From: a virus
IMG/VR virus record: IMGVR_UViG_3300044641_007115
Coordinates: 1 to 64,000 of that record
DNA: 64,000 bases
Direction: 5' to 3' (one strand)
Below, in pieces: positions 1 to 64,000 of the stretch; position 1 is the first letter of the stretch, and every line of letters begins with the position of its first letter. The translations under genes were made by a program, and so were the position numbers. A model generated the notes under the pieces. The model worked only from the letters and a program-made list of their open reading frames with translations, searched no databases and was not told the DNA's origin.

Positions 1-251
1 GTGACGCCTTCTACCAGCCCGGCGACATCGACACCGAACCGGGCTTGGATCTCTTGGATGGCGACGCCGCAATCTTCGACGACATCGTGTAGATGACCAG
101 ACGCCAGTAGTTCTGGATCGTCATCGAAGTTGTATTCGATCAGGACATCAACGACAGCATCGGTGTGGGTGGTGTATGGTTGGTGGCCGTAGGTTTGGCC
201 TTTATGCGCTTGCGCCGCGAACAGCCGCGCTTGTTCGACCAGATTTTTCAT
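1..251 (-). CDS. HD-domain (p)ppGpp-hydrolase-like protein, partial
   Basis: Reads leftward from ATG at 251 and runs off the window edge, so only about 83 N-terminal residues are visible. The start has a good Shine-Dalgarno (AAGGAAG, 7 nt upstream). The protein shows the layout of the RelA/SpoT/MESH1 HD hydrolase family: AHKGQTYG near residue 15, a THTDAV segment near 28, and GHLHDVVED at 52-60, whose His-Asp pair is the metal-binding HD. In that family the domain removes pyrophosphate from (p)ppGpp or acts on related nucleotides. The synthetase half cannot be judged here. It overlaps the end of the upstream gene by 50 nt in another frame. Confidence 0.7.
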   Translation of the reverse strand, partial: MKNLVEQARLFAAQAHKGQTYGHQPYTTHTDAVVDVLIEYNFDDDPELLASGHLHDVVEDCGVAIQEIQARFGVDVAGLVEGV

Positions 252-852
252 GGTCATCTTCCTTTAGATCAAACGTTAGAATGCCAATCAGCCAGTACTT
301 ATCGACCTTGGTGATATCGATTTGTTCCGGGTGTTTGGCGATGAATCGTCTGATCTCTTCCTTGGTGTAGTGCCAGTCGCGCCCGTTCGGTTTCGTTCCG
401 TGGATGATCCCGGTTTGGGTCATCTTTTCAATAGAGGGCTTGCCGATATGTAGATGCTTCGAAAGTTCCGTGGCATTGTAGCCATTGGCGTATAGAAGCT
501 CACGGACGCCGCCGATACGTCCAATCCGGGCCACGATAGCCGAAAGGGTGCGCGGAGTGTCAGGGAACGCCTTATTGAATAGCTGATGAAGTTGAACAGG
601 TGCCGTGGCGATGTTTTTCCACAGGAAGTCGTCTTCTTCCGGCGACCAGAAAAAAGCCGACTTGCGCGGTTTGGTCAGGCCAAGTTCAATCGCGCGCCGG
701 TTGACATCGTTTTCACTGTAGACCTTTTTAGTCTTCGAGCGAATCTCATCGATGGCAATGAGCGCGCAATTGTTACCTTTGTCCCGATGGTAGACATCCA
801 TGACGATGATGTCGATATCGGGAGTGAATGTGCGGGTGCTAGTTCGCGGCAT
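202..852 (-). CDS. Putative DNA-binding protein (SANT/HTH-like)
   Basis: 216 aa, not recognised as a named family. The middle (about 65-115) has a SANT/Myb-like look (FFWSPEEDDFLWKNI, then a spaced Arg/Ile-rich helix). Residues 125-165 look like a winged helix-turn-helix (NATELSKHLHIGKPSIEKM, then DWHYTKEEIRRFI). These features suggest a DNA-binding regulator, by inference. Its start overlaps the end of the 839-1078 gene by 14 nt, so the two are probably translationally coupled. It is followed by the HD-domain gene in the same leftward operon. Confidence 0.55.
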   Translation of the reverse strand: MPRTSTRTFTPDIDIIVMDVYHRDKGNNCALIAIDEIRSKTKKVYSENDVNRRAIELGLTKPRKSAFFWSPEEDDFLWKNIATAPVQLHQLFNKAFPDTPRTLSAIVARIGRIGGVRELLYANGYNATELSKHLHIGKPSIEKMTQTGIIHGTKPNGRDWHYTKEEIRRFIAKHPEQIDITKVDKYWLIGILTFDLKEDDHEKSGRTSAAVRGASA

Positions 853-1078
853 TGGCGGTGCTCACGCCGACCGCTGTCAGACCATTACGCATACGGACGG
901 AGTACCGTTCTTGCGGTGGTACCATTTGACGGATCAATTTCATCAGGGTCGTCGAAGTGATACCGTACTTGCGCATCAGATCGTTTTGAGACAGCACCCG
1001 GTAGTCTGCCCGGAACTGGTCCGGGTCGATTTCAACCGTATTGGCTTTACGACTCATAATCTCTAGGGTAACAGACAT
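839..1078 (-). CDS. Small HTH-like hypothetical protein
   Basis: 79 aa. The segment RVLSQNDLMRKYGITSTTLMKLI (about 27-49) has the spacing of a helix-turn-helix (hydrophobic-polar helix, Gly at the turn, then a Thr/Ser-rich recognition helix), so a small DNA-binding role is plausible. Start candidates are the first ATG or the internal one at residue 8 (MSRKANTV). It lies between the 1082-1375 gene (3-nt gap) and the SANT/HTH-like gene (14-nt overlap) in one leftward operon driven from about 1400. Function unknown. Confidence 0.5.
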   Translation of the reverse strand: MSVTLEIMSRKANTVEIDPDQFRADYRVLSQNDLMRKYGITSTTLMKLIRQMVPPQERYSVRMRNGLTAVGVSTANAAN

Positions 1079-1081
1079 TTG

Positions 1082-1375
1082 TTATGCGTGCGGCAAATAG
1101 ATGCCGCGTTCCTCTTTCCTTGGGGTGATAGCGTAGTCCGGGGCAAGGTCAACCCACATCCGCCGGGCCGCGTCTCCACTCCGCTTCCGTCGCACGACGG
1201 CATTCCGCATATGCTTCCAGCCGTCTTTCTTTGTGAACCTTTCCCGTAGTGTTTTCAAGATGTTAGCCGCCCCGTCACCGGGAATCACTACCAGTCGGAC
1301 TTCAGTGCTAAGTGACTGAAAAGAAATGCCGTCCGCCCGGCGTTCGCACAAGATTTGGTTGGCCTTATCCTTCAC
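1082..1375 (-). CDS. Hypothetical protein, predicted leaderless GTG start
   Basis: 97 aa, basic (many Arg and Lys), no recognised domain. It is the first gene of the leftward operon. A sigma70-type promoter lies immediately upstream, and its -10 box (1382-1387) ends 6 nt before the GTG at 1375. There is no room for a Shine-Dalgarno, so the mRNA is predicted to start at or next to the start codon. Function unknown. Confidence 0.5.
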   Translation of the reverse strand: MKDKANQILCERRADGISFQSLSTEVRLVVIPGDGAANILKTLRERFTKKDGWKHMRNAVVRRKRSGDAARRMWVDLAPDYAITPRKEERGIYLPHA

Positions 1376-1381
1376 GATTCC

Positions 1382-1410
1382 ATTATCACCTATTCTGACG
1401 CATATGTCAA
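1382..1410 (-). promoter_or_regulatory. Sigma70-type promoter, leftward
   Basis: On the minus strand: TTGACA (1405-1410), 17-nt spacer, GATAAT (1382-1387). It faces the 1082-1375 gene, whose GTG is 6 nt past the -10 box. Confidence 0.7.
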
Positions 1411-1447
1411 GCCTTTTTCTCTCCGGGCACGATCCTACATAACTTGT

Positions 1448-2026
1448 GTGAGCGAAAGGACTTTTGACATCGAAACAAAGCTAATCGGCCTCTTGCGTCT
1501 ATCCGAATCCAAAACGGAAGGCACGGAGCACGAAGCGGCGCTGGCGCTCGAAACGGCGATCCGGTTGGCGGCAAAGCACGGCATCAAGCTGTCGTCGTTG
1601 AATGATAAGAGAAACGAGTTTTCCAACACGAAAACATGGTTCCGGGGCGGCACTGCATCCAGTTCAGAGACGACTGAATATGTCGCGCCGGAATTCGTAC
1701 AGGTCGCCCGGTGGTGTAAGTTTGCGGAAGCGAATGGGTGGACCCGTTTCCGGCGGACGTATGACGCCAAGGAAGGGACGATCTATGCATATCGTATCGA
1801 GGGACGGACACCAAAACTTGAACTCCGTATCTTTGATCGACCGTGGGGTGATGTTGAATTTGAAGTCGTTCGCAACCCGGACCCGATCATCGGACAGTTC
1901 GAAGTGTGGATGAACAACATTTTCGACGTGATTCATCTTGGAGTGACCTATGAAGACCTTCGAGAGTGGGTGAATATGAATGGGCGGGCATTGCCTTCGA
2001 CAACGCCCCTAAATACTGGTGCATGA
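1448..2026 (+). CDS. DUF2786-like protein
   Basis: The N-terminal part (IETKLIGLLRLSES... then EAALALETAIRLAAKHGI) has the pattern of the DUF2786 family: a helix with LL.L..S, an acidic gap, then a second helix ending AKHGI. The rest (about 160 aa) is unassigned and rich in aromatic residues. I chose GTG at 1448 because residues further upstream in this frame look non-coding and cross the divergent promoter. The true start is uncertain. The stop overlaps the ATG of the small terminase gene (ATGA, 2023-2026). Confidence 0.55.
   Translation: MSERTFDIETKLIGLLRLSESKTEGTEHEAALALETAIRLAAKHGIKLSSLNDKRNEFSNTKTWFRGGTASSSETTEYVAPEFVQVARWCKFAEANGWTRFRRTYDAKEGTIYAYRIEGRTPKLELRIFDRPWGDVEFEVVRNPDPIIGQFEVWMNNIFDVIHLGVTYEDLREWVNMNGRALPSTTPLNTGA
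2010..2015 (+). promoter_or_regulatory. Late-type TAAATA motif before gp16-like gene
   Basis: TAAATA ends 7 nt before the ATG at 2023. It lies inside the 3' end of the preceding gene. It resembles the core of T4 late promoters (TATAAATA) and recurs at the same distance before many starts in this window. Confidence 0.5.
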
Positions 2027-2505
2027 AGCCACCTATTTCCGACCGGATCAACGACGCATTAGGGTTATCGTCGTTTGAAGAATCCGTCGAAGCGATGTCG
2101 CCAACAGTGGATGTTGTTGCACCGGTGCCGACAGATGAGATAGCCCCGGTGTGTGTCGCTACGGGTGACCCGGAGCGGGATGCGGACGCCGATCTCCAGT
2201 ATGCGCGGCAAAATCTTCGGGTGATGCAAGAGAAGGCGCAAGAAGCTGTGGACGCTTGTATGGACTTCGCCCGGCAATCGGACAACCCGAAAGCCTATGA
2301 AGCACTGGCACAAATCCTACAGGCGGGCATTACAGCATCCACGGCTCTGATGGGAGTCAACAAGACCCGCACCGACATTCGACTGAAAAGCGGCAAGGAT
2401 GGTTCTGTCGCTCCGAACGTAAATAATACAGCCGTCGTGATTACGACTACGGATCTTTTGAAAATGGTCCGGGAATCCAACGAAGTTATTGACGCGGAGA
2501 TATAG
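2023..2505 (+). CDS. 16: Small terminase subunit (T4 gp16-like)
   Basis: 160 aa from ATG 2023. The central helical region (DADLQYARQNLRVMQEKAQE, then ACMDFARQSDNPKAYEALAQI and a helix ending in MGVNKTR) matches the coiled-coil core of T4 gp16, with the characteristic (hydrophobic)-ALAxxS-(x)-PRAYE-like motif. gp16 forms the ring that recognises DNA ends and regulates packaging by the large terminase. A gp17 homologue is not found downstream, where it would normally lie. The start overlaps the upstream stop by 4 nt. Family assignment is by pattern, not search. Confidence 0.75.
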   Translation: MKPPISDRINDALGLSSFEESVEAMSPTVDVVAPVPTDEIAPVCVATGDPERDADADLQYARQNLRVMQEKAQEAVDACMDFARQSDNPKAYEALAQILQAGITASTALMGVNKTRTDIRLKSGKDGSVAPNVNNTAVVITTTDLLKMVRESNEVIDAEI

Positions 2506-2508
2506 AAA

Positions 2509-3576
2509 GTGCCTAATCCCAACACAGCCAAATTCCCATCGGAGTTGCCGACCGATAACGATCTGCAAGTCGCCTCACGGCGCGCAATCGGTAATCTTGA
2601 CGAAGACATCACAACCAATAGCACCACGTTTCGTATCAAGGTTGGGCAAGGCTTGCGCTTTCAGGTACCCTGTCTGATTCAAGTCGATCAGGAAATCATG
2701 CGGGTCAAAGCCAAGACCGGCGACATTCTCCAACAGATCGACCGTGGATTCGCGGGATCGAATGCGACACCGCACTCCAACAACACCGAAATCCGTGGCT
2801 ACATTCTGGACTGGCACCACAATCAGATGGCGGCGGAAATCAAAGCCATCGCTCAGGCGCTTGGTATCAACTTGGCGAATGTGGTGCGACACGTCGATGT
2901 CACGTCCAACGGAGACATCACAGGTGTGTTCAACAACCTTGTGCTGAAGCCGGTTGGCACAGCGGGCACATATGGCGGCGCGGGCAAGTGGCTACAGATC
3001 ACAACCGACTCGAAAGGTCGGGTGGTCTTAGCGACGAATCAAGACGGATACCGATACTTCCCGATCTTCTACAAGGCGGCAATCGTTCAAGGAACAAATG
3101 CGGTCCTTGGTTTTTCATTTGCTAACGTGGATGCGCCGAACGCGGTTCCGGTGACGGGAACAAACGGAAGTCTCTTCGCGGTGGCATCATTCACACAGAC
3201 GAATGAGTATTGGGTACAGGACCATTTCACGCTCCCTGAAGATTGGGATGACGAAGAGCCGGTGACCGTGGATATCATCTGGCGCATCAACGCAACGTCT
3301 GGCAATGTGAAGTGGAAGCTGTGGACGACTTCGATGCGCAACGGATCGGATTCCGATCCGGCTTTCCAGTTAACGCCGGACAGTGTAACGACTACCGTAC
3401 CGACCCCGGCCTATACGGTTGTGCGGTCGATCATTCCGGCGATGCATGTGAATGGATTCCAAGCCGGGGATGAAGTCTTTTTCAAGTTCGCCCGTGCTGA
3501 TGACGACACAGCGGCGGCGGCGGCGGAATTGATTGCTCTGCGGTTCAACATCGCACGTAAGTTCACTTTGTTCTAA
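2509..3576 (+). CDS. Virion/tail fibre-like structural protein
   Basis: 355 aa from GTG 2509, 3 nt after the small terminase gene. The first ~115 residues (FPSELPTDNDLQVA..., CLIQVDQEIMRV, HHNQMAAEI) are clearly paralogous to the N-terminus of the 13261-14238 product: same MxNPNTxxFP opening, same PCLIxxDxEI and YHHNQ motifs. The C-terminal half is beta-rich with Thr/Asn/Gly runs. A shared N-terminal module on different C-terminal parts is typical of phage fibre or baseplate-attached proteins. Exact location in the virion unknown. Confidence 0.6.
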   Translation: MPNPNTAKFPSELPTDNDLQVASRRAIGNLDEDITTNSTTFRIKVGQGLRFQVPCLIQVDQEIMRVKAKTGDILQQIDRGFAGSNATPHSNNTEIRGYILDWHHNQMAAEIKAIAQALGINLANVVRHVDVTSNGDITGVFNNLVLKPVGTAGTYGGAGKWLQITTDSKGRVVLATNQDGYRYFPIFYKAAIVQGTNAVLGFSFANVDAPNAVPVTGTNGSLFAVASFTQTNEYWVQDHFTLPEDWDDEEPVTVDIIWRINATSGNVKWKLWTTSMRNGSDSDPAFQLTPDSVTTTVPTPAYTVVRSIIPAMHVNGFQAGDEVFFKFARADDDTAAAAAELIALRFNIARKFTLF

Positions 3577-3585
3577 GAGGTACTG

Positions 3586-4599
3586 ATGGCACTACAGTTC
3601 ATGGAAGGATTTGACCACTACACGACAGGCCAAGCCGGTCGCAAGTGGACTTCTGTCGTCGGAAACGGGGCAATCGTCGCGCCGGGCCGCTTTGGTGGTC
3701 AGGCGTGGCAGTTCAACAATGTCGGCACCACCAGCTATTTGGAACAGAACCTCACCGCACGGGATACCTTCATCCTTGGTGTGGCGCTTCAGATCGGCTA
3801 CGGTGATGCGACCACGCCGATCATTCGGTTCATGGATGACAACAACGACCAAGTAGACATCCGTGTCACATCAACCGCCGGGTTTCAATTCACGCGCGCC
3901 GGTGTTCCATTAGGGACCACGGCGGACAACGTGATCGCGTTCGGTTACTTCAACTACATCGAAGCCAAGGTATTGGTTGATAACACGGTTGGATACGTTC
4001 AGTTGCGTATTAACGGCGCGGAAGTACTGAACGTTCCGGCGCTGGATACACAAGCAACTTCAAACTCCCGGATCAACAAGATTCGATTCCAGCCTTTCTC
4101 AAACAGCGGTTCGTATGATATGCGGTTGGATGACATCTACATCTTGGACGATACGGGAACATTCGACAATGCCTTTCTTGGTGAATGCCGGGTTGAGACT
4201 CGGTTTCCGTCCGCCAATGGTGCATTTGTAGAATTCACACCGGTTGGCGCGGGATCGAATTTTCAATGTGTCGATGAGACGACCAGTAACGAAGATACCG
4301 ACTACACGCAAGGAAACATCGTCGGCAACCGCGATTTGTTCACTGTTTCAACCTACAGCTTTGTGGGTCAGGTGTATGGTGTTCAGGTCAGTGTGACCCA
4401 TCGGAAAGACGACGTAGGTAACCGTATTGTGGCACCGCTGGCGCGGGTCAATAGCACGCTATACGAAGGATCACAGGATACGTGTTTGAGCCAATACAAA
4501 ATGGCAAAGAAGATTTGGGAGAGAAACCCGAACACAAACGCACAATGGACCGTAGCTGACGTGAATGCGGGACAGTACGGAATTATCGTCAAGGGATAA
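3586..4599 (+). CDS. Jelly-roll-like structural protein A
   Basis: 337 aa, with GAGG ribosome site 9 nt upstream. Opens MALQFMEGFDHYTTG and shares this start and much of its pattern with the next gene (MALLFMDGFDHYNYNG). Both end with a conserved block (VQVSVTHRKDDVGNRIVAP...). The Gly/Phe/beta-strand pattern looks like a concanavalin/lectin-type sandwich seen in phage tail proteins that bind surfaces. This is inferred from sequence texture. Part of the rightward virion operon. Confidence 0.6.
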   Translation: MALQFMEGFDHYTTGQAGRKWTSVVGNGAIVAPGRFGGQAWQFNNVGTTSYLEQNLTARDTFILGVALQIGYGDATTPIIRFMDDNNDQVDIRVTSTAGFQFTRAGVPLGTTADNVIAFGYFNYIEAKVLVDNTVGYVQLRINGAEVLNVPALDTQATSNSRINKIRFQPFSNSGSYDMRLDDIYILDDTGTFDNAFLGECRVETRFPSANGAFVEFTPVGAGSNFQCVDETTSNEDTDYTQGNIVGNRDLFTVSTYSFVGQVYGVQVSVTHRKDDVGNRIVAPLARVNSTLYEGSQDTCLSQYKMAKKIWERNPNTNAQWTVADVNAGQYGIIVKG

Positions 4600-4602
4600 A
4601 AA

Positions 4603-5721
4603 ATGGCTCTGCTCTTCATGGATGGTTTCGACCATTACAACTACAACGGGACCGCACAGAAGAAATGGGACAATCCAATTGCCTTCAGCGGGTATACCAG
4701 TGGCGCTTCATCGGGTCGATTCAGTACTGGTGGAGTCAGCCCGAATGGATCGGGAAACCTCTTCTGTCATCAGTGGGCCGGGATGAACAAGACATTCGTT
4801 TGGACTCCCACTCCCCCATCGGAACTCATCATTGGATTTGCAGCGAAGTTTGATTTCACTTCAGAGGTTCATCCTTTTCTTCAGATCCTTGGCGACAACG
4901 GCAGACCGCAAGTTCAGTTTTGGTTAGACGCGATTGGCGGCGATATCAAACTGGTTCTGGCTGATCCAGCGGCGCTTGCCGTTCCGGTGAGTGATACTCC
5001 TTTTCCGACCGGCACGCTCATTGCGAACACCGGGTTTGTTCCGCCGATTGGTTTGTGGTTCTACTTCGAAACGAAGATTCTTTTCAGCACAGGATCAACG
5101 GGGCGAATTGACATTCAGTTGGACTCTACTCCCTTTGTGAGTATCACCAACATCAAAACATCCAACACCGGGACCAGCTATTTCAAGGGATGGCGGATCA
5201 CGGGACTAGAACAGTTCAGTTCCGGCTTCACCATCGACGATCTTTATATCGCGGACAATCTTCCGGGCAACATAACGGATTTCGTGGGTGAAGTACGGGT
5301 ACAGACCATGTATCCCGATGCGGAAGGGTTCCAGAACGATTTCTTTCCTTCAACCGGCACCAACAATGCTACCAACGTCAACTTGGCCCGGACAAACTGG
5401 ACGGAAACGACTCCGACCGCGAAGTATAACTTCTCAGGCACGATCAACGCCATCGACCTGTACAGCATCGGCAACTACACCATCGCCGGAACCATCTTTG
5501 GCGTCCAAGCGAATTTGTCTCATCGTAAAGATGACGTAGGCGCGCGACGTGTCGCACCTATTCTTCGAACGGGTGGAAACATCTACGTCGGGGATGATGT
5601 GCCGCAATACTCCGACTATACGTGGGCCGGGCACATTTGGGAAGAGAATCCGGCACTAGCCTTGCCGTGGACTTTGACCGAACTGAATCAGGCCGAATTC
5701 GGTATCAAGATCGTCAGCTAA
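4603..5721 (+). CDS. Jelly-roll-like structural protein B (paralogue of A)
   Basis: 372 aa, 3 nt after its paralogue. Shared features: MALLFMDGFDHY start, a central Leu/Asp-Asp-Ile/Leu-Tyr-Ile strand (LDDIYILDD versus IDDLYIADN), GECRVET/GEVRVQT, and SHRKDDVGARRVAP near the end. The pair probably arose by tandem duplication. Ends before a strong hairpin terminator at 5741. Confidence 0.6.
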   Translation: MALLFMDGFDHYNYNGTAQKKWDNPIAFSGYTSGASSGRFSTGGVSPNGSGNLFCHQWAGMNKTFVWTPTPPSELIIGFAAKFDFTSEVHPFLQILGDNGRPQVQFWLDAIGGDIKLVLADPAALAVPVSDTPFPTGTLIANTGFVPPIGLWFYFETKILFSTGSTGRIDIQLDSTPFVSITNIKTSNTGTSYFKGWRITGLEQFSSGFTIDDLYIADNLPGNITDFVGEVRVQTMYPDAEGFQNDFFPSTGTNNATNVNLARTNWTETTPTAKYNFSGTINAIDLYSIGNYTIAGTIFGVQANLSHRKDDVGARRVAPILRTGGNIYVGDDVPQYSDYTWAGHIWEENPALALPWTLTELNQAEFGIKIVS

Positions 5722-5734
5722 GACAGACCATAAA

Positions 5735-5944
5735 AACACAGCGGCTCACCATCAACCGGTTTGGTGGTGAGCCGCCTTTTTGTGCCCGAACCGAAGTCTT
5801 GGAGCATTCATCCTTTCGTCAAAACGCTGTTCGTTGTATCCCGAATCTTTTTCTATCCCAATAGACTTTTGAGCTTGTGGCCCTACTCTGGCCGGTTCAG
5901 TTTGAACGGAAGATCGCGACCCGGAATCGTCTTCAACCATTCAC
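5735..5944 (-). ncRNA. Candidate small RNA or microgene on the minus strand
   Basis: A perfect sigma70-type promoter (5951-5979, minus) points into this ~210-nt gap and the hairpin at 5741-5775, followed on the minus strand by a T-rich run, can end the transcript. A 62-codon frame (5752-5940, ATG 10 nt past the -10 box) lies inside, but it reads through the terminator stem, is low-complexity and has no Shine-Dalgarno. Either a small regulatory RNA or a leaderless small gene. Confidence 0.4.
5741..5781. terminator. Bidirectional hairpin terminator
   Basis: 11-bp stem GCGGCTCACCA / TGGTGAGCCGC with a 13-nt loop, followed on the plus strand by CTTTTT and on the minus strand by TGTGTTTTTAT. Ends the 2023-5721 operon and the minus-strand transcript from 5944. 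Confidence 0.85.
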
Positions 5945-5950
5945 ATTTTG

Positions 5951-5979
5951 ATTGTATCCGACACCTACCCCTATGTCAA
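5951..5979 (-). promoter_or_regulatory. Sigma70-type promoter, leftward, within virion block
   Basis: TTGACA (5974-5979), 17-nt spacer, TACAAT (5951-5956), reading left. No conventional gene lies between it and the terminator at 5741. Confidence 0.7.
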
Positions 5980-5986
5980 TCCCTTC

Positions 5987-5992
5987 TAAATA
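5987..5992 (+). promoter_or_regulatory. Late-type TAAATA motif
   Basis: TAAATA ends 9 nt before ATG 6002. There is no Shine-Dalgarno between. Confidence 0.55.
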
Positions 5993-6001
5993 GTTTTCGA
6001 A

Positions 6002-6886
6002 ATGAGCCTTCAATACGCAACTGGAACGAACGTCCATGCTACGGTCGCGGCGGACAACAAGACCACACTGATCGGAAACATCCAAACGCAACTCACAACC
6101 GCCGGATGGACCGTGGTTTCCGGCGGCGGCACAACTGACGTAAGAATGGCATGCGCGGCGACTCCCCAAGGAAATCAAATCCGCGTTCGGATCTTCGACG
6201 GCGGCGGCAACTGTGTTCGCATCCGGGTCATGAATGTCGCGGAAACCATTGTCATGACCGACAGCGGATACCTTCTTCCGGCGACCAGCAAAACCTTCAT
6301 CATCAACGCTACCCGTCATCAGTTTGCGATTTGGTGCGGCGGATCAGACAGCACGCGCGATTTTGTGATGGTGTCAGCAATGTACATTCCGACGCATCTG
6401 ACCGGTATCACCACACTAGCCTTTCTGATGAGTCAATCGGTCAACGATACCGACACGACCGACCGTGGCAGTTTCCGGGTCAGCACTTCCTTGCGTCACC
6501 CGTCGAACGGATTCAATGGAAATTTCTTCGGCTTGGTCAACAGCACGGTTATGGAACATGTCGGTGATGGCACTACGACCGCAAGACAGGGCGTGCCGGG
6601 GCTTCTCTTACCCCGCCCGGCGGATAACACAACGACGCCACAGCAAGCGATGTGGCACGACTCTTCGTCGTTCATCTTGGAGCCGCTGATGGGATGGGGT
6701 CTTTCGGACATCAATGATCCGTGGCGGATCTACGGCCAAATCTGGAATGCGGCGATCAACACCGAAGCGTTCACGATGGATCAGGTGCCGACCGCATTCA
6801 ACGGGAAGAACTGGATCAACCTGACCAGCAACAACACCGGCAACAACTATTCGGCCCGTGGAAGCCTGTTCTTGACCACACCGTAA
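6002..6886 (+). CDS. Structural protein, fibre family 1 (short member)
   Basis: 294 aa. Shares with the 7706, 8930 and 10186 products the block in which a helix (KTTLIGNIQTQLTTAGWTVV) is followed by SGxGTTxxxMxxxxTPQG and a strand with RIFDGGGNCVRI. It lacks the ~115-residue N-terminal domain of those longer relatives. It also shares their late motif WHDSSSFILEPLMGWGL and the ending that gives a short Ala/Gly-Ser-Leu-Phe tail. Probably a virion surface protein. Role inferred from family size and position. Confidence 0.6.
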   Translation: MSLQYATGTNVHATVAADNKTTLIGNIQTQLTTAGWTVVSGGGTTDVRMACAATPQGNQIRVRIFDGGGNCVRIRVMNVAETIVMTDSGYLLPATSKTFIINATRHQFAIWCGGSDSTRDFVMVSAMYIPTHLTGITTLAFLMSQSVNDTDTTDRGSFRVSTSLRHPSNGFNGNFFGLVNSTVMEHVGDGTTTARQGVPGLLLPRPADNTTTPQQAMWHDSSSFILEPLMGWGLSDINDPWRIYGQIWNAAINTEAFTMDQVPTAFNGKNWINLTSNNTGNNYSARGSLFLTTP

Positions 6887-6905
6887 TCGGGAGAGACACA
6901 ACTGA

Positions 6906-7292
6906 ATGTCCCAACTATCAGACTACGCGGAAAACGCCCTATTCAATGCTCTCTTGCGCAACGTAGCTTTTACGTCGCCTACGACAGTGTATGTCGCACT
7001 TTTCACAACCAACCCGACCGATGCCGGGAGTGGCACAGAAGTTTCGGTTGGTAACTACGTCCGCCAGCCTGTGACCTTCGGGGCACCGTCGAACGGCGTG
7101 GGTTCAAACAGTGGACAAGTCACATGGGACCCGGCTTCGGTTGCATTTGGAACGATCACGCACGTCGGTCTATACGACGCGGCGACCAGTGGCAATCTGC
7201 TGATGCATGCGGCGTTAGCGGCATCGAAAGTCATTGGCGCGGGAGACATTTTCCGTATCTCGATTGGATCACTGGTCGCAACGTTTGCTTAA
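6906..7292 (+). CDS. Small tail-associated structural protein, family 2
   Basis: 128 aa with GGGAGAG site upstream. Pattern: TTVYVALFTTNP..., then GNYVRQPVTFG, then FGTITHVGLYDAATSGNLL. This layout (short strand with a LFTxxP or LHTxDP, YxRQxxTFxxP, HVGLYDAxxGGNLL) is a common minor virion protein family in tailed phages. Three more copies lie at 7305, 40726 and 41146. Location in the virion not known. Confidence 0.65.
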   Translation: MSQLSDYAENALFNALLRNVAFTSPTTVYVALFTTNPTDAGSGTEVSVGNYVRQPVTFGAPSNGVGSNSGQVTWDPASVAFGTITHVGLYDAATSGNLLMHAALAASKVIGAGDIFRISIGSLVATFA

Positions 7293-7304
7293 GAGGTAGC
7301 TACT

Positions 7305-7706
7305 ATGCCAATGAGTTTCTACCTTCAGAATCGGGTCCTGCAAGCTACGCTCCAAGGGGATGTTTTCACTTGGCCCACAGCTATGTTTGTCGGACTCCAC
7401 ACCGCCGATCCAACAGCATCAACGGCGACAGCATTGACCACGGAAGTCACGGGTAATGGATACCTTCGCCAAGCGGCGACGTTCACGGAGCCTGACGGAA
7501 GCTATTTGACGTTCAACACGGCGGATATCACGTTCGGCCCGGCGAATCCAAATGCATGGGGAGCGATTACGTTCATAAGTATTTGGGACGCGGCATCAAG
7601 CGGAAATCTTTTGTACTACGGAGCACTGAGTTCAACCGTCACGATCAATGCTCTTGATTCATTTTTGTTGGCAAGTGGCGGGTTGAGTATACAGTTCACA
7701 ATCTAA
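7305..7706 (+). CDS. Small tail-associated structural protein, family 2
   Basis: 133 aa, paralogue of the preceding product: MFVGLHTADPTAS, NGYLRQAATFTEP, AITFISIWDAASSGNLLYYG. AAGAGGT ribosome site upstream. The stop overlaps the next ATG (TAATG at 7704-7708), indicating coupled translation. Confidence 0.65.
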   Translation: MPMSFYLQNRVLQATLQGDVFTWPTAMFVGLHTADPTASTATALTTEVTGNGYLRQAATFTEPDGSYLTFNTADITFGPANPNAWGAITFISIWDAASSGNLLYYGALSSTVTINALDSFLLASGGLSIQFTI

Positions 7707-8923
7707 TGGCAATTCAGTACGTTGACAGAAATGGTGACGCGGTAGGAACGGTTTCCGGGCCTTACACGATCAGTGCGTCCAATGATAAGCTGACATTCAC
7801 CATCGATGGTGGCGCTGCACAGAACTTCACTTTGACAAGTGGAACCAGAACAGCCGCTCAAATCGTTGCGGACTTGGCGGGATTGACCGGGGCGACTGCT
7901 AGTGTAGTTTCAATTCCGGGCGGCGCTGAATATGTTCGAATTCGAACGACCAGCGCTCTTGGAACCGGTTCCACAATTCTTGTTGGAGCACCGGCCAATA
8001 ATGCCAATGCGACGCTTGGTTTTTTGGCAACAACCTACAACGGTGGAGCAAACGTTAGCGCTTCATTCGTGACTAGCACAAAAGCCAACATTCGAGACAA
8101 CCTTGAAACTCAATTACTTGCCGCCGGGTGGCTCACAATTTCCGGGTCGGGTACGACGAACCTTCTAATGCAATCTGCGATGACTCCGCAAGGTCTTCGC
8201 ATGCGGCTTCGTATCCGTGACAACGGCAACACATGTTTGGTTCTGTCTATCGAAAACGCACAAGGTTCGCGCGCGCACGCAAGCAACACGAACAGCGGAG
8301 CACAATTGAATCCGGGATCAAGCCGGAACTGGCGAATCATCGCTAACAAGTATCAAGCCTTTTTGTTCGAACCGGGCGGGAATGTGGCACGTGGTTATGC
8401 TGGATGGGGTGTGTTGTGGATTCCACCGTGGTTGGAAGGCCAAATTTGGGAATGTATTTGGTTGAGTAGCAATGCTTCGAGCGATTCCGATACAACCGTT
8501 CGCGGAAGTTTCCGGGGAGAATTCGGGACGCGCGGGGCGACGAATCAAACAGGCAACCAACAGATCATTGGCAATGGGAACATGTGGGAGAATGCCAACA
8601 ACACCGGAAACGACAATATAACCTTAATCAACTTGCTTGTTTTGTGGCAAGGATGTAACATGGCCCGCAATGCGCTGTCGTGGTACCGGTGGCACGACGA
8701 TGCCGCTTTGATACTCGAACCCTTCATGGCATTCACAATGGTGGCTAACATTGCTGAAGAAGCCAAAGTAAGAGGAACTCTTTGGGACGCTTTCATTTCG
8801 ATGGAGCAATACGCCATCGATACAACCACGACAATGGATGGACGGAACTGGTGGAACATCACGAATAACAATGCTGGCGGCACAGATACCGCTCACGGAT
8901 CTCTTTTCATCGCAACATCGTAA
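7706..8923 (+). CDS. Structural protein, fibre family 1 (long member a)
   Basis: 405 aa. N-terminal module (about 1-110): MAIQYVDRNGD, a strand set, then GTRTAAQIVADLAGLTGA, which resembles the LTAGTYTAxxLAxxIN repeat of flagellar cap and related proteins. Then the family block shared with 6002-6886 (WLTISGSGTTNLLMQSAM.PQGLRMRLRI). Three near-consecutive copies (7706, 8930, 10186) of similar size show tandem amplification. Probably adhesin-like virion components. This is an inference. Confidence 0.6.
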   Translation: MAIQYVDRNGDAVGTVSGPYTISASNDKLTFTIDGGAAQNFTLTSGTRTAAQIVADLAGLTGATASVVSIPGGAEYVRIRTTSALGTGSTILVGAPANNANATLGFLATTYNGGANVSASFVTSTKANIRDNLETQLLAAGWLTISGSGTTNLLMQSAMTPQGLRMRLRIRDNGNTCLVLSIENAQGSRAHASNTNSGAQLNPGSSRNWRIIANKYQAFLFEPGGNVARGYAGWGVLWIPPWLEGQIWECIWLSSNASSDSDTTVRGSFRGEFGTRGATNQTGNQQIIGNGNMWENANNTGNDNITLINLLVLWQGCNMARNALSWYRWHDDAALILEPFMAFTMVANIAEEAKVRGTLWDAFISMEQYAIDTTTTMDGRNWWNITNNNAGGTDTAHGSLFIATS

Positions 8924-8929
8924 ACTACT

Positions 8930-10165
8930 ATGTCCATTCAATACGTTCCAGAATACGCCCGCATTGTGACGACCAATCCCGCCCCATACAATCTGACAGG
9001 ATCAAACAACATTCTTCAGATCAAAGTAGACGGAGGATCTACACAGACAGTTACGCTCACAACCGGCGGATCGCGCACAGCGGCCAACATCGTTTCAGAT
9101 TGTGGTGTCTTGACGGGTGTAACCCCGGCGGTCGTCACCGTTAACGGACAGGATTTTGTGTCTTTCACAACGACAACTAGCAACGGAAGCACATCATCCA
9201 TTGAAGTTCTCAGTCCAGTCAACAATGTGAATGCAACATTTGGTATCGCCACGGTTGACGGGACACCAAGATATTCAACAATCATTGGACCAGTAACGAC
9301 CAAACAACAAATCATCGATGCGACCGAAGCGGCATTGCTTCGGGTAGGATGGTCTACGATCAGCGGATCGGGTAGCACCAATCTTCTAATGCAATCTTCG
9401 ATGACACCACAAGGACTTCGATTCCGCCTTCGGGTTAGAGATAACGGTGGGAACAACGCTTGTTTTGGTATCGAAAATGTAGCCGGAACAAGAGTCGGAA
9501 CCAGCAATATAAACGGAATTGGTCTGATTTTTCCGGCCAGTCGCACATACCGGATCATTGCCAACAAGTATCAATTCTTCATATACGAAGAAAATTCAGG
9601 ACAGGTAAACGCCACTTCCGCTCCTTTTCGAAGCAATGTATTTTGTGGTGTTCCTTGGATTCCATCCAATCTAACGGGAACGCTCTACGAATCCATCTGG
9701 TTAATTGCTAATGCTTCATCTGACGGAGATAACTCTACGCGCGGAAGTCTTCGAGAAGTTCTAGGTTCTCGAAATAGCAACGTAGGCGGCAACGGCAATC
9801 TCACTGTTATTTGCAACAACAACATTTGGGAAAGTTTTGTCAACTCCAATATGAATGGCATTGGCATGCCTTGTCTGATTACGATATGGCAGGGATGTCG
9901 TATTCAAAGACAAGCCTATTCATGGTTTCGGTGGCACGACGATAGTGAGTTTATGGTTGATCCGCTAATCGCATGGGGTCTTACTTCACAGAATGACGAA
10001 GCTAAAATTCGTGGGATGTTGTGGGATTCTTTCATTCAGGTGGGCGGTCCATATGAACCGGGGTTATCAGTTTCGATGGGAGGAAGAACATTCATGCCAA
10101 TCACCATCAACAATTACGGGTCTAACGAAAATGCGCGCGGTGCGCTGTTTACAGCCATCAGCTAA
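8930..10165 (+). CDS. Structural protein, fibre family 1 (long member b)
   Basis: 411 aa, paralogue of its neighbours. It keeps the GSRTAANIVSDCGVLTG element and the STISGSGSTNLLMQSSM and RWHDDSEFMVDPLIAWGL blocks. The 6-nt gap after the preceding stop and the lack of a clear ribosome site suggest coupled translation. The middle section diverges most, as expected for a variable exposed region. Confidence 0.6.
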   Translation: MSIQYVPEYARIVTTNPAPYNLTGSNNILQIKVDGGSTQTVTLTTGGSRTAANIVSDCGVLTGVTPAVVTVNGQDFVSFTTTTSNGSTSSIEVLSPVNNVNATFGIATVDGTPRYSTIIGPVTTKQQIIDATEAALLRVGWSTISGSGSTNLLMQSSMTPQGLRFRLRVRDNGGNNACFGIENVAGTRVGTSNINGIGLIFPASRTYRIIANKYQFFIYEENSGQVNATSAPFRSNVFCGVPWIPSNLTGTLYESIWLIANASSDGDNSTRGSLREVLGSRNSNVGGNGNLTVICNNNIWESFVNSNMNGIGMPCLITIWQGCRIQRQAYSWFRWHDDSEFMVDPLIAWGLTSQNDEAKIRGMLWDSFIQVGGPYEPGLSVSMGGRTFMPITINNYGSNENARGALFTAIS

Positions 10166-10185
10166 GAGAGGAAAAAGAGAAACAC

Positions 10186-11415
10186 ATGGCAATTCAATAC
10201 GTCGATAGAAACGCGGATCTTTGCTGCAATGTTGCGGGGCCGTATGTCGTCACTGGATCTAACAATCAGCTATCGATCAATGTCAACGGAACCGGCAATC
10301 AGGTTTTCTCCCTGACCACAGGGACGCGAACGGCGGCGGATATTGTTGCTGATTTGAGCGGTCTGACCGGAGCGACGGCTAGTGTCATCACAGTGAACAC
10401 TGCAACCTATGTGCGCATCCGCACGACTAGTGCAACGGGACTTAGCTCAACGATTGTAGTCAACGCCCCGACCAACAACTGCAACGCTTTGCTTGGGTTG
10501 ATCGCAACGACTTACCACGGTGGTTCAAATGTCGCCAGCAACTTTGTCGGATCAACCAAGCAACAGATCATCAACGGAATTGAAACAGCGATGCTGGCGG
10601 CTGGATGGATCACGATTTCAGGTTCGAACACGACGAACTTGTTGATGCAATCTTCCCTTTCGCCCGATCCACAGAATCTTCGCATCCGGGCGCGTATTCG
10701 CGACAACGGAAACAACTGTGTTGTTATCTCTATCGAAAATGTTCCGGGCAGCAAAGTTGGAGCAAACGGAACCGGCAACGGAATTCAGTTGTTGCCGTTA
10801 ACAGCACGCGGCTGGCGGGTGATCGCCAACAAATATCAAGTGTTTGTCTTATCGCCGGGAACACTCGAAAATCGAACATTCGGTGCTTTTGGTGTGCCAT
10901 ATCTTCCTTCGTTCCTGTGTGGGAAAATTTGGGAGGCGGCATGGCTTCAGGCCAACGCAAACTCTGATACCGATACGTCAAGTGCCGGATTTTATGGATG
11001 TCGTCTTTGCTTCCGTGTCATTCTTGGTACCGACTACAACTACACATTCAATGGTGCTGTCCAAACACAGAATCTTTGTAATGGATATCTGTGGGAAAAT
11101 CAGGTAGCATCTTCTTCGGCCAATCAACAACTAATGTCGATGTTTTCTTCTTACAACGGAACGGTGCCTAGCGCACACCGTTACTGGCATGACGGTAGTG
11201 CGATTCTATCCGATCCCCTGATTATATGGGGAACAACTAACACCACGGAAGGAACTATCAAAGGACAGCTTTGGGATGCTTTTGTGTCATCCGACACCTA
11301 TGTCATGGACACGATATTGTCCAACATCGATTCGCGCAACTGGCAAGTTATCACCCACAGTAACGTTGGTATTGCCAATCCTATTCGTGGATCTCTAGTA
11401 GTTGCGGTCCCATAA
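10186..11415 (+). CDS. Structural protein, fibre family 1 (long member c)
   Basis: 409 aa with a strong AGAGAGGA site upstream. Starts MAIQYVDRNAD, as in member a. Keeps GTRTAADIVADLSGLTGA, ITISGSNTTNLLMQSSLS and YWHDGSAILSDPLIIWG. Member c is closer to member a than to b over the N-terminal module by eye. Confidence 0.6.
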   Translation: MAIQYVDRNADLCCNVAGPYVVTGSNNQLSINVNGTGNQVFSLTTGTRTAADIVADLSGLTGATASVITVNTATYVRIRTTSATGLSSTIVVNAPTNNCNALLGLIATTYHGGSNVASNFVGSTKQQIINGIETAMLAAGWITISGSNTTNLLMQSSLSPDPQNLRIRARIRDNGNNCVVISIENVPGSKVGANGTGNGIQLLPLTARGWRVIANKYQVFVLSPGTLENRTFGAFGVPYLPSFLCGKIWEAAWLQANANSDTDTSSAGFYGCRLCFRVILGTDYNYTFNGAVQTQNLCNGYLWENQVASSSANQQLMSMFSSYNGTVPSAHRYWHDGSAILSDPLIIWGTTNTTEGTIKGQLWDAFVSSDTYVMDTILSNIDSRNWQVITHSNVGIANPIRGSLVVAVP

Positions 11416-11430
11416 GAAGGAAACATCGGA

Positions 11431-13248
11431 GTGCCGGGAAGACAGACATTCACGCTTCAGCTAATTTCGAATAGCTGGACAGCGAATACGACAGCAATTC
11501 AAGCCATCAGCACAGACATGCGCGGTGGCTTTGTTGCTATTCCGTCTTCCCTTTCCTTCACATCGGCTAGCAAGCTATCGCGGGGCGGCGGTGGTGTTTT
11601 TGACTTTGTGTCTAGTAATGGATTGCGTCCTGATGCAAATGCAATTGGTACCTACAAACTCTGGACGGGTACCGATGACACGGACGTTCCACAATTCCTT
11701 ACAGTTATACCCACAACTGTCAATTTGTTCACCACAGCACCGATTTTTACTGACACCGAATTCATATTTGTTGTGTACGGTTCGTGGGATGACAGTATTT
11801 TCACATGGAACGATGGTGATAGTGTCTGGACGGCAGGGTGGAGTGCAATTCCGTCGTCTCTTTCTTTCACAGCGACCAGTAAGCTGTCACGGGGCGGTGG
11901 CGGCGTCATTAGTATTCTCAATAGTCGTAACAGCGTTACTAACGAAGGAAACGTTTTCGGAAACTATTTCTTTGAAACCGGCACACTACAGGCATCGGGC
12001 GGCGGTGACGTTATCAATGGCACCGCTGCGATCACCGTTTCGTTGCAAGTCGGGGCGGGTGTTCTCATCAACGGGGCGGCATCTTTTTCTGCCACTGGAA
12101 ATCTTACCGCAATCCTGACCAAAGAAGAAACCGGCGTACCATCTTCCGTCGCGGTAGCGGGAACTCTCACCTGTAACGCGAATGCTTCCGTGACGATTGA
12201 AACGGGAATGTATGGCGGCATCGTGACCAACAACCGGTTTGTAGAACCACAAGAAACCATTGCCGGATCGATGGTGCTCAGCGGAGTCACGGCGCGTTTC
12301 AGCGATCTATACTCCGGTTACTACGACCGTCGCTTGGTGTGGGGGTATACGAACTACCCCGCCGCCAACTTTAGACAGCCCCGTTCTGTCTTGATGACCG
12401 GGTATGATTGGAGTTCAGTCAATCTGAACGTCTACAGTGTCATGGAAGAAGATGTTACCCCAACGTCCAGTACGTTGGGCGGCGTCACATCATGGACATC
12501 AGATTTCTATTCGGGATACACCGCAAATCAAGTCGGTACGTTAGACACCCTGACTTATGCAAGAGCTACACAAGTCGTTAGCGAAGTGCTGGCGCAAGTC
12601 AGTTCTAATGCTCGGTTATCACAGGTCGCACATGAAGTTTTGGTGTCACCGGGGAGCCGGGCGCGCCACACTCAAACGGCGGTTGAAGTTCTCCGTCAAA
12701 TTAACGTTGGATGGATTCAGCAAGAAGCGGTTGAGGCCATTGGCAATCAGATCAGCGCATTGCGGTATGCGTTAATCCAACAATGCGCCGTGGAAGTCAT
12801 GTACTCCATCAAGGCCAAAGTCAATCTGACCCAAGTCGCAACCGAACTTCTGAAGGGAGCAAATCCGAATCCGCCTGTGAACGTCACTTCGGTGGCGACG
12901 GAAGTACTTCGTCAAAGAACAGAAATCGACACAACCCCGTCTTTCGTGCAACAGGTGGCTCTTGAATCTTTGCGGAACGCTCCGAACCCGCCCGCCGTTA
13001 TCAACCACATGGCGCTGGAATATGTCGTTCAGCCGTACCCGCCCGCCGTTATCAATCATGTGGCGCTGGAATGGTTCCGTAACGCAACAAGCATCCCGGC
13101 GGTCATCAATCACGTGGCGCTCGAAAAGAGCCGAACGGCGGATATTACACCGGCATTGGTTCATCACATCGCCGTCGAAATACTGGTCCGGCCAGAATTC
13201 GACCCAACGGTGTCGAGCCTTATCAACAACCCGAAGTTTTACTTCTAA
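11431..13248 (+). CDS. Large repeat-containing structural protein
   Basis: 605 aa from GTG 11431 (site AAGGA, 8 nt upstream). Three parts. (1) Residues ~30-190: two copies of a block with AIPSSLSFTSASKLSRGGGG / AIPSSLSFTATSKLSRGGGG. (2) Residues ~190-270: Ala/Gly/Val-rich beta segments. (3) Residues ~375-590: about a dozen imperfect repeats of roughly 20 residues built around a core like VINHVALE or TQVATELL, separated by Pro/Asn-rich linkers. Part 3 looks like an elongated repeat fibre. No known family recognised. The stop codon overlaps the late motif for the next gene. Confidence 0.6.
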   Translation: MPGRQTFTLQLISNSWTANTTAIQAISTDMRGGFVAIPSSLSFTSASKLSRGGGGVFDFVSSNGLRPDANAIGTYKLWTGTDDTDVPQFLTVIPTTVNLFTTAPIFTDTEFIFVVYGSWDDSIFTWNDGDSVWTAGWSAIPSSLSFTATSKLSRGGGGVISILNSRNSVTNEGNVFGNYFFETGTLQASGGGDVINGTAAITVSLQVGAGVLINGAASFSATGNLTAILTKEETGVPSSVAVAGTLTCNANASVTIETGMYGGIVTNNRFVEPQETIAGSMVLSGVTARFSDLYSGYYDRRLVWGYTNYPAANFRQPRSVLMTGYDWSSVNLNVYSVMEEDVTPTSSTLGGVTSWTSDFYSGYTANQVGTLDTLTYARATQVVSEVLAQVSSNARLSQVAHEVLVSPGSRARHTQTAVEVLRQINVGWIQQEAVEAIGNQISALRYALIQQCAVEVMYSIKAKVNLTQVATELLKGANPNPPVNVTSVATEVLRQRTEIDTTPSFVQQVALESLRNAPNPPAVINHMALEYVVQPYPPAVINHVALEWFRNATSIPAVINHVALEKSRTADITPALVHHIAVEILVRPEFDPTVSSLINNPKFYF

Positions 13249-13251
13249 ATA
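13246..13251 (+). promoter_or_regulatory. Late-type TAAATA motif
   Basis: TAAATA whose first three bases are the TAA stop of the preceding gene. It ends 9 nt before ATG 13261. Confidence 0.5.
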
Positions 13252-13260
13252 CCAGTCAGC

Positions 13261-14238
13261 ATGGCGAACCCAAATACTTCAACATTCCCGTATGCGATCC
13301 CCACGGATTCTATCCTCATGGTCGCATCGGACAATGCGCAATCCCCACTCACGGCGGATATCGACGACACCCAAACTTCGATCCCTGTCAGCGACGGTTC
13401 GGTGTTTGAAACGCCGTGTCTCATTGGCATCGACGACGAAATCATTTCCGTAGCCGGTCGGAGCGGGAACAATCTCACTCCATGCATTCGCGGTGTTAGC
13501 GGCACCACGGCGGTAGCCCACACCGACAATACCCCGGTATTGGGTTATGTCTTTGCATACCACCACAACCAAGTCGCGGCGGAAATTCAATCGTTGAGCG
13601 GATTCACTTTTCAGAACGCCATGCGCGGGTTGGATCGGCTGGAAAACCTTCTCTCCTACAGCGAAGAATTAGAAAATGTGGCGTGGAACAAATACACCGG
13701 GACTACGGTACCGGCCACAAATATCGCGGCACCGAACGGGACCAATACCGGGCGGCGGCTCTTGGAAGGAAGTGGTTCGGGTCGTCATGGTGTGGGAGCC
13801 AGCTATAGTACTCTGACCGATGGCACGGCTATCGTCATCAGCGTCTATGCCAAGAAACAATCTTTGGATTGGATTTGTATCGGCCAAAACATCAACGGAG
13901 AAACCGGTCGCCGGGCATGGTTCAACATCAACACCGGAACGATTGGCACCGTAGGAGCCAGCGCTAAGGCCACCATCGTCGATGTTGGCAACGGATGGTA
14001 CCGCTGTTTGGTCGAAACAACCCAAACTACGAACGTCACCAAAACATTCGATATCGTCATGACAACGGGCGATAGCACGGTGACGTATAACGGGACTTCC
14101 ACAAATGCCACCTACTTTTGGGGAGCACAAGTTCGGCAAGGAACCATGAACGAAAAACAGCAGTACGTTGTCACCACCGGAACCACGGTTTCCGTACAAC
14201 AGGGCGGCATCGTCCTAGATGAAGGGGATTTGAGCTAA
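13261..14238 (+). CDS. Virion/tail fibre-like structural protein
   Basis: 325 aa. The N-terminal ~115 residues are paralogous to the 2509-3576 product (MANPNTSTFPYAIPTD, PCLIGIDDEII, YHHNQVAAEIQ). The C-terminal part (about 130-300) has the YAKKQSLDWICIGQ... WYRCLVETTQT... AQVRQGT pattern typical of carbohydrate-binding or lectin-like tail modules in which a strand reading WFNINTGTIGTVG precedes a GNGWYRC strand. Stop overlaps the next ATG (TAATG). Confidence 0.65.
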   Translation: MANPNTSTFPYAIPTDSILMVASDNAQSPLTADIDDTQTSIPVSDGSVFETPCLIGIDDEIISVAGRSGNNLTPCIRGVSGTTAVAHTDNTPVLGYVFAYHHNQVAAEIQSLSGFTFQNAMRGLDRLENLLSYSEELENVAWNKYTGTTVPATNIAAPNGTNTGRRLLEGSGSGRHGVGASYSTLTDGTAIVISVYAKKQSLDWICIGQNINGETGRRAWFNINTGTIGTVGASAKATIVDVGNGWYRCLVETTQTTNVTKTFDIVMTTGDSTVTYNGTSTNATYFWGAQVRQGTMNEKQQYVVTTGTTVSVQQGGIVLDEGDLS

Positions 14239-15884
14239 TGGGCGTACCTATTCAACGGCGGGGCGGCACTACGTCCCAACATTCGAGCTTCACCGGCAAA
14301 CCGCGTGAAGTGACCATCGACACGACCAAATGGACTGTAGTCGTACATGACGGGTCCACGCTTGGCGGTTATCCGTTAGCAAAGGAAATCCACGTCCACG
14401 GAAATGCAACGACCAGTGTGGCTGGATTCATGTCAGCGACGGACAAAACAAAACTAGACAACCTTCCAAGCTCTGTCGTCTATCAGCAAGTCCAAACCAA
14501 CAACACACCGGGGCCAACGCGGTCGGCACTCAACTTCACGGCGTCTTTCGCAGTAACCGATGACAACGCCGGAAACAAAACCACCATCGATCTGAGCGAT
14601 CTTGGCATTGTCCCGGCACAGTATACGAAGGTCACGGTGAGTGCGCAAGGCCGGGTGACCGCTGCAACTGTTCTTTCAGCGGCGGACATTCCAAGTTTGA
14701 CATCGGCCAAGATCACCGATTTCAATGCGACAGTCCAGACCAACCGGTTAGACCAACTGACCGGTCCTACTGGTTCGGTCAATCTCAACTCACAGAAGAT
14801 CATCAACCTGTTGGACCCGACAAATCCACAGGACGCGGCGACAAAAGCATATGTCGATTCCGCGCGCGTCGGTTTGGAGTTCAAAGAGTCTGTCCGGGCA
14901 GCGACGACGGCGAACATCAACTTGACTTTGCCGGGCACCACTATCGACGGTGTAACGCTGGTCAACGGGGATCGGGTCTTGCTCAAGGATCAGACCACGA
15001 CATCACAAAATGGCATCTATGTGTTTGCGGGACCGTCAACACCCCTCAGCCGGGCGGCGGACTCGAATACAAACGATGAAATGTTGCCGGGCACATTCGT
15101 GTTGGTCACTGAAGGCTCTACCAACGGCGACACGGCATGGGTTCTTGCTACGGATGCTCCGATCACTTTGAACACTACCGGATTGGATTGGGTACAGTTC
15201 TCCGGGGCGAACAACGTGGCGGCGGGCGATGGTCTATCCAAAGTCGGCAATACTTTGAGCGTGCGCACATCGAACGCAAGCCGTATCGTTGTGGGTGGAA
15301 CGGGTGTGGATTTGGCGACCACGGGTGTCGGGGCGGGCACATACAACACGCTGACAGTTGATGTCTACGGGCGAATCACCGCCGCGACAAACACGGCCTT
15401 CCAAGCACAGAACACTCTACTGACCAATTTGGTTGGTTTGGGATCTTCTATCGGCATTGTGGCGAAAACTGCTACCAGCACGGTGGCGACGCGCACCTTG
15501 ACCGCTGGTACCGGTATCAGCATCACCAACGGCGATGGCGTCAGTGGCGATCCTACCATTGCACAGGCGGCGGATACAGTCGTTCAGCGCTTGCGTCTAT
15601 CGAAAGGCGGCACACTGGTCGGAACCCGGCGGGAACTCAACTTCATCGACGGATCTGGTATCAGTATTGATGTGGTGGATGACACTCCAACGAACCGGAC
15701 CAACGTGACGATCAATCAGACAGGCGGCGTCTCTTCGAGCGCACAGTTCGTCTGTCTGGCAAACGACGGAACCCTTTCCAATGAGCGTGTCTTGACCGCT
15801 GGCACCGGCATCAACATCACCGATGGCGGTGCGGGCAATAACGTGACGGTCGCAATTGTTCAAGACCTTGGCGCGGTGCCATAA
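14238..15884 (+). CDS. Long tail fibre-like protein
   Basis: 548 aa. N-terminus (PIQRRGGTTSQHSSFTGKPR, then VTIDTTKWTVVVHDGST) is the common attachment module of phage tail fibres and major-tropism-determinant-like proteins. The middle has NLNSQKIINLLDPTNPQDAA followed by TKAYVDS, another fibre hallmark, then a block with DGVTLVNGDRVLLKDQTTTS and NGIYVFAGPSTPLSRAAD. The C-terminus contains repeated TAGTGI..TNG/TDG turns. Probably the host-contacting or shaft part of a fibre. The last gene of the block before the Lys/Ala-tailed gene. Confidence 0.8.
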   Translation: MGVPIQRRGGTTSQHSSFTGKPREVTIDTTKWTVVVHDGSTLGGYPLAKEIHVHGNATTSVAGFMSATDKTKLDNLPSSVVYQQVQTNNTPGPTRSALNFTASFAVTDDNAGNKTTIDLSDLGIVPAQYTKVTVSAQGRVTAATVLSAADIPSLTSAKITDFNATVQTNRLDQLTGPTGSVNLNSQKIINLLDPTNPQDAATKAYVDSARVGLEFKESVRAATTANINLTLPGTTIDGVTLVNGDRVLLKDQTTTSQNGIYVFAGPSTPLSRAADSNTNDEMLPGTFVLVTEGSTNGDTAWVLATDAPITLNTTGLDWVQFSGANNVAAGDGLSKVGNTLSVRTSNASRIVVGGTGVDLATTGVGAGTYNTLTVDVYGRITAATNTAFQAQNTLLTNLVGLGSSIGIVAKTATSTVATRTLTAGTGISITNGDGVSGDPTIAQAADTVVQRLRLSKGGTLVGTRRELNFIDGSGISIDVVDDTPTNRTNVTINQTGGVSSSAQFVCLANDGTLSNERVLTAGTGINITDGGAGNNVTVAIVQDLGAVP

Positions 15885-15897
15885 ACCGCACACGTCC

Positions 15898-15903
15898 TAA
15901 ATG
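15898..15903 (+). promoter_or_regulatory. Late-type TAAATG motif
   Basis: TAAATG, 5 nt before GTG 15909. The ATG inside the motif opens only a 5-codon frame. Confidence 0.4.
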
Positions 15904-15908
15904 TCTTT

Positions 15909-16379
15909 GTGCAACTAGGACAGCAATTCGTTCTGCTCTACAAAGAGTCTAAGGGACCTTCACGGGCTTTCGCATGTGAAATCATTCACATAGAAGAGAA
16001 AGACGTGAAGGTCGCTGTGTTTCATCCCGGCGAAGACTTCCGTATCATCAACGCGACGATGGAAGGAAAATTTTTGATCGGTCCACGCGACACGTACATG
16101 GAACTCAAAGATCCGAACGTCAAAGAGAAAGTGACCATCGCCAGATTCCGGGATACTGTACTTGCCCGGCTAACAGAGGCCGAACGGCGCGCCTATGAGA
16201 ATCCGGCGGGCGACAAGAAAAAGAAACCGAAGTCCACAGCGGTTCTTCCCGTACAGGAATCTATACCGGAGCCGCCCAAGGTGACCAAGAAAGCAAAGGA
16301 ACCCGCGCCAGCTAAAAAAGCCCCGGCGAAAAAAGCCACTAAGAAAGCGGCCAAGAAAAGTCCGAAGAAAAAAGCCTAG
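15909..16379 (+). CDS. Protein with histone-H1-like Lys/Ala tail
   Basis: 156 aa from GTG 15909. Residues 1-95 form a compact, charged, unassigned domain (LGQQFVLLYKESKGPSRAFA, VFHPGEDFRIINATMEGKF). Residues 100-156 are almost only Lys, Ala and Pro (AKKAPAKKATKKAAKKSPKK), like the C-tails of bacterial and eukaryotic H1-type proteins. Such tails bind nucleic acid non-specifically. Role unknown: possibly a DNA-condensing or virion protein. The stop overlaps the convergent 16376 gene by 4 nt. Confidence 0.6.
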   Translation: MQLGQQFVLLYKESKGPSRAFACEIIHIEEKDVKVAVFHPGEDFRIINATMEGKFLIGPRDTYMELKDPNVKEKVTIARFRDTVLARLTEAERRAYENPAGDKKKKPKSTAVLPVQESIPEPPKVTKKAKEPAPAKKAPAKKATKKAAKKSPKKKA

Positions 16380-16558
16380 TCGTCTTCTGTGTTTTCGTGG
16401 TTATATCCACAGCGCGGGCACTTGGATGGATAAGCGGGAATACCGCGCAATCGCGCCACAAGATTCACGATACCGTTCACCAGCATTCCCAAGAGGATGA
16501 AGCATCCGATGAACACCCAAAAACCACTGGTAGCGAATTTCAGAAGGTCAAGAAGCAT
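16376..16558 (-). CDS. Small membrane protein with CxxC tail
   Basis: 60 aa. One long hydrophobic segment (about 10-33, FATSGFWVFIGCFILLGMLV) followed by a basic stretch and a C-terminal half zinc-ribbon (KCPRCGYNHE). Predicted inner-membrane anchor with a cytoplasmic tail. Function unknown. Follows the 16560 gene by 1 nt. Confidence 0.55.
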   Translation of the reverse strand: MLLDLLKFATSGFWVFIGCFILLGMLVNGIVNLVARLRGIPAYPSKCPRCGYNHENTEDD

Positions 16559-16559
16559 A

Positions 16560-16898
16560 CTACTTTTTATACCACTTCTGTTCGTCTAGCTTGATTCCCT
16601 TTGACAGACAGGCGTCATGAAACTTCTGATAGAACTCTTGCGCATAGGTTTGGCTGTCCATGTTGATCGGCCAGTGCCACGGCGCTCCTAACAAGTCTTC
16701 GACGATGCTGTCGATCAAGATGTCCCGGTCGATGGTATCGCACACATCATCCGGCGAATCCCGCTTGGTGACCGGATGCCGGTCGGAGTACAGCTTGATC
16801 TGTTCGTTGGTGAGAATGATGCCAAAATGACGTTGCATCGTTTCCCGAACGTTGGTGTAGACCGGCGGCGCGGCTTTCTTCGTTGCGGCTTTTGCCAT
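16560..16898 (-). CDS. Hypothetical protein, predicted leaderless
   Basis: 112 aa, no recognised family. N-terminus basic (MAKAATKKAAPP), rest mixed and acidic-aromatic. The start ATG at 16898 lies 6 nt past the -10 box (TACTCT, 905-910) of the divergent promoter at 16905-16947, leaving no room for a ribosome site. First gene of a two-gene leftward unit. Confidence 0.55.
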   Translation of the reverse strand: MAKAATKKAAPPVYTNVRETMQRHFGIILTNEQIKLYSDRHPVTKRDSPDDVCDTIDRDILIDSIVEDLLGAPWHWPINMDSQTYAQEFYQKFHDACLSKGIKLDEQKWYKK

Positions 16899-16904
16899 GA
16901 AAAA

Positions 16905-16947
16905 AGAGTATCACATATTGACTTGTATGTCAAATGTGTGGTATACT
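16905..16947. promoter_or_regulatory. Divergent back-to-back promoter pair
   Basis: Rightward: TTGACT, 18-nt spacer, TATACT (16942-16947), ATG 16954 six nt later. Leftward: TTGACA, 17-nt spacer, TACTCT (16905-16910), ATG 16898 six nt later. The two -35 boxes form the inverted repeat TTGACTTGTATGTCAA, so the polymerase sites overlap and only one could be used at a time. Confidence 0.75.
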
Positions 16948-16953
16948 CTTCTC

Positions 16954-17472
16954 ATGAACGAAGAAAAACTTCTCAGGCTTCCCGTCCCGCTGGCGACAAA
17001 GATGCTTGAATATGGGTGGATCGTCACAGGCGTGCCATCCATCGGAATTGCCTACACGGTCGGTCTGATGGAGAAGTTCAACCATCCTGAAATCGCCATC
17101 CACGGACTTCCGGTTCAAACATCTTACGGCTTCCTCCAATCGATTGTGAAGATGATCCGTGACGGCAAACGGTTCGAACCCGGCCAGAACTACGATGAAA
17201 TCGCGGCCAACTTCCCCACACAGTTCGTCGTTGTGGACCGGGAGAATGCGTCGTGGGTCGGTATGGTCTACAACTACAACGGCCCGATGTTCAACGCACT
17301 TCAGATGATCTGGACGGACACGAAAGGAAAGTTTCCGTGGGAACCCGACTTCGAAGAGCGGTTCCGCGACAAACAACATGTCCTCAATGTCCCGGTGCCA
17401 TACCCCGAATCCGGCGATAGCTGTTGTGACGCAAATTGTGCGTGCAATTCGAAAAACAATCCGGTCCACTGA
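16954..17472 (+). CDS. DUF4262-like protein
   Basis: 172 aa. Start at MNEEKLL (16954) rather than the upstream ATG at 16897, which would lie before the -10 box. The motif IAYTVGLMEKFNHPEIAIHGL, then FLQSIVKMIRDGKRFEPG matches the DUF4262 layout (YTIGL...HPE...G). Biochemical function of that family is not established. The C-terminus carries a Cys-rich tail (CCDANCACNS). Ends before a terminator at 17529. Confidence 0.65.
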   Translation: MNEEKLLRLPVPLATKMLEYGWIVTGVPSIGIAYTVGLMEKFNHPEIAIHGLPVQTSYGFLQSIVKMIRDGKRFEPGQNYDEIAANFPTQFVVVDRENASWVGMVYNYNGPMFNALQMIWTDTKGKFPWEPDFEERFRDKQHVLNVPVPYPESGDSCCDANCACNSKNNPVH

Positions 17473-17528
17473 TGTATAATGATGGGTGAGCGTGTGCTGT
17501 GAGAGGTTCGCGCTTTCTCTTGCTTGAC

Positions 17529-17563
17529 GGCGGGCCAGTGTATCGGCCCGCCATTTTTATTTG
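17529..17563 (+). terminator. Rho-independent terminator
   Basis: 8-bp stem GGCGGGCC / GGCCCGCC followed by ATTTTTATTT on the plus strand. Ends the 16954 transcript. Its T-run overlaps the stop of the convergent gene at 17557. Confidence 0.85.
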
Positions 17564-18315
17564 GTCACCGTGACGGAAGGCGTCGCCGCCCGGTTGATAT
17601 TGAACCAAATCAAAGTGCCGTTCGCGGCATAGCCGATCACCCGGTCGTACCACTTCGGCTTCGTGAGCCTGTCGATGTTGGATGTTATGTTGCTGGTGTT
17701 CTGGACAATGATGGGGAACTGTGTAGCGAAGGCGTCCGTGCTCTTCCTGACATCGGAAGCAACCAAAGGAATGGTCGTCGAAATCCCTTGCATGGTGGCC
17801 GATGTATCCCGGCTGGCGGCACGGAAGGAAACCATTGAATCGGTCACAAGGTTCTGCCAACAGAAATCATTCTCCGCACAGTTCGTGAATGGCTTCAGTG
17901 AAGTGTCCAGACGATCCGGTATCGCCGCATAGGTCTTCGTCAGATCATTCACCCCGCCCGCTACGTTGGTCAGGTTTCGGTCAGCGGATGCCACCAACTG
18001 ATCGACCCGCTTCAAGGTTTCCCCTTCCAGTGCGACTAGATGACGATCCGTGGTCTTTTCCAGACTGCTGATGCGACGATCCGTGGTGGTTCGGATCTCT
18101 GTTAACTGTTGCTCCGTGGTCGCTCTCCAATCGGTCAACTGGCGATTCGCGGTTGTTTCTAAGGAAGACACCCGCGTGTCAATTAGCGCACGGGTTGCGG
18201 TCATTTCTGTTTTGATGATGTCGGGAACAATCCACAGAAGGCGGGCAACAAAGAGCAAACAGAGAACAGAAGCGAAGTAGAAGGACGCTTTCGCAACGGC
18301 TAAAATCTTATCCAT
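17557..18315 (-). CDS. Membrane-anchored coiled-coil protein
   Basis: 252 aa. One N-terminal transmembrane segment (about 9-31, SFYFASVLCLLFVARLLWIV). Residues 35-110 have a Thr/Arg/Leu heptad pattern with short repeats (RQLTDWRATTEQQLTEIRTT, RISSLEKTTDRHL), a likely coiled coil. A second hydrophobic patch lies near 232-242. Resembles phage proteins annotated only as coiled-coil membrane proteins. Role unknown; the periplasmic or cytoplasmic side cannot be told. Confidence 0.55.
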   Translation of the reverse strand: MDKILAVAKASFYFASVLCLLFVARLLWIVPDIIKTEMTATRALIDTRVSSLETTANRQLTDWRATTEQQLTEIRTTTDRRISSLEKTTDRHLVALEGETLKRVDQLVASADRNLTNVAGGVNDLTKTYAAIPDRLDTSLKPFTNCAENDFCWQNLVTDSMVSFRAASRDTSATMQGISTTIPLVASDVRKSTDAFATQFPIIVQNTSNITSNIDRLTKPKWYDRVIGYAANGTLIWFNINRAATPSVTVTK

Positions 18316-18352
18316 AAAAGCTACTTAGCGGCCTTACTGGATAACTAATTGG

Positions 18353-18640
18353 CTATTCTGCGGCGACGACTTCACTCAAAATATCCCCGGTGGCGATCAA
18401 GTTTCCAGTCGCATCGATCTTCATCAGATGCGGAACTTTGCGGATCGAAAACCGGCGGACCAAATCCGAAGAAGAGTTGACATCCACAAATAGCGCTGTG
18501 ATTTTGGTCGGGTCTAATCCACCTACTCGTTTCACCATGCGTGCGCTTAGCACACTGCCGGGCATCACAAATACAAGGAGAATGGGGAGTTTCGATGCTT
18601 TGATAGCGGCATCAATGGTGTTGGCGTCAACGGTGGTCAC
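18353..18640 (-). CDS. Thioredoxin-fold protein lacking the CxxC
   Basis: 95 aa from GTG 18640 (5 nt after a late-type TAAATA). The order fits a small thioredoxin: beta strand PILLVFVMPG (19-28), helix, strand ITALFVDVNSS, and the cis-Pro segment RKVPHLMKID (68-76). Where thioredoxins have W-C-x-x-C the sequence is MPGSVLSARM, with no cysteines, so redox activity is unlikely. It may serve as a binding partner or assembly factor, as T4-type phages use host thioredoxin-like modules. This last point is inference. Confidence 0.6.
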   Translation of the reverse strand: MTTVDANTIDAAIKASKLPILLVFVMPGSVLSARMVKRVGGLDPTKITALFVDVNSSSDLVRRFSIRKVPHLMKIDATGNLIATGDILSEVVAAE

Positions 18641-18645
18641 ACACC

Positions 18646-18651
18646 TATTTA
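18646..18651 (-). promoter_or_regulatory. Late-type TAAATA motif, leftward
   Basis: TAAATA on the minus strand, 5 nt before GTG 18640. Confidence 0.5.
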
Positions 18652-18654
18652 GGG

Positions 18655-18933
18655 CTAGACCAGTGCGTCAGCTTGTTCCATCGTAGGGTTGATGTAGCAG
18701 GATTGGCCGGTGGCCGCTTCCTGTTGCTCACGGAAGATCGAAACGATGGCCCACGGAACGATTCCTTCTTTCCGGCAATTCCATCCGTGATCCCACGCCT
18801 CTTTGTAGTACCCATCCCGATGCGGATTGTCAGTGATGGGTTGATTATCGCGATGGGCGGCGAATCCTTTTTTGGTGGCCCAATTTTCCCCGCTTCGAAT
18901 GTAAGCGGCTTCAGCGGCATACGCTTGGCACAT
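18655..18933 (-). CDS. Small Rmf/CrpP-like hypothetical protein
   Basis: 92 aa. The segment NPHRDGYYKEAWDHGWNCRK has the pattern NP(x)4-GYxxAWxxGW(x)2-R of ribosome modulation factor/CrpP-type small proteins and of many unnamed phage proteins. True Rmf homology is not shown. It begins 4 nt after the phosphatase gene's stop, so the two are coupled. Confidence 0.45.
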   Translation of the reverse strand: MCQAYAAEAAYIRSGENWATKKGFAAHRDNQPITDNPHRDGYYKEAWDHGWNCRKEGIVPWAIVSIFREQQEAATGQSCYINPTMEQADALV

Positions 18934-18937
18934 GGAG

Positions 18938-19393
18938 TTATGGTATCACGATGAGTGGTTCTGGCGTTTCTGAGAGGCGCAACCCGGTCGCACAATACGA
19001 TTTGCCGGAACGATAGATCGCTCCCGCCGGACTGATTTTCGAACGCCGGGTTGCAATGTAGTTCAGCGCGGCATCGAAGTTCTGAAAATGCCCGGCCTTC
19101 ACCAGATAGCATGCTGTAATCATCGGCGACCGGCTGATCCCGGCGGCACAGTGGATCAACACGCGCTGTCCCGCACGGATTCCGTCATGGATCAAGGACA
19201 CGGCCCGGTGGATGATTTTGTTGTCAACGGCCAAACCATCGTGGAAACCGACTTGCCAACTATCTGCACATTTGTGCTTCAGTTCGTATTCGTTGCATAC
19301 GGCAATCGCGCGGTCGATGCGTTCTCCCAACTGTGGGTCGGTGGCATCAGCAAGATCGCCCAAAAACAACTTATCGAAAATGATAGAATCCAT
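18938..19393 (-). CDS. Dual-specificity phosphatase-like protein
   Basis: 151 aa. The active-site loop HCAAGISRS at 81-89 fits HCxxGxxRS of cysteine-based dual-specificity phosphatases, with Cys82 as nucleophile and Arg88 binding phosphate. Asp52 in GFHDG is placed as general acid. Such enzymes remove phosphate from Ser/Thr/Tyr or from RNA or nucleotide ends. The substrate here is unknown. The start codon shares its first base region with the stop of the hub gene (19393). Confidence 0.8.
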   Translation of the reverse strand: MDSIIFDKLFLGDLADATDPQLGERIDRAIAVCNEYELKHKCADSWQVGFHDGLAVDNKIIHRAVSLIHDGIRAGQRVLIHCAAGISRSPMITACYLVKAGHFQNFDAALNYIATRRSKISPAGAIYRSGKSYCATGLRLSETPEPLIVIP

Positions 19394-20625
19394 TACGGGT
19401 ACGCCTCAAATACGGAGTCCTTGACCAGTTCGAGCACCGTCACATATTGCTTTTGGTCTACCTTGTGTCGAATGCCGGAAATCAAAAACTTCCCTCTGTA
19501 GTGTTTATCGACCATCTGTTGATTGTTTTGCGGTGGCTCTGGCGACGGCATCTCAAATTTCACAACATCGCCTACTTTCAGATTGCTGTTGCCGGGCACG
19601 CTCACGCTCAACTTGATGTTCTGTAGCTGTTGTAATTGTGACACACGATCCAACAGCCAACGGTCCACTTGGTTCACGAAGGGAGCGACGCCGGTGCTGT
19701 ACATCTTGAACTTGTTCGCTTTGTTGTGCAAGTCTGACCGGGAGTTCGAGTACAGTTTGTTGCCGGGATACAGGTGTTTGTGCTTGTCGAAATTCGCCGT
19801 GTAGTCCCATGTGAAGCGTTCCCACTTCTTCCGCACATGGCTGTGTGTGATGAGTTCGGAAGCATACATGCCTTGCTCTTGATTCTCTCGAACGTCGCTG
19901 TAGAAATCGACCGTGTAGGCTTGGATGGCTTCCATGTCTTGATTGATCGTCCGGGCGTGATGCGTCCCCGATTCCCTGACGTTGGCCGGTTGATAGATGA
20001 TGTCTTGTACCGGTCCCTTCTCCAGACACTTTTCAATGGGAATCCAATAGAACTTGTCGAAGGTCTGATAGTAGAGATAGTTCGCGCCGTTGTAGCTCGA
20101 AGGATTGGCGCGCGTAGACAACCACTGAATCCCTTGGATCGGGTGGAGATTCGGGATTATGATGTGATGGATGTACTTCGATGGTTCAATCTCGATAGCG
20201 CCGCCGCCAAGCCATGTGTTGTGTAAGTCGGCTACGATCTCATGGATTTGCTTGCTCTTGTATGATTTGCTGACACGGACCTTGTAGTTCTTCCATGCCT
20301 CATCCGCACAGAAATTGAGGATGTATGCCAAGTTTCGATCTTTGCCAAGGTGCCGGTCGGTCGCGCTGTAGACACGAAATTGTTTCGTCAATAGTCCTTT
20401 GCCGGGCGTTTCAAGTCCGATGGTCAGGGTTTCAAATCCGAAGATCGGAAAGTTCGCCAGCCGGTTCTGTGTGTCGGAAATGAGCACGGTACCGCTCATC
20501 GTCGGGGACCAGATGTCTTCGAAGATATTGAGTTCGTGGTAGATGTAGCGAATATCCCAAATCTCACCCGTGCAAAGCGTCAGGGTCAGTTCTTTGAGGT
20601 TATAATCCTTCGGGAAATCGGCCAT
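19393..20625 (-). CDS. Baseplate hub protein (gp27-like)
   Basis: 410 aa. The C-terminal third has the pattern LSVSVPGNSNLKVGDVVKFEMP, then HYRGKFLISGIRHKVDQKQY, i.e. the G-D-x-V plus Y-x-G-x-(F/Y)-L-I-x-x-(I/V)-x-H strand pair of gp27/gpD-type hub proteins. The N-terminal part has a beta-rich opening (GEIWDIRYIYHELNIFEDIW). Size matches T4 gp27 (391 aa). It lies 1 nt after gp53 in the same leftward operon, fitting a baseplate role. Assignment by pattern. Confidence 0.65.
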   Translation of the reverse strand: MADFPKDYNLKELTLTLCTGEIWDIRYIYHELNIFEDIWSPTMSGTVLISDTQNRLANFPIFGFETLTIGLETPGKGLLTKQFRVYSATDRHLGKDRNLAYILNFCADEAWKNYKVRVSKSYKSKQIHEIVADLHNTWLGGGAIEIEPSKYIHHIIIPNLHPIQGIQWLSTRANPSSYNGANYLYYQTFDKFYWIPIEKCLEKGPVQDIIYQPANVRESGTHHARTINQDMEAIQAYTVDFYSDVRENQEQGMYASELITHSHVRKKWERFTWDYTANFDKHKHLYPGNKLYSNSRSDLHNKANKFKMYSTGVAPFVNQVDRWLLDRVSQLQQLQNIKLSVSVPGNSNLKVGDVVKFEMPSPEPPQNNQQMVDKHYRGKFLISGIRHKVDQKQYVTVLELVKDSVFEAYP

Positions 20626-20626
20626 T

Positions 20627-21181
20627 TTACACCAACTTGTTTTCCTTCATGAGCCGGATCAACTGGTCTTCCAGCATCGGCGTATGTTTCTTGTCGATCA
20701 ATCGAATGTTCCGCTTCGCGTCGTTCTCTGCCACCAAGAAATCATATAGTGTCACCCGCTTGCGTTCGTTCACCGGGGTACGGACAAACGTGTCGTAGTC
20801 GATCTGGACGCCGTGGATGTCTTCGTAGTGATGAAGGGTCTGATAGGTATAAATCAGACCGTCTTGCTGTGGCGTGGTGTATTGCGCCCGAATGTATGCG
20901 ATGAAATCTTCATAGGACAGCGGCCAGTCGGTGTACGGGTTGATGATGTCATTCGCCAGAAGAACGATCCAGTGATACCCGGTCCAGCCGTAATAGCGAT
21001 GGGCTATGTCTTCGATCCGTTCGCCATCCTTGACGGAGTACTCATACATTTCGAGCATTTCCGTCTTGATGACATCGCGGATCTTCACCCGCTGAAGGAT
21101 GTTCACCGTCGCCCGAAGGTTGTTGTCGTCCAACATGTCGTATTGGACAAACGGAATCGTTGAAAAGAAAGGAGTCGGCAT
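20627..21181 (-). CDS. 53: Baseplate wedge protein gp53
   Basis: 184 aa, near T4 gp53 (196 aa). Characteristic motifs: SVKDGERIEDIAHRYYG, YHWIVLLANDIINPYTDWPL and FIAYIRAQY, the LysM-like part of gp53 that holds the wedge in the baseplate. N-terminal YDMLDDNN and NILQRVKIRDV also match. The start at 21181 is 9 nt after a late-type TAAATA (minus strand). Confidence 0.9.
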   Translation of the reverse strand: MPTPFFSTIPFVQYDMLDDNNLRATVNILQRVKIRDVIKTEMLEMYEYSVKDGERIEDIAHRYYGWTGYHWIVLLANDIINPYTDWPLSYEDFIAYIRAQYTTPQQDGLIYTYQTLHHYEDIHGVQIDYDTFVRTPVNERKRVTLYDFLVAENDAKRNIRLIDKKHTPMLEDQLIRLMKENKLV

Positions 21182-21190
21182 CGCTTCTGG

Positions 21191-21224
21191 TATTTACCTA
21201 CGACCCCGGAACCGCCCATAAATA
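21191..21224. promoter_or_regulatory. Divergent late-type promoter pair
   Basis: Minus strand TAAATA (21191-21196) lies 9 nt before the gp53 start. Plus strand TAAATA (21219-21224, as CATAAATA) lies 6 nt before GTG 21231 of gp4. Only 49 bp separate the two start codons and neither has a Shine-Dalgarno. Confidence 0.65.
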
Positions 21225-21230
21225 ACCTAT

Positions 21231-21671
21231 GTGCCGTGGCAAGGACAGTTTCGACCCAAGAATCCGGGCAAATACGTTGGCGACGTAAACGCCATCTACT
21301 ACCGCTCATCGCTGGAATACCGGCTGATGAAGCATCTTGACGCTCACCCGGATGTCCTGCATTGGAATTCGGAAGAAGTGGTCGTCCCGTATGTAAAGCC
21401 GACCGATAATCGCATCCACCGATATTTCGTGGACATGGTGGCACAGGTCAAAAGGCAAGACGGTCAGATCAAAACCTACTTGATCGAAGTCAAACCCTAC
21501 GACCAGTGTTTCCCGCCCAAGCAACCGAAGACGCGCAAACAGAGCGCCCGGTACTTAGGCGAAATGGCTACCTATGCTGTCAATCAGGCGAAGTGGAACG
21601 CCGCCAAAGAATTTTGCAAGAAACAGGGTTGGGAATTCACTGTGATGACCGACCGGGAGTTGAGATACTAG
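21231..21671 (+). CDS. 4: Head completion protein gp4
   Basis: 146 aa (T4 gp4 is 150 aa). Matches the family in order: GQFRPKNPGKYVGD, YYRSSLEYRLMKHLD, VLHWNSEEVVVPY, HRYFVDMV, TYLIEVKP and YAVNQAKWNAAKEFC. The E...D...ExK arrangement is that of a PD-(D/E)XK nuclease fold. gp4 is added to filled heads before tail joining. GTG start with late-type motif 6 nt upstream. Confidence 0.9.
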   Translation: MPWQGQFRPKNPGKYVGDVNAIYYRSSLEYRLMKHLDAHPDVLHWNSEEVVVPYVKPTDNRIHRYFVDMVAQVKRQDGQIKTYLIEVKPYDQCFPPKQPKTRKQSARYLGEMATYAVNQAKWNAAKEFCKKQGWEFTVMTDRELRY

Positions 21672-21672
21672 G

Positions 21673-22839
21673 ATGCCGCGTAAACCGAGTAGCGACATCA
21701 CACAGATTGTCAAGGACAAGGCGAAGAAATCTACGCCGAAGGCCAACGTGTCTGTGAAACCGGAACCCGCGCCGAAGATCCGTCTTCCGAAGGGGACGCC
21801 GGATGATGTTCGGGCAATTGTCAAGAAGTATCTTGAACCGTCCCCGAAGAAAGTTTCGCGCGCGGATGTTCTGAAGGACATTCAGAAGATCGTCAAGTCG
21901 TTTGCCAAAAAGACTCCCGGCCAAGAGAAGGCGAAGGTTCCACCGGCACCGAAAGCAACGACGCGACCCAAGGCAACCCCGCCGCCACCACCCGCACCGG
22001 AACCGCCCAAACCGACCCCACCGTCTCCGAAAGACGACGTTCGAGCTATCGTCAAGTCCAAGGCGAAGAAAGCCGCGACCATGCATGTCGCACCGCCGAA
22101 GACGAAACCAAAAGCCAAGCCCGTTCCGCCATCCCCGGCGAAGCCAAGCCCGGCGGCGGATATCGCGAAGGCCAAGACCAAGAAGACCAGCGTACCGGAT
22201 CTTCACCCGCGCATCTATCCAACCGATGATCGTCCGCTGACGTTCTTCGACAAGGTGAAGAATCGCATGCGCCGGGAAGGAATTCCGTTGCTGACGAAGA
22301 AGGCCCGCGCTTGGATGAAACAAACATTGACCAATATGCGGACACCAAGCCGCAAAGGGTTGGTGAACAACGGAGAAACACTAGCCGATGTTTTGATCGG
22401 CAACATGTTCTTCTTCTTCTACGACGCCAAGCACAAGAAGACGCTTCCGTATTGGGACCGTTTTCCGATGATCTTTCCTTTGGAACTGTACGACGATGGT
22501 TTCCTTGGGATCAACCTACACTACTTGGATCGGACACTTCGTTTGAGGCTGTTCGACAAGTTGATGCAATTCAAGAACAACGACCGGTACGATGACTCCA
22601 CGAAGTTGAAGTTGAGCTATGCTTTGTTGTCTTCCGTCGCCAAGTTCCCCGAAGTGCGACCGTGCGTGAAGCGGTATTTGTCCAGCCACGTGCGTTCGCA
22701 GTTCTTGCGTGTTCATCCATCAGAGTGGGAAATCGCTCTGTTCTTACCCGTGGAAATGTTCCAGAAACAGAGTGCGGATTATGTGTGGTCAGATTCACGT
22801 CGCAAGATCCGCTCATTCACCAAGAAGAAGAGGAAATAG
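21673..22839 (+). CDS. T4-superfamily conserved protein with Pro/Lys-rich N-terminus
   Basis: 388 aa. Residues 1-190 are low-complexity Pro/Lys/Ala with repeated DVRAIVK and DIQKIVK-type motifs (DITQIVKDKA, DDVRAIVKKY, DVLKDIQKIVK, DDVRAIVKSKA). Residues 230-388 are a folded domain (MFFFFYDAKHKKTLPYWDRF, PLELYDDGFLGINLHYL, PCVKRYLSSHVRSQFL). That domain recurs in marine T4-like phages near gp4/gp53 as I recall, sometimes annotated as DNA end protector gp2. I cannot confirm that function. Confidence 0.55.
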   Translation: MPRKPSSDITQIVKDKAKKSTPKANVSVKPEPAPKIRLPKGTPDDVRAIVKKYLEPSPKKVSRADVLKDIQKIVKSFAKKTPGQEKAKVPPAPKATTRPKATPPPPPAPEPPKPTPPSPKDDVRAIVKSKAKKAATMHVAPPKTKPKAKPVPPSPAKPSPAADIAKAKTKKTSVPDLHPRIYPTDDRPLTFFDKVKNRMRREGIPLLTKKARAWMKQTLTNMRTPSRKGLVNNGETLADVLIGNMFFFFYDAKHKKTLPYWDRFPMIFPLELYDDGFLGINLHYLDRTLRLRLFDKLMQFKNNDRYDDSTKLKLSYALLSSVAKFPEVRPCVKRYLSSHVRSQFLRVHPSEWEIALFLPVEMFQKQSADYVWSDSRRKIRSFTKKKRK

Positions 22840-22842
22840 ATT

Positions 22843-23712
22843 ATGTCATTCACCCTACCGCGTGTCGGAGATATTCCGCGTCTTGGGTTACCGCCCTTGC
22901 CGCCATTTCAGCCGATTGCGATCAGTTCGATTCCGCCGCGCCTGACAAACTTCGAAGCGTTCGTTAACAACTCTCCGCGTCTGGTGTTGGATCATCCAAA
23001 CTACGCAAACATCACCAATTTCACCGCAACGATGTTTGCCAGCAACGTGTTTGCCCGGCCCAATCGGTTTCGGGTAGAAGTAGCGACACTCAATCTATTT
23101 CAAAATTTGGACCGCACTATCGGCCCGCCCGGATACGACCAGAATTGGGCACAGTGGTTCGGTGCCAAAGACGCTATCGAAACCGGCAACCGGCTGATGT
23201 TCTATTGTTTCAATGCCGAAATCCCCGGCGTGTCTTATCAGACCGACGACAACCGCATCTATGGCGCACAGTTCAAGGTTCCATACATGCCGCAATACAA
23301 CGACATCGATCTTGAATTCTATGTCGGGGACGACATGTTCGAGCGGTGGTTCTTCGAGGGATGGATGCATTCCATCATGGACCCACAGACGCAAGACTTC
23401 AACTACATCGGCGAATTTTCAACCGGCATCACGATCACTCAAATGGATCTGAACGATCAAGACGTGTACACTTGTACGCTACTCGAAGCGTTCCCCATTG
23501 CAATCAATCAGATGGATCTGAATTGGGACACCCAAAATGAAATCCATCGGGTGTCGGTGACATTCACCTACAAGCGGGTATTGACCGTGGATCTGGACGA
23601 ACGCACTCTCAGTGTCAACAATGATGCTGGTCGCGGCAACCGCGAACGTTTCCGTGAAACAGTGATTACACCGGCTCAGCGTCAGGCACAACAAAACCAA
23701 CCCCGGTCCTAA
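22843..23712 (+). CDS. Tail-tube-fold protein (gp54-like initiator)
   Basis: 289 aa with AAGAGGAAA site upstream. The core (LMFYCFNAEIPGVSYQTDD, DIDLEFYVGDDMFERWFFEG, SIMDPQTQDFNY, then TLLEAFPIAINQMDLNWD and RVSVTFTYKRV) fits the gp19/gp48/gp54 tube fold. The DPxT motif before a beta strand and the extra N-terminal ~60 residues fit gp54 (tube initiator at the baseplate) better than the main tube protein. Next to gp26 and gp4 homologues. Confidence 0.65.
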   Translation: MSFTLPRVGDIPRLGLPPLPPFQPIAISSIPPRLTNFEAFVNNSPRLVLDHPNYANITNFTATMFASNVFARPNRFRVEVATLNLFQNLDRTIGPPGYDQNWAQWFGAKDAIETGNRLMFYCFNAEIPGVSYQTDDNRIYGAQFKVPYMPQYNDIDLEFYVGDDMFERWFFEGWMHSIMDPQTQDFNYIGEFSTGITITQMDLNDQDVYTCTLLEAFPIAINQMDLNWDTQNEIHRVSVTFTYKRVLTVDLDERTLSVNNDAGRGNRERFRETVITPAQRQAQQNQPRS

Positions 23713-23716
23713 TCTT

Positions 23717-23746
23717 TCGCGCGCACATCTCCGGGTGGGCGCGCGA
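23717..23746 (+). repeat. GC-rich hairpin after gp54-like gene
   Basis: Perfect 8-bp inverted repeat TCGCGCGC / GCGCGCGA with a 14-nt loop, followed by only TTTG. A weak terminator at best. Could also protect the 3' end of the upstream mRNA. Confidence 0.4.
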
Positions 23747-23768
23747 TTTGCCTACTAAGTAATTGCTG

Positions 23769-24539
23769 ATGAGCAACCTTCCATTACTCAAAACGCCGGA
23801 ATATGAATTGACTATTCCTTCTTCCGGCCAGCGGGCGGCGTTCCGTCCATTTCTAGTCCGGGAAGAAAAGATCCTCTTGATGGCTATGCAGAGCGAAGAT
23901 GAGAAACAAGTCATCCGCGCTGTTGAAGACATCATCAAGTCGTGTCTGATCGGAACCATTGATCTCAGCAAGTTGTCGATGTTCGACATCGAATACATCT
24001 TCCTGAAGATCCGCTCCAAGTCCATCGGCGAAATCGTCGAAATGCGGTATCAGTGCCAGCGGGAAATCCCGAAGACCGTGCGCGACGAACACACCGGCGA
24101 AACACAGGTGGTCAACCGCCCGTGTGGTACGAATGTGCCGATCAAAATCCATCTGGATGAAGTGAAAGTGGACAAGGACCCGAACCATACCACTCAAATC
24201 AAATTGACTGATGAAGTCGGGTTGACTATGCGATATCCCAACCTTTCGTTGGCCCGCAAATTGCAAACCGAAGGCCGGAATACAGAAGATGTTGGTCAGG
24301 CACTCGATTTGATCGCGGCCTGTATCGAATCGGTCTTCGACGCCGATCAGGTCATCACGGAGTTCAACCAAGCTGAAATGGTCAAATGGTTGGAAACTCT
24401 GACGCAGCAACAGTTTGCCGAAATTCAGAAGTTCTTCGACACGATCCCGCGCCTTCGCCACACGGTCCACTTCCAGTGCCCGGCATGTGGACATGAGCAA
24501 GACATCGTGATCGAAGGCATTCAAAATTTTTTCGGATAG
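23769..24539 (+). CDS. 26: Baseplate hub protein gp26-like
   Basis: 256 aa from ATG 23769, chosen over the TTG 6 nt upstream because a TAAGTA (late-motif variant) lies 7 nt before it. Matches the T4 gp26-type family: LPLLKTPEYELTIPSSG, RAAFRPFLVREEKILL, SKLSMFDIEYIFLKIRSKSI and GQALDLIAACIESV. Contains Cys pairs in the middle (C...C near 99/117) and a CPACGHEQ near the end, consistent with a zinc site. The family acts in baseplate hub assembly. Confidence 0.8.
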   Translation: MSNLPLLKTPEYELTIPSSGQRAAFRPFLVREEKILLMAMQSEDEKQVIRAVEDIIKSCLIGTIDLSKLSMFDIEYIFLKIRSKSIGEIVEMRYQCQREIPKTVRDEHTGETQVVNRPCGTNVPIKIHLDEVKVDKDPNHTTQIKLTDEVGLTMRYPNLSLARKLQTEGRNTEDVGQALDLIAACIESVFDADQVITEFNQAEMVKWLETLTQQQFAEIQKFFDTIPRLRHTVHFQCPACGHEQDIVIEGIQNFFG

Positions 24540-24544
24540 TCCTG

Positions 24545-24736
24545 TTGCACAATTCCCTAGCGAACTACTACGAAGTACAGTTCGCCTTGGCTCAACACCA
24601 TAAATACTCGATTACGGAAATCGAATCCTTGATGCCGTGGGAGCGGGACATATACGTGACCATGCTGAACAATTGGGTCAAGGAAGAGCAAGAAAGGATG
24701 CGTTCCGAACAGGCACGCCAAAAAACGGGTAGGTGA
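24545..24736 (+). CDS. Small gp51-like hub assembly protein
   Basis: 63 aa from TTG 24545, 5 nt after gp26. Helical: YYEVQFALAQHHKYSITEIE, then LMPWERDIYVTMLNNWVKEE. This looks like the small proteins following gp26 in T4-like phages (gp51, hub assembly catalyst) and like tail-assembly chaperone tails (YY..F.L..HH.(Y/F)S..E(I/L)). Function inferred from position. It contains an internal CATAAATA that I do not count as a promoter. Confidence 0.5.
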   Translation: MHNSLANYYEVQFALAQHHKYSITEIESLMPWERDIYVTMLNNWVKEEQERMRSEQARQKTGR

Positions 24737-24742
24737 AGAGCT

Positions 24743-24970
24743 ATGAAATGGTGGATTGATTTTGTACATGGATTCAACACTCCAGCGGGCAATTTGGTTG
24801 CCTGTCTGGTTCTGGTCCTTTTTCTGACCCCATTCCTGATTCAAAACAATCCGAAAGCGTGGGAAGCGTTGACATTCATCTTGGGAGTAATCGGTGGTCT
24901 GGTTCGGGGTGCAAATACGAACTCTGAACCGCCACCGCCCGCCCCGAAGCAACAGGATGAAGAAGAGTAA
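24743..24970 (+). CDS. Small two-helix membrane protein, possible holin
   Basis: 75 aa. Two hydrophobic stretches (about 17-33 NLVACLVLVLFLTPFLI and 41-56 ALTFILGVIGGLVRG) and an acidic C-terminus (PKQQDEEE). Size and layout fit a class II holin or a tail-associated membrane protein. It sits between hub genes and the tail lysin gene. The holin role is speculation. Confidence 0.5.
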   Translation: MKWWIDFVHGFNTPAGNLVACLVLVLFLTPFLIQNNPKAWEALTFILGVIGGLVRGANTNSEPPPPAPKQQDEEE

Positions 24971-24973
24971 AGA

Positions 24974-27900
24974 ATGTCCAAGTTCCAAGATTTTGTCGTT
25001 GGGTTGAACGAATCCGCCGGTATCACCCCGGCGGGCGCTATTCTTTTGTCGCAATTCGGAGCCGACGAAAAGAACAAAGCTATCAGTTCCATCAAATCTC
25101 AAGTTCGTGGCGCATTTCAGGGTATTCGTTCTATCGTCGGAAAACGAGAACCCGGTAATGACGACGCGGCTCAAGCCGTTGCGTATGCACGCCGGGCATC
25201 CCGTGTGCGCGGTACCGCCGAAAACTTTCTGATGATGCAGACCGGTCTTCTCCGGTCGGTATCAAAGAACATCAGCACGATGAATGATTGGATGGCGTCT
25301 CTGTACAAACAGATGGCGTCACCGTCCGCCCCTGCAACTCCGACAAAAACCACCCCAACAACCGCCCGCCGGACGCCTATGCGCGATCCAATCACGGGGC
25401 GGTTTGTCGCACGTGAACTAACCGCATGGGAGCGGATCGCTAAGTCATTCGAATCTTTCCGGGCAAACATGAAGCCTGTCGCTTCGACTGCCCCGGTTCC
25501 ACTTCAGCGCGATCCGAAAACCGGACGGTTCCTTCCGCGCACAGCGGAACAGACACCAAACACATGGATGAATATCACTGACGTGCTCATGAAGCCGCTC
25601 AAGGGTATTCGTGTGTCTCTTCAGGAAATCCAAAAGAAACAGATCCAACCGTTGTTGGATAAGGGCATTCGTTTGCGGGACAAAGGCAAAGACTTTGCGG
25701 AGTCCATGCGCAAAATGATGTCGCCTTCCGAATGGTCGAAGAGACTGCAATCAGTTTTGACCAAGCCATTCCAGCCGCTCATCAGTATATTTCGGCGATC
25801 AGGTGCGACTACACAGGTCACACCTGAAGGAACCACGTCGGCACCGAACGTATTCACCGAAGAAACGAAGAAGACCGGCGGCTTATTGAGCCGCATGACG
25901 AATTTCATGGAGAGTGTCCGGGACACTTTCAATGATCTCCCCGGCGTCGGTGCGGTCACATCTCTGATGGTCATGAAAGTGACCAAGGCACAAACTGAAG
26001 AGCTAGTGAAGATTCGCGAAATCCTTGAGCGAACCTTCAAACTCGAACAATCAGCGGAAGCCCGCGCCGAACGTGCGGAAGATGCCAAAGAAGAAACTTC
26101 ATTTGAAAGCCGGGCCGGACAAGCCCGCGTCATGCCGACATTCGACAAACTGAAAAAAGAAAAGGGTGGCGGTGGATGGTTCGGCGGACTCATACAAACC
26201 ATCTTGGGTGAATTGGTTGAAGGTGCAATGCTTCGCTATGGCCTCAAAGGTCTTGGTGGAAAACTCCTGTCAAAGTTCCCGGTCTTAGGTAAGATCGGTG
26301 ACCTATTCAAAAAGATTCCCGGTGTCGGAAAGCTGTTGGGCATGTTCAAAGGTGGCGGTGCGGCGGCGGGTGGCGTTGGAATTCTTGCCAAACTAGGCGG
26401 CATTGGCGAATGGCTCAGCGGTCTGACCAAAGTTTTTACGAAGATCCCCGGCCTTGGCAAGCTGCTAGGACTAGGCAAAGGTGTGCTTGGCAAACTGGCT
26501 TGGCCGCTCACCGTCATCATGGCTATTTTCGACTTCTTCAGCGGATGGAAAGACGCGGGAAAGGTTCTTGGTAAAGCCGAAGATCAGTTGACAATGATGG
26601 ACCGCCTTGGCGCGGGCGTCGGAAGTATTCTTGGCGGTCTGGTCGGGATTCTCGATAGTGTCCTTGGATTGTTCGGAATCAAAACCGACATGGGTGGTTT
26701 CGTCAAGAAGTGGTACGCGAAAATCTATTCAACCATCGCCAACTTCCTTGTCGATTCCATCATGAAACCATTCACAGCGCTTGGTGAACAAATTGCCAAG
26801 GTGTTTGGTTTCCGCTCATTGCAAAGCGCACTTGACTTCGTTCAGTTCAAATTGGACAAGGGCACGAAGTTCATCAAAGAAGCCTTCACCAAAATGGCGA
26901 CGACCGTTGGTGAATACATCGACGGATTGAAGAAGCGGGCTATCGAGGGCATCAAGAGCATTGGTGCGGCCATCGGCGACTTCTTCACGAAGACAATCAA
27001 TTGGGCAACCGAAGGCGTCAAAAATCTGGCCGGTGCTATCGGCGAAAAATTCGTCGGTATCGGCGACAGCGTGGCGAAGTATCTTGGATTCGACAGCATG
27101 AAGTATGCCTACGAATCGTTGCGGGATAAGATCACAGGCGTCTTCTCTGGCATCGGTGCTGGCGTCGCTAAGCTGTTAGGATTCGAAAACTTCGATGCGT
27201 TAGTGGATCGCGTCATGGCATTGAAGGATATGATCCTCAAACCGTTCACCTACATTCAAGAAAAGATCGGTGGGTTTGTCAAGGGTCTTGGCAAGATTGC
27301 CGGATACTTGGGCTACAACGACAAAGAGTTTGCCGACTATGAAAAGAAGGTGAACGAAGACCGGGCGGCGAATGAACGCGCCCGTCAACAGAAAGCACAA
27401 CAGGCACGGGAAGCCGCTCAGCGGGCCGAACAGCGACCGAATGAACCCATTCAGGTTCCTACCACCCCGGCGTCTACACCGGCACCGGCGCTCGAAACAC
27501 AGAACTACGATCCGGCACTGGATACCAGCCGTCAAGTGGATATTCCCGCACCGACACGGATGCCCGCCGCTGGCGCGCCGCCCGTTTCTCAAACTCCAAC
27601 CACAGAAGGTCAAGGGTCAGAATGGGTGCGCCCACTCATGACTGGTGTGACATCCGACTTCGGTATGCGTAATCACCCGGTCACCGGTCAGGAAGCCAAA
27701 ATGCACGAAGGTACCGACTACGCTGGCAAGATGGGTGATCCCGTCAAAGCGGCGGGAGACGGGGTTGTGCAATTGGCCTCTTCGCTTAGAGGGTATGGCA
27801 ACGTTGTCTATCTCAACCACAAGAACGGATATCAGACGCGCTATGCGCATTTGTCATCATTCGCCCCGCTCAGCATCGGTCAGGAAGTCAAAGCTGGTCA

Positions 27901-29086
27901 GGTGATCGGCGCGGTCGGCAATACCGGCATCGGTACCGGCCCACATCTACATTTCGAGGTTCGCAAGGGTTGGTCGTTGGCGAACAATCAGACCAAACCG
28001 GAGAACCCGGAAATCTTCTTCCGGTCACAACAAGAGACACAAGAACAGGATCACTCACAGCGGCCCTCAGCGGTCCCTGTACAGCGTCCGCCACGTGATC
28101 CTGATGTGATGACTGGATGGAAACGTCCGAACCCTGTAGCGTCCGCTATCAGTACCGGCATCGGTCGTATAGCGGATACCGTCCTATCCAAAATTCCACG
28201 CGGTTCAACCCGTCCTGTCGTCCCGCCGCGTGATCCGTCGATGCGGACACCGGGACCGGGTGGACCGGGAAGCGGCGGAATCAACTACCGCCCCGGACAA
28301 GTTCCGCCTGAAATCGCGGAAATGGCCGTCAAGATGGAAAAGGAAACCGGCATCCCGGCGGCGGTCACTATCGCACAGTGGGCAACGGAAAGCGGTTGGG
28401 GACAGAAAGGCATCGGCAACAATGTCTTCGGTATGACCAAAGCGCGCCGCCACACCAAGAGCCAAACGAAGAGCACAACCGAAGACATCACCTACGATCA
28501 GTTGATGAAGTTCAGCCCGGCGGAACGGGCATCTGTTCGCACGCTGGACGGACAGCCGATCAATGGTCCGTGGCAAGGCAAGATGAAAGTCAAAATGGAT
28601 CGGGAGTTCGCAGACTTCGATACACTCGAAGACGCATTCCGGGACCATGCCCGTTTGTTGTCTGCCAACACGGGACCGTACAAGACAGCGTTCGACCGGT
28701 ATAAGATGACCGGCGATGTTCAGGGATTCATCCGCGACATCGCACCGACCTACGCTACCGACCGAAACTACAGCAATGTGATTGGCCGCATCGCCGGTCA
28801 GCGGAATGTCATGGATGCGATTGGCAGTTCACGCAATGCCTTGGGCGTCGCGCCGCCGCCGGTCACCGTGGCACAAGCTCCGACGATGGGACGGGACATC
28901 ATGCGAACCTCAGCGGAAAATGCACAGATGGCCCGCTCATTGGCACAACAGGCACAAGGCGGCACACTGAATGTTGCTCCGGTGAACGTCAATCAGAACA
29001 CCACCAGCATCGTGGCGGATCTGAAGGCGCGCAACACAGAGAACACCCACAAGCGCATCATGGACCGGGAATACTACCGGACCTAA
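24974..29086 (+). CDS. Large tail protein with M23 peptidase and glucosaminidase domains
   Basis: 1370 aa, the largest gene in the window. Residues 1-430 are helical. About 430-580 holds Gly/Leu/Lys-rich amphipathic repeats (GKLLSKFPVLGKIGDLFKKI, PGVGKLLGMF). About 890-1000 is an M23/LytM endopeptidase (SDFGMRNHPVTG, MHEGTDYAG, GNTGIGTGPHLHFEV; the His/Asp zinc ligands are present). About 1110-1275 is a glucosaminidase-type muramidase (IAQWATESGWGQKGIGNNVFG, FRDHARLLSANTGPY). Likely a tape-measure or hub protein that digests peptidoglycan during entry. Neighbours are gp26/gp51-like genes. Confidence 0.8.
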   Translation: MSKFQDFVVGLNESAGITPAGAILLSQFGADEKNKAISSIKSQVRGAFQGIRSIVGKREPGNDDAAQAVAYARRASRVRGTAENFLMMQTGLLRSVSKNISTMNDWMASLYKQMASPSAPATPTKTTPTTARRTPMRDPITGRFVARELTAWERIAKSFESFRANMKPVASTAPVPLQRDPKTGRFLPRTAEQTPNTWMNITDVLMKPLKGIRVSLQEIQKKQIQPLLDKGIRLRDKGKDFAESMRKMMSPSEWSKRLQSVLTKPFQPLISIFRRSGATTQVTPEGTTSAPNVFTEETKKTGGLLSRMTNFMESVRDTFNDLPGVGAVTSLMVMKVTKAQTEELVKIREILERTFKLEQSAEARAERAEDAKEETSFESRAGQARVMPTFDKLKKEKGGGGWFGGLIQTILGELVEGAMLRYGLKGLGGKLLSKFPVLGKIGDLFKKIPGVGKLLGMFKGGGAAAGGVGILAKLGGIGEWLSGLTKVFTKIPGLGKLLGLGKGVLGKLAWPLTVIMAIFDFFSGWKDAGKVLGKAEDQLTMMDRLGAGVGSILGGLVGILDSVLGLFGIKTDMGGFVKKWYAKIYSTIANFLVDSIMKPFTALGEQIAKVFGFRSLQSALDFVQFKLDKGTKFIKEAFTKMATTVGEYIDGLKKRAIEGIKSIGAAIGDFFTKTINWATEGVKNLAGAIGEKFVGIGDSVAKYLGFDSMKYAYESLRDKITGVFSGIGAGVAKLLGFENFDALVDRVMALKDMILKPFTYIQEKIGGFVKGLGKIAGYLGYNDKEFADYEKKVNEDRAANERARQQKAQQAREAAQRAEQRPNEPIQVPTTPASTPAPALETQNYDPALDTSRQVDIPAPTRMPAAGAPPVSQTPTTEGQGSEWVRPLMTGVTSDFGMRNHPVTGQEAKMHEGTDYAGKMGDPVKAAGDGVVQLASSLRGYGNVVYLNHKNGYQTRYAHLSSFAPLSIGQEVKAGQVIGAVGNTGIGTGPHLHFEVRKGWSLANNQTKPENPEIFFRSQQETQEQDHSQRPSAVPVQRPPRDPDVMTGWKRPNPVASAISTGIGRIADTVLSKIPRGSTRPVVPPRDPSMRTPGPGGPGSGGINYRPGQVPPEIAEMAVKMEKETGIPAAVTIAQWATESGWGQKGIGNNVFGMTKARRHTKSQTKSTTEDITYDQLMKFSPAERASVRTLDGQPINGPWQGKMKVKMDREFADFDTLEDAFRDHARLLSANTGPYKTAFDRYKMTGDVQGFIRDIAPTYATDRNYSNVIGRIAGQRNVMDAIGSSRNALGVAPPPVTVAQAPTMGRDIMRTSAENAQMARSLAQQAQGGTLNVAPVNVNQNTTSIVADLKARNTENTHKRIMDREYYRT

Positions 29087-29319
29087 GCTGTCATCGTTTC
29101 ATCCATCTGTGCAATGATTGATTCAATTTCTTCGTTGCACAGATGGTTCTCATCGTCCGACACATATGGATCTTCGATAGATGCCATCACATCATCGGGG
29201 ATCTGGATTGATCCAAAATACAATTGCGCCAATCCCGTATAACATGAGATTTCTTCACGGGTCAACCCAAGACGAACAAAGTATTCGTCACCACCCGGCC
29301 CACTGTACTTCCAAGCCAA
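29083..29319 (-). CDS. Hypothetical protein
   Basis: 78 aa, acidic (MASIEDPYVSDDENHLC, IAQMDETMTA), no recognised domain. Overlaps the upstream gene by 32 nt and the convergent tail gene by 4 nt. Function unknown. Confidence 0.45.
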   Translation of the reverse strand: MAWKYSGPGGDEYFVRLGLTREEISCYTGLAQLYFGSIQIPDDVMASIEDPYVSDDENHLCNEEIESIIAQMDETMTA

Positions 29320-29563
29320 CCGGCCCGCCCACGGATGGTCTGCCGGAAAAACAGACGATTTCGGATACCTTGATTTTATTTCGTGTCTCTTCGACCAATG
29401 GATTTTTTTCTTCCAGAAGATCGAAGTACTTCTGCATATCGTCCGGTCTTGGATGACGATAAACTTGGGTTTCCTTTCGAGTGATGTGGTCGTAGCTATA
29501 GCAGTAGTGCTGGTGAATACACGCGGCCCTCACCAAATCTCTCAAGCGATCTTCGAGGATCAT
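29288..29563 (-). CDS. Hypothetical protein, predicted leaderless
   Basis: 91 aa, no recognised family. Contains paired Cys/His early (ACIHQHYCYSYDH, residues 14-26), possibly metal-binding. The ATG at 29563 is 5 nt past a TAAGAT -10 box (29569-29574) that has TTGAAC 17 nt upstream of it. Confidence 0.5.
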   Translation of the reverse strand: MILEDRLRDLVRAACIHQHYCYSYDHITRKETQVYRHPRPDDMQKYFDLLEEKNPLVEETRNKIKVSEIVCFSGRPSVGGPVGLEVQWAGW

Positions 29564-29568
29564 ACATT

Positions 29569-29597
29569 ATCTTAGTTCGGACCTAAATACGGTTCAA
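29569..29597. promoter_or_regulatory. Overlapping early (left) and late-type (right) promoters
   Basis: Leftward sigma70-type: TTGAAC (29592-29597), 17-nt spacer, TAAGAT (29569-29574). Rightward late-type: TAAATA (29584-29589), 7 nt before ATG 29597. The two overlap physically, and the early -35 box ends at the first base of the lysin start codon. Confidence 0.55.
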
Positions 29598-30277
29598 TGT
29601 TGACCTTTAACACATCCCGCTTGCATCAGCCGTCGATGTACTTTCAGACCAAGTTTCCGAAAGACGGCATTGTATTGCACTTCACAGCGGGGACGACCGC
29701 CAGCGGCGCGATTGCGACGTTTGAATCGTCTCCACGAATCAACAAGTACCCGATGTCCGTACCCTACGTGATCGGGAACGACCCGGCGGCGACGGTTTTC
29801 AAACTGTTCGACGATGAGTTTTGGGCATACAATCTGGCAATCACCGGCCAGTGGGCACAGCGACACAAACATGACAAGCGTACAGTTGCGTTTGAAATTG
29901 TCAACCCCGGCCCGCTTCGCAAGGTTGGAGACAAGATGTGTTTCTGGCCGAAGAACTGGACAGCACCATACTGCTCTGTCAGCGAAACGGACAAGTACAT
30001 CGAAGTGCCCGCGTACCGTGGTGAGAAGTTCTTCGCCACGTATACACTCCAACAGATCGCCAATACCGTTGCGCTGTGTGAGATGATGTGCGACAAGTAC
30101 GGTATCCCGAAGGTGATTCCACCAGCGGCGAAACGCATGGCCTTCGACATGCCCTACTTCGATAAGTTCAAGGGTGTGTTCACGCACGTCAACGTCCGGC
30201 CCGACAAATGGGATTTGGGTCCGGCGGGTGAATCGATCTGGCAAGCCCTTCTGAATGCGGGATACCGGGAAGCCTAG
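29597..30277 (+). CDS. Endolysin, N-acetylmuramoyl-L-alanine amidase
   Basis: 226 aa, single domain of the amidase_2/PGRP type (T7-lysozyme-like zinc amidase). Key parts: GIVLHFTAGTT with His28 as zinc ligand, YVIGNDPAATVFKLF, and THVNVRPDKWDLGPA where His197 and a residue in the DKWDLGP loop complete the site. Cleaves the bond between muramic acid and the stem peptide. No signal peptide, so a holin or similar is needed. Late-type motif 7 nt upstream. Confidence 0.85.
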   Translation: MLTFNTSRLHQPSMYFQTKFPKDGIVLHFTAGTTASGAIATFESSPRINKYPMSVPYVIGNDPAATVFKLFDDEFWAYNLAITGQWAQRHKHDKRTVAFEIVNPGPLRKVGDKMCFWPKNWTAPYCSVSETDKYIEVPAYRGEKFFATYTLQQIANTVALCEMMCDKYGIPKVIPPAAKRMAFDMPYFDKFKGVFTHVNVRPDKWDLGPAGESIWQALLNAGYREA

Positions 30278-30284
30278 TAACCCA

Positions 30285-30290
30285 TAAATA
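30285..30290 (+). promoter_or_regulatory. Late-type TAAATA motif
   Basis: CATAAATA, ending 8 nt before ATG 30299, with no Shine-Dalgarno. Confidence 0.5.
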
Positions 30291-30298
30291 TCACCCGA

Positions 30299-30628
30299 AT
30301 GGAAATGCTAACACCACAAGAACAAGAATCGTTACAGATGGCGACGATCTGTAGCGAATGCCGTTGGGGAATCTTTCATCGTGAAGAGCACGATGGACTA
30401 ATCGTTCGGATGGAAACTCCACTTTGCGGCCACCAAAGTTCATTGATCGGTCGTAACTTCGTCACTGGTGAATTCAAATTCAAGCCGTGCGAAACCATCA
30501 ATCAAATCGGCAACTGTCACATCTTTGAACCGAAGCTGCATCCGAATCAGGAAAACGTCATCGCCCATGATGGTGTTTCGTTCAATGACGATCAAGAAAT
30601 ACTGGACGGAGACGACGACACTCAGTAG
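30299..30628 (+). CDS. Hypothetical Cys-containing protein
   Basis: 109 aa. Four cysteines in C-x2-C ... C ... C spacing (ICSECRWG, PLCGH, KPCETIN, GNCHIF) suggest a zinc site. C-terminus very acidic (DDQEILDGDDDTQ). An alternative start is the ATG at 30305. Function unknown. Ends 24 nt before a shared terminator. Confidence 0.5.
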   Translation: MEMLTPQEQESLQMATICSECRWGIFHREEHDGLIVRMETPLCGHQSSLIGRNFVTGEFKFKPCETINQIGNCHIFEPKLHPNQENVIAHDGVSFNDDQEILDGDDDTQ

Positions 30629-30651
30629 GAAAAGCGACAACTAAAGAAAAA

Positions 30652-30685
30652 AGCCCGGCATTTCTGCCGGGCCTTTCTTTTTCCT
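30652..30685. terminator. Bidirectional terminator
   Basis: 9-bp stem AGCCCGGCA / TGCCGGGCT, T-run on both strands (CTTTCTTTTT rightward, TTTTTTCTTT leftward). Separates the converging 30299 and gp32 genes. Confidence 0.9.
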
Positions 30686-30694
30686 AAAGGACTT

Positions 30695-31642
30695 TTAGTC
30701 CTTCTCCACCAGTGCGGCGAATGCATCTTCCTCTTCCTGTTGCCGGGAAGTGGAAGCGCCGCCACCCTTGCCACCCTTCGAGGGAGTCACGTCGAACGGA
30801 GGATCGTCGTCATCTTGCGGCAACACAGTGCGGGTCGTCGCCTTCGCAGCGGACGCCTTTGCTGGTGCCGGGGTGGGAGCGGACGCGGAAGCGCCGCCAG
30901 CCACACCCATGACTTCTTCGAAGCGCTTCTTCAACTCTTCGTAGCTCTTGAACCGGTTCGGGTCCAAGAATTCCTTCAAGCTGTACTCCGAATCCCAAAT
31001 GTTCTGGATCTTCTTCTCATCGCCACCGAACATCGGAGCGGGAGAGTCGAAAACCGAAGAGTCGTAGTTGGGATATCCTTCCACGTTCTTGACCTTCAGA
31101 CGGAAATTCGCACCGCCGAAGAAACAGAACGGGTCCACAGACGGATCATCCTTGAACGGGGGTTCGATCATGTCCTTGATCTTGGTCATGACCTTCTTGC
31201 CGTACTTCCACAAGAACACCTTGCCTTCGTTCTCCGGGTGAGCCGGATCACTGATGACCAGAATGTTGCTGATGTAGTGGGTACGACGGGCACGCTTACG
31301 GGCCAAGGCAATGTTGGCTTCTTCGCCAGTCTGCCACAGCTTGCTGTTCTCTTCCGCCACCGGGTCGGTCTTTCCGATGGTCTGAAGGCTCTCTTCCACG
31401 TACCACTTACCAGTGGGACCTTGGAAGCCGTAATCGTAGGTGGGAATGTACGGGGTGTCTTCGTCAGCGCGGGCCGGAAGGAACCGGATGATTGCGCTAC
31501 CCGTACCGCTCTTATCGCGCTCCAGATTCCAGAAGCGCGTATCCTTGGCGCGTCCTGCACCGGAATTCGTTTCTTCCATCTTCCGGCGAAGCGCGTCCTT
31601 GTTGGCCTGCATATTGGCCTTGAGTTCTGCAAGACTTTTCAC
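30695..31642 (-). CDS. 32: Single-stranded DNA-binding protein gp32
   Basis: 315 aa (T4 gp32 is 301). GTG start with AGGAGAA site. Basic N-terminal B-domain-like segment, then the core with FLPARADEDTPYIPTYDYG, ILVISDPAHPENEGKVFLWK and YGKKVMTKIKDMI. The Ser/Ala/Pro-rich linker leads to the acidic C-tail (QQEEEDAFAALVEKD) used for protein contacts. I see no CxxC, so the T4 zinc site seems absent. Same order as T4: 33, 59, 32. Confidence 0.9.
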   Translation of the reverse strand: MKSLAELKANMQANKDALRRKMEETNSGAGRAKDTRFWNLERDKSGTGSAIIRFLPARADEDTPYIPTYDYGFQGPTGKWYVEESLQTIGKTDPVAEENSKLWQTGEEANIALARKRARRTHYISNILVISDPAHPENEGKVFLWKYGKKVMTKIKDMIEPPFKDDPSVDPFCFFGGANFRLKVKNVEGYPNYDSSVFDSPAPMFGGDEKKIQNIWDSEYSLKEFLDPNRFKSYEELKKRFEEVMGVAGGASASAPTPAPAKASAAKATTRTVLPQDDDDPPFDVTPSKGGKGGGASTSRQQEEEDAFAALVEKD

Positions 31643-31781
31643 TGTGTTGTTCTCCTATGTGTCTGTCCAATCCTTTCTGCCGAACGTGCTTGAATTTGGC
31701 TTTCGCCCGCCGTCCGACGTACTTTGGCTAACTTCTGACTTTGATCGTAACGTGGGTTCTACCCACGCAAAAACTATTTAG
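31643..31781 (-). promoter_or_regulatory. Leader of gp32 gene with late-type motif and hairpin
   Basis: Minus strand: TAAATA at about 31776, then a perfect hairpin CGTGGGT-AGA-ACCCACG about 10 nt downstream (31752-31768), then ~110 nt to the GTG with its AGGAGAA site. T4 gp32 represses its own mRNA through a structured leader; a similar role here is inference. Confidence 0.4.
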
Positions 31782-32016
31782 ACACCGGCTTTTGATCGCC
31801 GGAATCTTTTTTCTCACCGGATTCAACAACGATTCCGGCTTCCTGTAATCGATGCCGAAGCATCGAATTCTCTTTGAAAAGAGACTTCAATTGATCTTGA
31901 GCCTTCGAAAGCTCTTCGAGCAAAAACAGATTCTCTTCGTGCGATCCGCACAGTTGATCCATCAACGTTTGGATATACAGGTCCTTACGTTCCGGGCTTA
32001 CCTTCGTGACAATCAT
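31774..32016 (-). CDS. Coiled-coil hypothetical protein
   Basis: 80 aa. Residues 25-60 show a heptad pattern (EENLFLLEELSKAQDQLKSL), then a charged tail (KKDSGDQKPVSK). Starts directly after the gp59 stop. Located between gp59 and gp32. Function unknown. Confidence 0.5.
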   Translation of the reverse strand: MIVTKVSPERKDLYIQTLMDQLCGSHEENLFLLEELSKAQDQLKSLFKENSMLRHRLQEAGIVVESGEKKDSGDQKPVSK

Positions 32017-32643
32017 CTATGCAATGTACCCCTTGAGAATGGTTTTCAGGCGTTCCTGATTGATATTTAGCCGGGTCAGGAAGGCCGCGTATTTGATCGC
32101 GACCATGCGCTTTTCTTTCCATGCCAAGTCCAATTGGTCAAAGTAGGCATCCATCACAGTGATGATCTTCGGTTGAAAGTGAACCAGCCAAGCGAAGGTT
32201 TCCATCGATATCTGGCCGGACATCAGCAAGGTGTACAGCATTGGCTGTGCGTCGCTATCGCCCCGGATCGACTTCTTCAACGAACCGGCACGCCGCCTAA
32301 TGACAGTCAGGTCGTCTTCGAACTGAACGTGCATGGTGTGGAGCCGCCCCACCCATTTCTGATAGCACTCCAGATCGTAGAGGTTTCCATATTCCTTGGG
32401 TGACCGAGTAACCATCACCGAAAGAAAGTGATCCCGCATGTCATCGATCTTCTTGAACCGGCGGGTCAGTGCGATCCAAAACGTTTGTTTGCTTGGATGC
32501 TCTTGCCACTTCTTCCAGAAGTGTCGCCGGATGATCGGGTTTGACACTTGGTTGAAATAGTCGAATTTCGGTTCAGTCAGGTGCTTGTAGAGTAAGCCCC
32601 GTGTGTAGTAGGTTTCAAATGGTTCAAAGAGCATGTCGCTCAT
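32017..32643 (-). CDS. 59: Helicase loader gp59-like
   Basis: 208 aa (T4 gp59 is 217). Helical, with YYTRGLLYKHLTEPKFDYFN near the start, FWIALTRRFKKIDDMRDHFL, then CYQKWVGRLHTMHVQFEDDL and LLMSGQISMETFAWLVHF, which track T4 gp59 (YREYIGRLKQIKFKFEEDI, LLQSNIISFETF). Loads replicative helicase onto gp32-coated DNA. Sits between gp33 and gp32 as in T4. ATG overlaps the preceding stop. Confidence 0.8.
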   Translation of the reverse strand: MSDMLFEPFETYYTRGLLYKHLTEPKFDYFNQVSNPIIRRHFWKKWQEHPSKQTFWIALTRRFKKIDDMRDHFLSVMVTRSPKEYGNLYDLECYQKWVGRLHTMHVQFEDDLTVIRRRAGSLKKSIRGDSDAQPMLYTLLMSGQISMETFAWLVHFQPKIITVMDAYFDQLDLAWKEKRMVAIKYAAFLTRLNINQERLKTILKGYIA

Positions 32644-32885
32644 GTGAAGCGCAAGCGGGCCGTCTTTTTCACCATATGATGCTTTTCGGCATCGTCCTGA
32701 AGTTTGTCGCGTAGAGTCGGGGTTAACAACGTCGCCGCAAATTGGGGTTCCATGTTTTCCTTCCCGGCCACCGCCAAAATTGCGTCAATGATGCGCATCC
32801 CACGACCAGAACGTGCGATTCGTTCTACCTCTTCGGAGAATCGCAAAATGCTGTTTTCATGATCCAGCGGGTCATAGATTGCCAT
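32640..32885 (-). CDS. 33: Late transcription co-activator gp33-like
   Basis: 81 aa. The helical part (ILRFSEEVERIARSGRGM, then IDAILAVAGKENMEPQFAAT and a LRDKLQDDAEKHHMVKK helix) matches the small gp33 proteins of T4-like phages (EIE.I..., E-A, L...A..LN+L+K). gp33 links RNA polymerase to the sliding clamp at late promoters, and its presence fits the many TAAATA motifs here. TGAGGT ribosome site 3 nt upstream. Position 33-59-32 as in T4. Confidence 0.7.
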   Translation of the reverse strand: MAIYDPLDHENSILRFSEEVERIARSGRGMRIIDAILAVAGKENMEPQFAATLLTPTLRDKLQDDAEKHHMVKKTARLRFT

Positions 32886-32924
32886 ACCTCATTAGTTTAG
32901 CGTCGAAGTTGACACCATCGAATC

Positions 32925-32930
32925 TAAATG
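32925..32930 (+). promoter_or_regulatory. Late-type TAAATG motif
   Basis: TAAATG, 5 nt before ATG 32936. Confidence 0.4.
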
Positions 32931-32935
32931 ACGGT

Positions 32936-33325
32936 ATGAAACAAAAACCCGCGCAAATCGATTCCGTGAGCGTTCGCCGCGCCACTGACTTCGCGCGCAC
33001 CACCGGGGACGCTACCGTCGCCAAAGCAATCAAATTTCTGGACGATCCAGAACGCCTACAGCGGATCAAGGATTCACAGTGCAAGACATGCTACTACATC
33101 CTTCGGTCGCGCCTTGGCGGTCCTACGGCCACAGAACGGCCATGCGGCATTTGTGGCAAAAACGAAATCTACGACACCACCACAACCGATCCCATCTGTT
33201 TCGATTGCGCTGTGAAAAACGAACTGTGTAAGCGTTGCGGCGGCGACATTCACATGCGGCCCCGCCGGTCATACCGGCCCGATGATGAACGAGAACAACC
33301 CAAGCCCCTCACCCGCCCTGCCTAG
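32936..33325 (+). CDS. Zinc-ribbon hypothetical protein
   Basis: 129 aa from ATG 32936 (the upstream frame overlaps the gp33 gene antisense and is unlikely). Four CxxC-type pairs: CKTCYY, CGICGK, CFDC, CKRCGG, i.e. two zinc knuckles in tandem (about residues 48-105). C-terminus Arg/Pro rich. Could bind RNA, DNA or a host protein. Function unknown. Confidence 0.55.
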   Translation: MKQKPAQIDSVSVRRATDFARTTGDATVAKAIKFLDDPERLQRIKDSQCKTCYYILRSRLGGPTATERPCGICGKNEIYDTTTTDPICFDCAVKNELCKRCGGDIHMRPRRSYRPDDEREQPKPLTRPA

Positions 33326-33390
33326 TATATTAGGCAAATCTACATCAACCGGCCCGGATGTCTAGTATATTAGGCATCCGGGCCTATAAT
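33320..33390 (+). promoter_or_regulatory. Regulatory region with two repeats and a perfect inverted repeat
   Basis: Two near-identical 16-nt palindromes, GCCTAGTATATTAGGC (33320) and GTCTAGTATATTAGGC (33360), start 40 bp apart. A perfect 10-bp inverted repeat GGCCCGGATG / CATCCGGGCC (33351-33384) encloses the second. A consensus TATAAT (33385-33390) follows and ends 7 nt before ATG 33398. No -35 box is seen, so an activator or repressor binding here is plausible. Confidence 0.5.
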
Positions 33391-33397
33391 GGAACCA

Positions 33398-33898
33398 ATG
33401 ATAAAGTTCTGGAAAGTCCTTGACAAGTGGGGAGAGTTTTCAAACTTCTACCGCCGCGAAATCGTGATCGATGGCCGCAAATGGAAATCGACCGAACACT
33501 ACTACCAAGCGATGAAATTCTACCCCGATGCCACCATCACCCTTGGCACGGAACCGCCTTCACTCGAACCCTACACCATCACTCTTCACGACTACATCGC
33601 CGGGTTAAACAGGCCACGCGAAGCCGCCGATGAAGGGCGGCGTCGTGACTTCCCGATGCGACCAGATTGGGATGATGTCAAAGACGACTTCATGCGCCGG
33701 GCGATCCATGCCAAGTTCACACAGCATGCGGATCTCCGCGAAATCCTTCTCAGCACCGGCGACGACATCCTGATCGAAGACAGCCCGTTCGACTACTATT
33801 GGGGATGCGGTCGCGACGGAAGCGGCAAGAACATGCTTGGCGTGCTCTTGATGGAACTCCGGGATCAACTTCGAACAACGTCAGTATCCTTTTCGTAG
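33398..33898 (+). CDS. NADAR (YbiA-like) domain protein
   Basis: 166 aa from ATG 33398 (an ATG 9 nt upstream overlaps the TATAAT). Motifs: FWKVLDKWGEFSNFYR, KWKSTEHYYQAMKF, and DYYWGCGRDGSGKNMLGVLL, diagnostic of the NADAR superfamily (YbiA/DUF1768). Known members act on ADP-ribosyl or N-glycosidic bonds, and some reverse guanosine ADP-ribosylation by DarT toxins. In a phage this could counter a host DarT-type defence. This last point is inference. Confidence 0.85.
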   Translation: MIKFWKVLDKWGEFSNFYRREIVIDGRKWKSTEHYYQAMKFYPDATITLGTEPPSLEPYTITLHDYIAGLNRPREAADEGRRRDFPMRPDWDDVKDDFMRRAIHAKFTQHADLREILLSTGDDILIEDSPFDYYWGCGRDGSGKNMLGVLLMELRDQLRTTSVSFS

Positions 33899-34081
33899 CT
33901 CTGTTGTGGGGAACAATTTGCCTTCACTCTTCGAACACTGTTCACAGTAATAGACGAACATAGTGAATCGCTGTGTTCCCCACGTTTTCGATTTGATCCC
34001 ACTGGACGCATTGTCCGGCACATCCTCTCCACATTTCTCACAAACCATACCAAAGGCCCGGCGTTTTTCAAGTTCCGTCAT
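33881..34081 (-). CDS. Small zinc-binding hypothetical protein
   Basis: 66 aa from ATG 34081, chosen because ATAAATT lies 7 nt upstream on the minus strand. CEKCGEDV and YYCEQCSK give a four-Cys zinc site. Convergent overlap of 18 nt with the NADAR gene end. An alternative start at 34132 would add 17 residues. Confidence 0.5.
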   Translation of the reverse strand: MTELEKRRAFGMVCEKCGEDVPDNASSGIKSKTWGTQRFTMFVYYCEQCSKSEGKLFPTTELRKGY

Positions 34082-34167
34082 CGAAACAAATTTATCCAAG
34101 CCCGAAAAACAGTACTTCCGTACTATTGGCATTCTCGGTCAAACGAGCGATCATGAAGGTGGAGAGA

Positions 34168-34614
34168 ATGACGATGAAACTTGCCTTGAACAAATCCTGT
34201 TTCGTGCTCGAAGCGACCTATGATGAATTTCAGTCCGCCAAGGCCGCTGGTCTGAACTACACCGGTTTCAAGTGGGACCGGGAAGCCCGCCAGTGGAAAT
34301 CGCCCCATGTGATCGCCGCCGCCCGCGTCGTCAAGAGCTACCGCGAACTCAACAACGTCGAACTCGAAATGACGCCCGAAGCCGCTACGTTCTACGCCGC
34401 CGAAGTCGAGCGGGTCAAGTCGCTTCCCAAGTGCGGTCGGTGCGCCGGAACCGGCATGTTCGTCACAATGGTTCTGAATGGCCGTCCTACCGGCCCCGGC
34501 GGGATCTGCTACCGCTGCAATGGTAAGGGTGTCCAGAACGCCCGCGACGAAGAACGCAACGACAACTACGACCAGTATGCCTTCACTCAGGCTCTTCGCT
34601 CCATGATGGCGTAG
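34168..34614 (+). CDS. Protein with DnaJ-like CxxCxGxG pair
   Basis: 148 aa from ATG 34168 (GGAGAG site 4 nt upstream; another ATG at 34174). The N-terminal part resembles a small domain of phage proteins (GLNYTGFKWDREARQWKS). The C-terminal part has CGRCAGTG and CYRCNGKG, two copies of the CxxCxGxG zinc motif of DnaJ. No J-domain. May bind RNA or unfolded protein. Function unknown. Confidence 0.6.
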   Translation: MTMKLALNKSCFVLEATYDEFQSAKAAGLNYTGFKWDREARQWKSPHVIAAARVVKSYRELNNVELEMTPEAATFYAAEVERVKSLPKCGRCAGTGMFVTMVLNGRPTGPGGICYRCNGKGVQNARDEERNDNYDQYAFTQALRSMMA

Positions 34615-34628
34615 AGCATCAGAAATCA

Positions 34629-34667
34629 AAACGGGCCGGAACGTTCATGAGGCGTTCCGGCCCGTTT
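34629..34667. terminator. Bidirectional terminator
   Basis: 15-bp perfect stem beginning AAACGGGCCGGAACG with a 9-nt loop. T-rich on both sides (TTTCGTT rightward, TTTTGATTTC leftward). Ends the 34168 gene and the leftward tRNA-Met transcript. Confidence 0.9.
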
Positions 34668-34838
34668 CGTTATTGGTATCAGCTTGCGGCGTTGTTTCTC
34701 CGCTCCCCGGTGCTTCGTGTCGCCGGGTTGGTGGCCCCATCACTGACCGCCGGTTTACGCACACCCCGGCGCGGTGCTCATAACGCCATCGTCAGCTAGT
34801 CCAGCACGAACCAGACCAACAGACCGGCGACCGCGATT
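34668..34838 (-). other. Structured non-coding stretch between tRNA-Met and terminator
   Basis: About 170 nt with no credible gene. The minus strand can form GC-rich hairpins, such as CCCGG...CCGGG near 34710-34740. It would be transcribed together with tRNA-Met, so it may be a trailer or a small RNA. Confidence 0.35.
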
Positions 34839-34915
34839 TGGTAGCGGGAGTGGGAGTTGAACCCACCTAGTACAGCTTATGAGACTGTCGTGCGCACCCG
34901 CTCAGCTTTCCCGCA
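34839..34915 (-). tRNA. tRNA-Met (CAT)
   Basis: Anticodon arm ACAGT-CTCATAA-GCTGT, T arm GTGGG-TTCAACT-CCCAC, encoded A-CCA. Acceptor has six perfect pairs (GCGGGA/TCCCGC) and a T1.T72 mismatch in this numbering. The anticodon stem lacks the three G-C pairs of initiators, so elongator Met (or lysidine-type Ile) is likelier. An extended -10 (TGATACTAT, 34926-34934) lies just upstream. Confidence 0.85.
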
Positions 34916-34931
34916 TCACTTTTATATAGTA

Positions 34932-35099
34932 TCACAGGTTCTTGATGCCATCGATCAACGCTTGACCGTGCCGGACATCATCAGCACAGGCCGGGCATTC
35001 GAAGTAGTGCTCTTCAAATTCACCCACCAGCGGCTCTGGCAATTCCCTTAACAGGTACCGTTCGACGACTTGGCCGGACACAGCGTCTTCGTGTGACAT
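34932..35099 (-). CDS. Anti-sigma-type zinc-finger (zf-HC2-like) protein
   Basis: About 55 aa from ATG 35099 (35105 or 35135 also possible). The pattern VVERYLLRELPEPLVGEFEE followed by HYFECPACADDV gives H-x3-C-x2-C, the zinc-binding anti-sigma motif of the zf-HC2 family. Such domains hold sigma factors. Without a transmembrane part it could act directly on host transcription. Start overlaps the membrane-protein gene by ~80 nt in another frame. Confidence 0.5.
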   Translation of the reverse strand: MSHEDAVSGQVVERYLLRELPEPLVGEFEEHYFECPACADDVRHGQALIDGIKNL

Positions 35100-35283
35100 G
35101 TTCATCATTGTACACGAACACTGGAATCCCGACAACCAAAATGATCGCGGCCATCAAGCCGATCAACCATGATTGATACATGGTCATGACGATCATGAGC
35201 ACCGTCCACAGTGCATAGATGACCCTCTGGTGCGCCGGGCGCGTTCGGGCGATGTGAACATAGGCGGCGCGAATCGAATTCAT
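35020..35283 (-). CDS. Small membrane protein
   Basis: 87 aa from ATG 35283 (site AGAGG, 9 nt upstream). Two predicted membrane helices back to back (about 21-38 VIYALWTVLMIVMTMYQ and 40-58 WLIGLMAAIILVVGIPVFVY), then a basic tail (RRRCVRPSRR). The tail overlaps the zinc-finger gene in another frame. Function unknown. Confidence 0.5.
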   Translation of the reverse strand: MNSIRAAYVHIARTRPAHQRVIYALWTVLMIVMTMYQSWLIGLMAAIILVVGIPVFVYNDEHVTRRRCVRPSRRTVPVKGIARAAGG

Positions 35284-35303
35284 CTGACAACCTCTATGGG
35301 TGT

Positions 35304-35591
35304 TTATACACGCGGAAGCCAAATTTCTTCCATGATCGACAAGTGCCGGTTCCGTTGTTCTTCCGTCAATGGCGGTTGATTGACCAACTTCATCCGGTAT
35401 TCGTCCATGATCTTCTTCAGATATTCTGCTGCCACTCCCGAATGTGGACGGTGGCCGGTTATCAAAATGCCAGCCGGGAAAGGCTTTACTTCCGGGTGTG
35501 CGGCCAGAAACCTTTTGGTGTAGCTCCCGCATCCCGTTGTGGAAAAAGCGAAAGCCCCGGCAATCACCGCGAACAGGTTACGTCTAGTCAT
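35304..35591 (-). CDS. Small lipoprotein
   Basis: 95 aa. N-terminus MTRRNLFAVIAGAFAFSTTGC: two Arg, hydrophobic core, and a lipobox-like STTGC ending at Cys21, so cleavage and lipidation there are likely. The remaining ~74 residues are helical and charged. An outer-membrane lipoprotein in a phage can be a spanin subunit, but I see no partner with an i-spanin layout. Role unknown. Confidence 0.6.
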   Translation of the reverse strand: MTRRNLFAVIAGAFAFSTTGCGSYTKRFLAAHPEVKPFPAGILITGHRPHSGVAAEYLKKIMDEYRMKLVNQPPLTEEQRNRHLSIMEEIWLPRV

Positions 35592-35595
35592 AGGA

Positions 35596-35898
35596 CTAGT
35601 TTAGCGGCACCCGAACGAACTTGGTTTCCGTCGCGATGTTCGGCGTCGCCGGGACCAGTGTGTACACCTTGGTCGATCCGTCAGAGTAACGGAACCGCAT
35701 CATTTCCAGACCGACGCAACTGACATTCGGAGTGGGATTGGGAACGGGATCTTTGCAGACTCCCCACTCCACCACCTGTGGAATCTTCGGGGAACGTTGG
35801 TCCGTGCTCAACTGTGTTTGAACCAAAGCGAACACTCCGGTGGCTGAAACCAACACAGAGAAAAAAATCAACGTACAGACGTACAAACGTATCATCAT
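35596..35898 (-). CDS. Secreted hypothetical protein
   Basis: 100 aa from ATG 35898 (an ATG 27 nt upstream is possible). Signal peptide [20 protein letters not shown], cleaved near FA-LV. The mature part has two Cys ([15 protein letters not shown]) that could form a disulfide, consistent with periplasmic location. First gene of a four-gene envelope cassette that ends at tRNA-Met. Confidence 0.55.
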
Positions 35899-35952
35899 AA
35901 AGGAATCGTAACACGGTTTTGGCATTTTTCGTCCGGTCTACAATACAAGTAC

Positions 35953-36546
35953 ATGCAGAACACTCTAATCCCAATGGTCGTAGAACAGTCTCCGCGCGGT
36001 GAACGCTCCTACGACATCTATTCCCGTCTTCTCAAAGAGCACATCATTTTCCTTGGCACCGCCATCGACGACGACGTTGCCAATCTGGTCGTCGCACAGC
36101 TTCTTTTCCTTGCGGCGGAAGACCCGGACAAGGACATCAGCATGTACATCAATTCGCCGGGCGGATCGATCACGGCGGGCCTTGCTATTCTCGATACGAT
36201 GAATCTGGTCAAGCCCGACATCGTGACCTATTGCGTCGGTCAGGCCGCGTCGATGGGTGCTGTGTTGCTGGCGAACGGTGCCAAAGGGAAACGCTTTGCC
36301 TTGCCGCACGCACGCATCCTGATTCACCAGCCGTTGATGCGCGGACTCAGCGGACAGGCCAGCGACATCGACATTCACGCGAAAGAAATCTTGCGCATGC
36401 GCGAAATTCTCAACGGAATCTTAGCGACCAAGACCGGACAACCGCTCGAAAAGATCAGCGCGGACGTGGATCGCGACTACATCTTGGAAGCGGATGCCGC
36501 TGTCAAGTATGGCCTTGTGGACAAGGTGATCGAGAAACAGCCGTAA
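35953..36546 (+). CDS. clpP: ATP-dependent Clp protease proteolytic subunit ClpP
   Basis: 197 aa, full length. Ser100 in QAASMGA, His125 in RILIHQP and Asp171 in the ISADVDRD segment are in the canonical Ser-His-Asp order. The N-terminus ([20 protein letters not shown]) matches bacterial ClpP including the processed leader. Forms tetradecamers that degrade proteins fed by ClpX/ClpA. No Clp ATPase in the window, so the host's is probably used. Compare the phage tmRNA at 44892. Confidence 0.95.
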
Positions 36547-36551
36547 CGAAA

Positions 36552-36580
36552 AAAGCCCCGGTCGTAACCGGGGCTTTCGT
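36552..36580. terminator. Bidirectional terminator
   Basis: 11-bp stem AAAGCCCCGGT / ACCGGGGCTTT, loop CGTA, T-runs on both strands. Between clpP and the converging 36582 gene. Confidence 0.9.
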
Positions 36581-36581
36581 T

Positions 36582-37067
36582 TTATACATCTGACATTGGA
36601 AGTGGTGACGGTGGAACAAAACTGGTATCGACCTGAAGACCGTAATCGCCCGGTGCGACATCATGAATGGACCCCGTGATTGTTGTAGGATTCGGTAAAA
36701 TCATGAACCCGATTTCGCCGTTCAACTCATAAGTGAAATCAAGAGAAGATGTTCCCGAACCAGACACATAAGAGAGTTCGACGATTGATGAATGCATATC
36801 ATCTTCAATATCCATCGTGATCGTCGGGACGCCCACAACAATGACCGGTTCGCTGTATTGAACCCGAAGCCGGAACGTATCGCCCGTTCTGTAGATACCC
36901 TTGTTATCGACAACGAAAACGTTACGAATGACCGCCGCGCCGGTGCGTCGATCAAGGGAACCGATGGTCACCAGAACTTCACCGGTGTCAGGATTCACCC
37001 ATCCTTTCGGGGTTGCAATCGCCTTCGGTGCCCACGACGGCGGATTCGATAGATTCCACAATGCCAT
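36582..37067 (-). CDS. Small structural-type beta protein
   Basis: 161 aa. Opens MALWNLSNPPSWAPKAI with PKGWVNPDTGEVLV, then a beta-rich part resembling Ig-like/cadherin-type segments (RLRVQYSEPVIVVGVPTITM; SGTSSLDFTYEL). Late-type TAAATA 6 nt before the ATG suggests a virion gene transcribed late. It stands alone between two terminator/HNH regions. Confidence 0.5.
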   Translation of the reverse strand: MALWNLSNPPSWAPKAIATPKGWVNPDTGEVLVTIGSLDRRTGAAVIRNVFVVDNKGIYRTGDTFRLRVQYSEPVIVVGVPTITMDIEDDMHSSIVELSYVSGSGTSSLDFTYELNGEIGFMILPNPTTITGSIHDVAPGDYGLQVDTSFVPPSPLPMSDV

Positions 37068-37073
37068 AACCTG

Positions 37074-37079
37074 TATTTA
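37074..37079 (-). promoter_or_regulatory. Late-type TAAATA motif, leftward
   Basis: TAAATA on the minus strand ends 6 nt before ATG 37067. Confidence 0.55.
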
Positions 37080-37116
37080 GGTCATCCCCATCCCGGAGGG
37101 ACGACTAAATCTTGGT

Positions 37117-37764
37117 GTGACTAGATCCCAAGCCGGGCGGCTAGGTGCCGCAATTACAGCCCACCGATTCCGACAGGAAGCCATCAGATCATACTACGAA
37201 TCTCCCAATCGATGTTTGCATTGTGATGAAATCATCCATGTTTCAGAAGGCGCGCGGGTCGCAGAGATTCGAAAAAAGAAGTTTTGTGGGCAATCTTGTT
37301 CAGCAATCTACAACAACACACGACGGAATCGACAGACACCTACATGTCAAGTTTGCGGCACTCACGTCACCAAAGGATCAGAAAAGTTCTGTTCTGTAAC
37401 ATGTCACAAACAACACCGGCATACTGAATACATCCAAAGATGGAAAGCTGGATTGGAAGATGGCGTTAACGGTGGAGGAATGTCGATTAGCCCTACTATT
37501 CGGAAATATCTTTTCGAACAGAGGGGACCGGCTTGCTGGAAATGTGGATGGTCACAAGTGAACCCGGTCACAAATCGGGTTCCTCTTCAAGTAAATCATA
37601 TTGATGGTAACCCACTCAATAACAAAGAAGAGAACCTTGAACTCATCTGCCCGAATTGCCACAGTATTACTCCAAATTTCGGAGCATTGAATATGGGCAA
37701 CGGTCGAGAAGTTCGTCGCGCTCGATATCACCAAAAGAAAGTTGGAGCCGGAAGTGGCACTTGA
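37117..37764 (+). CDS. HNH homing endonuclease
   Basis: 215 aa from GTG 37117 (TAAATC 5 nt before). Two CxxC zinc pairs in the first half (CLHCDE, CGQSC; CQVCGT, CSVTC) and an HNH module near the end: LQVNHIDGNPLNNKEENLEL then ICPNCHSI (His-Asn-His/Cys arrangement). The coding sequence looks richer in A+T than its neighbours, suggesting recent transfer. Its last 22 nt overlap the tRNA-Thr(TGT) gene on the opposite strand. Confidence 0.85.
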   Translation: MTRSQAGRLGAAITAHRFRQEAIRSYYESPNRCLHCDEIIHVSEGARVAEIRKKKFCGQSCSAIYNNTRRNRQTPTCQVCGTHVTKGSEKFCSVTCHKQHRHTEYIQRWKAGLEDGVNGGGMSISPTIRKYLFEQRGPACWKCGWSQVNPVTNRVPLQVNHIDGNPLNNKEENLELICPNCHSITPNFGALNMGNGREVRRARYHQKKVGAGSGT

Positions 37765-37819
37765 AGCCACATCATTCGACCTTACAAGGATCGCGCTCTG
37801 CCTCTTAAGCTATTCCGGC
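37743..37819 (-). tRNA. tRNA-Thr (TGT)
   Basis: Acceptor GCCGGAA / TTCCGGC, anticodon arm CGATC-CTTGTAA-GGTCG, T arm GTGGC-TTCAAGT-GCCAC, encoded T-CCA. Overlaps the 3' end of the HNH gene. Confidence 0.9.
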
Positions 37820-37832
37820 GTTGGTTGAATTT

Positions 37833-37908
37833 TGGAGCCGCTGGACGGTTACGATCCGTCGCCTAACCCTTACCAAAGGTTCGGTCTGCCGATTGATCCT
37901 ACAGCGGC
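37833..37908 (-). tRNA. tRNA-Thr (GGT)
   Basis: Acceptor GCCGCTG / CAGCGGC, anticodon arm AACCT-TTGGTAA-GGGTT, T arm GACGG-ATCGTAA-CCGTC (first T-loop base A instead of T), encoded T-CCA. Confidence 0.8.
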
Positions 37909-37918
37909 GTATTTTGTT

Positions 37919-37994
37919 TGGAGCCGGTGACGACAAATTGAAGTCGTGACTGTGGGGTACGAATCCACTATTTTGCCACTTAAACTACACCGGC
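37919..37994 (-). tRNA. tRNA-Thr (CGT), slightly irregular
   Basis: Acceptor GCCGGTG / CACCGGC, anticodon arm GTGGA-TTCGTAC-CCCAC with one A.C mismatch next to the loop, T arm ACGAC / GTCGT with an 8-nt loop, encoded T-CCA. A real but divergent tRNA. Confidence 0.7.
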
Positions 37995-37997
37995 ATG

Positions 37998-38099
37998 TGG
38001 CGGGGAGAATCGGATTTGAACCAATGATAACCATCACAAAACGGCTGTTGCCAGCAAAAGGCATGCAACGGTGCCTTAACCAAGCTAGGCTATCTCCCC
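37998..38099 (-). tRNA. Class II tRNA-like gene with enlarged anticodon arm
   Basis: Acceptor GGGGAGA / TCTCCCC, T arm ATTGG-TTCAAAT-CCGAT and encoded G-CCA are normal. D-arm region resembles tRNA-Ser. Total length is 102 nt because the anticodon arm has a ~13-nt loop (stem GTTGC/GCAAC) or a bulged stem giving TTTTGCT as loop, and a variable arm AGCC/GGTT follows. Identity (Ser GCT or Gln TTG) unresolved. Confidence 0.5.
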
Positions 38100-38110
38100 A
38101 TCAGGCTTAA

Positions 38111-38160
38111 TGTCTCATATCGTAGACAATAACCGGGGTTACTGTACAAGATATGAGACA
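38111..38160 (-). repeat. Long hairpin inside the tRNA array
   Basis: Perfect 11-bp inverted repeat TGTCTCATATC / GATATGAGACA, with TAACC/GGTTA pairing inside the loop. Lies between the class II tRNA-like gene and tRNA-Asp. May guide processing of the array. Confidence 0.6.
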
Positions 38161-38167
38161 TCAAACT

Positions 38168-38245
38168 TGGCGGTCCTGACGGGATTCGAACCCGTGATCT
38201 TCACCGTGACAGGGTGACGGGGACGGCCAACTCCCCTACAAGACC
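38168..38245 (-). tRNA. tRNA-Asp (GTC), copy 1
   Basis: Acceptor GGTCTTG / CAGGACC, anticodon arm TCACC-CTGTCAC-GGTGA, T arm ACGGG-TTCGAAT-CCCGT, discriminator G, encoded CCA. One nt separates it from the second Asp tRNA. Confidence 0.9.
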
Positions 38246-38246
38246 G

Positions 38247-38320
38247 TGGCGGGGCATACGGGAATCGAACCCGTGGTACACCATAGACAGTGGTGCCGTT
38301 TGCCACTAACGAAATGCCCC
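38247..38320 (-). tRNA. tRNA-Asp (GTC), copy 2
   Basis: Acceptor GGGGCAT / ATGCCCC, anticodon arm CACCA-CTGTCTA-TGGTG, T arm ACGGG-TTCGATT-CCCGT, discriminator G, encoded CCA. Sequence differs from copy 1, so not a recent duplicate. Confidence 0.85.
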
Positions 38321-38324
38321 AAAA

Positions 38325-38850
38325 CTTGCGGAAGGAATGCACACTGGCCGGTGTCGCTCCGACTAACCGTGGGAAGCATCGACTTTACAGTCGCCCCACA
38401 ACAACCGACTTTGGAGGAAGGTGCTCTTTCTTAAGCTAGAAAGTCGGCACCGGCCAGCGAAATTTCGGACAAGCAAAGAAAGTACAGATCGACTAAGAAT
38501 TGGACTCGAACCAACTTCTCCGGGCGTGCGGCCCGGCGCTTTAACCATGTTAAGCTACATCTCCGAATGGTGGGGACAGATAACCAATCTGAGGCGGCTT
38601 GTCCTGAAAACTATTATGACACGAAGCAAAGCCGTTCAAAGCAAGAACCAACTATCAGAAGCATCAAAGTGCCTGTCAAATGTCACCGTACAGGTCTGAC
38701 GGTCACCCGGTTGCCCGGTAGCGAAGCATTCCCCATAACACGGGGAAGACCGAACTAGTAAGCCCGGCCATCTGTTTGTAACCAGATAATCTTCCGACTT
38801 CGGCTTAGAACGGCTCTGCCGGAAGTACTTATACTTCGTATCGTGGAATC
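38325..38850 (-). ncRNA. Candidate structured RNA, or tRNA remnants, within the tRNA array
   Basis: 526 nt without standard tRNAs or a credible gene. Dense in inverted repeats on the minus strand: 10-bp CTGGCCGGTG/CACCGGCCAG enclosing CCGACTTT/AAAGTCGG and GTGGG/CCCAC (38340-38455); CCGG-GCAA-CCGG with a GNRA loop (near 38708); TTCCCC/GGGGAA (near 38735); CTTCCG/CGGAAG (near 38800). Could be a large phage RNA of the kind found beside tRNA clusters (GOLLD- or ROOL-like) or a run of decayed tRNAs. Confidence 0.4.
38491..38565 (-). pseudogene. tRNA-like sequence with unpaired acceptor
   Basis: D arm (GCTT...AAGC), anticodon arm CCGGG-CCGCACG-CCCGG and T arm GTTGG-TTCGAGT-CCAAT are well formed. 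The acceptor strands (GGAGATG and TCTTAGT) do not pair, there is no CCA, and position 33 is C rather than T. Anticodon would be GCA. Either a decayed tRNA-Cys or part of the structured RNA around it. Confidence 0.45.
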
Positions 38851-38851
38851 T

Positions 38852-38931
38852 TGGTGGAACACGTGGGAATTGAACCCACCTGAATATCCTCATTGCGAAT
38901 GAGGCGACCACCCCATGCAGTCCCGTGCCCC
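38852..38931 (-). tRNA. tRNA-Ala (CGC)
   Basis: Acceptor GGGGCAC / GTGTTCC with the G3.U70 pair of alanine tRNAs, anticodon arm CCTCA-TTCGCAA-TGAGG, T arm GTGGG-TTCAATT-CCCAC, A-CCA encoded. Close paralogue of the GGC copy. Confidence 0.85.
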
Positions 38932-39024
38932 GTTTTGGTAAACCGAGATTCCTTCCGCAAACTATTCACTTGTCAAAGAACACTTGTGATCGTACAACAC
39001 AGAAAACTTGTGATCGTCCGATCT

Positions 39025-39104
39025 TGGTGGAACACGTGGGAATCGAACCCACCTGAATATCTTCGATGCCATCGAAGCGGCCACCCCATGCAGCCCCGTG
39101 CCCC
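39025..39104 (-). tRNA. tRNA-Ala (GGC)
   Basis: Acceptor GGGGCAC / GTGTTCC with G3.U70, anticodon arm CTTCG-ATGGCAT-CGAAG, T arm GTGGG-TTCGATT-CCCAC, A-CCA encoded. Differs from the CGC copy mainly in the anticodon arm. Confidence 0.85.
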
Positions 39105-39113
39105 ATTTGAATT

Positions 39114-39190
39114 TGGTGGACCGTGCCGGGATCGAACCGGCTACCTTCCGCTTGCAAGGCGGATGCTCTCCCAAAATGAGCTAACGGCCC
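39114..39190 (-). tRNA. tRNA-Ala (TGC)
   Basis: Acceptor GGGCCGT / ACGGTCC with G3.U70, anticodon arm TCCGC-CTTGCAA-GCGGA, T arm GCCGG-TTCGATC-CCGGC, A-CCA encoded. First tRNA of the leftward array. Confidence 0.95.
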
Positions 39191-39239
39191 AAATGGACAA
39201 AACCTAAAATGACTTGAGGGGAGAAAGTCTGTGGGCGGC

Positions 39240-39362
39240 TTAAGCCGCTGCTGCCGTAGCAGCGATGGTATCGATCACAATATCGATGCCACCGGCAAAC
39301 GCAGTCGCGCGCACAGACATCGTAGTGGCTGTGTGCGTTCGAGTTGTGAAGGTTGCCTTCAT
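39240..39362 (-). CDS. Possible Ala/Thr-rich microprotein
   Basis: 40 codons from ATG 39362: begins MKATFTTRTHTATT and ends DTIAATAAAA. A GAGG lies 10 nt upstream and a perfect TATAAATA (39382-39389) 19 nt upstream. A competing 65-codon frame starts at 39378 and ends in the tRNA-Ala gene; its composition (Cys, His, Arg) looks less protein-like. Low certainty. Confidence 0.35.
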   Translation of the reverse strand: MKATFTTRTHTATTMSVRATAFAGGIDIVIDTIAATAAAA

Positions 39363-39381
39363 TGGTGCGTTGCCTCATCTC

Positions 39382-39389
39382 TATTTATA
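39382..39389 (-). promoter_or_regulatory. Consensus late promoter TATAAATA, leftward
   Basis: Exact match to the T4 late promoter core on the minus strand. It faces the microprotein and the whole tRNA array, and may drive both. Confidence 0.55.
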
Positions 39390-39407
39390 CATACCGCCGG
39401 GCGGATG

Positions 39408-39731
39408 TCAACATTTTTCGAAAGAAAAATCGGAAATTTTCAATCCCCACCGGATCGGGAACTCTTGATGCATCATGTCTCTCAGGTTGTTCCCAAAAAC
39501 TTCCTTGGTGGCTTTCCGCGCGGTTTCGATGTCCGCGCCTTGTGCAACATGCATGTCGCGCATCTTGACGGACCAGAAATCCAATGTGCGCTGAATGATT
39601 CCGATAGCCTGTTCCCGGCTGGTGCAAAGGGATTCTTCTTCTTGCTCCCACGACATCGATTCACCGGTCACGGCATCCGTGTGGAACCATTTTTGGGATG
39701 CAACAACTTGCGCGGCGTCTCTGATAGTCAT
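39408..39731 (-). CDS. Hypothetical protein
   Basis: 107 aa, no recognised domain. Helical and charged, several Trp (residues 15, 28, 53, 94). Follows the SprT-like gene by 12 nt. Function unknown. Confidence 0.5.
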   Translation of the reverse strand: MTIRDAAQVVASQKWFHTDAVTGESMSWEQEEESLCTSREQAIGIIQRTLDFWSVKMRDMHVAQGADIETARKATKEVFGNNLRDMMHQEFPIRWGLKISDFSFEKC

Positions 39732-39743
39732 GCGACCATGCTA

Positions 39744-40649
39744 TCACGATCCGATGACTTTGGAATTCCACTTTCCGAAATCCCGGCCACCGATAGTCGG
39801 AGCGGGTTTGTTCGGGTTGAAGAAGTCGTCCTTGGCCTTCTGATCGACGGCTCTTTCATCGGTCGTGTTCATCGTCCACAACTGAACAGCACTCTTCCGA
39901 TCCGTCAACAGCATGTCTTTCGTCTTGTCACTTACGCCGTAACGGGTCGCCGGTAATGTCCGGCTGAGTGTAATCCGGGTTGCCAGTTTCGATACCGGGA
40001 CGAAAAACGCGGTGATCTCCATGTCGTACTTGATCCAAAGATGACGCAAGGTCGCTTTGAGTTCATTGGCCTTGGCTTTCCATGTCGGCATCAGAACAGA
40101 GTATTGCATGTCGCTCCGGTTGGTATCGATATAGGTCACCAATACACATGGCTTGCCGGTCACATGTTGCATTTCTTCCGGGCTAATCGTGTCCGACACC
40201 GGCACCGGACGACCGAACTCTTTGGATACAGAATGTACTTTCGTCAAGAAGCGTGATCCGTGGTTCTCGAACCAATACCCCTGTGTGATGAGGTACGCAT
40301 GGACCATTTCATGCAGAAGAATGCCGTCCCACTTCCATTCCGGTCGCACCGGCACAGCCGTGCTCATGGTGATCTTCAGGTCATAGACTTCGCCGTTCAT
40401 CTTCGTGTACGCGGCCAGCGAACCAGACGGTTTTCGTTCGCCCGGTGCTAGTTTGAATTTGCCAGTCGTTGTACCAGATACCGCCTTGCCAGTCTTTCCC
40501 CACACCACCGGCATATTGTTCGGGATCGCGCTATCGAAGAACAGCTTGTTGAACAATTGGAACTTCTTCACCAACGGATAGTCTTTGAATGGCAAGACTT
40601 CATCGCTAGTGTGTCCTTCCCGGATGAAATGTCGATATGTCTTGAACAC
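39744..40649 (-). CDS. SprT-like zinc metallopeptidase
   Basis: 301 aa from GTG 40649, 5 nt after a TAAATA. HEMVH at 113-117 with the third ligand His130 in FENHGSRF fits the SprT/Spartan HExxH...H fold. The upstream hydrophobic helix WDGILLHEMVHAYL is typical. SprT-type enzymes cleave proteins bound to DNA. The phage role is unknown. The C-terminal 150 residues match nothing I know. Confidence 0.75.
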   Translation of the reverse strand: MFKTYRHFIREGHTSDEVLPFKDYPLVKKFQLFNKLFFDSAIPNNMPVVWGKTGKAVSGTTTGKFKLAPGERKPSGSLAAYTKMNGEVYDLKITMSTAVPVRPEWKWDGILLHEMVHAYLITQGYWFENHGSRFLTKVHSVSKEFGRPVPVSDTISPEEMQHVTGKPCVLVTYIDTNRSDMQYSVLMPTWKAKANELKATLRHLWIKYDMEITAFFVPVSKLATRITLSRTLPATRYGVSDKTKDMLLTDRKSAVQLWTMNTTDERAVDQKAKDDFFNPNKPAPTIGGRDFGKWNSKVIGS

Positions 40650-40654
40650 TCAGA

Positions 40655-40660
40655 TATTTA
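40655..40660 (-). promoter_or_regulatory. Late-type TAAATA motif, leftward
   Basis: TAAATA (minus strand) ends 5 nt before GTG 40649. Confidence 0.55.
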
Positions 40661-40713
40661 GGATGACACAGAAAATTTGAGTGCAATCGGTTTCCATCGG
40701 TTTCATCGGGTTC

Positions 40714-40719
40714 TAAATA
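40714..40719 (+). promoter_or_regulatory. Late-type TAAATA motif
   Basis: CTAAATA ends 6 nt before ATG 40726. Starts the second virion block. Confidence 0.55.
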
Positions 40720-40725
40720 CATGTC

Positions 40726-41124
40726 ATGCCAGCAGGAAAAACCAATTCGTATAGCGATTCCGTCCTCAATCTTCTACGCGGATCAAATGTCACCGCGTTT
40801 TCTCCCTACGTGGGACTGATGTCGGTCGCTCCAACCGACGACAATTCGACAGGAACCGAACTGAGTGGAAGCGGCTACAGTCGGCAAAGTATCACTTTCG
40901 GCGCTCCTGCCGATGAAGGAACCGGCGGACGCAAAGTCTCAAACACGAACGTGATTCGTTTTGGCCCGGCTTCTGCCAATTGGAGTGCAGCGGTTGCTTT
41001 CGGCATCTATGATGCGGCGTCCAGCGGCAATCTTCGATATTGGGGAACCATGACTACTGTCACCGTGGTGTCGAGTTCATCCCTTGAAATCGCTATTGGA
41101 GACTTGTCAGTCGTCGAAGACTAA
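40726..41124 (+). CDS. Small tail-associated structural protein, family 2
   Basis: 132 aa, paralogue of the 6906 and 7305 products: SPYVGLMSVAPTDDNSTGTE, SGYSRQSITFGAP, AVAFGIYDAASSGNLRYWG. Starts the 40.7-44.7 kb block, so the same family is used in two distant loci. Confidence 0.65.
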   Translation: MPAGKTNSYSDSVLNLLRGSNVTAFSPYVGLMSVAPTDDNSTGTELSGSGYSRQSITFGAPADEGTGGRKVSNTNVIRFGPASANWSAAVAFGIYDAASSGNLRYWGTMTTVTVVSSSSLEIAIGDLSVVED

Positions 41125-41145
41125 CGAAGCAAGGAGCGCAAAAGA

Positions 41146-41556
41146 ATGAGTAAAGCAAATACCTTAGAGAATGATGTACTCCGAAAAGTTTTCAACAATG
41201 TCGAACCCGCGTGGGATGGGGTCGGAAACCTTTTCGTGAGTTTGCATACCGGCGATCCCGGCGATGCTGGCAATCAAACGACGAATGAAGCCAACTACAC
41301 CAGTTATGCGCGGGTGTCAGTTGCAAGAGACAATACCGGTTGGACTGTTGTCGGTGACACATCCAGCAACACAGCAGCTATCAATTTCCCCCAATGCACT
41401 GGTGGATCAAACACCATTACGCATGTTGGTGTTGGAACGGCAAATTCTGGCGCGGGCACTCTTCTTTACAAGGGAGCACTAAATGCTAGCTTGGCGGTTT
41501 CGAATCTTATCACGCCAAGTTTTCCGATCAGTGCTTTGCAAATCATCGAGGACTAA
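41146..41556 (+). CDS. Small tail-associated structural protein, family 2 (divergent)
   Basis: 136 aa with AAGGAG site. Keeps NLFVSLHTGDPGDAGNQTTN, NYTSYARVSVAR and TITHVGVGTANSGAGTLLYKG. This is the commoner variant of the family (LHTGDPGDxG). Confidence 0.65.
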   Translation: MSKANTLENDVLRKVFNNVEPAWDGVGNLFVSLHTGDPGDAGNQTTNEANYTSYARVSVARDNTGWTVVGDTSSNTAAINFPQCTGGSNTITHVGVGTANSGAGTLLYKGALNASLAVSNLITPSFPISALQIIED

Positions 41557-41559
41557 TTC

Positions 41560-42420
41560 ATGTCGTTCACTTCTATCGACAACGTTGTCAATGCAATCAG
41601 TACCAATGGCACTTTCATCAGACTGCCGTTTTACAAGATCACCGGCGCTGGTGCTTATACTGCCAGCCGTGGATATTCTTTCTTTCAGTTAGCCGGTCAA
41701 CCGGCGGCTGGTTCGTATTCAGGAACCGCGTTGACATCTGTACAGATGACAAGCGCGACCCAAGGCGCACTTCCTTTGAATGCCGCCGTCGCTCCTGCTA
41801 CCCGACATTTGCTGAATTGGGGAACAGTAACCGGTGTCGCAACAGGTGTACCATCCACATTGATGTTGGTGGACTTTCTGTTATACTACCCGACTGTCAA
41901 CGCCAACACCACTTCACCGAATACACTTACGAACAGCGCATCTTTGCCCCGGTATACGACCGGTGATGGTGTCATGATGATGTTGGAAGTGACCGCTGCA
42001 TTGGGAGCGACAGCATCCAACGTAACAGTGTCCTACACAAATCAAGCTGGCACCGCCTCAAGAACAACTCCAGCGACCGCGATGACGGTTTCACAGATTA
42101 TTAGTGGCATCGGACATACGGGTGTTGCTCCATTACACCTTCCTCTTCAGGGGACGGATTCCGGGGTACGCTCCATCCAAACCATCACTTTCAGCGCCGC
42201 TATGGGCGCGGGTTCGGCTGTTTCGGCTGTGTTGTATCGTCCACTAGCAACGATACCACTCACTACAATCGGTGTGATGACAGAGCGTGATTTCCTCTAT
42301 CAATTGCCATCATTGCCCAAGATCGAAGATGGTGCTTGCCTTGGATTCCTGTATTTCACCGGTGCCGCTACCGTTGCATCTACGCCCTTTACCGGGTATC
42401 TCGATTACGCTTGGAACTAA
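41560..42420 (+). CDS. Virion structural protein
   Basis: 286 aa, beta-rich, high Thr/Ala/Gly. Order: a start with FIRLPFYKITGAGAYTASRG, middle MLVDFLLYYPTVNANT, late HLPLQGTDSGVRSIQTITFS and ending LGFLYFTGAATVASTPFTG. This layout recurs in unnamed tail-associated proteins of phages with family 2 genes. Exact role unknown. Confidence 0.55.
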   Translation: MSFTSIDNVVNAISTNGTFIRLPFYKITGAGAYTASRGYSFFQLAGQPAAGSYSGTALTSVQMTSATQGALPLNAAVAPATRHLLNWGTVTGVATGVPSTLMLVDFLLYYPTVNANTTSPNTLTNSASLPRYTTGDGVMMMLEVTAALGATASNVTVSYTNQAGTASRTTPATAMTVSQIISGIGHTGVAPLHLPLQGTDSGVRSIQTITFSAAMGAGSAVSAVLYRPLATIPLTTIGVMTERDFLYQLPSLPKIEDGACLGFLYFTGAATVASTPFTGYLDYAWN

Positions 42421-42425
42421 TCTGA

Positions 42426-43058
42426 ATGCTTCGACCTAACGGCCAGTTTTTCGCATCTTTTCCGATCCGCTTCACCGGCGGATCGGAATCTATTCTGCGT
42501 TCATCGTGGACCAAAAACGAACAACTGATCGCCGGTTTCAATGGCTCACCTAACTCCATTCCAGTTGGAAGAAGGGCAACAGCATTTGCATTAGCTCGAT
42601 CCGAAGGCGGCGTTTCTTGCTCTGTTCGAGGCATAGCATCGCTAGTCAGCGATTTGGGCGGAACTGGAGATGTTTCTGTTCAGATCAATGGCACCGCAAC
42701 CGTTACGAATGCGGCCTTGACCGGGTTTCGTTTTGGTGAAGCGACCATCACCGGCACCGCCACTATCGCCAATGCACCATTATCGGGAGCGGCGAACGTT
42801 GGTGCTAACATTCGAATTGGTTTCAACCCAAGCGCGGAAGATATTACTGGCAATCTTCTTGATGCGCAATTTGTCGAAACCGGTGTGTCTGTTCGACAAG
42901 CTCTTCGTTTGATTACCGCTATTTTGGCCGGAAAAGTCTCCGGGGCGGAAGGAACCACGGTCACTTTCCGAAATGTTGGCGACGACAAGAATCGAGTGGT
43001 CGCCACTGTCGATAGCAACGGAAATCGTACCACGATCACTTACGACCTCACCACCTAA
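42426..43058 (+). CDS. Hypothetical structural protein
   Basis: 210 aa. Middle section has short Ala/Thr/Gly beta repeats (INGTATVTNAALTGFRFGEA, TITGTATIANAPLSGAAN) like those in the 11431 product (INGTAAITVSLQVGAG). The C-terminal ~60 residues (FVETGVSVRQALRLITAILA, then GTTVTFRNVGDDKNRVVATV) resemble a domain seen at the end of phage tail proteins. TAA adjoins the next ATG. Confidence 0.55.
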   Translation: MLRPNGQFFASFPIRFTGGSESILRSSWTKNEQLIAGFNGSPNSIPVGRRATAFALARSEGGVSCSVRGIASLVSDLGGTGDVSVQINGTATVTNAALTGFRFGEATITGTATIANAPLSGAANVGANIRIGFNPSAEDITGNLLDAQFVETGVSVRQALRLITAILAGKVSGAEGTTVTFRNVGDDKNRVVATVDSNGNRTTITYDLTT

Positions 43059-44399
43059 ATGCCATATTTTGACCGGCAAGTATTCAACAAATACTTCACC
43101 CCGTACATCGTTCCACAAGAGGGGACGGGTAGTGCTGTTTTACTAAGAACCTTCAGCCGGTCACAAGCTCAAGTACAAGCAAGCCAAATTTACCGCCGGA
43201 ATTTGCAAAGTCTTTCGACTTCTCAGCTTCAAACGACACCGGTCTTGCTACAGTTTTCAGACGGGATTACTTCGGCGGATAGCGCGGCCACGATCACCCA
43301 AGCTGGTATCTATTTTTCCCGGCAAACCCGAACAAGTAGTAGCAGTCAGATCAAAATCGACAATCGATCTGTCCTGTTCAATCGGGCCATCACTTCAATC
43401 AGCAAAGGAACTCTATCGGTCAGCACCACCGCGACCTATTTCCGGGTGCTCAAGTCAGATGCACGCGGTAGTGTTACCATTTCAGCATCTTCAATCGACA
43501 GTCGTATTCTGACAGCGATTGGCAATTCGGCTGTCTCTTCAACGTTTCGCATCATCTGGTTCGCCAGCCTTCAAACACAAAGCCAATCGGTCGCCACCCT
43601 CACCGCATCGTTACGATTCTTCTTTGAAGCTATTGGAAATTCCAGTACCGCCATCAATGCCGCTCAGTTGTTTTTCAACCGACAACCACGGGCGACAGGT
43701 GCCGGTCAGACCACCATCACGGCAAGTTTGATCCAGTATCGCTCCGCGTCTTTCCTTGGAAAATCTGAGACACGATTGACACCTTTGGTGTTGATCCCGA
43801 CCGATATGGTTTCATTCGCGGATAGTCAAACTGATCTTGTCGCCAATCTGGTCATGCTACGGACGGCAACATCACAAGGTCGCAGCGAAGTCAAAACAAA
43901 CACCGTTCTGGTTCGTCCACTGAGCCTGAACACTAGTGGTCAGAGCCAAACACAGTTGTTGGCTACCGGCCTATACTTTGCCGATGTCTCTTCAAACGGA
44001 TCTTCCCGATTGACAGGGACGACCATGCTCGTTTTCCAAGCTGTTCCAAAAACAACTGGCGGATCAAGCACGTCAGTCTTTGGGAAAATCATTTGGAACG
44101 CCAATGTACAGACATCAGGTGCATCGAATATCGAATTGGGGTATACCTACATCTTTGAAAGAACAGCACAGGCTGTCAGTCGGAGTATTGCTCAATCGAA
44201 CTTCTACACCGTGGCAAACACCACGCTAAAGAGTCAAGCAAACAGCAACACATTTGCCGATTCTACCGTCATGCTGCCTAGCGGCCAGATGGTCAGCCGG
44301 GGACGTAGTGCGATGAAGAGAGAGTCCAATAACGTGATTTTCTTGGGCAACATCAACAACTCTTCGGTCCACATCGGAAACAAGATCGCCATCAGCTAA
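43059..44399 (+). CDS. Repeat fibre-like protein
   Basis: 446 aa, starting at the ATG directly after the upstream stop. Residues ~25-430 consist of roughly 13 imperfect units of about 31 residues: a Gly/Ser/Asn turn (GxSxxxxxA), a strand with xxVLxx or xxxYF, and an Arg/aromatic. Low in charged residues, very rich in Ser, Thr, Ala and Gln. Predicted elongated beta structure, perhaps a fibre shaft. No known family recognised. Confidence 0.55.
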   Translation: MPYFDRQVFNKYFTPYIVPQEGTGSAVLLRTFSRSQAQVQASQIYRRNLQSLSTSQLQTTPVLLQFSDGITSADSAATITQAGIYFSRQTRTSSSSQIKIDNRSVLFNRAITSISKGTLSVSTTATYFRVLKSDARGSVTISASSIDSRILTAIGNSAVSSTFRIIWFASLQTQSQSVATLTASLRFFFEAIGNSSTAINAAQLFFNRQPRATGAGQTTITASLIQYRSASFLGKSETRLTPLVLIPTDMVSFADSQTDLVANLVMLRTATSQGRSEVKTNTVLVRPLSLNTSGQSQTQLLATGLYFADVSSNGSSRLTGTTMLVFQAVPKTTGGSSTSVFGKIIWNANVQTSGASNIELGYTYIFERTAQAVSRSIAQSNFYTVANTTLKSQANSNTFADSTVMLPSGQMVSRGRSAMKRESNNVIFLGNINNSSVHIGNKIAIS

Positions 44400-44402
44400 A
44401 TA
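44397..44402 (+). promoter_or_regulatory. Late-type TAAATA motif
   Basis: TAAATA starts with the TAA stop of the repeat-fibre gene and ends 6 nt before ATG 44409. Confidence 0.5.
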
Positions 44403-44408
44403 CTCGAC

Positions 44409-44678
44409 ATGCCGGACAATTTTGCCGTTTTCAAAACCAATCTTGAGTCGCCCGCGACGAACGCATACTTGGTCGCCCCGAACGACAGTGCCGATCTGCC
44501 TGTCACGACTAGAGCGCTCATGGTCAATGCGGACGGTAGCGTCAAAATGGAATTCGCCAAAGATCCATCTGGATCATTCGTGACGATTGCGCTGAAAGCT
44601 GGTCAAACCTACCCATTCCGTATTCGAAAAATCTATTCGAACGGCACCAACGCAACTGGTATCACAGCACTGTACTAG
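44409..44678 (+). CDS. Small virion-associated protein
   Basis: 89 aa, one compact beta domain: PATNAYLVAPNDSADLPVTT, RALMVNADGSVKMEFAKD, TIALKAGQTYPFRIRKIYSN, GTNATGITALY. This ordering (APNDSxDLxxxxRALxVxxxGxVK... GQxYPxRxxxIxxxGTxAxxIxALY) is common for small phage virion proteins, location unspecified. Stop overlaps the convergent microprotein by 4 nt. Confidence 0.65.
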   Translation: MPDNFAVFKTNLESPATNAYLVAPNDSADLPVTTRALMVNADGSVKMEFAKDPSGSFVTIALKAGQTYPFRIRKIYSNGTNATGITALY

Positions 44679-44797
44679 TAGTCGGTCACGCGGCGGATCA
44701 TGGCGGCAACCCGGCGGCGCTGATTCACCTTACCAACGTGCATCACAATCGCGGCGATTGCAAGCAAAAACAACAACAACAAACTGTAGTTCATCAT
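44675..44797 (-). CDS. Small single-helix membrane protein, predicted leaderless
   Basis: 40 aa (MMNYSLLLLFLLAIAAIVMH, then a basic tail with VNQRRR and IRRVTDY). One N-terminal membrane helix. The first ATG lies exactly 6 nt past a consensus TATACT whose TTGACA is 17 nt further up. Promoter, spacing and helix together support a real gene, although there is no ribosome site. Function unknown. Confidence 0.65.
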   Translation of the reverse strand: MMNYSLLLLFLLAIAAIVMHVGKVNQRRRVAAMIRRVTDY

Positions 44798-44803
44798 AGT
44801 TCT

Positions 44804-44832
44804 AGTATAGAAGTTTTGTACCTATATGTCAA
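44804..44832 (-). promoter_or_regulatory. Near-consensus sigma70 promoter, leftward
   Basis: TTGACA (44827-44832), 17-nt spacer, TATACT (44804-44809), minus strand. Confidence 0.85.
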
Positions 44833-44860
44833 TAGGTCCCTGTGGAAAACTTCCAAGAGA

Positions 44861-44889
44861 AACAAAAACGCCGGACCCGAAGGTCCGGC
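44861..44889 (-). terminator. Terminator of the tmRNA gene
   Basis: On the minus strand GCCGGACC-TTCG-GGTCCGGC followed by GTTTTTGTTTCTC. The UUCG tetraloop gives extra stability. Confidence 0.9.
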
Positions 44890-44891
44890 AT

Positions 44892-45195
44892 TCTTGCGAA
44901 GGTCTTTCTTTAACAAGGCACCCTCAGTTCCCCGGATGGGTGCAATTAAGCAGCCATCGCCAGAACATTGCTGTTGGCAGTTATTGTTTTACGCTGTTAC
45001 CCGAATCCGCTCATAAAACTTCATCGGTTTCGGTAGTCGTCTACCGGTCCACTCCACTTTCCCAACTCACTGCCAATCGAATTCCGGGACGCCCCCGTAT
45101 GGTGCCCCCTTTCGAGAGCGTGTTTTGGTGGAGGCGGCGGGAGTCGAACCCGCGTCTTGCCAGCGTCAGAATCGGATCATCGCGGACAACTCTAA
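44892..45195 (-). ncRNA. ssrA: Circularly permuted tmRNA
   Basis: Order on the minus strand is acceptor piece then coding piece. The acceptor piece (about 45195-45126) ends with T arm GCGGG-TTCGACT-CCCGC, then CGCCTCC-A-CCA. After a 29-nt spacer the coding piece starts at 45096 with GGGGGCG, which pairs with CGCCTCC and includes the G3.U70 alanine identity pair. It continues with the tmRNA D-arm signature GGAATTCGATTGG. A tag frame at 44978-44946 encodes ANSNVLAMAA then stop TAA, preceded by AACAATAACT. Rescues stalled ribosomes. Probably co-transcribed with the gene upstream and processed in two pieces. Confidence 0.85.
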
Positions 45196-45196
45196 T

Positions 45197-45541
45197 TTAG
45201 CACACCACAGAATTTGATGCAAGCTGTTCTTCGTCGGACATGGCAGCAAATTTCTGCGGAGTTGGACCACCGAAGGGCGGCGTCAACATGGACTTCAGCA
45301 AGGCTTCGCGCACGTTCCGGCCCCGGAACATGTTGTTCGCACCTTGCCCCGGTTCCAGCCGGGCGACAGTGGTGCCGGTCGCATCGGTTTCGATAGACGG
45401 CCAATCACTGTCAATCCAATCGAGCATGTCATCGGCGGTGATGTTGCGCTCCGCATGTTTGACATATTTCGACGGATCGAACTGCCCGGCTGGAATCCAT
45501 ACTTTATGGTCGGGGCGGTCGATCAGACTGACTTCGTACAT
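45197..45541 (-). CDS. Hypothetical protein
   Basis: 114 aa from ATG 45541, which overlaps the upstream stop by 1 nt (the long upstream extension in this frame lies in another gene). Contains WIPAGQFDPSKYVKHAERNI and NNMFRGRNVREALLKSMLTP. No recognised family. Its stop is 2 nt from the predicted tmRNA acceptor piece, so the two are likely one transcript. Confidence 0.5.
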   Translation of the reverse strand: MYEVSLIDRPDHKVWIPAGQFDPSKYVKHAERNITADDMLDWIDSDWPSIETDATGTTVARLEPGQGANNMFRGRNVREALLKSMLTPPFGGPTPQKFAAMSDEEQLASNSVVC

Positions 45542-45909
45542 CAATCGACTTCCCACCCCGCTTCCACCATTTCCAGCGTAGAGGAATACGTCAACCGCTG
45601 AGTCGGAAGAGGAAAATCCGGCACGTCGCGGTTTGACTGCATGACAAACGTCACACTCATCCCGGTGTCTTCCTTCTTCTCCAGCTTCGCGTCGAAATGT
45701 TCGAAGAGGCTTCCCAAGTACACTGTGGGTTCCATCAGACCGTTCATCCCAACAACGAAGCCGCATTCCGGGAAACCGCCCGGTTGACGATTCGTCCGAC
45801 GAACGACAGGACAATATGACTTGCCGTTCTTGGATTTGTAGTGATACGACTTCACGTCGATCAGTAACCGAATCTCTTCATGCAAATCGACACCGGGCGA
45901 TGCTGTCAT
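45541..45909 (-). CDS. Hypothetical protein
   Basis: 122 aa, unassigned. Beta-rich, with KSYHYKSKNGKSYCPVVRRT and GFPECGFVVGMNGLMEPTVY. Middle gene of a three-gene unit (45914, 45541, 45197) with 1-4 nt spacings. Confidence 0.5.
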   Translation of the reverse strand: MTASPGVDLHEEIRLLIDVKSYHYKSKNGKSYCPVVRRTNRQPGGFPECGFVVGMNGLMEPTVYLGSLFEHFDAKLEKKEDTGMSVTFVMQSNRDVPDFPLPTQRLTYSSTLEMVEAGWEVD

Positions 45910-45913
45910 TTTG

Positions 45914-46339
45914 TTATTCCTCTTCTTCTACAGATGCGGCACGAATCGCATCGGCAACCGACGCCTTTGCTTTCGTCTCTACCTTCACATGCGGCTGATG
46001 TAACGGAGTAAGATCCGGGAACTTCAGCTTCGGGAAGCCATCTTTCGCGGGCCTTCCACGCTTGTACACCCCGACATAGCCTTCGTTCAGAAGGACATAG
46101 GTGTAAGGCGTTTCAGCCGATGACTTCCGACCGAACGGATATCCTTGTTCTGGCCGCGTGTAGTCACTGATCCTTTCTGAGAGAGACACCAGCGCTTGCA
46201 AAAAATCCGGGCGCGTATGTGCCGTAACCACGGGTTCGATCTCCGGTGAGTATGGATACCCGTCGAACTCCATACTTCCCAACCAATTCAAAGATCCGTC
46301 AGTTTCCTGAACATAAAAATCGGCGGATGTGCCAGCCAT
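45914..46339 (-). CDS. Hypothetical protein
   Basis: 141 aa, unassigned. Opens ADFYVQETDGSLNWLGSMEF and ends acidic (AASVEEEE). AGGGAGAA site upstream. First gene of the unit that leads into the tmRNA. The 98 nt upstream contain a short hairpin (AGTCC/GGACT) but no clear promoter. Confidence 0.5.
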   Translation of the reverse strand: MAGTSADFYVQETDGSLNWLGSMEFDGYPYSPEIEPVVTAHTRPDFLQALVSLSERISDYTRPEQGYPFGRKSSAETPYTYVLLNEGYVGVYKRGRPAKDGFPKLKFPDLTPLHQPHVKVETKAKASVADAIRAASVEEEE

Positions 46340-46437
46340 TTGTCATTGTTCTCCCTGTTGGGCCGATTACCGGTGGCATGTCCAGTACCAGTCCCCATAG
46401 GACTAACAATAACACCCCGTCCGGGTGGTAAAAATCG

Positions 46438-46896
46438 TTATACCTCTACTCCCAACGCTTTCAGGCGTGTCACCAAATCGGCGGACTTGGCACGTTCCGC
46501 TTCGAGTTCCCGAAGAGCTTCCGAACGAAGTTGCATGTCAGTTTTTCCGCCCCATCGCTGGAAACGAATCACAACCGGTTCCATGTCCGGCGGGTTCACT
46601 TGGAACTCAAAAACGTTGATCGCGCCGCCGTCGCGGAACATCTGTGCGACTTCCGCCGCAATGAGAATGATGCCGGGGTAATTGACCGACGCTTCAAATC
46701 CCGATGTCTCATCAAAAGTCATCCGAATCAAACGGGCGGCTTCATCCGGCGACCGATATCCGTCCAATTTTGGGTCCGCCATTTCAATGCACTGGCGCGC
46801 GTTCGCCCGGTGTCCATCCAGCGAAACGAGTTTGGAAATTCCATACCTCTCATCCAGCATGTGTTGGAGCTTGTCCAGAAGTTCTGTATCGGTCAT
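46438..46896 (-). CDS. Hypothetical protein, predicted leaderless
   Basis: 152 aa from ATG 46896, which is 7 nt past a TAGAAT -10 box; the longer frame starting at 46950 would cross the divergent promoter. Begins TDTELLDKLQHMLDERYG and ends with a coiled-coil-like Leu/Glu/Arg stretch (LRSEALRELEAERAKSADLV). Unassigned. Confidence 0.5.
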   Translation of the reverse strand: MTDTELLDKLQHMLDERYGISKLVSLDGHRANARQCIEMADPKLDGYRSPDEAARLIRMTFDETSGFEASVNYPGIILIAAEVAQMFRDGGAINVFEFQVNPPDMEPVVIRFQRWGGKTDMQLRSEALRELEAERAKSADLVTRLKALGVEV

Positions 46897-46903
46897 AGAA
46901 ATG

Positions 46904-46946
46904 ATTCTACCATAGCCTTGACATACACGTCGGGTGGTGATAAGAT
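46904..46946. promoter_or_regulatory. Divergent promoter region
   Basis: Rightward: TTGACA (46918-46923), 17-nt spacer, TAAGAT (46941-46946), ATG 46956 nine nt later. Leftward: TAGAAT (46904-46909), ATG 46896 seven nt later, with only a weak -35. Confidence 0.7.
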
Positions 46947-46955
46947 TCAAGTTCT

Positions 46956-47285
46956 ATGAAGCCTGAAACCTTCCGACTGTCAAGCCGACAAATAAGTCTT
47001 CTGCACGAATTCGCCACAACCCGGCGATTCATGCCGATCACCGAATGTCTTGTCATCGATCAACGGACGTTCGGGAGTCTCATTCGCAACATGCTGATCG
47101 ATTACGATTCGTCCCGTGAAGCGTTTTCTATCACTCCCAAAGGCCGCATGGTCTACAAAGCCTATCTCCACACCGAAACGGGCCGGGCGCACAGTGCGGA
47201 TTTTGCGCCGTCTGTTCAGGTTCTCATCAACAAGATCGGCGTCAAAGCTAAGGTCATCGAAATGGCAAAGGCGGCAAATCAATGA
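46956..47285 (+). CDS. Hypothetical protein
   Basis: 109 aa, basic. The region LHEFATTRRFMPITECLVID followed by RNMLIDYDSSREAFSITPKG resembles a small winged-helix (IxPKGR), so it may bind DNA. Overlaps the next ATG by 4 nt. Confidence 0.5.
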   Translation: MKPETFRLSSRQISLLHEFATTRRFMPITECLVIDQRTFGSLIRNMLIDYDSSREAFSITPKGRMVYKAYLHTETGRAHSADFAPSVQVLINKIGVKAKVIEMAKAANQ

Positions 47286-47461
47286 ACTACGATGCATTCT
47301 TCTTTCCGATCTGTGGGTTCTTTCTGATTGCGATGGTGAACATCATCCGATACTGGAACCTACCCATCCGGGAATATCTCAAAGCCACCGGCTTAGGGAT
47401 AGCCGGGTGGTTCGTCCTCTGGCTCTTCCTACTGATCCCCGGCGACCCTCTTGGATATTGA
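47282..47461 (+). CDS. Small two-helix membrane protein
   Basis: 59 aa. Starts at the ATG overlapping the previous stop (ATGA). Two hydrophobic stretches (about 5-22 AFFFPICGFFLIAMVNI and 36-55 GLGIAGWFVLWLFLLIP) separated by a charged loop. Function unknown. Tight spacing with both neighbours supports it. Confidence 0.6.
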   Translation: MNYDAFFFPICGFFLIAMVNIIRYWNLPIREYLKATGLGIAGWFVLWLFLLIPGDPLGY

Positions 47462-47462
47462 T

Positions 47463-48026
47463 ATGAGCGCAACCATTCTCTACGCTGTCAATGAAGAGGG
47501 AACAGTTCAACCTCACAGCCAATTCAAGAACTCATGGGGTAGTGCAATGCTGGTGTGGGACTATCTGGCACAAAAATATCACCCCGCGCCGCCCAATCAC
47601 GACCCTACCGACATGTGGTCATTCTGCACGATTAACCCCAACTTCATCAAGAAGGTTTGGGATCTCCAAAACAAAGAAGACTTGCCGCTATGCGAATACG
47701 CGGCACTCCTGACCACGTTTGACGGTGCGATGTGCCGCCGGGAATATCTCCCGCGCCTGTCCGCTCTCTTGTTGGAATTTGACACACTGGCCCGCGAAAA
47801 ATGGCCCGACCGCACTGTGAACAGCATCGGTGAACAAGCACGGGCACTGATGAATGTCTACAACAGCGAATACGGTTGGCAAGCTGTATGCTGGCAACAG
47901 ACCACATGTGGCCCGGAGCAATGGCACGACAAGGGCGGCATCGAAGGCCCCTACAATATCCAAGGCGATGCCCACTGGTTTCTGGATGACGAACTGAAAG
48001 AGCGTGAAGCTAAACTAGTAGCGTGA
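47463..48026 (+). CDS. Hypothetical protein
   Basis: 187 aa from ATG 47463. Trp- and Cys-containing, unassigned (SSWGSAMLVWDYLAQ-like opening, YGWQAVCWQQTTCGPEQW near the end). Its end overlaps the next GTG (GTGA). Confidence 0.5.
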   Translation: MSATILYAVNEEGTVQPHSQFKNSWGSAMLVWDYLAQKYHPAPPNHDPTDMWSFCTINPNFIKKVWDLQNKEDLPLCEYAALLTTFDGAMCRREYLPRLSALLLEFDTLAREKWPDRTVNSIGEQARALMNVYNSEYGWQAVCWQQTTCGPEQWHDKGGIEGPYNIQGDAHWFLDDELKEREAKLVA

Positions 48027-48670
48027 AGCTACAGTTACGGTCGGACTTCCGCGATTTCTACGATCACATGTTCGACCGGTCGGGCGATGTATTCGAACGA
48101 TTCACCCGAACGGATATGCACCGTCGTGACGTTTTCGAACTTCTAAGCCGCGCCGGTTACAAAGTTCCTCCCCACGGCACCGCCGCCAAGATCAAATCGG
48201 TCTTTCATGCGCCGGATGACGGCTGGACTGTCGTTGCCTATGACGATCCCTTTGCTCATCGCGGGGAAGGCAAACGCAAGACCGGTGTCAACACATTGGA
48301 CCCGGAAACCTATTGCTCCCTCTACCTTGGCACTCTCTCCGAAATCACCGCCACCAACGTATCGTACCGGGAAGTTTGGATCGGTCGTCTATGGATCGGT
48401 ATGTGCTATCGATCCAACGATGAATGGCGGTCTAACGTGGGTGATGTGGAAATCGTCACGACCGGCATGAGCGAAGATATTCCGCGACCAGATGCATTTG
48501 TCAATTTTCCCTTGGTCGCGGTAGACTTAGTGGGGAGTATGGACGATGGTTATGCCGTGGATCTGAATACCGCGCCCGGTCTATCGGCGGTTCGGGATAT
48601 GCTTCGCGCCGGGGAAGTCGTCGATCACATCAAGGAATTTCTGGAGACACGTCATGAACCTAGACTCTAA
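48023..48670 (+). CDS. ATP-grasp-like C-terminal domain protein
   Basis: 215 aa from GTG 48023. The end, FPLVAVDLVGSMDDGYAVDL then NTAPGLSAVRDM, matches the ...vDx...g.y.viEvN..PGl signature of ATP-grasp ligases. The N-terminal part (FYDHMFDRSGDVFERFTRTD, HRRDVFELLSRAGYKVP) recurs in phage proteins of this type as I remember them. If a ligase, the substrate is unknown. Last 17 nt overlap the next gene. Confidence 0.45.
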   Translation: MKLQLRSDFRDFYDHMFDRSGDVFERFTRTDMHRRDVFELLSRAGYKVPPHGTAAKIKSVFHAPDDGWTVVAYDDPFAHRGEGKRKTGVNTLDPETYCSLYLGTLSEITATNVSYREVWIGRLWIGMCYRSNDEWRSNVGDVEIVTTGMSEDIPRPDAFVNFPLVAVDLVGSMDDGYAVDLNTAPGLSAVRDMLRAGEVVDHIKEFLETRHEPRL

Positions 48671-48941
48671 GGTCATTGAACACATTGCGGCGAAAGAAGC
48701 CGGATTCATCATCTTCCCATCGGATCTCACCAAAGAGTTCGAATTGACCGGTGAAGCGGCTCTTCAACATCTAACCATCGCGATGAAGGCCGGGTTTGTG
48801 GAATTACGGTTCAAACTCTTCGATCAGCCTTGGGTGCGCAACCTGAACGAAATTCCGATGGTCGTAGAAACCAAGGACGGTCCCCATACCGTCACGCCAC
48901 GGGATGTTATGGTCGGTTTCGAAAGAACCACTGTCCAATAA
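48654..48941 (+). CDS. Hypothetical protein
   Basis: 95 aa, winged-helix-like N-terminus (VIEHIAAKEAGFIIFPSDLT, EAALQHLTIAMKAGFVELRF). Unassigned. Its stop lies 7 nt before the converging small RNA terminator stem. Confidence 0.5.
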   Translation: MNLDSKVIEHIAAKEAGFIIFPSDLTKEFELTGEAALQHLTIAMKAGFVELRFKLFDQPWVRNLNEIPMVVETKDGPHTVTPRDVMVGFERTTVQ

Positions 48942-49029
48942 AAATAACGGGAGCAGTGTAGCCAAATACACCGCTCCCGCGTCCGGCCACAGCCAAGGTT
49001 GTGGTCCGAAAGGCGTCCCTTGACGCCAC
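48938..49029 (-). ncRNA. Candidate small RNA (~90 nt)
   Basis: On the minus strand a TTGACA promoter (49058-49063) precedes a ~90-nt transcript with three hairpins: GGCGTC-AAGG-GACGCC, CCACAACC-TTG-GCTGTGG (partly mispaired) and the terminator CGGGAGC...GCTCCCG (48948-48979) followed by TTATTTTTATT. No reading frame of note lies inside. It is flanked by the 3' ends of two converging genes. Confidence 0.6.
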
Positions 49030-49033
49030 CTAT

Positions 49034-49063
49034 ATGTTAAGCACAGTCTGGCTGATATGTCAA
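49034..49063 (-). promoter_or_regulatory. Promoter of the candidate small RNA
   Basis: TTGACA (49058-49063), 18-nt spacer, TAACAT (49034-49039), minus strand. Confidence 0.6.
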
Positions 49064-49073
49064 GCCTCTATTT

Positions 49074-50183
49074 TTAGAATGAGGTCAATGGCACAAACCC
49101 GCCGGACGGAGAGAACTTCAGTGACAGGCCGGAAAGAGCCTTGAACTGACCCTTCACAACCATAATCCCGTGCTTACCTTCAAGCGATGGGAATGCTGTC
49201 TTGTCGATGGTAAAAGCAACTTGACCCTTAGCCACAAGGGTGGTGGTCGTCTGGTGCAATTGCACACCGGCGTCATTGAAGAACGTCAGGGTTGCAACTT
49301 GAGGGAAGCCCATTGCATTCGATAGAGCGACGCCTGTGGCGTTGTTGTTCCGAAGATCATAGACCAAGTTCAATGTATCCTTGTCTGGCGTCACACCCGG
49401 CGTAGCGGCTTCCATAGCCTCACCACGGCTGTTCGGGAACTCATAGGCGATGCTGAAACCGACTCCGGTACCGTTGACTTGCGGAAGCACTTCAGCGTGT
49501 CCTGTAGTGACGTTCGGATGTGGGACATATGGATCGGTGAGTACCAACAGACTCACACCCTTCGGCGGGATCGTCACAATCGAATCACTGCCATAGATGT
49601 TGTTCGCGACCAATGACAATGGTGTCCCGGTCGGGCGAACAAACTGGACCCGCATGATCGCTGTGTCATTGCCGGGATTCACGAAACGAAGAGTAGTCTT
49701 CCATCCGCCACCGGCGGCGATGTGCGGCACTTGCCGCTGAATCGCGGGCGGGAGTTGTGACAGCCGGGAATCAATGACTTCCAAATTCAAAGTGATCGTC
49801 TGCGACCAATTCTGAACACCGTTGCTGGTATACGTGAACGTCACCGGTAGAAACGGATACTTTCCAACACCCAATGACAGAGAACCGGGGTTAATCGCCA
49901 GTTCGATGGTAGCCGGGAAATTGGGATAGATCAGCGCGGCGGACGGGGTTACAGTCACACCGGGCGGAAGAAGGTTGGCAAAAGAATTGACCTGAACAAA
50001 AACGGATTGGTTGTTCGTGCCGGGCGGCAATGCCACCGTGATCGGCCACGTCAATCGGGTTGCACTGGCTTTATCGGCCACAGCATTGATTTCAAGCGGA
50101 CTGATCGTAATGGGCGGTGGGGTCTGACCAAAAACACAAACGGAAGCAAAAAGCAAATAGAGAGTCAAAGTGATGTTGCGCAT
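49074..50183 (-). CDS. Secreted beta-sandwich protein, Acidobacteriota-like
   Basis: 369 aa with a signal peptide (ITLTLYLLFASVCVFGQ). The mature protein has VPHIAAGGGWKTTLRFVNPG, DSIVTIPPKGVSLLVLTD, LNLVYDLRNNNATGVALSNA, then VKGQFKALSGLSLKFSPSGG. This order (PHIAxGGGWxTT, xATGVALxN, GxxAFxL, GLxLRF) is familiar from many secreted proteins of Acidobacteriota. It is unusual in a phage and suggests acquisition from the host. Function unknown. It stands apart, with a terminator upstream. Confidence 0.7.
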   Translation of the reverse strand: MRNITLTLYLLFASVCVFGQTPPPITISPLEINAVADKASATRLTWPITVALPPGTNNQSVFVQVNSFANLLPPGVTVTPSAALIYPNFPATIELAINPGSLSLGVGKYPFLPVTFTYTSNGVQNWSQTITLNLEVIDSRLSQLPPAIQRQVPHIAAGGGWKTTLRFVNPGNDTAIMRVQFVRPTGTPLSLVANNIYGSDSIVTIPPKGVSLLVLTDPYVPHPNVTTGHAEVLPQVNGTGVGFSIAYEFPNSRGEAMEAATPGVTPDKDTLNLVYDLRNNNATGVALSNAMGFPQVATLTFFNDAGVQLHQTTTTLVAKGQVAFTIDKTAFPSLEGKHGIMVVKGQFKALSGLSLKFSPSGGFVPLTSF

Positions 50184-50207
50184 GCATTGTTATCTAGCAT
50201 ACGAAAA

Positions 50208-50237
50208 ACGCCGGACCCGAAGGCCCGGCGCTTTTTT
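50208..50237 (-). terminator. Terminator after the ParB-like gene
   Basis: Minus strand: GCCGGGCC-TTCG-GGTCCGGC followed by GTTTTTCG. Nearly the same as the tmRNA terminator. On the plus strand it is followed by GCTTTTTT as well. Confidence 0.85.
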
Positions 50238-50253
50238 GGAGAGAGAGGACGAA

Positions 50254-51267
50254 CTACTTGGCGGAAGTCGCAGCCGTTGCCGCCTTCTTTCCGGTTTCGA
50301 TGCCAAGGTGCTTCTTGATGCGCCGGACCAGCGTGGCTTCGCTGATGCCGCCTTCAAGGAAGGCCATGAAATCGACCAGAAGCGCGGAAGTCGGATCTTC
50401 GTCAGCCGAATGGCTTTCGACGTAGTTGCGGGAGAACTTCTTCAGATCGGCCAGCGTGCGCTTGATCTTCGAACCGTCTTCGCCCGTCTTGGAGCGGCGT
50501 TCGCGTTCGTGCTTCGCCAGCACCGCGCCGGTGATGCGCTTGAGGGTCGCCGGGTCGATGGTTCCCTCTTCGGCCATCGCTTCGTTTTCGGCCTGACTCT
50601 GAGCGTGTTCGGCGACAATGGCGTCCACCATCGTTTCGCGCTCCGATTCCGGCACCTTGACCAGCGTCTTGGCGGCGACTTCGAGGCTGATGACACCCGC
50701 GTCCACCAACTCCTGAATGCGCGTGGAGAGTTCGGACAGTTTCAGGTGGTGGTAGACGTACCACGGCTTCTTGCCGAAGACCGCCGCGATTTCGGCGTCC
50801 TTCATCTTGAAGGTGTCGCGGAGCACCATGATGATCTTCAGGCGATCCATCGGCGACAGTTCGATGCGACCCACGTTTTCGGTGACGTTCGAGAGGAACG
50901 CGGCCTTTTCGTTGATCGATTCCAGCTTCGCTTCGAGCACGAACGGTTCGTCGCCCATCGCATCCAGCTTCGCGATGGCGGCTTCCGACAGCTTCGCACG
51001 GAAGTTCTTGTCGTTGCGCTTTTCGTTGATGAGCAACGCAGCGGCGCGGCGGCGGAAACCCGCGACCAGAACCGGGGCATTTTCGTTGTCCTTGCGGACG
51101 ATGACGTTTTGCTTCTGGCCTTCGGTCAAGAGGCTTTCGGCCATCTCTTCCACCGCCTTCGGCTTGATTCCGAATCGGCCCTGCAAGGAATGATCCGGCA
51201 ACTTGATGAGCGCCGGGTTCAGTGCGTATCCCGTGCGCTTTCCGAATTCAACTGAGAACACTGACAT
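50254..51267 (-). CDS. ParB/Spo0J-like protein
   Basis: 337 aa with AAGGAG site. ParB/Srx nuclease-like N-domain with the box GFRRRAAALL at 70-79 (counterpart of GERRxRA) and TENVGRIELSPMDR at 129-142 (counterpart of ENIQRxDLxPxEEA), then a helix-turn-helix (DAEIAAVFGKKPWYVYHHLK, ~157-176). The tail is Lys/Ala rich. No ParA partner is seen, so plasmid-style partitioning is unproven. It could regulate transcription. Own promoter and terminator. Confidence 0.8.
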   Translation of the reverse strand: MSVFSVEFGKRTGYALNPALIKLPDHSLQGRFGIKPKAVEEMAESLLTEGQKQNVIVRKDNENAPVLVAGFRRRAAALLINEKRNDKNFRAKLSEAAIAKLDAMGDEPFVLEAKLESINEKAAFLSNVTENVGRIELSPMDRLKIIMVLRDTFKMKDAEIAAVFGKKPWYVYHHLKLSELSTRIQELVDAGVISLEVAAKTLVKVPESERETMVDAIVAEHAQSQAENEAMAEEGTIDPATLKRITGAVLAKHERERRSKTGEDGSKIKRTLADLKKFSRNYVESHSADEDPTSALLVDFMAFLEGGISEATLVRRIKKHLGIETGKKAATAATSAK

Positions 51268-51356
51268 ATGAGTAGTTTTTGCTCCTTAAGTTCAGATGGC
51301 TTTATGCCACTCTGGTTAAGCCGGTGCTCTTTCGCTTGCCAACGGCTCACAATGTC

Positions 51357-51385
51357 AGTATCGCTATTTTGTGGGGCCACGTCAA
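51357..51385 (-). promoter_or_regulatory. Promoter of the ParB-like gene
   Basis: TTGACG (51380-51385), 17-nt spacer, GATACT (51357-51362), minus strand, about 90 nt of leader before the ATG. Confidence 0.7.
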
Positions 51386-51387
51386 GA

Positions 51388-51436
51388 CAAAAAAAACCTT
51401 GGGTTACCGAGTTTGGAGTCTCGTTTAACCCAAGGT
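51388..51436 (-). terminator. Terminator upstream of the ParB promoter
   Basis: 11-bp stem ACCTTGGGTTA / TAACCCAAGGT, 19-nt loop, then eight T on the minus strand. Ends the operon that includes 51476. Confidence 0.9.
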
Positions 51437-51475
51437 CGCTGATTTTTCAACAAGTTAGACGGAAGAAATTTTTTT

Positions 51476-51898
51476 CTAGTTTCGTTCGATCAGGTGGCGA
51501 CGAATGTCTTCCAGACGTGAATCGAAGGTTTCGTGCATGCTCTTCATCTGCACTTCAACGACGGTCTTCACGTTTTCGATCTTGTCTTCGATCTGTTCGA
51601 GCCGGGTACGGAAGGTATCTTCACGCACAAATTTGGTTTCCACCATCGCCATCAGGGTGTCTGCCACGGTTGTTTTCAGGCTGACCAACCCGATGTTGAC
51701 GGCATTGAGGTCATGGATGACCTTCTCTTTCAACATTTCAATCTCTTTGAGGGATTGAACGTTGTTCTCCAAAATGTCGTGCCGCACCTTCATGTGAACC
51801 GCCCACGACAAAAAGCTGGTCACGATGCCTAGAATGCCAAAAATGATAGCTACGGTAGCTTCAGAAATTCCAAGATTCACTGTTGAGTCCTGTTCCAA
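51476..51898 (-). CDS. Membrane-anchored coiled-coil protein
   Basis: About 134-140 aa. Start uncertain: TTG 51898 gives 140 aa, GTG 51880 (AGGAC upstream) gives 134. An early membrane helix (EATVAIIFGILGIVTSFLSW) is followed by a long heptad-repeat coiled coil (LENNVQSLKEIEMLKEKVIH; RLEQIEDKIENVKTVVEVQM). Oddly, a TAAATA and ATG lie upstream in another frame (see findings). Function unknown. Confidence 0.5.
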   Translation of the reverse strand: MEQDSTVNLGISEATVAIIFGILGIVTSFLSWAVHMKVRHDILENNVQSLKEIEMLKEKVIHDLNAVNIGLVSLKTTVADTLMAMVETKFVREDTFRTRLEQIEDKIENVKTVVEVQMKSMHETFDSRLEDIRRHLIERN

Positions 51899-51942
51899 TC
51901 TGCCAACTATCCGCTGGCATGACAGGTATTTATGAATTTTGG

Positions 51943-52287
51943 TCAGAAGGCTTCTACAAGATGGTATGGAATGCCCTTCGCCTTCAGCAAGCTGATGGTG
52001 TTCTCTGTTCCGGGGCTATTTCCGTCCCAAACAATCACAGCGGCTTCCGCCACGGCGACCATTTCGCGATTGCGGCGCATGCCCGCACTCTTGCCGTATT
52101 TATCCCAATTGGCCGGGTACTCTTCGACGGGAACGTTGTTCGCCTTCGCCCAATGATAAGCCAGCATGTCTACGCCGCGTGCCATGCCGCAAATCAGGGT
52201 AGTGATTTGATACCCGGATTCGCGGATGGCACGCTCAATGACCGCCGGATCTGCAATTTCACGACTACCGGCGACTAGAACCTTCAC
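51943..52287 (-). CDS. SLOG-family (DUF2493/YspA-like) protein
   Basis: 114 aa from GTG 52287 (GAGGT site). MKVLVAGSREIAD, then LICGMARGVDMLAYHWA, then RRNREMVAVAEAAVIVWDGN and SPGTENTISLLKAKG fit the YspA/DUF2493 Rossmann-like SLOG domain, thought to bind nucleotide-derived ligands. Overlaps the HNH gene's stop (GTGA). Neighbours process nucleosides and nucleotides. Confidence 0.8.
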   Translation of the reverse strand: MKVLVAGSREIADPAVIERAIRESGYQITTLICGMARGVDMLAYHWAKANNVPVEEYPANWDKYGKSAGMRRNREMVAVAEAAVIVWDGNSPGTENTISLLKAKGIPYHLVEAF

Positions 52288-52778
52288 GCAGATACCTCTT
52301 CCGTGGCCTTCAGACGCTCCACAATCGCGCGGCACGTCCGGGGCGAACGGGTGAGCCGGGCGGCGATGTCGCACGACGTATAGCCGTTCTTATGCATTTC
52401 CATTGCGATCTGCATGTCGGTTTCGCTGATCGGGCGGCGGGTCGAAGTTTTGAAAGACCGGCCTTCGCGCGGCGTCAGGATGATGTTGGACGGGCGGTTG
52501 TCGGTACCGTCGTTGTTCTTGTGACCAACGTAGTACTTCCGGTTGAATGCGCGCGCACCAAACTTCTCATACGCGGCCAAACGATGAACGTAGATCCACG
52601 TACCGGCTTCTTCGATGTAGACCTTCCGGTACTGGTTCGGCTCCCGGCGGTTGTGTGAATAGCTTTTCAGCCGGGTCTTGTCTTCGTCCCGGACGACAGT
52701 TCCATTGCGGTTGACACGATATCCGGCCTTGCGTGCGGCCCGAATCGCCAGATTGCTTTTCGAAAGTTGAATTTTCAT
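52284..52778 (-). CDS. HNH endonuclease with HTH tail
   Basis: 164 aa. HNH_3-type core: IYVHRLAAYEKFG, then VGHKNNDGTDNRPSNIILTP (H-N-N pattern). The C-terminal SETDMQIAMEMHKNGYTSCD and IAARLTRSPRTCRAIVERL form a helix-turn-helix of the recombinase type. Probably a homing or DNA-processing nuclease. Inserted between the deoxyribosyltransferase and SLOG genes. Confidence 0.8.
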   Translation of the reverse strand: MKIQLSKSNLAIRAARKAGYRVNRNGTVVRDEDKTRLKSYSHNRREPNQYRKVYIEEAGTWIYVHRLAAYEKFGARAFNRKYYVGHKNNDGTDNRPSNIILTPREGRSFKTSTRRPISETDMQIAMEMHKNGYTSCDIAARLTRSPRTCRAIVERLKATEEVSA

Positions 52779-52791
52779 TTTTCTCTCCCGG

Positions 52792-53241
52792 TCACGGTTT
52801 CAAAATCGCGACCACCATGTTCAGTGCATCCTCAAGATTGTTGGCCCTGAAATCGATCAGGTTCCGAATCATGGCGTGGTCATGCAAGTCATCCAAGATC
52901 ACCACACACGGCTTGCGGAATGCGTCCGCCCAACCGAATTCGATGCATGTACCGATGCTGACACGGGACAGGCCGGGCGGAAAATTGAATAACACCACGT
53001 CTGACCGCATGACATCCATACGGTCGCGCGCGGTAATCGCATCGTCGGTGCTCAACGGAAACTCTTTGTATCCGTCCGCCAAGAGTTTCCCGTCATTCAG
53101 GTAGCTCTTGGCCCGCATCGGCGAAAATCCATCGATTCCATGATCGGCCAAGAACAACTTGGCTTGGGTGCGCCATTCGGTTGCTTCGGCATAGTTTTGC
53201 CCGGCGATGGGTCCGGCCAGATAGACACGCGGTTTGCTCAT
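52792..53241 (-). CDS. Nucleoside 2-deoxyribosyltransferase-like protein
   Basis: 149 aa from ATG 53241 (overlaps the kinase stop, AAGGTGAT upstream). RVYLAGPIAGQNYAEATEWR and ITARDRMDVMRSDVVLFNFP match the family (xVYLAGP, then xxRDxxxxxxSDxxL), followed by GTCIEFGWADAF, i.e. the G(T)xxExGxA motif. These enzymes cut or swap the base on deoxynucleosides; some act on dNMPs. Next to the dNMP kinase, suggesting nucleotide-pool control. Confidence 0.85.
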   Translation of the reverse strand: MSKPRVYLAGPIAGQNYAEATEWRTQAKLFLADHGIDGFSPMRAKSYLNDGKLLADGYKEFPLSTDDAITARDRMDVMRSDVVLFNFPPGLSRVSIGTCIEFGWADAFRKPCVVILDDLHDHAMIRNLIDFRANNLEDALNMVVAILKP

Positions 53242-53936
53242 TGTGCCATCACCTTCCGGTCGAAGATGCGCTGATAGAGAGCATTCTGAAGGATTGTGAT
53301 GTCGCCGCCATTCTCGAATGTGGCATCGAAAGTTGTGTCCTTCCAATCTGTCTCACTGGCGTGGGTCGGGGTATATCCGTCGTCGCGCCCGGCGACCAAC
53401 CAAACTTGACCACCCTCTTCACGGATCATGGCAATTTCGTTTTGGAAACGAACATCAGAGACGACCCATTTGCCCGTCTGGACCTTTTCCCGGACACGGT
53501 TGATCCAGTAGTCCTTGTCTTGCGCCCGGCGGTATTCGGTGCCGTGCCACTGAAGCAACCGCCGCAACTCCACCTTCCGGCGGTTGATGATGTCTACCTT
53601 GTCGTAATCGGTCGTTGCGATATCCAAAGCAAAAGGCAAATTGATGCCCAATTCTTCACGAACGCGCGTCCGATATTCTTCAGTGGGATTGGTAATTGCG
53701 TCGTATGCTTCGATTTTCAAAGCATCGGCGAACGCCAATTTTTGATAACCGAGAAATGACAAGAGAAAACTTGCTGTATCTTTCCCGGCACCAGCCGCTC
53801 CACAGAAACCAATGAGTCGCGGCGCGTTGTCGAGATTGAGTTGAGTGACGATTTGGCTGATGCCGTTGCCCAATGTTTCATAAGCAAGAGCGGTGCCTAA
53901 GTGTCGAATGAGTCGAGTTACTAGTTCTTGTGCCAT
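53238..53936 (-). CDS. Deoxynucleoside monophosphate kinase (T4 gp1-like)
   Basis: 232 aa. Walker A GAAGAGKDT at 46-54, then KLAFADALK, LLQWHGTEYRRAQDKDYWI, NRVREKV, and VSDVRFQNEIAMIREEGG, all typical of the phage dNMP kinase family (T4 gp1). Phosphorylates dNMPs to dNDPs. N-terminal ~40 residues are additional helices. Confidence 0.85.
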   Translation of the reverse strand: MAQELVTRLIRHLGTALAYETLGNGISQIVTQLNLDNAPRLIGFCGAAGAGKDTASFLLSFLGYQKLAFADALKIEAYDAITNPTEEYRTRVREELGINLPFALDIATTDYDKVDIINRRKVELRRLLQWHGTEYRRAQDKDYWINRVREKVQTGKWVVSDVRFQNEIAMIREEGGQVWLVAGRDDGYTPTHASETDWKDTTFDATFENGGDITILQNALYQRIFDRKVMAQ

Positions 53937-53990
53937 CCTTTCTGTCGCCTCTGTGATGTAGCGGCGGAAGTGCGACGTTCCGCCACTCGA

Positions 53991-54434
53991 TTAGTCGTGT
54001 TCTTCATACTTCTTCACTTCGATGTCGCCGTTACGGTTGACCACGATTTCCGCGTGATCTCCGAACATTAACTCTAAGTTACTATCCCCAATGGCGATGA
54101 GAATTCGGCTAACTTCATCCGCCAATTCAGCGGCCCGGCGATTCTCTTCGTCACTCATTTCTTCGATCTCAATCATTTCGAAGTCGTCGTCATAGACGTT
54201 GCTTCCGTTGATGAAGATCGTATCGGGATCAGTACTTGCCGCGAACACACACGGCTGTCCATCGTTCCAGTGCGGTGTCCATTGACGCCATCCAAATGAG
54301 TCGAGGTCTTCGTTCTCAGTGAATAGGCCCGTAACCGCTTCGACAAAGACGCCCTTTGCCGCTTCGCCAATCTGCTGTCGGATATTATCCAACTGCTGAT
54401 TCAGTTCCTTCAATTTTTCGGTGTTGATTGACAT
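53991..54434 (-). CDS. Hypothetical acidic protein
   Basis: 147 aa, acidic throughout (DDDFEMIEIEEMSDEENRRA), no recognised domain. Starts with a helical Lys/Leu/Glu stretch. Lies in the leftward operon between the HD protein and the dNMP kinase. Confidence 0.5.
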   Translation of the reverse strand: MSINTEKLKELNQQLDNIRQQIGEAAKGVFVEAVTGLFTENEDLDSFGWRQWTPHWNDGQPCVFAASTDPDTIFINGSNVYDDDFEMIEIEEMSDEENRRAAELADEVSRILIAIGDSNLELMFGDHAEIVVNRNGDIEVKKYEEHD

Positions 54435-54449
54435 TTGAAATCGAACCCA

Positions 54450-55040
54450 TCAGTAGATAGGAATGATCGATGTGGACTGTTCAGCGCTGGTCGCGCCGAA
54501 CCGGGAAGACATCATGTCGGCATAGTGCAAAATGTGGGCTTCGGGAGTGACCGGCTCAATCGCGGTCTGCCATTCCAGCCGACCATGATGGGCTAGCATT
54601 GCGTGCTCGATACGCATCCGAATCGACGCTGGCACATCATCTTCACTCAGACCAACCACGCTGGCATAAAACATCGCATGACTACCGGCCAGATGCCGGA
54701 CCAACTTACGATACTCAGTCTTGATGATCGTCCCTAACGGAGAAATTTCGTAGTCGTGGATCTTCATGAAGTCGTGCAAGATCGCAGCGGTCGCCAGAAC
54801 ATCGAACGAAACTTGCTCGAACTGTGTTGCCATGTTCAAGGCAATCGCTGTCACTTCGGCGGTGTGGACCATCAGACCACCTTCGAACGCATGGTGCCGT
54901 TCAGCGGAACCTACTCCCGCTTGAAATCGCGGATCGCAAATGGCACCATAGGTGATAGCACTCAAATGGCGATTCTTGATCTGATGCGAAGTATGGTCAA
55001 GAAAGCGAAAAGCAATTTCAGTTAGCGGCGCTTGCGTCAT
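54450..55040 (-). CDS. HD-domain phosphohydrolase
   Basis: 196 aa from ATG 55040. HHAFEGGLMVHTAEV then TAAILHDFMKI place His59 and the His89-Asp90 pair of an HD fold, in the arrangement of YhaM/CMP-binding-factor type 3'-5' exoribonucleases. The later His (MLAHHGRLEWQ) completes it. Substrate unknown. Overlaps the nuclease gene by 23 nt. Confidence 0.75.
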   Translation of the reverse strand: MTQAPLTEIAFRFLDHTSHQIKNRHLSAITYGAICDPRFQAGVGSAERHHAFEGGLMVHTAEVTAIALNMATQFEQVSFDVLATAAILHDFMKIHDYEISPLGTIIKTEYRKLVRHLAGSHAMFYASVVGLSEDDVPASIRMRIEHAMLAHHGRLEWQTAIEPVTPEAHILHYADMMSSRFGATSAEQSTSIIPIY

Positions 55041-55758
55041 TGTTGTCCACCTTGAGGTTTTCGAAATCAAAACCGAAGTCGGTGTTGAAGCGTTCCGTGT
55101 AGTAACGAACGACTGTTTCTTCCAGCATCGCACGGTAATCACGGCGGTCTTTTACAAACGTGCTGGCCGTTCCATCTTCGCTGGAAATGATGATGACGAT
55201 CTGATCGATAGATTCACCGGTGCGCTCTTCCCACATGTAGGAATATGCCGTCGCTTGCATGAAGTAGTCGAGAATCCAATCCTCTTGCTTCGTGTGCAAC
55301 GCACTCTTGAAGTCGATGATAGAGGGAACTCCGTTGTAATCCGCCACGCAGTCGCACGTCCCGGCGACCATGAGTTCATCAGACCACAGCGCGATTTCTT
55401 GCGCGCGCACGTTGTCGATCCGGTTCAGGATGTGCCGGATGCGATTGAAGAGCATGTTGGCTGTTTGATTCTCTGACTTCGGAATTTCGTTCAGAAGATA
55501 CCGTTCAACCATGTAATGCAATTCGGTGCCGCGACCGGCGGCGGCTTTTGCAATGCGGCTGGCTTCTTCTTCACCGACGCGGGCGCGCCATTCTTTGATG
55601 GCATCTTCTTTGACGATGCCGACGACGGTGGTGACTGATGGGTAGAAATCCCCGGACGGGACTTTATATGCTCGTTTTCCGTTGGGAAGCGTTGTCCTTC
55701 CTAGCCGGGGCAACGACACAGCGGGTGGTGTTTGCTTGAATGTCTTTGAAAGAAGCAT
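55018..55758 (-). CDS. PD-(D/E)XK nuclease
   Basis: 246 aa. RGTELHYMVERYLL (His81), AQEIALWSDELMVAGTCDCV (Glu121, Asp136), IIDFKSA (Asp149, Lys151), and FMQATAYSYMWEERTG form a RecB/Cas4-type nuclease motif series. Resembles phage exonucleases used in recombination. The start codon abuts a perfect inverted repeat (55759-55785). Confidence 0.8.
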   Translation of the reverse strand: MLLSKTFKQTPPAVSLPRLGRTTLPNGKRAYKVPSGDFYPSVTTVVGIVKEDAIKEWRARVGEEEASRIAKAAAGRGTELHYMVERYLLNEIPKSENQTANMLFNRIRHILNRIDNVRAQEIALWSDELMVAGTCDCVADYNGVPSIIDFKSALHTKQEDWILDYFMQATAYSYMWEERTGESIDQIVIIISSEDGTASTFVKDRRDYRAMLEETVVRYYTERFNTDFGFDFENLKVDNNDASAAN

Positions 55759-55812
55759 GGCGGCTGAATTAGTTACTCAGCCGCCAGATTAGCATTCGAA
55801 ATGTGTTGTCAA
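55759..55812 (-). promoter_or_regulatory. Promoter/operator with inverted repeat at the start codon
   Basis: GGCGGCTGA / TCAGCCGCC (9 bp, 9-nt loop, 55759-55785) lies directly before the ATG. Upstream on the minus strand are TAATCT (55786-55791) and TTGACA (55807-55812), spaced 15 nt. The repeat may be an operator or an mRNA hairpin that hides the start. Confidence 0.5.
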
Positions 55813-55822
55813 AAATGGGAAG

Positions 55823-56614
55823 CTACGCGGCTTCCGCTGGTGCCTCTTGATTGGGTGTGATTCCCAATTCCGCAAGGATGAACTCCCGGCAAATGCCAGA
55901 TCGAACGATATCTTCCGGCAAGAATTCGATGATCTGCATCGATTCCATTCGATCAATTACATCTTCAAACTGAGCCATGCCACTGGTGTCGTACTTGTTA
56001 CGGTACAAGTCATCTTGCTTGGTGTCACCACAGAAGATCACACGCGAATCATCCCCAAGCCGGGTGATGACTGTTGCCAGTTCTTCGTAGTTCATGTTTT
56101 GCACTTCGTCTACGATGACGATGCAATTTTCCAGTGTCATACCGCGCAAATAGCTGGTCGAAATCACTTCAACGTAGCCGCGTTGAATGGCGATCTCCCA
56201 TGCGTCGCCCCGGTCGCAAATCTTTCCCAAGATTCCGCGATAGGGAGACTCATATGCTTCCAGCTTCTCTTTCAGCTTACCGGGCAAAAAGCCCATGTCC
56301 CGCGAAGGTACAGCCGAACGGACAATGTAAATTCGTTGGTACTTCGAATTTGGCATCATCACGTCGCGCAATGCCAGATAGATGGCACAGAACGTTTTAC
56401 CCGTTCCGGCGCATCCATTCAAGAAGAGGTTGTACCCTTCTCGATAGGCATCAAACATGTCTTTCTGCGCATCATTCAGCGGGACAATCTTCTTCGGTCG
56501 AAGCTGAAATGATGTCTGTTCAATCGGTTGCCGCTTCTTTTTTGACATTGGTTTGGTTCCAGTCTCCTTAGCGACAACCCTTGGTTTACGATGATGTTGC
56601 TGGTTGCCGCTCAC
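55823..56614 (-). CDS. phoH: PhoH-like ATPase
   Basis: 263 aa. Walker A GCAGTGKT at 67-74, Walker B VIVDEVQN at 166-173, and the PhoH order (YREGYNLFLNG, RIYIVRSAVPSRDMGFLPGK, VISTSYLRGMTLENC, VIFCGDTKQDDLYRN). ATPase or helicase of unclear role, very common in marine and soil phages. An alternative start is the ATG at residue 23. Confidence 0.9.
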   Translation of the reverse strand: MSGNQQHHRKPRVVAKETGTKPMSKKKRQPIEQTSFQLRPKKIVPLNDAQKDMFDAYREGYNLFLNGCAGTGKTFCAIYLALRDVMMPNSKYQRIYIVRSAVPSRDMGFLPGKLKEKLEAYESPYRGILGKICDRGDAWEIAIQRGYVEVISTSYLRGMTLENCIVIVDEVQNMNYEELATVITRLGDDSRVIFCGDTKQDDLYRNKYDTSGMAQFEDVIDRMESMQIIEFLPEDIVRSGICREFILAELGITPNQEAPAEAA

Positions 56615-56895
56615 ACCACTCCTGTTCTTCCGTATTTGCTGGTGTTGTTCGCCATCGCACTCATTGGGTGACTCTTTTTGATGCGGTCCATCACTTCCGT
56701 GAAACCGCCATCAGGACGGGTAACTCCAAGGCGAATCGGATCACCAAGGGCAAACATGGAATACTGTTGTTTGACGGTGTTCTCTTTGCCACAGGCGGGG
56801 CACGGTTGGGTTTCAGGCTCCGTGTGGCGACTCATAGAAAGGCGGCGTTCGAAGGCTTCGGTACAGGCAGAGCAAGAGTATTCGTAAGTGGGCAT
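56611..56895 (-). CDS. FmdB-type zinc-ribbon protein
   Basis: 94 aa. MPTYEYSCSACTEAFERRLS and PCPACGKENTVKQQ give the FmdB regulatory zinc-ribbon (MPTYEYxCxxCxxxF... CPxCG). Function of the family is poorly known. ATGA overlap with phoH indicates co-translation. Confidence 0.8.
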   Translation of the reverse strand: MPTYEYSCSACTEAFERRLSMSRHTEPETQPCPACGKENTVKQQYSMFALGDPIRLGVTRPDGGFTEVMDRIKKSHPMSAMANNTSKYGRTGVV

Positions 56896-56913
56896 AGTTT
56901 TCTCCGCAAATAT

Positions 56914-57153
56914 CTAGCGGCGGTCCTCTACGAATTCTTTGAAAGATTTGACTGGACGGTGGAAGGCGGCTTCAAACGCGGCGGGTGTGTCGCCCGGACG
57001 ATAGTACGTCTCACCCTGATATTCGACCGGGTGAGAGCCATGAAGTCCCATCTGCATCGCGGCCCAATCCGCTTCGTTACGGATGCGATACAGACTCAGA
57101 CTTCCTATCACGATCCCTTCACGGAATCGTTTGTACAAATGAGGACGACCCAT
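56914..57153 (-). CDS. Hypothetical protein
   Basis: 79 aa from ATG 57153. A TAAATA (57162-57167, minus strand) ends 8 nt before this ATG, which favours it over an upstream start. Contains HPVEYQGETYYRPGDTPAAF. Unassigned. Confidence 0.5.
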   Translation of the reverse strand: MGRPHLYKRFREGIVIGSLSLYRIRNEADWAAMQMGLHGSHPVEYQGETYYRPGDTPAAFEAAFHRPVKSFKEFVEDRR

Positions 57154-57161
57154 TCGCGAAG

Positions 57162-57167
57162 TATTTA
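57162..57167 (-). promoter_or_regulatory. Late-type TAAATA motif, leftward
   Basis: ATAAATA on the minus strand, 8 nt before ATG 57153. Confidence 0.5.
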
Positions 57168-57214
57168 TCGGAATGGGTCGTTTTCGGAAAACGAGTTGTT
57201 GGGGTTTGGATCTT

Positions 57215-57583
57215 TTAGGCGGCGACGAAATCTTCCCGGAACATCTTGATCCACTCATCTAATACCGCGTCAGGGACATTCGCTACCCACACGTAGTCGG
57301 TGATCGCATTGCTGATCTGCTGGACGGCCAGCGCCAGTTGCATAATCGCCGGGAAGTCGTTCCGATCCAGCGCGCCCGTGATGGCCGCTTTCTTCGATTT
57401 GATCGCTTGCAAGAAGGCGTTCTGGTCGTCTTCCTTTTCGTAGAACGGGCGATAGACAACCACCCTGCTATCCAAAAGCTGTGAAAGAACGGGATGGTCA
57501 CCCGGAAGACGGAGATACCCATTCTCTTTGAGCGCGGTCAAAATGTCCGCGTAGCCGTTGCCAGACGTTTCCTTGTGTTCCAT
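57215..57583 (-). CDS. Hypothetical protein
   Basis: 122 aa, helical, unassigned (KENGYLRLPGDHPVLSQLLD, then LALAVQQISNAITDYVWVAN). No clear promoter; a short AAGG lies before the ATG. Confidence 0.45.
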   Translation of the reverse strand: MEHKETSGNGYADILTALKENGYLRLPGDHPVLSQLLDSRVVVYRPFYEKEDDQNAFLQAIKSKKAAITGALDRNDFPAIMQLALAVQQISNAITDYVWVANVPDAVLDEWIKMFREDFVAA

Positions 57584-57642
57584 ACCTTACACGGTACTGG
57601 AACAAGCGAATCATTTCAATGCGATGAAAACCTTAGTACACC

Positions 57643-58455
57643 TTAGTCTTCGGTGAACTTGTCAAACAGACTTACCGTTTTCGGCGGTACCGGGTTGCAT
57701 GTGTCGTCAAACTGTTCTTTCCATGTGGTGAAGTCGCCAAGTTCGGCCTGTTCCAGTCGGAACTTCGCCATGTCGTAGTACTTCTGGCTCTTTTCGATCC
57801 CGACAAAATCCACCCCATGTTTGATACACGCAATTCCGGTCGTGCCGGAACCCATGAAAGGATCTAACACCCGCTGTGCCGGGGCGGTCTGTAAAATGCG
57901 ATCAGGCAACTCAATCGGAAATGCCGCCGGGTGTGGATTCTTCCGCTCCACAACGAACTCCCAAACATCGCCCATACCAGAAGCACCTTTGCTCTTGAGC
58001 CTGAAATCCGGCTTGGCAAAGATCATGATCCACTCCGTCCACGGTTGATAAAACGTTGGACTGAAGTTGATACCGCCCGACTTCCGCCAAATCACGATCT
58101 GACGCAAAGGAAGGCCGGGGTTCAGTTCCAGCGGCATTTCATAGATCCCGGCTTGGACACGGGGCTTGTGGTTGTAGTAGATAGCTCCTGTGGGCTTCAA
58201 GAGCCTGTAGGCTTCGTTGAGAACGGCTTTCTGCCACTCCACATACACCGGACGCGGTAGAGCGTCCTCTGTGCCGTCGTAGGCGTCTGCAATGGCCGGT
58301 CCTTTCCATAGAGAACTCTCCCATACGTTCCGGGAGAACCCGCCGCCGGTCGTGTTGTGAATGTTGTAGGGCGGACTGGTGATGACAAGATCGAAAGACT
58401 CATCCGGCATCGTCTTCATCACGTCTAGGCAATCGCCGCGATGAAGCTCAAACAT
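57643..58455 (-). CDS. DNA methyltransferase (N4/N6 amino type)
   Basis: 270 aa. TSPPYN at 26-31 (catalytic motif IV) near the N-terminus and DPFMGSGTTG at 198-207 (AdoMet motif I) near the C-terminus, so a beta-class order. SPPY is usual for N4-cytosine and some N6-adenine enzymes. Methylates DNA, perhaps to evade restriction. No cognate nuclease next to it. Confidence 0.9.
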   Translation of the reverse strand: MFELHRGDCLDVMKTMPDESFDLVITSPPYNIHNTTGGGFSRNVWESSLWKGPAIADAYDGTEDALPRPVYVEWQKAVLNEAYRLLKPTGAIYYNHKPRVQAGIYEMPLELNPGLPLRQIVIWRKSGGINFSPTFYQPWTEWIMIFAKPDFRLKSKGASGMGDVWEFVVERKNPHPAAFPIELPDRILQTAPAQRVLDPFMGSGTTGIACIKHGVDFVGIEKSQKYYDMAKFRLEQAELGDFTTWKEQFDDTCNPVPPKTVSLFDKFTED

Positions 58456-58903
58456 CTTCCTTTCTGCCCCACTTGGCTTCCCACTCCGCGCGGGCGTCTT
58501 CTTCTGCCTTCACATCGGCTTCGGTGGCGTCACGAAGATGGCGCACCGTCACTTCCGTGATCCCACAACCACCATTCTCAAAATCCGACTCTTCGACGAC
58601 TCGAACTTCTTGGACTTCGACTTCAGCGATGTCGGAGAGTTTGTTGACGCACCGGCGGTTTTCTCGAAGATCGCCGATGGACGGATAGACATGGTTGCCA
58701 CCGGATGCGGCACCCAATTCACATTCGAAGTCTACCTTGCACATGAACCCGGTGCGCACAGGACGGGTATCCTGATCGTCTCCGACGATCAGACCGGCAT
58801 GCCGTAGGGTTTCAAAAAAATCGCGGCGGATGCGTTCCGCCGCGTCATCTGGTTCGTCTTCGTGTTTCGAAATGAGCCAGTCAATGTATTCGGTTCGCGT
58901 CAT
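58448..58903 (-). CDS. Hypothetical protein
   Basis: 151 aa from ATG 58903. Contains RTGFMCKVDFECELGAAS and a charged C-terminus (DVKAEEDARAEWEAKWG). Unassigned. The start is 9 nt after a perfect inverted repeat (58913-58928). Overlaps the methyltransferase start by 8 nt. Confidence 0.45.
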   Translation of the reverse strand: MTRTEYIDWLISKHEDEPDDAAERIRRDFFETLRHAGLIVGDDQDTRPVRTGFMCKVDFECELGAASGGNHVYPSIGDLRENRRCVNKLSDIAEVEVQEVRVVEESDFENGGCGITEVTVRHLRDATEADVKAEEDARAEWEAKWGRKEDV

Positions 58904-58912
58904 GAAATCCAC

Positions 58913-58928
58913 GGGACTGTTTAGTCCC
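58913..58928 (-). repeat. Inverted repeat before a start codon
   Basis: GGGACT-N4-AGTCCC, 9 nt upstream of ATG 58903. Can extend by CGT/CGTG on both sides with mismatches. Confidence 0.45.
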
Positions 58929-58968
58929 ACGGTTCAATCTTCGCACTCGAATGGTGGAGAGAAAAACT

Positions 58969-59286
58969 TCAACAAACTCGTTTTTCGCGCTGTTCGAATT
59001 CTTCCGGCGGGGTCGCTATCCACTCCCGGCATTCTTCGATGTGCGCCTTGATGATCGCCTTGATCTTCTTCCGAATCCCTTTCGGTTCCGGGAACTCAAT
59101 CGCAAAGTATATCGCGGGACCAAAATGCCCGTCGTAGTTGATGTCGTAAACGCCCTCAAGATCATCCAACTTGGTCACCAATGCCACCGGCCCATTACGG
59201 CCAGCTTCCGCCTGAAGGATCGTCAGCATGTCCTTTTCGGGGATTTCGATGGACATGTTACGGGAAGCGATGGTGAACTTAGGCAT
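58969..59286 (-). CDS. Hypothetical protein
   Basis: 105 aa from ATG 59286 (overlaps the upstream stop by 8 nt). Beta-alpha pattern, acidic start (MSIEIPEKDMLTILQAEAGR), Lys-rich helix later (KGIRKKIKAIIKAHIEE). Unassigned. Confidence 0.45.
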   Translation of the reverse strand: MPKFTIASRNMSIEIPEKDMLTILQAEAGRNGPVALVTKLDDLEGVYDINYDGHFGPAIYFAIEFPEPKGIRKKIKAIIKAHIEECREWIATPPEEFEQREKRVC

Positions 59287-59629
59287 CGACCGCTTCCGCC
59301 TTCGGCTTCGGGTTCGGGTGCTTGGCAACTTCGGGATAGTTCGCCGGGTCCGGCAACACCATGAAGGACGGGCACTTCCATTCCCGGACCACTTCACCGG
59401 CGCGGTTTCCGGTCTGAGCGGTGAAACGCACAAGCGCGGGAATCGTGATCCCGAATCGATAACCGACCTCTTCATTGATGAAGCCGGGCATCGTACTGAC
59501 CACGTGACACATCACGTGGCGTTCGATGTCTTTCGGCAACTTGTCGGCACCGTAGACCGCCGGGGCACGACCGGCACCACGACCGTAAATCTCTTCAACT
59601 TTGTACTTGCAAGTTCTGCTACGTCCCAT
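59279..59629 (-). CDS. Hypothetical protein
   Basis: 116 aa, basic N-terminus (MGRSRTCKYKVEEIYGRGAG), Lys/Pro-rich C-terminus. Has AGGAGAGAG site about 12 nt upstream and a TTGACA element upstream of that. Unassigned. Confidence 0.5.
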   Translation of the reverse strand: MGRSRTCKYKVEEIYGRGAGRAPAVYGADKLPKDIERHVMCHVVSTMPGFINEEVGYRFGITIPALVRFTAQTGNRAGEVVREWKCPSFMVLPDPANYPEVAKHPNPKPKAEAVDA

Positions 59630-59653
59630 TTTTCTTTTCTCTCTCCTGATCCT

Positions 59654-59682
59654 ATCTTCTCACAACCGGACTTATATGTCAA
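59654..59682 (-). promoter_or_regulatory. Sigma70-type promoter, leftward
   Basis: TTGACATATAAGT (59670-59682) with a weak -10 (GAAGAT, 17-nt spacer, about 59654). Followed by an AGGAG-type ribosome site, unlike the leaderless promoters. Confidence 0.55.
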
Positions 59683-59693
59683 GCACGTTTTCG

Positions 59694-59996
59694 TTAGATG
59701 TCGTGGAATTGGTCGTGTTGGTAGGTGTGAAGAAAAACGCGCTTCCAGTCGTTGCCGTCGAAGTTTTCGGTGTAGATCAGACCCTCTTCGATCAGGTGAC
59801 CGACAGCGGCGTTCACCGCACGCGGGGCAACGTTGAGTTTCTTGGCAACGTCTTCGACGCGCACATCACTGAAGAAAGGTTCGGCGTACAGGCCGGAATG
59901 GATGGCTTCGTAGACTTTCGCGCTGAATTCGGGGAGTTCAGCAAGGCGGGCTTGGCACTCTTCAAGGTTCGCGACGCGGGGCTTTTTGTTCTTCAT
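59694..59996 (-). CDS. Winged-helix-like protein
   Basis: 100 aa. Basic start (MKNKKPRVAN), then VRVEDVAKKLNVAPRAVNAA followed by VGHLIEEGLIYTE, a typical winged helix (MarR/ArsR-like spacing). Likely DNA-binding regulator. Starts with GGAGAG site. Confidence 0.6.
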   Translation of the reverse strand: MKNKKPRVANLEECQARLAELPEFSAKVYEAIHSGLYAEPFFSDVRVEDVAKKLNVAPRAVNAAVGHLIEEGLIYTENFDGNDWKRVFLHTYQHDQFHDI

Positions 59997-60013
59997 ATCG
60001 TCTCTCCACTGTT

Positions 60014-60043
60014 AGGATAGCAAGAGAACGACTTATATGTCAA
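60014..60043 (-). promoter_or_regulatory. Sigma70-type promoter, leftward
   Basis: TTGACATATAAGT (-35 at 60038-60043), 18-nt spacer, TATCCT (60014-60019). Shares TTGACATATAAGT exactly with the 59654 promoter. The -35 overlaps the 3' end of the upstream gene. Confidence 0.6.
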
Positions 60044-60261
60044 ACACTTTTTTCGATTTCTTCGAAGACCGAATCGGGGACCTTTTCAAAAAAGACGACG
60101 CCGGGTCCGCAATTGTGTTGAATCACAATCATCCCGGCGTCTTCGAGCAATTTCCGCACATCGTCTGGTCCATGAATGAACCGTGGATCAATGTTCGGTG
60201 TTCTGTCCGTTCGCTTCTTCCGCGTCAATTGTTGGCAGATTTTCCATAGGATTTCCCGCAT
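60040..60261 (-). CDS. Hypothetical protein
   Basis: 73 aa from ATG 60261 (an upstream start in this frame would overlap the ligase gene much further). Contains NIDPRFIHGPDDVRKLLEDA and IVIQHNCGPGVVFFEK. Unassigned. Overlaps the RNA ligase 3' end by ~70 nt in another frame. Confidence 0.4.
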   Translation of the reverse strand: MREILWKICQQLTRKKRTDRTPNIDPRFIHGPDDVRKLLEDAGMIVIQHNCGPGVVFFEKVPDSVFEEIEKSV

Positions 60262-61357
60262 GTGGCATGATAACACGATTTTTTCGAGCACCAAGCAATC
60301 TTTCAAGAACTTCCGTGGACGCCGCCAATACAGCCGACCGAATAGAAGACACACGACCGCTACGCAACTGGAACAGTGCCGCTGAATATCGAGTCTTCAG
60401 TGCTTCGATAGCGAAGTCCTTCTGAACAGGAATATGTCGAATCTTGTCATAGGCTTCTTCGAGTTCGATCACCAGACCATTCAACGCTTCGGCCATCTCA
60501 TCATATTGCTGTTGATATTCAGGGAAGTAGCTGAGCACTTCACTGGTTTCCCCGGCCCGGATCAAATCAATGATGCGACGCTGACCGAAACCGTCCTTGG
60601 CGTGATGTACCAGAACGTAGGCGGGAGACTTGATCTTCACCCGCCGGAAATTCTGATCGACAACTACAAAGCCTTCGCCCGATTCAGGAGTCAGCTTTTG
60701 CGCCGCCGCGATGACATCATCGATACTGGACAGCGAATACTCTTTGACCACCGGCGGCAATAACGGATGACCAAGATCATCGACTTCCGCTTCCTGCATG
60801 GTGACACGATTGCGCGCGCCCAAGAACACCAAATCCGGTTCCGGGTATTGACATACAACACGATTGAACGGGGAAATCAACTCGAACATGAATGTCCAAT
60901 CTGTGTCTAGTTCCTCAACATCATACCCACGATCTTTCCAGATCCGCCAGAACAGTTCAGAGAACGTGAACGGATGGACATCGACCAGACCACCCGCATT
61001 CGGGCTACCTTTGGTGCTGACATTCCATTGTCCTCCCCAATACCAGACGATCATGAGAGATCCATCGACCTTCTCTTGGACACGGGCGGACTTCCAATCA
61101 ATCGAATCGGCCCACGACTCTCCATGATTGGCGAAACGGAAAAACGGGGCGGCGACGGTGTTCCAGTTGTCGCCACCATTCAAAATCATCCCACGGGATT
61201 CCTTCACAATCGGATCATTCGGATTGGCTTCTAGTTGGTCATAACAGAAGTGCCAAAGCCCCGAATGCTCCGGGTGTTCCTTCGCTCGAATACCACGGTT
61301 CACCAAGGTTTCGACCGTCTCTTCTCCCGCCCGTAGTACACGCTGAAGTTCTAGCAT
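60188..61357 (-). CDS. rnlA: T4 Rnl1-type RNA ligase
   Basis: 389 aa from ATG 61357 (a TAAATG ends 6 nt upstream; the ATG 9 nt further up is possible). Motif I KVDGS with the nucleophile Lys near residue 96 (99 from the longer start, equal to T4 Rnl1 Lys99), ESRGMIL upstream, EGFVVVDQNFRRVKIKSPAY holds motifs IV and V. Joins RNA ends and in T4 repairs cleaved tRNA. No polynucleotide kinase is seen beside it. Confidence 0.9.
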   Translation of the reverse strand: MLELQRVLRAGEETVETLVNRGIRAKEHPEHSGLWHFCYDQLEANPNDPIVKESRGMILNGGDNWNTVAAPFFRFANHGESWADSIDWKSARVQEKVDGSLMIVWYWGGQWNVSTKGSPNAGGLVDVHPFTFSELFWRIWKDRGYDVEELDTDWTFMFELISPFNRVVCQYPEPDLVFLGARNRVTMQEAEVDDLGHPLLPPVVKEYSLSSIDDVIAAAQKLTPESGEGFVVVDQNFRRVKIKSPAYVLVHHAKDGFGQRRIIDLIRAGETSEVLSYFPEYQQQYDEMAEALNGLVIELEEAYDKIRHIPVQKDFAIEALKTRYSAALFQLRSGRVSSIRSAVLAASTEVLERLLGARKNRVIMPHAGNPMENLPTIDAEEANGQNTEH

Positions 61358-61363
61358 GCCAAC

Positions 61364-61409
61364 CATTTAGGTGACGCCAGTTGACGGAAAACGAGATTTC
61401 TGACATACT
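61364..61409. promoter_or_regulatory. Divergent promoters between RNA ligase and membrane protein
   Basis: Leftward late-type TAAATG (61364-61369), 6 nt before ATG 61357. Rightward TTGACG (61381-61386), 17-nt spacer, CATACT (61404-61409), ATG 61418 eight nt later. Confidence 0.6.
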
Positions 61410-61417
61410 AATCAGGT

Positions 61418-61807
61418 ATGCAACAACCACAGTCAATCCCCGAATCCACATTGGCACTACTCTGTCTCATCGGCTTCCTGTTCATGGGATGGTTCCTCAT
61501 CAGGCACATCGGCCACGTCGAACGTAATGTCCGCCGCCGGATGCTCCAAAACTTCGTCTACCGGCTGTATGAGTATCAACGGTGGTTTGCGGCGGTCGTT
61601 CGCGGCGTCGATGCTTTCGTGGATGCCTACTACACCGTCCAGACGAAGAACAAAATCGCTCCCATCAACGAACGGAAATTCACGCCTGTCCGCGTTGAAG
61701 ATCCGAAACCGCAACCGAAATTGGAACCCGCACCTGTCAACATCATGCGCGGCTGGAATTGGAAGAAATTCCGCCGGGAACAACCACAAGAAGCCGCCAG
61801 CGCATAA
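61418..61807 (+). CDS. Membrane protein, predicted leaderless
   Basis: 129 aa. One transmembrane helix (about 9-28, STLALLCLIGFLFMGWFLI) after a short polar start, then a basic, Arg-rich stalk (RHIGHVERNVRRRMLQ) and a Pro/Lys-rich tail. Cytoplasmic tail likely. Unassigned. Confidence 0.55.
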   Translation: MQQPQSIPESTLALLCLIGFLFMGWFLIRHIGHVERNVRRRMLQNFVYRLYEYQRWFAAVVRGVDAFVDAYYTVQTKNKIAPINERKFTPVRVEDPKPQPKLEPAPVNIMRGWNWKKFRREQPQEAASA

Positions 61808-61846
61808 CGGTTTTTGTCCCGCCCCCGGTCGCTTTAGAATGGATCA

Positions 61847-62572
61847 ATGAAGGATTCTCTAGGCGACCGGATGAAAGGGAAGTACGAAGACCCTTTCCGA
61901 AACGTACTTCCCCAACGGACCAATCTCATCATTCGCATCGACGGACGGGCATTTCACACGTTCACGAAACCGTTCAAACGTCCTTACGACGAAGAGATTC
62001 ATGAAGCTATGTCCTTTGCCACCCGGATGGTGTGCGAAGAGATCGGTGGATGCAAGTTCGCATACACCCAAAGCGACGAAGCCAGCTTTCTTGCCACCGA
62101 CTACGATACACACGAAACACAGATGTGGTTCGGCGGGAACAAGGCTAAGATCGAAACCATTGCGGCGTCGGCATTCACAGCGTTCTTCAACTACTCCATG
62201 ATGAAGATTTCCCCTACTCTCATCGCACAGTTTGATGCCCGCGCCTTCATCATTCCAACACAGCACGAAGTCGTCAACTACTTCATTTGGCGGCAACAGG
62301 ATGCCATCCGCAACAGCGTGTCGATGTTGGCCCGTCACCACTTCAGTGCCAAGCGGCTACACAAAGTCTCATCGAAAGATGCTATCGACCTCTTGCGTAA
62401 AGAGAAGAAAGTTCGGTGGGAAGAAGATACCCCTGCATGGTTCCGCCGGGGAACTGCCCTCTACAAAAAAGCACCGGGCCGTCACAAAGTCCCAAACTGG
62501 TATACTGACAAAAACATCCCGGAGTTCGTCGGGAATCAAAATTTCGTGCGGCAACATATGCCTATCGAATAA
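61847..62572 (+). CDS. Thg1-like 3'-5' RNA polymerase
   Basis: 241 aa, full length. RIDGRAFHTFTKPF at 30-43 and YTQSDEASF at 73-81 carry the metal-binding Asp residues (Asp32, Asp78) of tRNA-His guanylyltransferase and Thg1-like proteins. NSVSMLARHHFSA and the central NYSMMK fit too. These enzymes add nucleotides to tRNA 5' ends, and the bacterial type repairs 5'-shortened tRNAs. TAGAAT lies 6 nt before the ATG. Confidence 0.9.
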   Translation: MKDSLGDRMKGKYEDPFRNVLPQRTNLIIRIDGRAFHTFTKPFKRPYDEEIHEAMSFATRMVCEEIGGCKFAYTQSDEASFLATDYDTHETQMWFGGNKAKIETIAASAFTAFFNYSMMKISPTLIAQFDARAFIIPTQHEVVNYFIWRQQDAIRNSVSMLARHHFSAKRLHKVSSKDAIDLLRKEKKVRWEEDTPAWFRRGTALYKKAPGRHKVPNWYTDKNIPEFVGNQNFVRQHMPIE

Positions 62573-62590
62573 AGGAAAGGTGAAACGCCC

Positions 62591-62722
62591 GTGGTTTTGT
62601 GGATTGGTATCGGATCATTTCTGTTAGGGTTGGTCGTAGGATCTGTCATCTGTTTCTTCTACTACCAGAAATCCTTCAGCAAGAAGTTGAAAGGTCTATC
62701 AGTTCGTTTTCGCCGCGACTAA
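62591..62722 (+). CDS. Small single-helix membrane protein
   Basis: 43 aa from GTG 62591 (GGAAAGG about 9 nt upstream). One N-terminal membrane helix (LWIGIGSFLLGLVVGSVICF) then an Arg/Lys-rich tail (SKKLKGLSVRFRRD). Its TAA is part of the TAAATG before the next gene. Function unknown. Confidence 0.55.
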   Translation: MVLWIGIGSFLLGLVVGSVICFFYYQKSFSKKLKGLSVRFRRD

Positions 62723-62725
62723 ATG
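62720..62725 (+). promoter_or_regulatory. Late-type TAAATG motif
   Basis: TAAATG, 5 nt before GTG 62731. Starts with the stop codon of the microprotein. Confidence 0.4.
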
Positions 62726-62730
62726 TCAGC

Positions 62731-63441
62731 GTGCAACGAATCGACAGACGAATCAAAGGAACTACGATCAATGAACTCTATGCGCCCTATCGGAACGCAT
62801 ACGATCTTCTCGAACCGATAAGAGATAGTAGTCTTCGCCCGACCGGTGTATACGACGCCATCATCGCGGATGGTGGCGTCACCAAGAATGGACGCCGGTA
62901 CAGCCGCAAGGACTTCCTCAACGCCCAACGTCTATACTTCTCAAACCAGCCTGTCATTGAAGCGGGACAAGATCCTCTTGGCGTCTGCCTTGCCGATGAA
63001 TTCTACCCGGACGGCACGCTACGACTGGATCGCATGATCGGCCAAGTCATCGACATGAAAGTTGTAGACGCGGACAACAGTTGGTATGTGACCATTCGTT
63101 TCGCCATCCATGACATGACCACGCGCGCGAATCCTTGGTACGAAACCATGCAGCCGATCTTCACCAAGCTGCACGGTCACTACAAAGCGATTCCTAGCGG
63201 AATTGTGCCAGACAACTCCGGGGCTATTGTGAACGAGAATGGGGTGGAAGTGGTGACTGGTTTCATGTTGCGGTCGATCATCTTGTCGTGCAACTCCGCA
63301 TTCGAAAAAGCAAACGCGGTTCAGCCGGTATACATGGACGGTGGAAGGATGTCTGCCACCACAACATCCGCGCGCCCGCCGTTGCCACAGCGCCAAACGT
63401 CAATGCAACGCGGGTCAATCTTCGACCGACGACCGATCTAA
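62731..63441 (+). CDS. Hypothetical protein, weak prohead-protease resemblance
   Basis: 236 aa from GTG 62731. Contains TKNGRRYSRKDFLNAQRLYF, LADEFYPDGTLRLDRMIGQV and VVTGFMLRSIILSCNSAFEK. The N(G/K)RxY start and the strand order recall gp21-type prohead proteases, but no catalytic His-Ser can be assigned, so I leave the function open. The stop overlaps the convergent microprotein. Confidence 0.45.
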   Translation: MQRIDRRIKGTTINELYAPYRNAYDLLEPIRDSSLRPTGVYDAIIADGGVTKNGRRYSRKDFLNAQRLYFSNQPVIEAGQDPLGVCLADEFYPDGTLRLDRMIGQVIDMKVVDADNSWYVTIRFAIHDMTTRANPWYETMQPIFTKLHGHYKAIPSGIVPDNSGAIVNENGVEVVTGFMLRSIILSCNSAFEKANAVQPVYMDGGRMSATTTSARPPLPQRQTSMQRGSIFDRRPI

Positions 63442-63596
63442 TACGTGACTGTTGCCGTCAACACAGCGGCGGCTATCCAGTATATCGCCCGGCGATAATC
63501 GCCTGAAGCGTAATACCAAACAGCCGCCGCAATGCTCAATCCAATCTGGATTGTTGGGAAAAGTTTCGGTGTGAAAATGATGTCGCGCCAGTTCAT
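63438..63596 (-). CDS. Small membrane protein
   Basis: 52 aa, start directly follows the TAA of the 63597 gene (TAAATG). Starts NWRDIIFTPKLFPTI, then two short hydrophobic segments (IGLSIAAAVWYYA and AIYWIAAAVLTATV) around GDYRR. Function unknown. Confidence 0.5.
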   Translation of the reverse strand: MNWRDIIFTPKLFPTIQIGLSIAAAVWYYASGDYRRAIYWIAAAVLTATVTY

Positions 63597-63848
63597 TTAG
63601 ACTGCGATTTTCTTACTCATCGCACTCATAATTTTATCGTAACTAGTGAAGGCATCAATTTCCTTTTCGGTCGCCGGACGGACATTCACCTGACCATCCA
63701 CCTTTTGCACCGTGAAGATTCCGCGCGGGTCCTTAAGTTCGACGACTACCGATTGACGTTCCGCCAAAAGCCGGTGAAGCGCCGCCAACATAATTCGCCC
63801 CGTCGCACCCTGATCCAACGCAACGGAAGGTCCACTGTTTGCACTCAT
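63597..63848 (-). CDS. Hypothetical protein
   Basis: 83 aa from ATG 63848 (AGGAGA 8 nt upstream; the frame is open 21 codons further but without a site). Contains IMLAALHRLLAERQSVVVEL and a beta segment with a KDPRGIFTVQKVDGQVNV motif. Unassigned. A TATACT (63885-63890) lies upstream. Confidence 0.5.
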   Translation of the reverse strand: MSANSGPSVALDQGATGRIMLAALHRLLAERQSVVVELKDPRGIFTVQKVDGQVNVRPATEKEIDAFTSYDKIMSAMSKKIAV

Positions 63849-63900
63849 TGTCTGTTCTCCTGTTTGCCCAAATTTGGGGTCACCAGTATACTTAGACACA

Positions 63901-64000
63901 CTATTCGACAATCAGGCTCATCAGTGACATAGCCGCACGGGTCGTCCCGGCACGCGAAGAAACATAGAAACCGTACTGGCTCCGGGAACTCAGGAAGTCG
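63901..64000 (-). CDS. C-terminal end of an unknown gene
   Basis: Partial: 32 codons plus stop (TAG at 63901-63903), running off the right edge. Reads ...SSRSQYGFYVSSRAG then TTRAAMSLMSLIVE. No family can be assigned. Confidence 0.5.
   Translation of the reverse strand, partial: DFLSSRSQYGFYVSSRAGTTRAAMSLMSLIVE

Follow-up and report, generated by a model that had tools for sequence, protein, structure and literature searches.

A permuted tmRNA gene on the minus strand

The window analyzed here, 64,000 nucleotides in length, is positions 1 to 64,000 of a 224,490-base virus contig derived from a metagenome (IMG/VR record IMGVR_UViG_3300044641_007115). ARAGORN places a permuted tmRNA at 44855-45219 on its minus strand, with the tag ANSNVLAMAA followed by a stop, and the Rfam model tmRNA_permuted (RF04321) matches 44946-45187 over model positions 1-213 of 213 with 98.1 bits (E 7.7e-18), well above the gathering score of 47, so that the sequence falls within the model family. 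An earlier note made from the letters of the DNA had proposed a circularly permuted tmRNA, silent as to its strand, and had named a missing hit to permuted models as grounds for abandoning the idea; both programs bear the proposal out, and the missing hit did not occur.

With its terminator, the gene extends over about 44862..45219, and all its parts lie on the minus strand. The acceptor half precedes the other half, an intervening sequence joining the two. The acceptor piece (45126..45187), delimited by RF04321 and the sequence, comprises a P2 strand, the T arm (45137-45153), the acceptor 3' strand CGCCTCC, and, at its end, an encoded CCA (45128-45126). The 29-nt intervening sequence (45097..45125) is predicted to fold as a hairpin, at -8.8 kcal/mol here and -11.8 in a related contig, L118. 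The coding piece begins at 45096 with the acceptor 5' strand GGGGGCG (45090..45096), which pairs with CGCCTCC as seven base pairs including G3.U70; this stem, already described in the earlier note, can be read directly from the sequence, and its pair 6-67 covaries. Farther along are a 6-bp hairpin, CGGUAG-ACGA-CUACCG (45031..45046), found by RF04321 and by folding and unchanged in L118; the tag reading frame from resume codon GCC to stop TAA (44946..44978), for which ARAGORN returns the same ANSNVLAMAA that had been read by eye; a post-tag helix GCACCC/GGGTGC (44918..44943), with a counterpart in the beta_tmRNA model; and the hairpin of an intrinsic terminator (44862..44897).

Pseudoknots fared less well than the rest of the proposed architecture. 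A candidate resembling PK1 is present upstream of the tag (44986..45027), where CCGA/UCGG is crossed by an 8-bp helix, GUUUUAUG/CGUAAAAC, and ends 7 nt ahead of the resume codon. Its score, however, is equalled by 4 of 60 shuffled sequences for the window and by 2 of 60 for L118, and sequence variation is too low for covariation, so the folding evidence for this candidate is suggestive only.

A co-oriented ORF of 114 amino acids with no PHROG family (45197..45541, minus strand) stops about 10 nt ahead of the tmRNA match and itself overlaps the stop of another ORF, 45541-45909; a shared transcript is possible. A strong sigma-70-like promoter (11 of 12; 44804-44832) lies just past that of the tmRNA terminator hairpin and shares its strand; it is followed by a short ORF of about 40 amino acids with a hydrophobic N-terminal stretch (44678-44797, minus strand).

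The contig encodes a T4-like set of terminase, portal, gp21 protease, contractile sheath, clamp loader, gp32, and DNA polymerase. Judged by this gene content it is a 224-kb T4-like myophage, as expected from the first reading of the DNA as a phage genome. The terminase is about 53% identical (52-53%) to those of Pelagibacter phage Mosig and of Melnitz, and about 53% identical to those of cyanophages, while some structural proteins are nearest to those of phages of Proteobacteria. Elsewhere in the window, ARAGORN finds a cluster of tRNA genes at 37743-39190 on the minus strand (three Thr, two Asp, one Cys, and three Ala), within which Rfam adds a further tRNA match at 38001-38099. A Thg1-like tRNA-His guanylyltransferase (PF04446, phrog_4717; 61847-62572, plus strand) lies near a T4-type RNA ligase (phrog_562; 60188-61366, minus strand); RNA repair functions are possible.

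Conservation and pairing across the split point

In related phages, recognized as contigs whose gp32 is 95% identical, the gene is conserved with 85.8% identity, and the lineage is sampled through two distinct versions of it. Acceptor pair 6-67 is C-G in one and U-A in the other, a compensatory change, and a T-stem pair is G-C in one and C-G in the other. A run of 71 consecutive alignment columns, around and including the whole tag, is unchanged between versions, and the tag is identical letter for letter in every relative found. Conservation within the gene is thus strongest in the tag frame and the context upstream of it. Loss of the frame among related phages, which had been put forward as evidence against a tmRNA, is not what is seen.

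These observations bear on three alternatives to a working phage gene. A metagenomic origin invites the suspicion that a bacterial tmRNA was fused to a phage contig during assembly, but here the gene has an interior position in a 224-kb contig, recurs in one of 184 kb, and is found at 86% identity with alignable flanks in three more contigs of 42-52 kb; artefact is already refuted, barring an identical error in several assemblies, and we give it virtually no credence. That the gene might be a passive remnant, either an attachment-site fragment or a recent capture without function, draws on the common use of tmRNA genes as integration sites (PMC11915505), yet the gene is whole, has its terminator, has undergone compensatory changes in related phages that keep it at 86% identity, and sits in a genome of the T4 type. 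The conservation pattern already disfavors this explanation, which we consider very improbable. Third, the RNA could be a decoy that occupies host SmpB or ribosomes without tagging, after the manner of the RNA of mycobacteriophage DS6A, which consists of a tRNA-like domain only. A tRNA-like-domain RNA resembling that of DS6A inhibits tmRNA (PMC4131195, PMC11915505), and the present phage has no SmpB that we could find. A decoy, however, would not need a tag, so the strong conservation of the complete tag frame and of the stretch upstream counts against this role and makes it improbable, if slightly less so than a remnant.

A scan of IMG/VR for the permuted-junction signature returned 102 stretches, most of them permuted tmRNAs according to ARAGORN, with diverse tags. 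Three pairs, 6-67, 49-65, and 50-64, were left free by the scan pattern, and all three form in 58 of 58 unique phage permuted tmRNAs, with four pair types at each; none of 2000 shuffles matched this. The result is direct evidence that the acceptor stem pairs across the split point. Together with the E-value and the conservation in relatives, the 58/58 pairing at 6-67 places the gene beyond chance. Among the scanned contigs, ARAGORN reports the tag ADAELVAA in one of two virus-contig groups, L016 and L018, and ANAFKPEVTVPMSVFADQELVAA in the other; their endings are similar, and the call of the shorter tag may be in error.

Relation to known tmRNAs

Among clade-specific models, beta_tmRNA (RF01850) comes nearest, with 76.1 bits over 44866-45236 and 81.0 bits in L118, both below its gathering score of 84; alpha_tmRNA (RF01849) gives 35.7 bits, against a gathering score of 50. 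The gene aligns to the full beta model, post-tag helix and terminator included, but differs in an insertion of 32-36 nt ahead of the tag, which is the site of the candidate pseudoknot. We therefore call the gene beta-like in the limited sense of model scores alone.

Permuted tmRNAs have already been described in phages, and the gene in the window is another member of that group: 402 of 18,146 phage genomes were reported to carry tmRNA, and 53 of 133 unique phage tmRNAs were two-piece, 50 of the 53 coming from marine or aquatic phages (PMC9004378). The closest described parallel is Melnitz, a Methylophilales phage (PMC9004378). There too a permuted two-piece gene resides in a T4-like phage, and there too tmRNA and host differ in lineage, the former being of alphaproteobacterial type and the latter gammaproteobacterial (PMC9004378). 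In contrast to the window gene, which is nearer to the beta model, the Melnitz tmRNA is alphaproteobacterial and is linked to a glutamine riboswitch, whereas an Rfam search of the window detected no riboswitch; the host phylum also differs from the one we propose below.

When phage nucleotide records were searched with the gene, only the conserved T-arm/CCA stretch aligned, but the same search pointed to four phages with permuted tmRNAs that their records leave unannotated. Three of these are CcrPW, CcrRogue, and Alcaligenes phage QDWS595 (RF04321 scores of 88-111 bits). The fourth is the Tunturiibacter phage Tunturi_4 (PP885687.1), which scores 79.2 bits. Its permuted tmRNA occurs in a phage that infects Acidobacteriota, as the gene in the window probably does, and supports the feasibility of such an arrangement. 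It differs in having a long intervening sequence and a 33-residue tag as called by ARAGORN, and in belonging to an 88-kb phage with a different gene set. The Tunturi_4 tmRNA comes directly after the gene that encodes a GGQ-domain release factor, so that two ribosome-rescue genes adjoin.

The probable host and its tmRNA

On the plus strand, 8.4 kb from the tmRNA, the phage carries a clpP gene (35953..36546; Pfam PF00574, 271.9 bits), encoding a cellular-type proteolytic subunit with a Ser/His/Asp site. Its nearest bacterial relatives are mostly from Acidobacteriota, with identity up to 75%. Weak relatives of the product of 49074-50183 (minus strand) occur in 17 of 199 genomes of Acidobacteriota, the sole phylum searched; this product is a putative secreted protein with no Pfam or PHROG family and no match among phage records. 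From these similarities we infer that the host is probably an acidobacterium.

In Acidobacteriota genomes the tmRNA is one-piece, and ANNNLALAA is an example of its tags. The phage tag resembles these in its ten-residue class, its AN start, and its AxAA end, and differs in ending LAMAA rather than LALAA; the Acidobacteriota genes, moreover, are not permuted. Two surveys looked for exceptions. RF04321 passed its cut-off in 9 of 297 Acidobacteriota genomes, but ARAGORN shows one-piece tmRNAs at eight of these loci and only tRNAs at the ninth (L222). An exact scan for the permuted-junction motif matched 22 of 396 genomes; one-piece tmRNAs or tRNAs account for 15 of the 16 loci inspected, the other, at a contig end, has no call, and the 7 remaining places carry the sequence of tRNA-Tyr matches. 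Permuted tmRNA was rejected for Acidobacteriota hosts on these results, none being confirmed in about 400 genomes (RF04321 on 297, motif scan on 396). The eight one-piece tmRNAs (among L216-L224) that score above the RF04321 cut-off mean that the model alone cannot separate permuted from one-piece genes.

Because no permuted tmRNA was confirmed in those genomes, the phage RNA is probably not of the form of its host, provided that the host is an acidobacterium. The main competing explanation is that the host, for example a beta- or alphaproteobacterium, has a permuted tmRNA of its own and that the phage gene is a captured copy. The beta model as nearest clade model fits this account, as do the structural proteins closest to phages of Proteobacteria. 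Against it, the phage ClpP points to Acidobacteriota, where permuted tmRNA is unconfirmed, and Tunturi_4, an isolated phage of that phylum, likewise has a permuted tmRNA; a terminase that is about 53% identical is a poor guide to the host. A captured host copy is a real but minority possibility.

A ClpP protease in the same genome

The apparent mismatch with the host is one of two less expected features of the system, the other being co-occurrence of ClpP and tmRNA in large phages. PHROG names would make ClpP a head-maturation protease, an assignment set aside since the phage encodes a separate T4 gp21-type protease and would not need ClpP for that task. ClpP is instead proposed as a partner of the tmRNA, the two being encoded in the same genome. 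A search of the phage ORFs for a ClpX-like Walker motif came up empty, so the unfoldase for phage ClpP would have to come from the host. Searches for an SmpB gene likewise gave no match in the phage and none in 26 other virus contigs with permuted tmRNA; SmpB would therefore be that of the host. Both tmRNA and SmpB have been reported from huge phages (PMC7162821).

ClpP is found at more than 200 bits in 8 of the 26 permuted-tmRNA contigs; these eight form four groups by tag and contig, with clpP and tmRNA about 4 kb apart in one of the four. Conversely, among contigs chosen for ClpP, 6 of 12 longer than 100 kb have a tmRNA (permuted in five) and none of six shorter contigs does; as background, permuted tmRNA occurs in 2 of 7 contigs from outside the lineage. 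A ClpP relative is present in Bacillus phage G, a phage that carries ssrA (PMC4131195). Counts such as these, taken without a matched large-phage background and from contigs that are partly related, are a lead and not a result. They nevertheless permit a tentative generalization, one that we think has less than even chances: large phages may repeatedly pair a permuted tmRNA with a cellular-type ClpP, both their own, in a tag-and-degrade module that relies on host SmpB and unfoldase, and in phages of Acidobacteriota the two-piece RNA may work beside the one-piece tmRNA of the host.

Proposed function

In bacteria generally, tmRNA frees stuck ribosomes and marks the unfinished protein for destruction, and both its charging by AlaRS via G3.U70 and its delivery by SmpB are established. 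The gene in the window is, in our judgment, very likely an intact, functional-looking permuted two-piece tmRNA of a T4-like phage that acts in ordinary trans-translation with host SmpB. Leftward transcription, perhaps joint with the preceding ORFs, would end at the intrinsic terminator. The 29-nt intervening hairpin would be excised by the host's tRNA-processing enzymes, to leave acceptor and coding pieces joined through the acceptor stem and P2; two-piece precursors are cut by such enzymes and their pieces then pair (PMC11915505, PMC3985003), and the two-piece tmRNA of Caulobacter works in trans-translation, according to a study cited in PMC3985003. Charged by host AlaRS through G3.U70, the RNA would enter stalled ribosomes with host SmpB, add ANSNVLAMAA, and free the ribosome. 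The tagged peptide would then pass to ClpXP-type proteolysis, with extra ClpP supplied by the phage. An ALAA ending is a protease signal (PMC3985003), of which AMAA would be a mild variant. The suggestion in the earlier note that a dedicated tag might escape host proteases finds no support, because the tag ends in AMAA, near the ALAA of Acidobacteriota, and because the phage encodes ClpP. The benefit to the phage may be that ribosomes and amino acids stay available during mRNA breakdown in infection.

With this gene, the range of permuted phage tmRNAs comes to include a lineage whose hosts are probably Acidobacteriota, which suggests that phages carry the permuted form from one host phylum to another. 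Several publicly recorded phages carry such genes unannotated. The co-occurrence with ClpP offers a testable idea, that phage tmRNA recycles ribosomes while feeding tagged fragments to a protease to whose supply the phage contributes.
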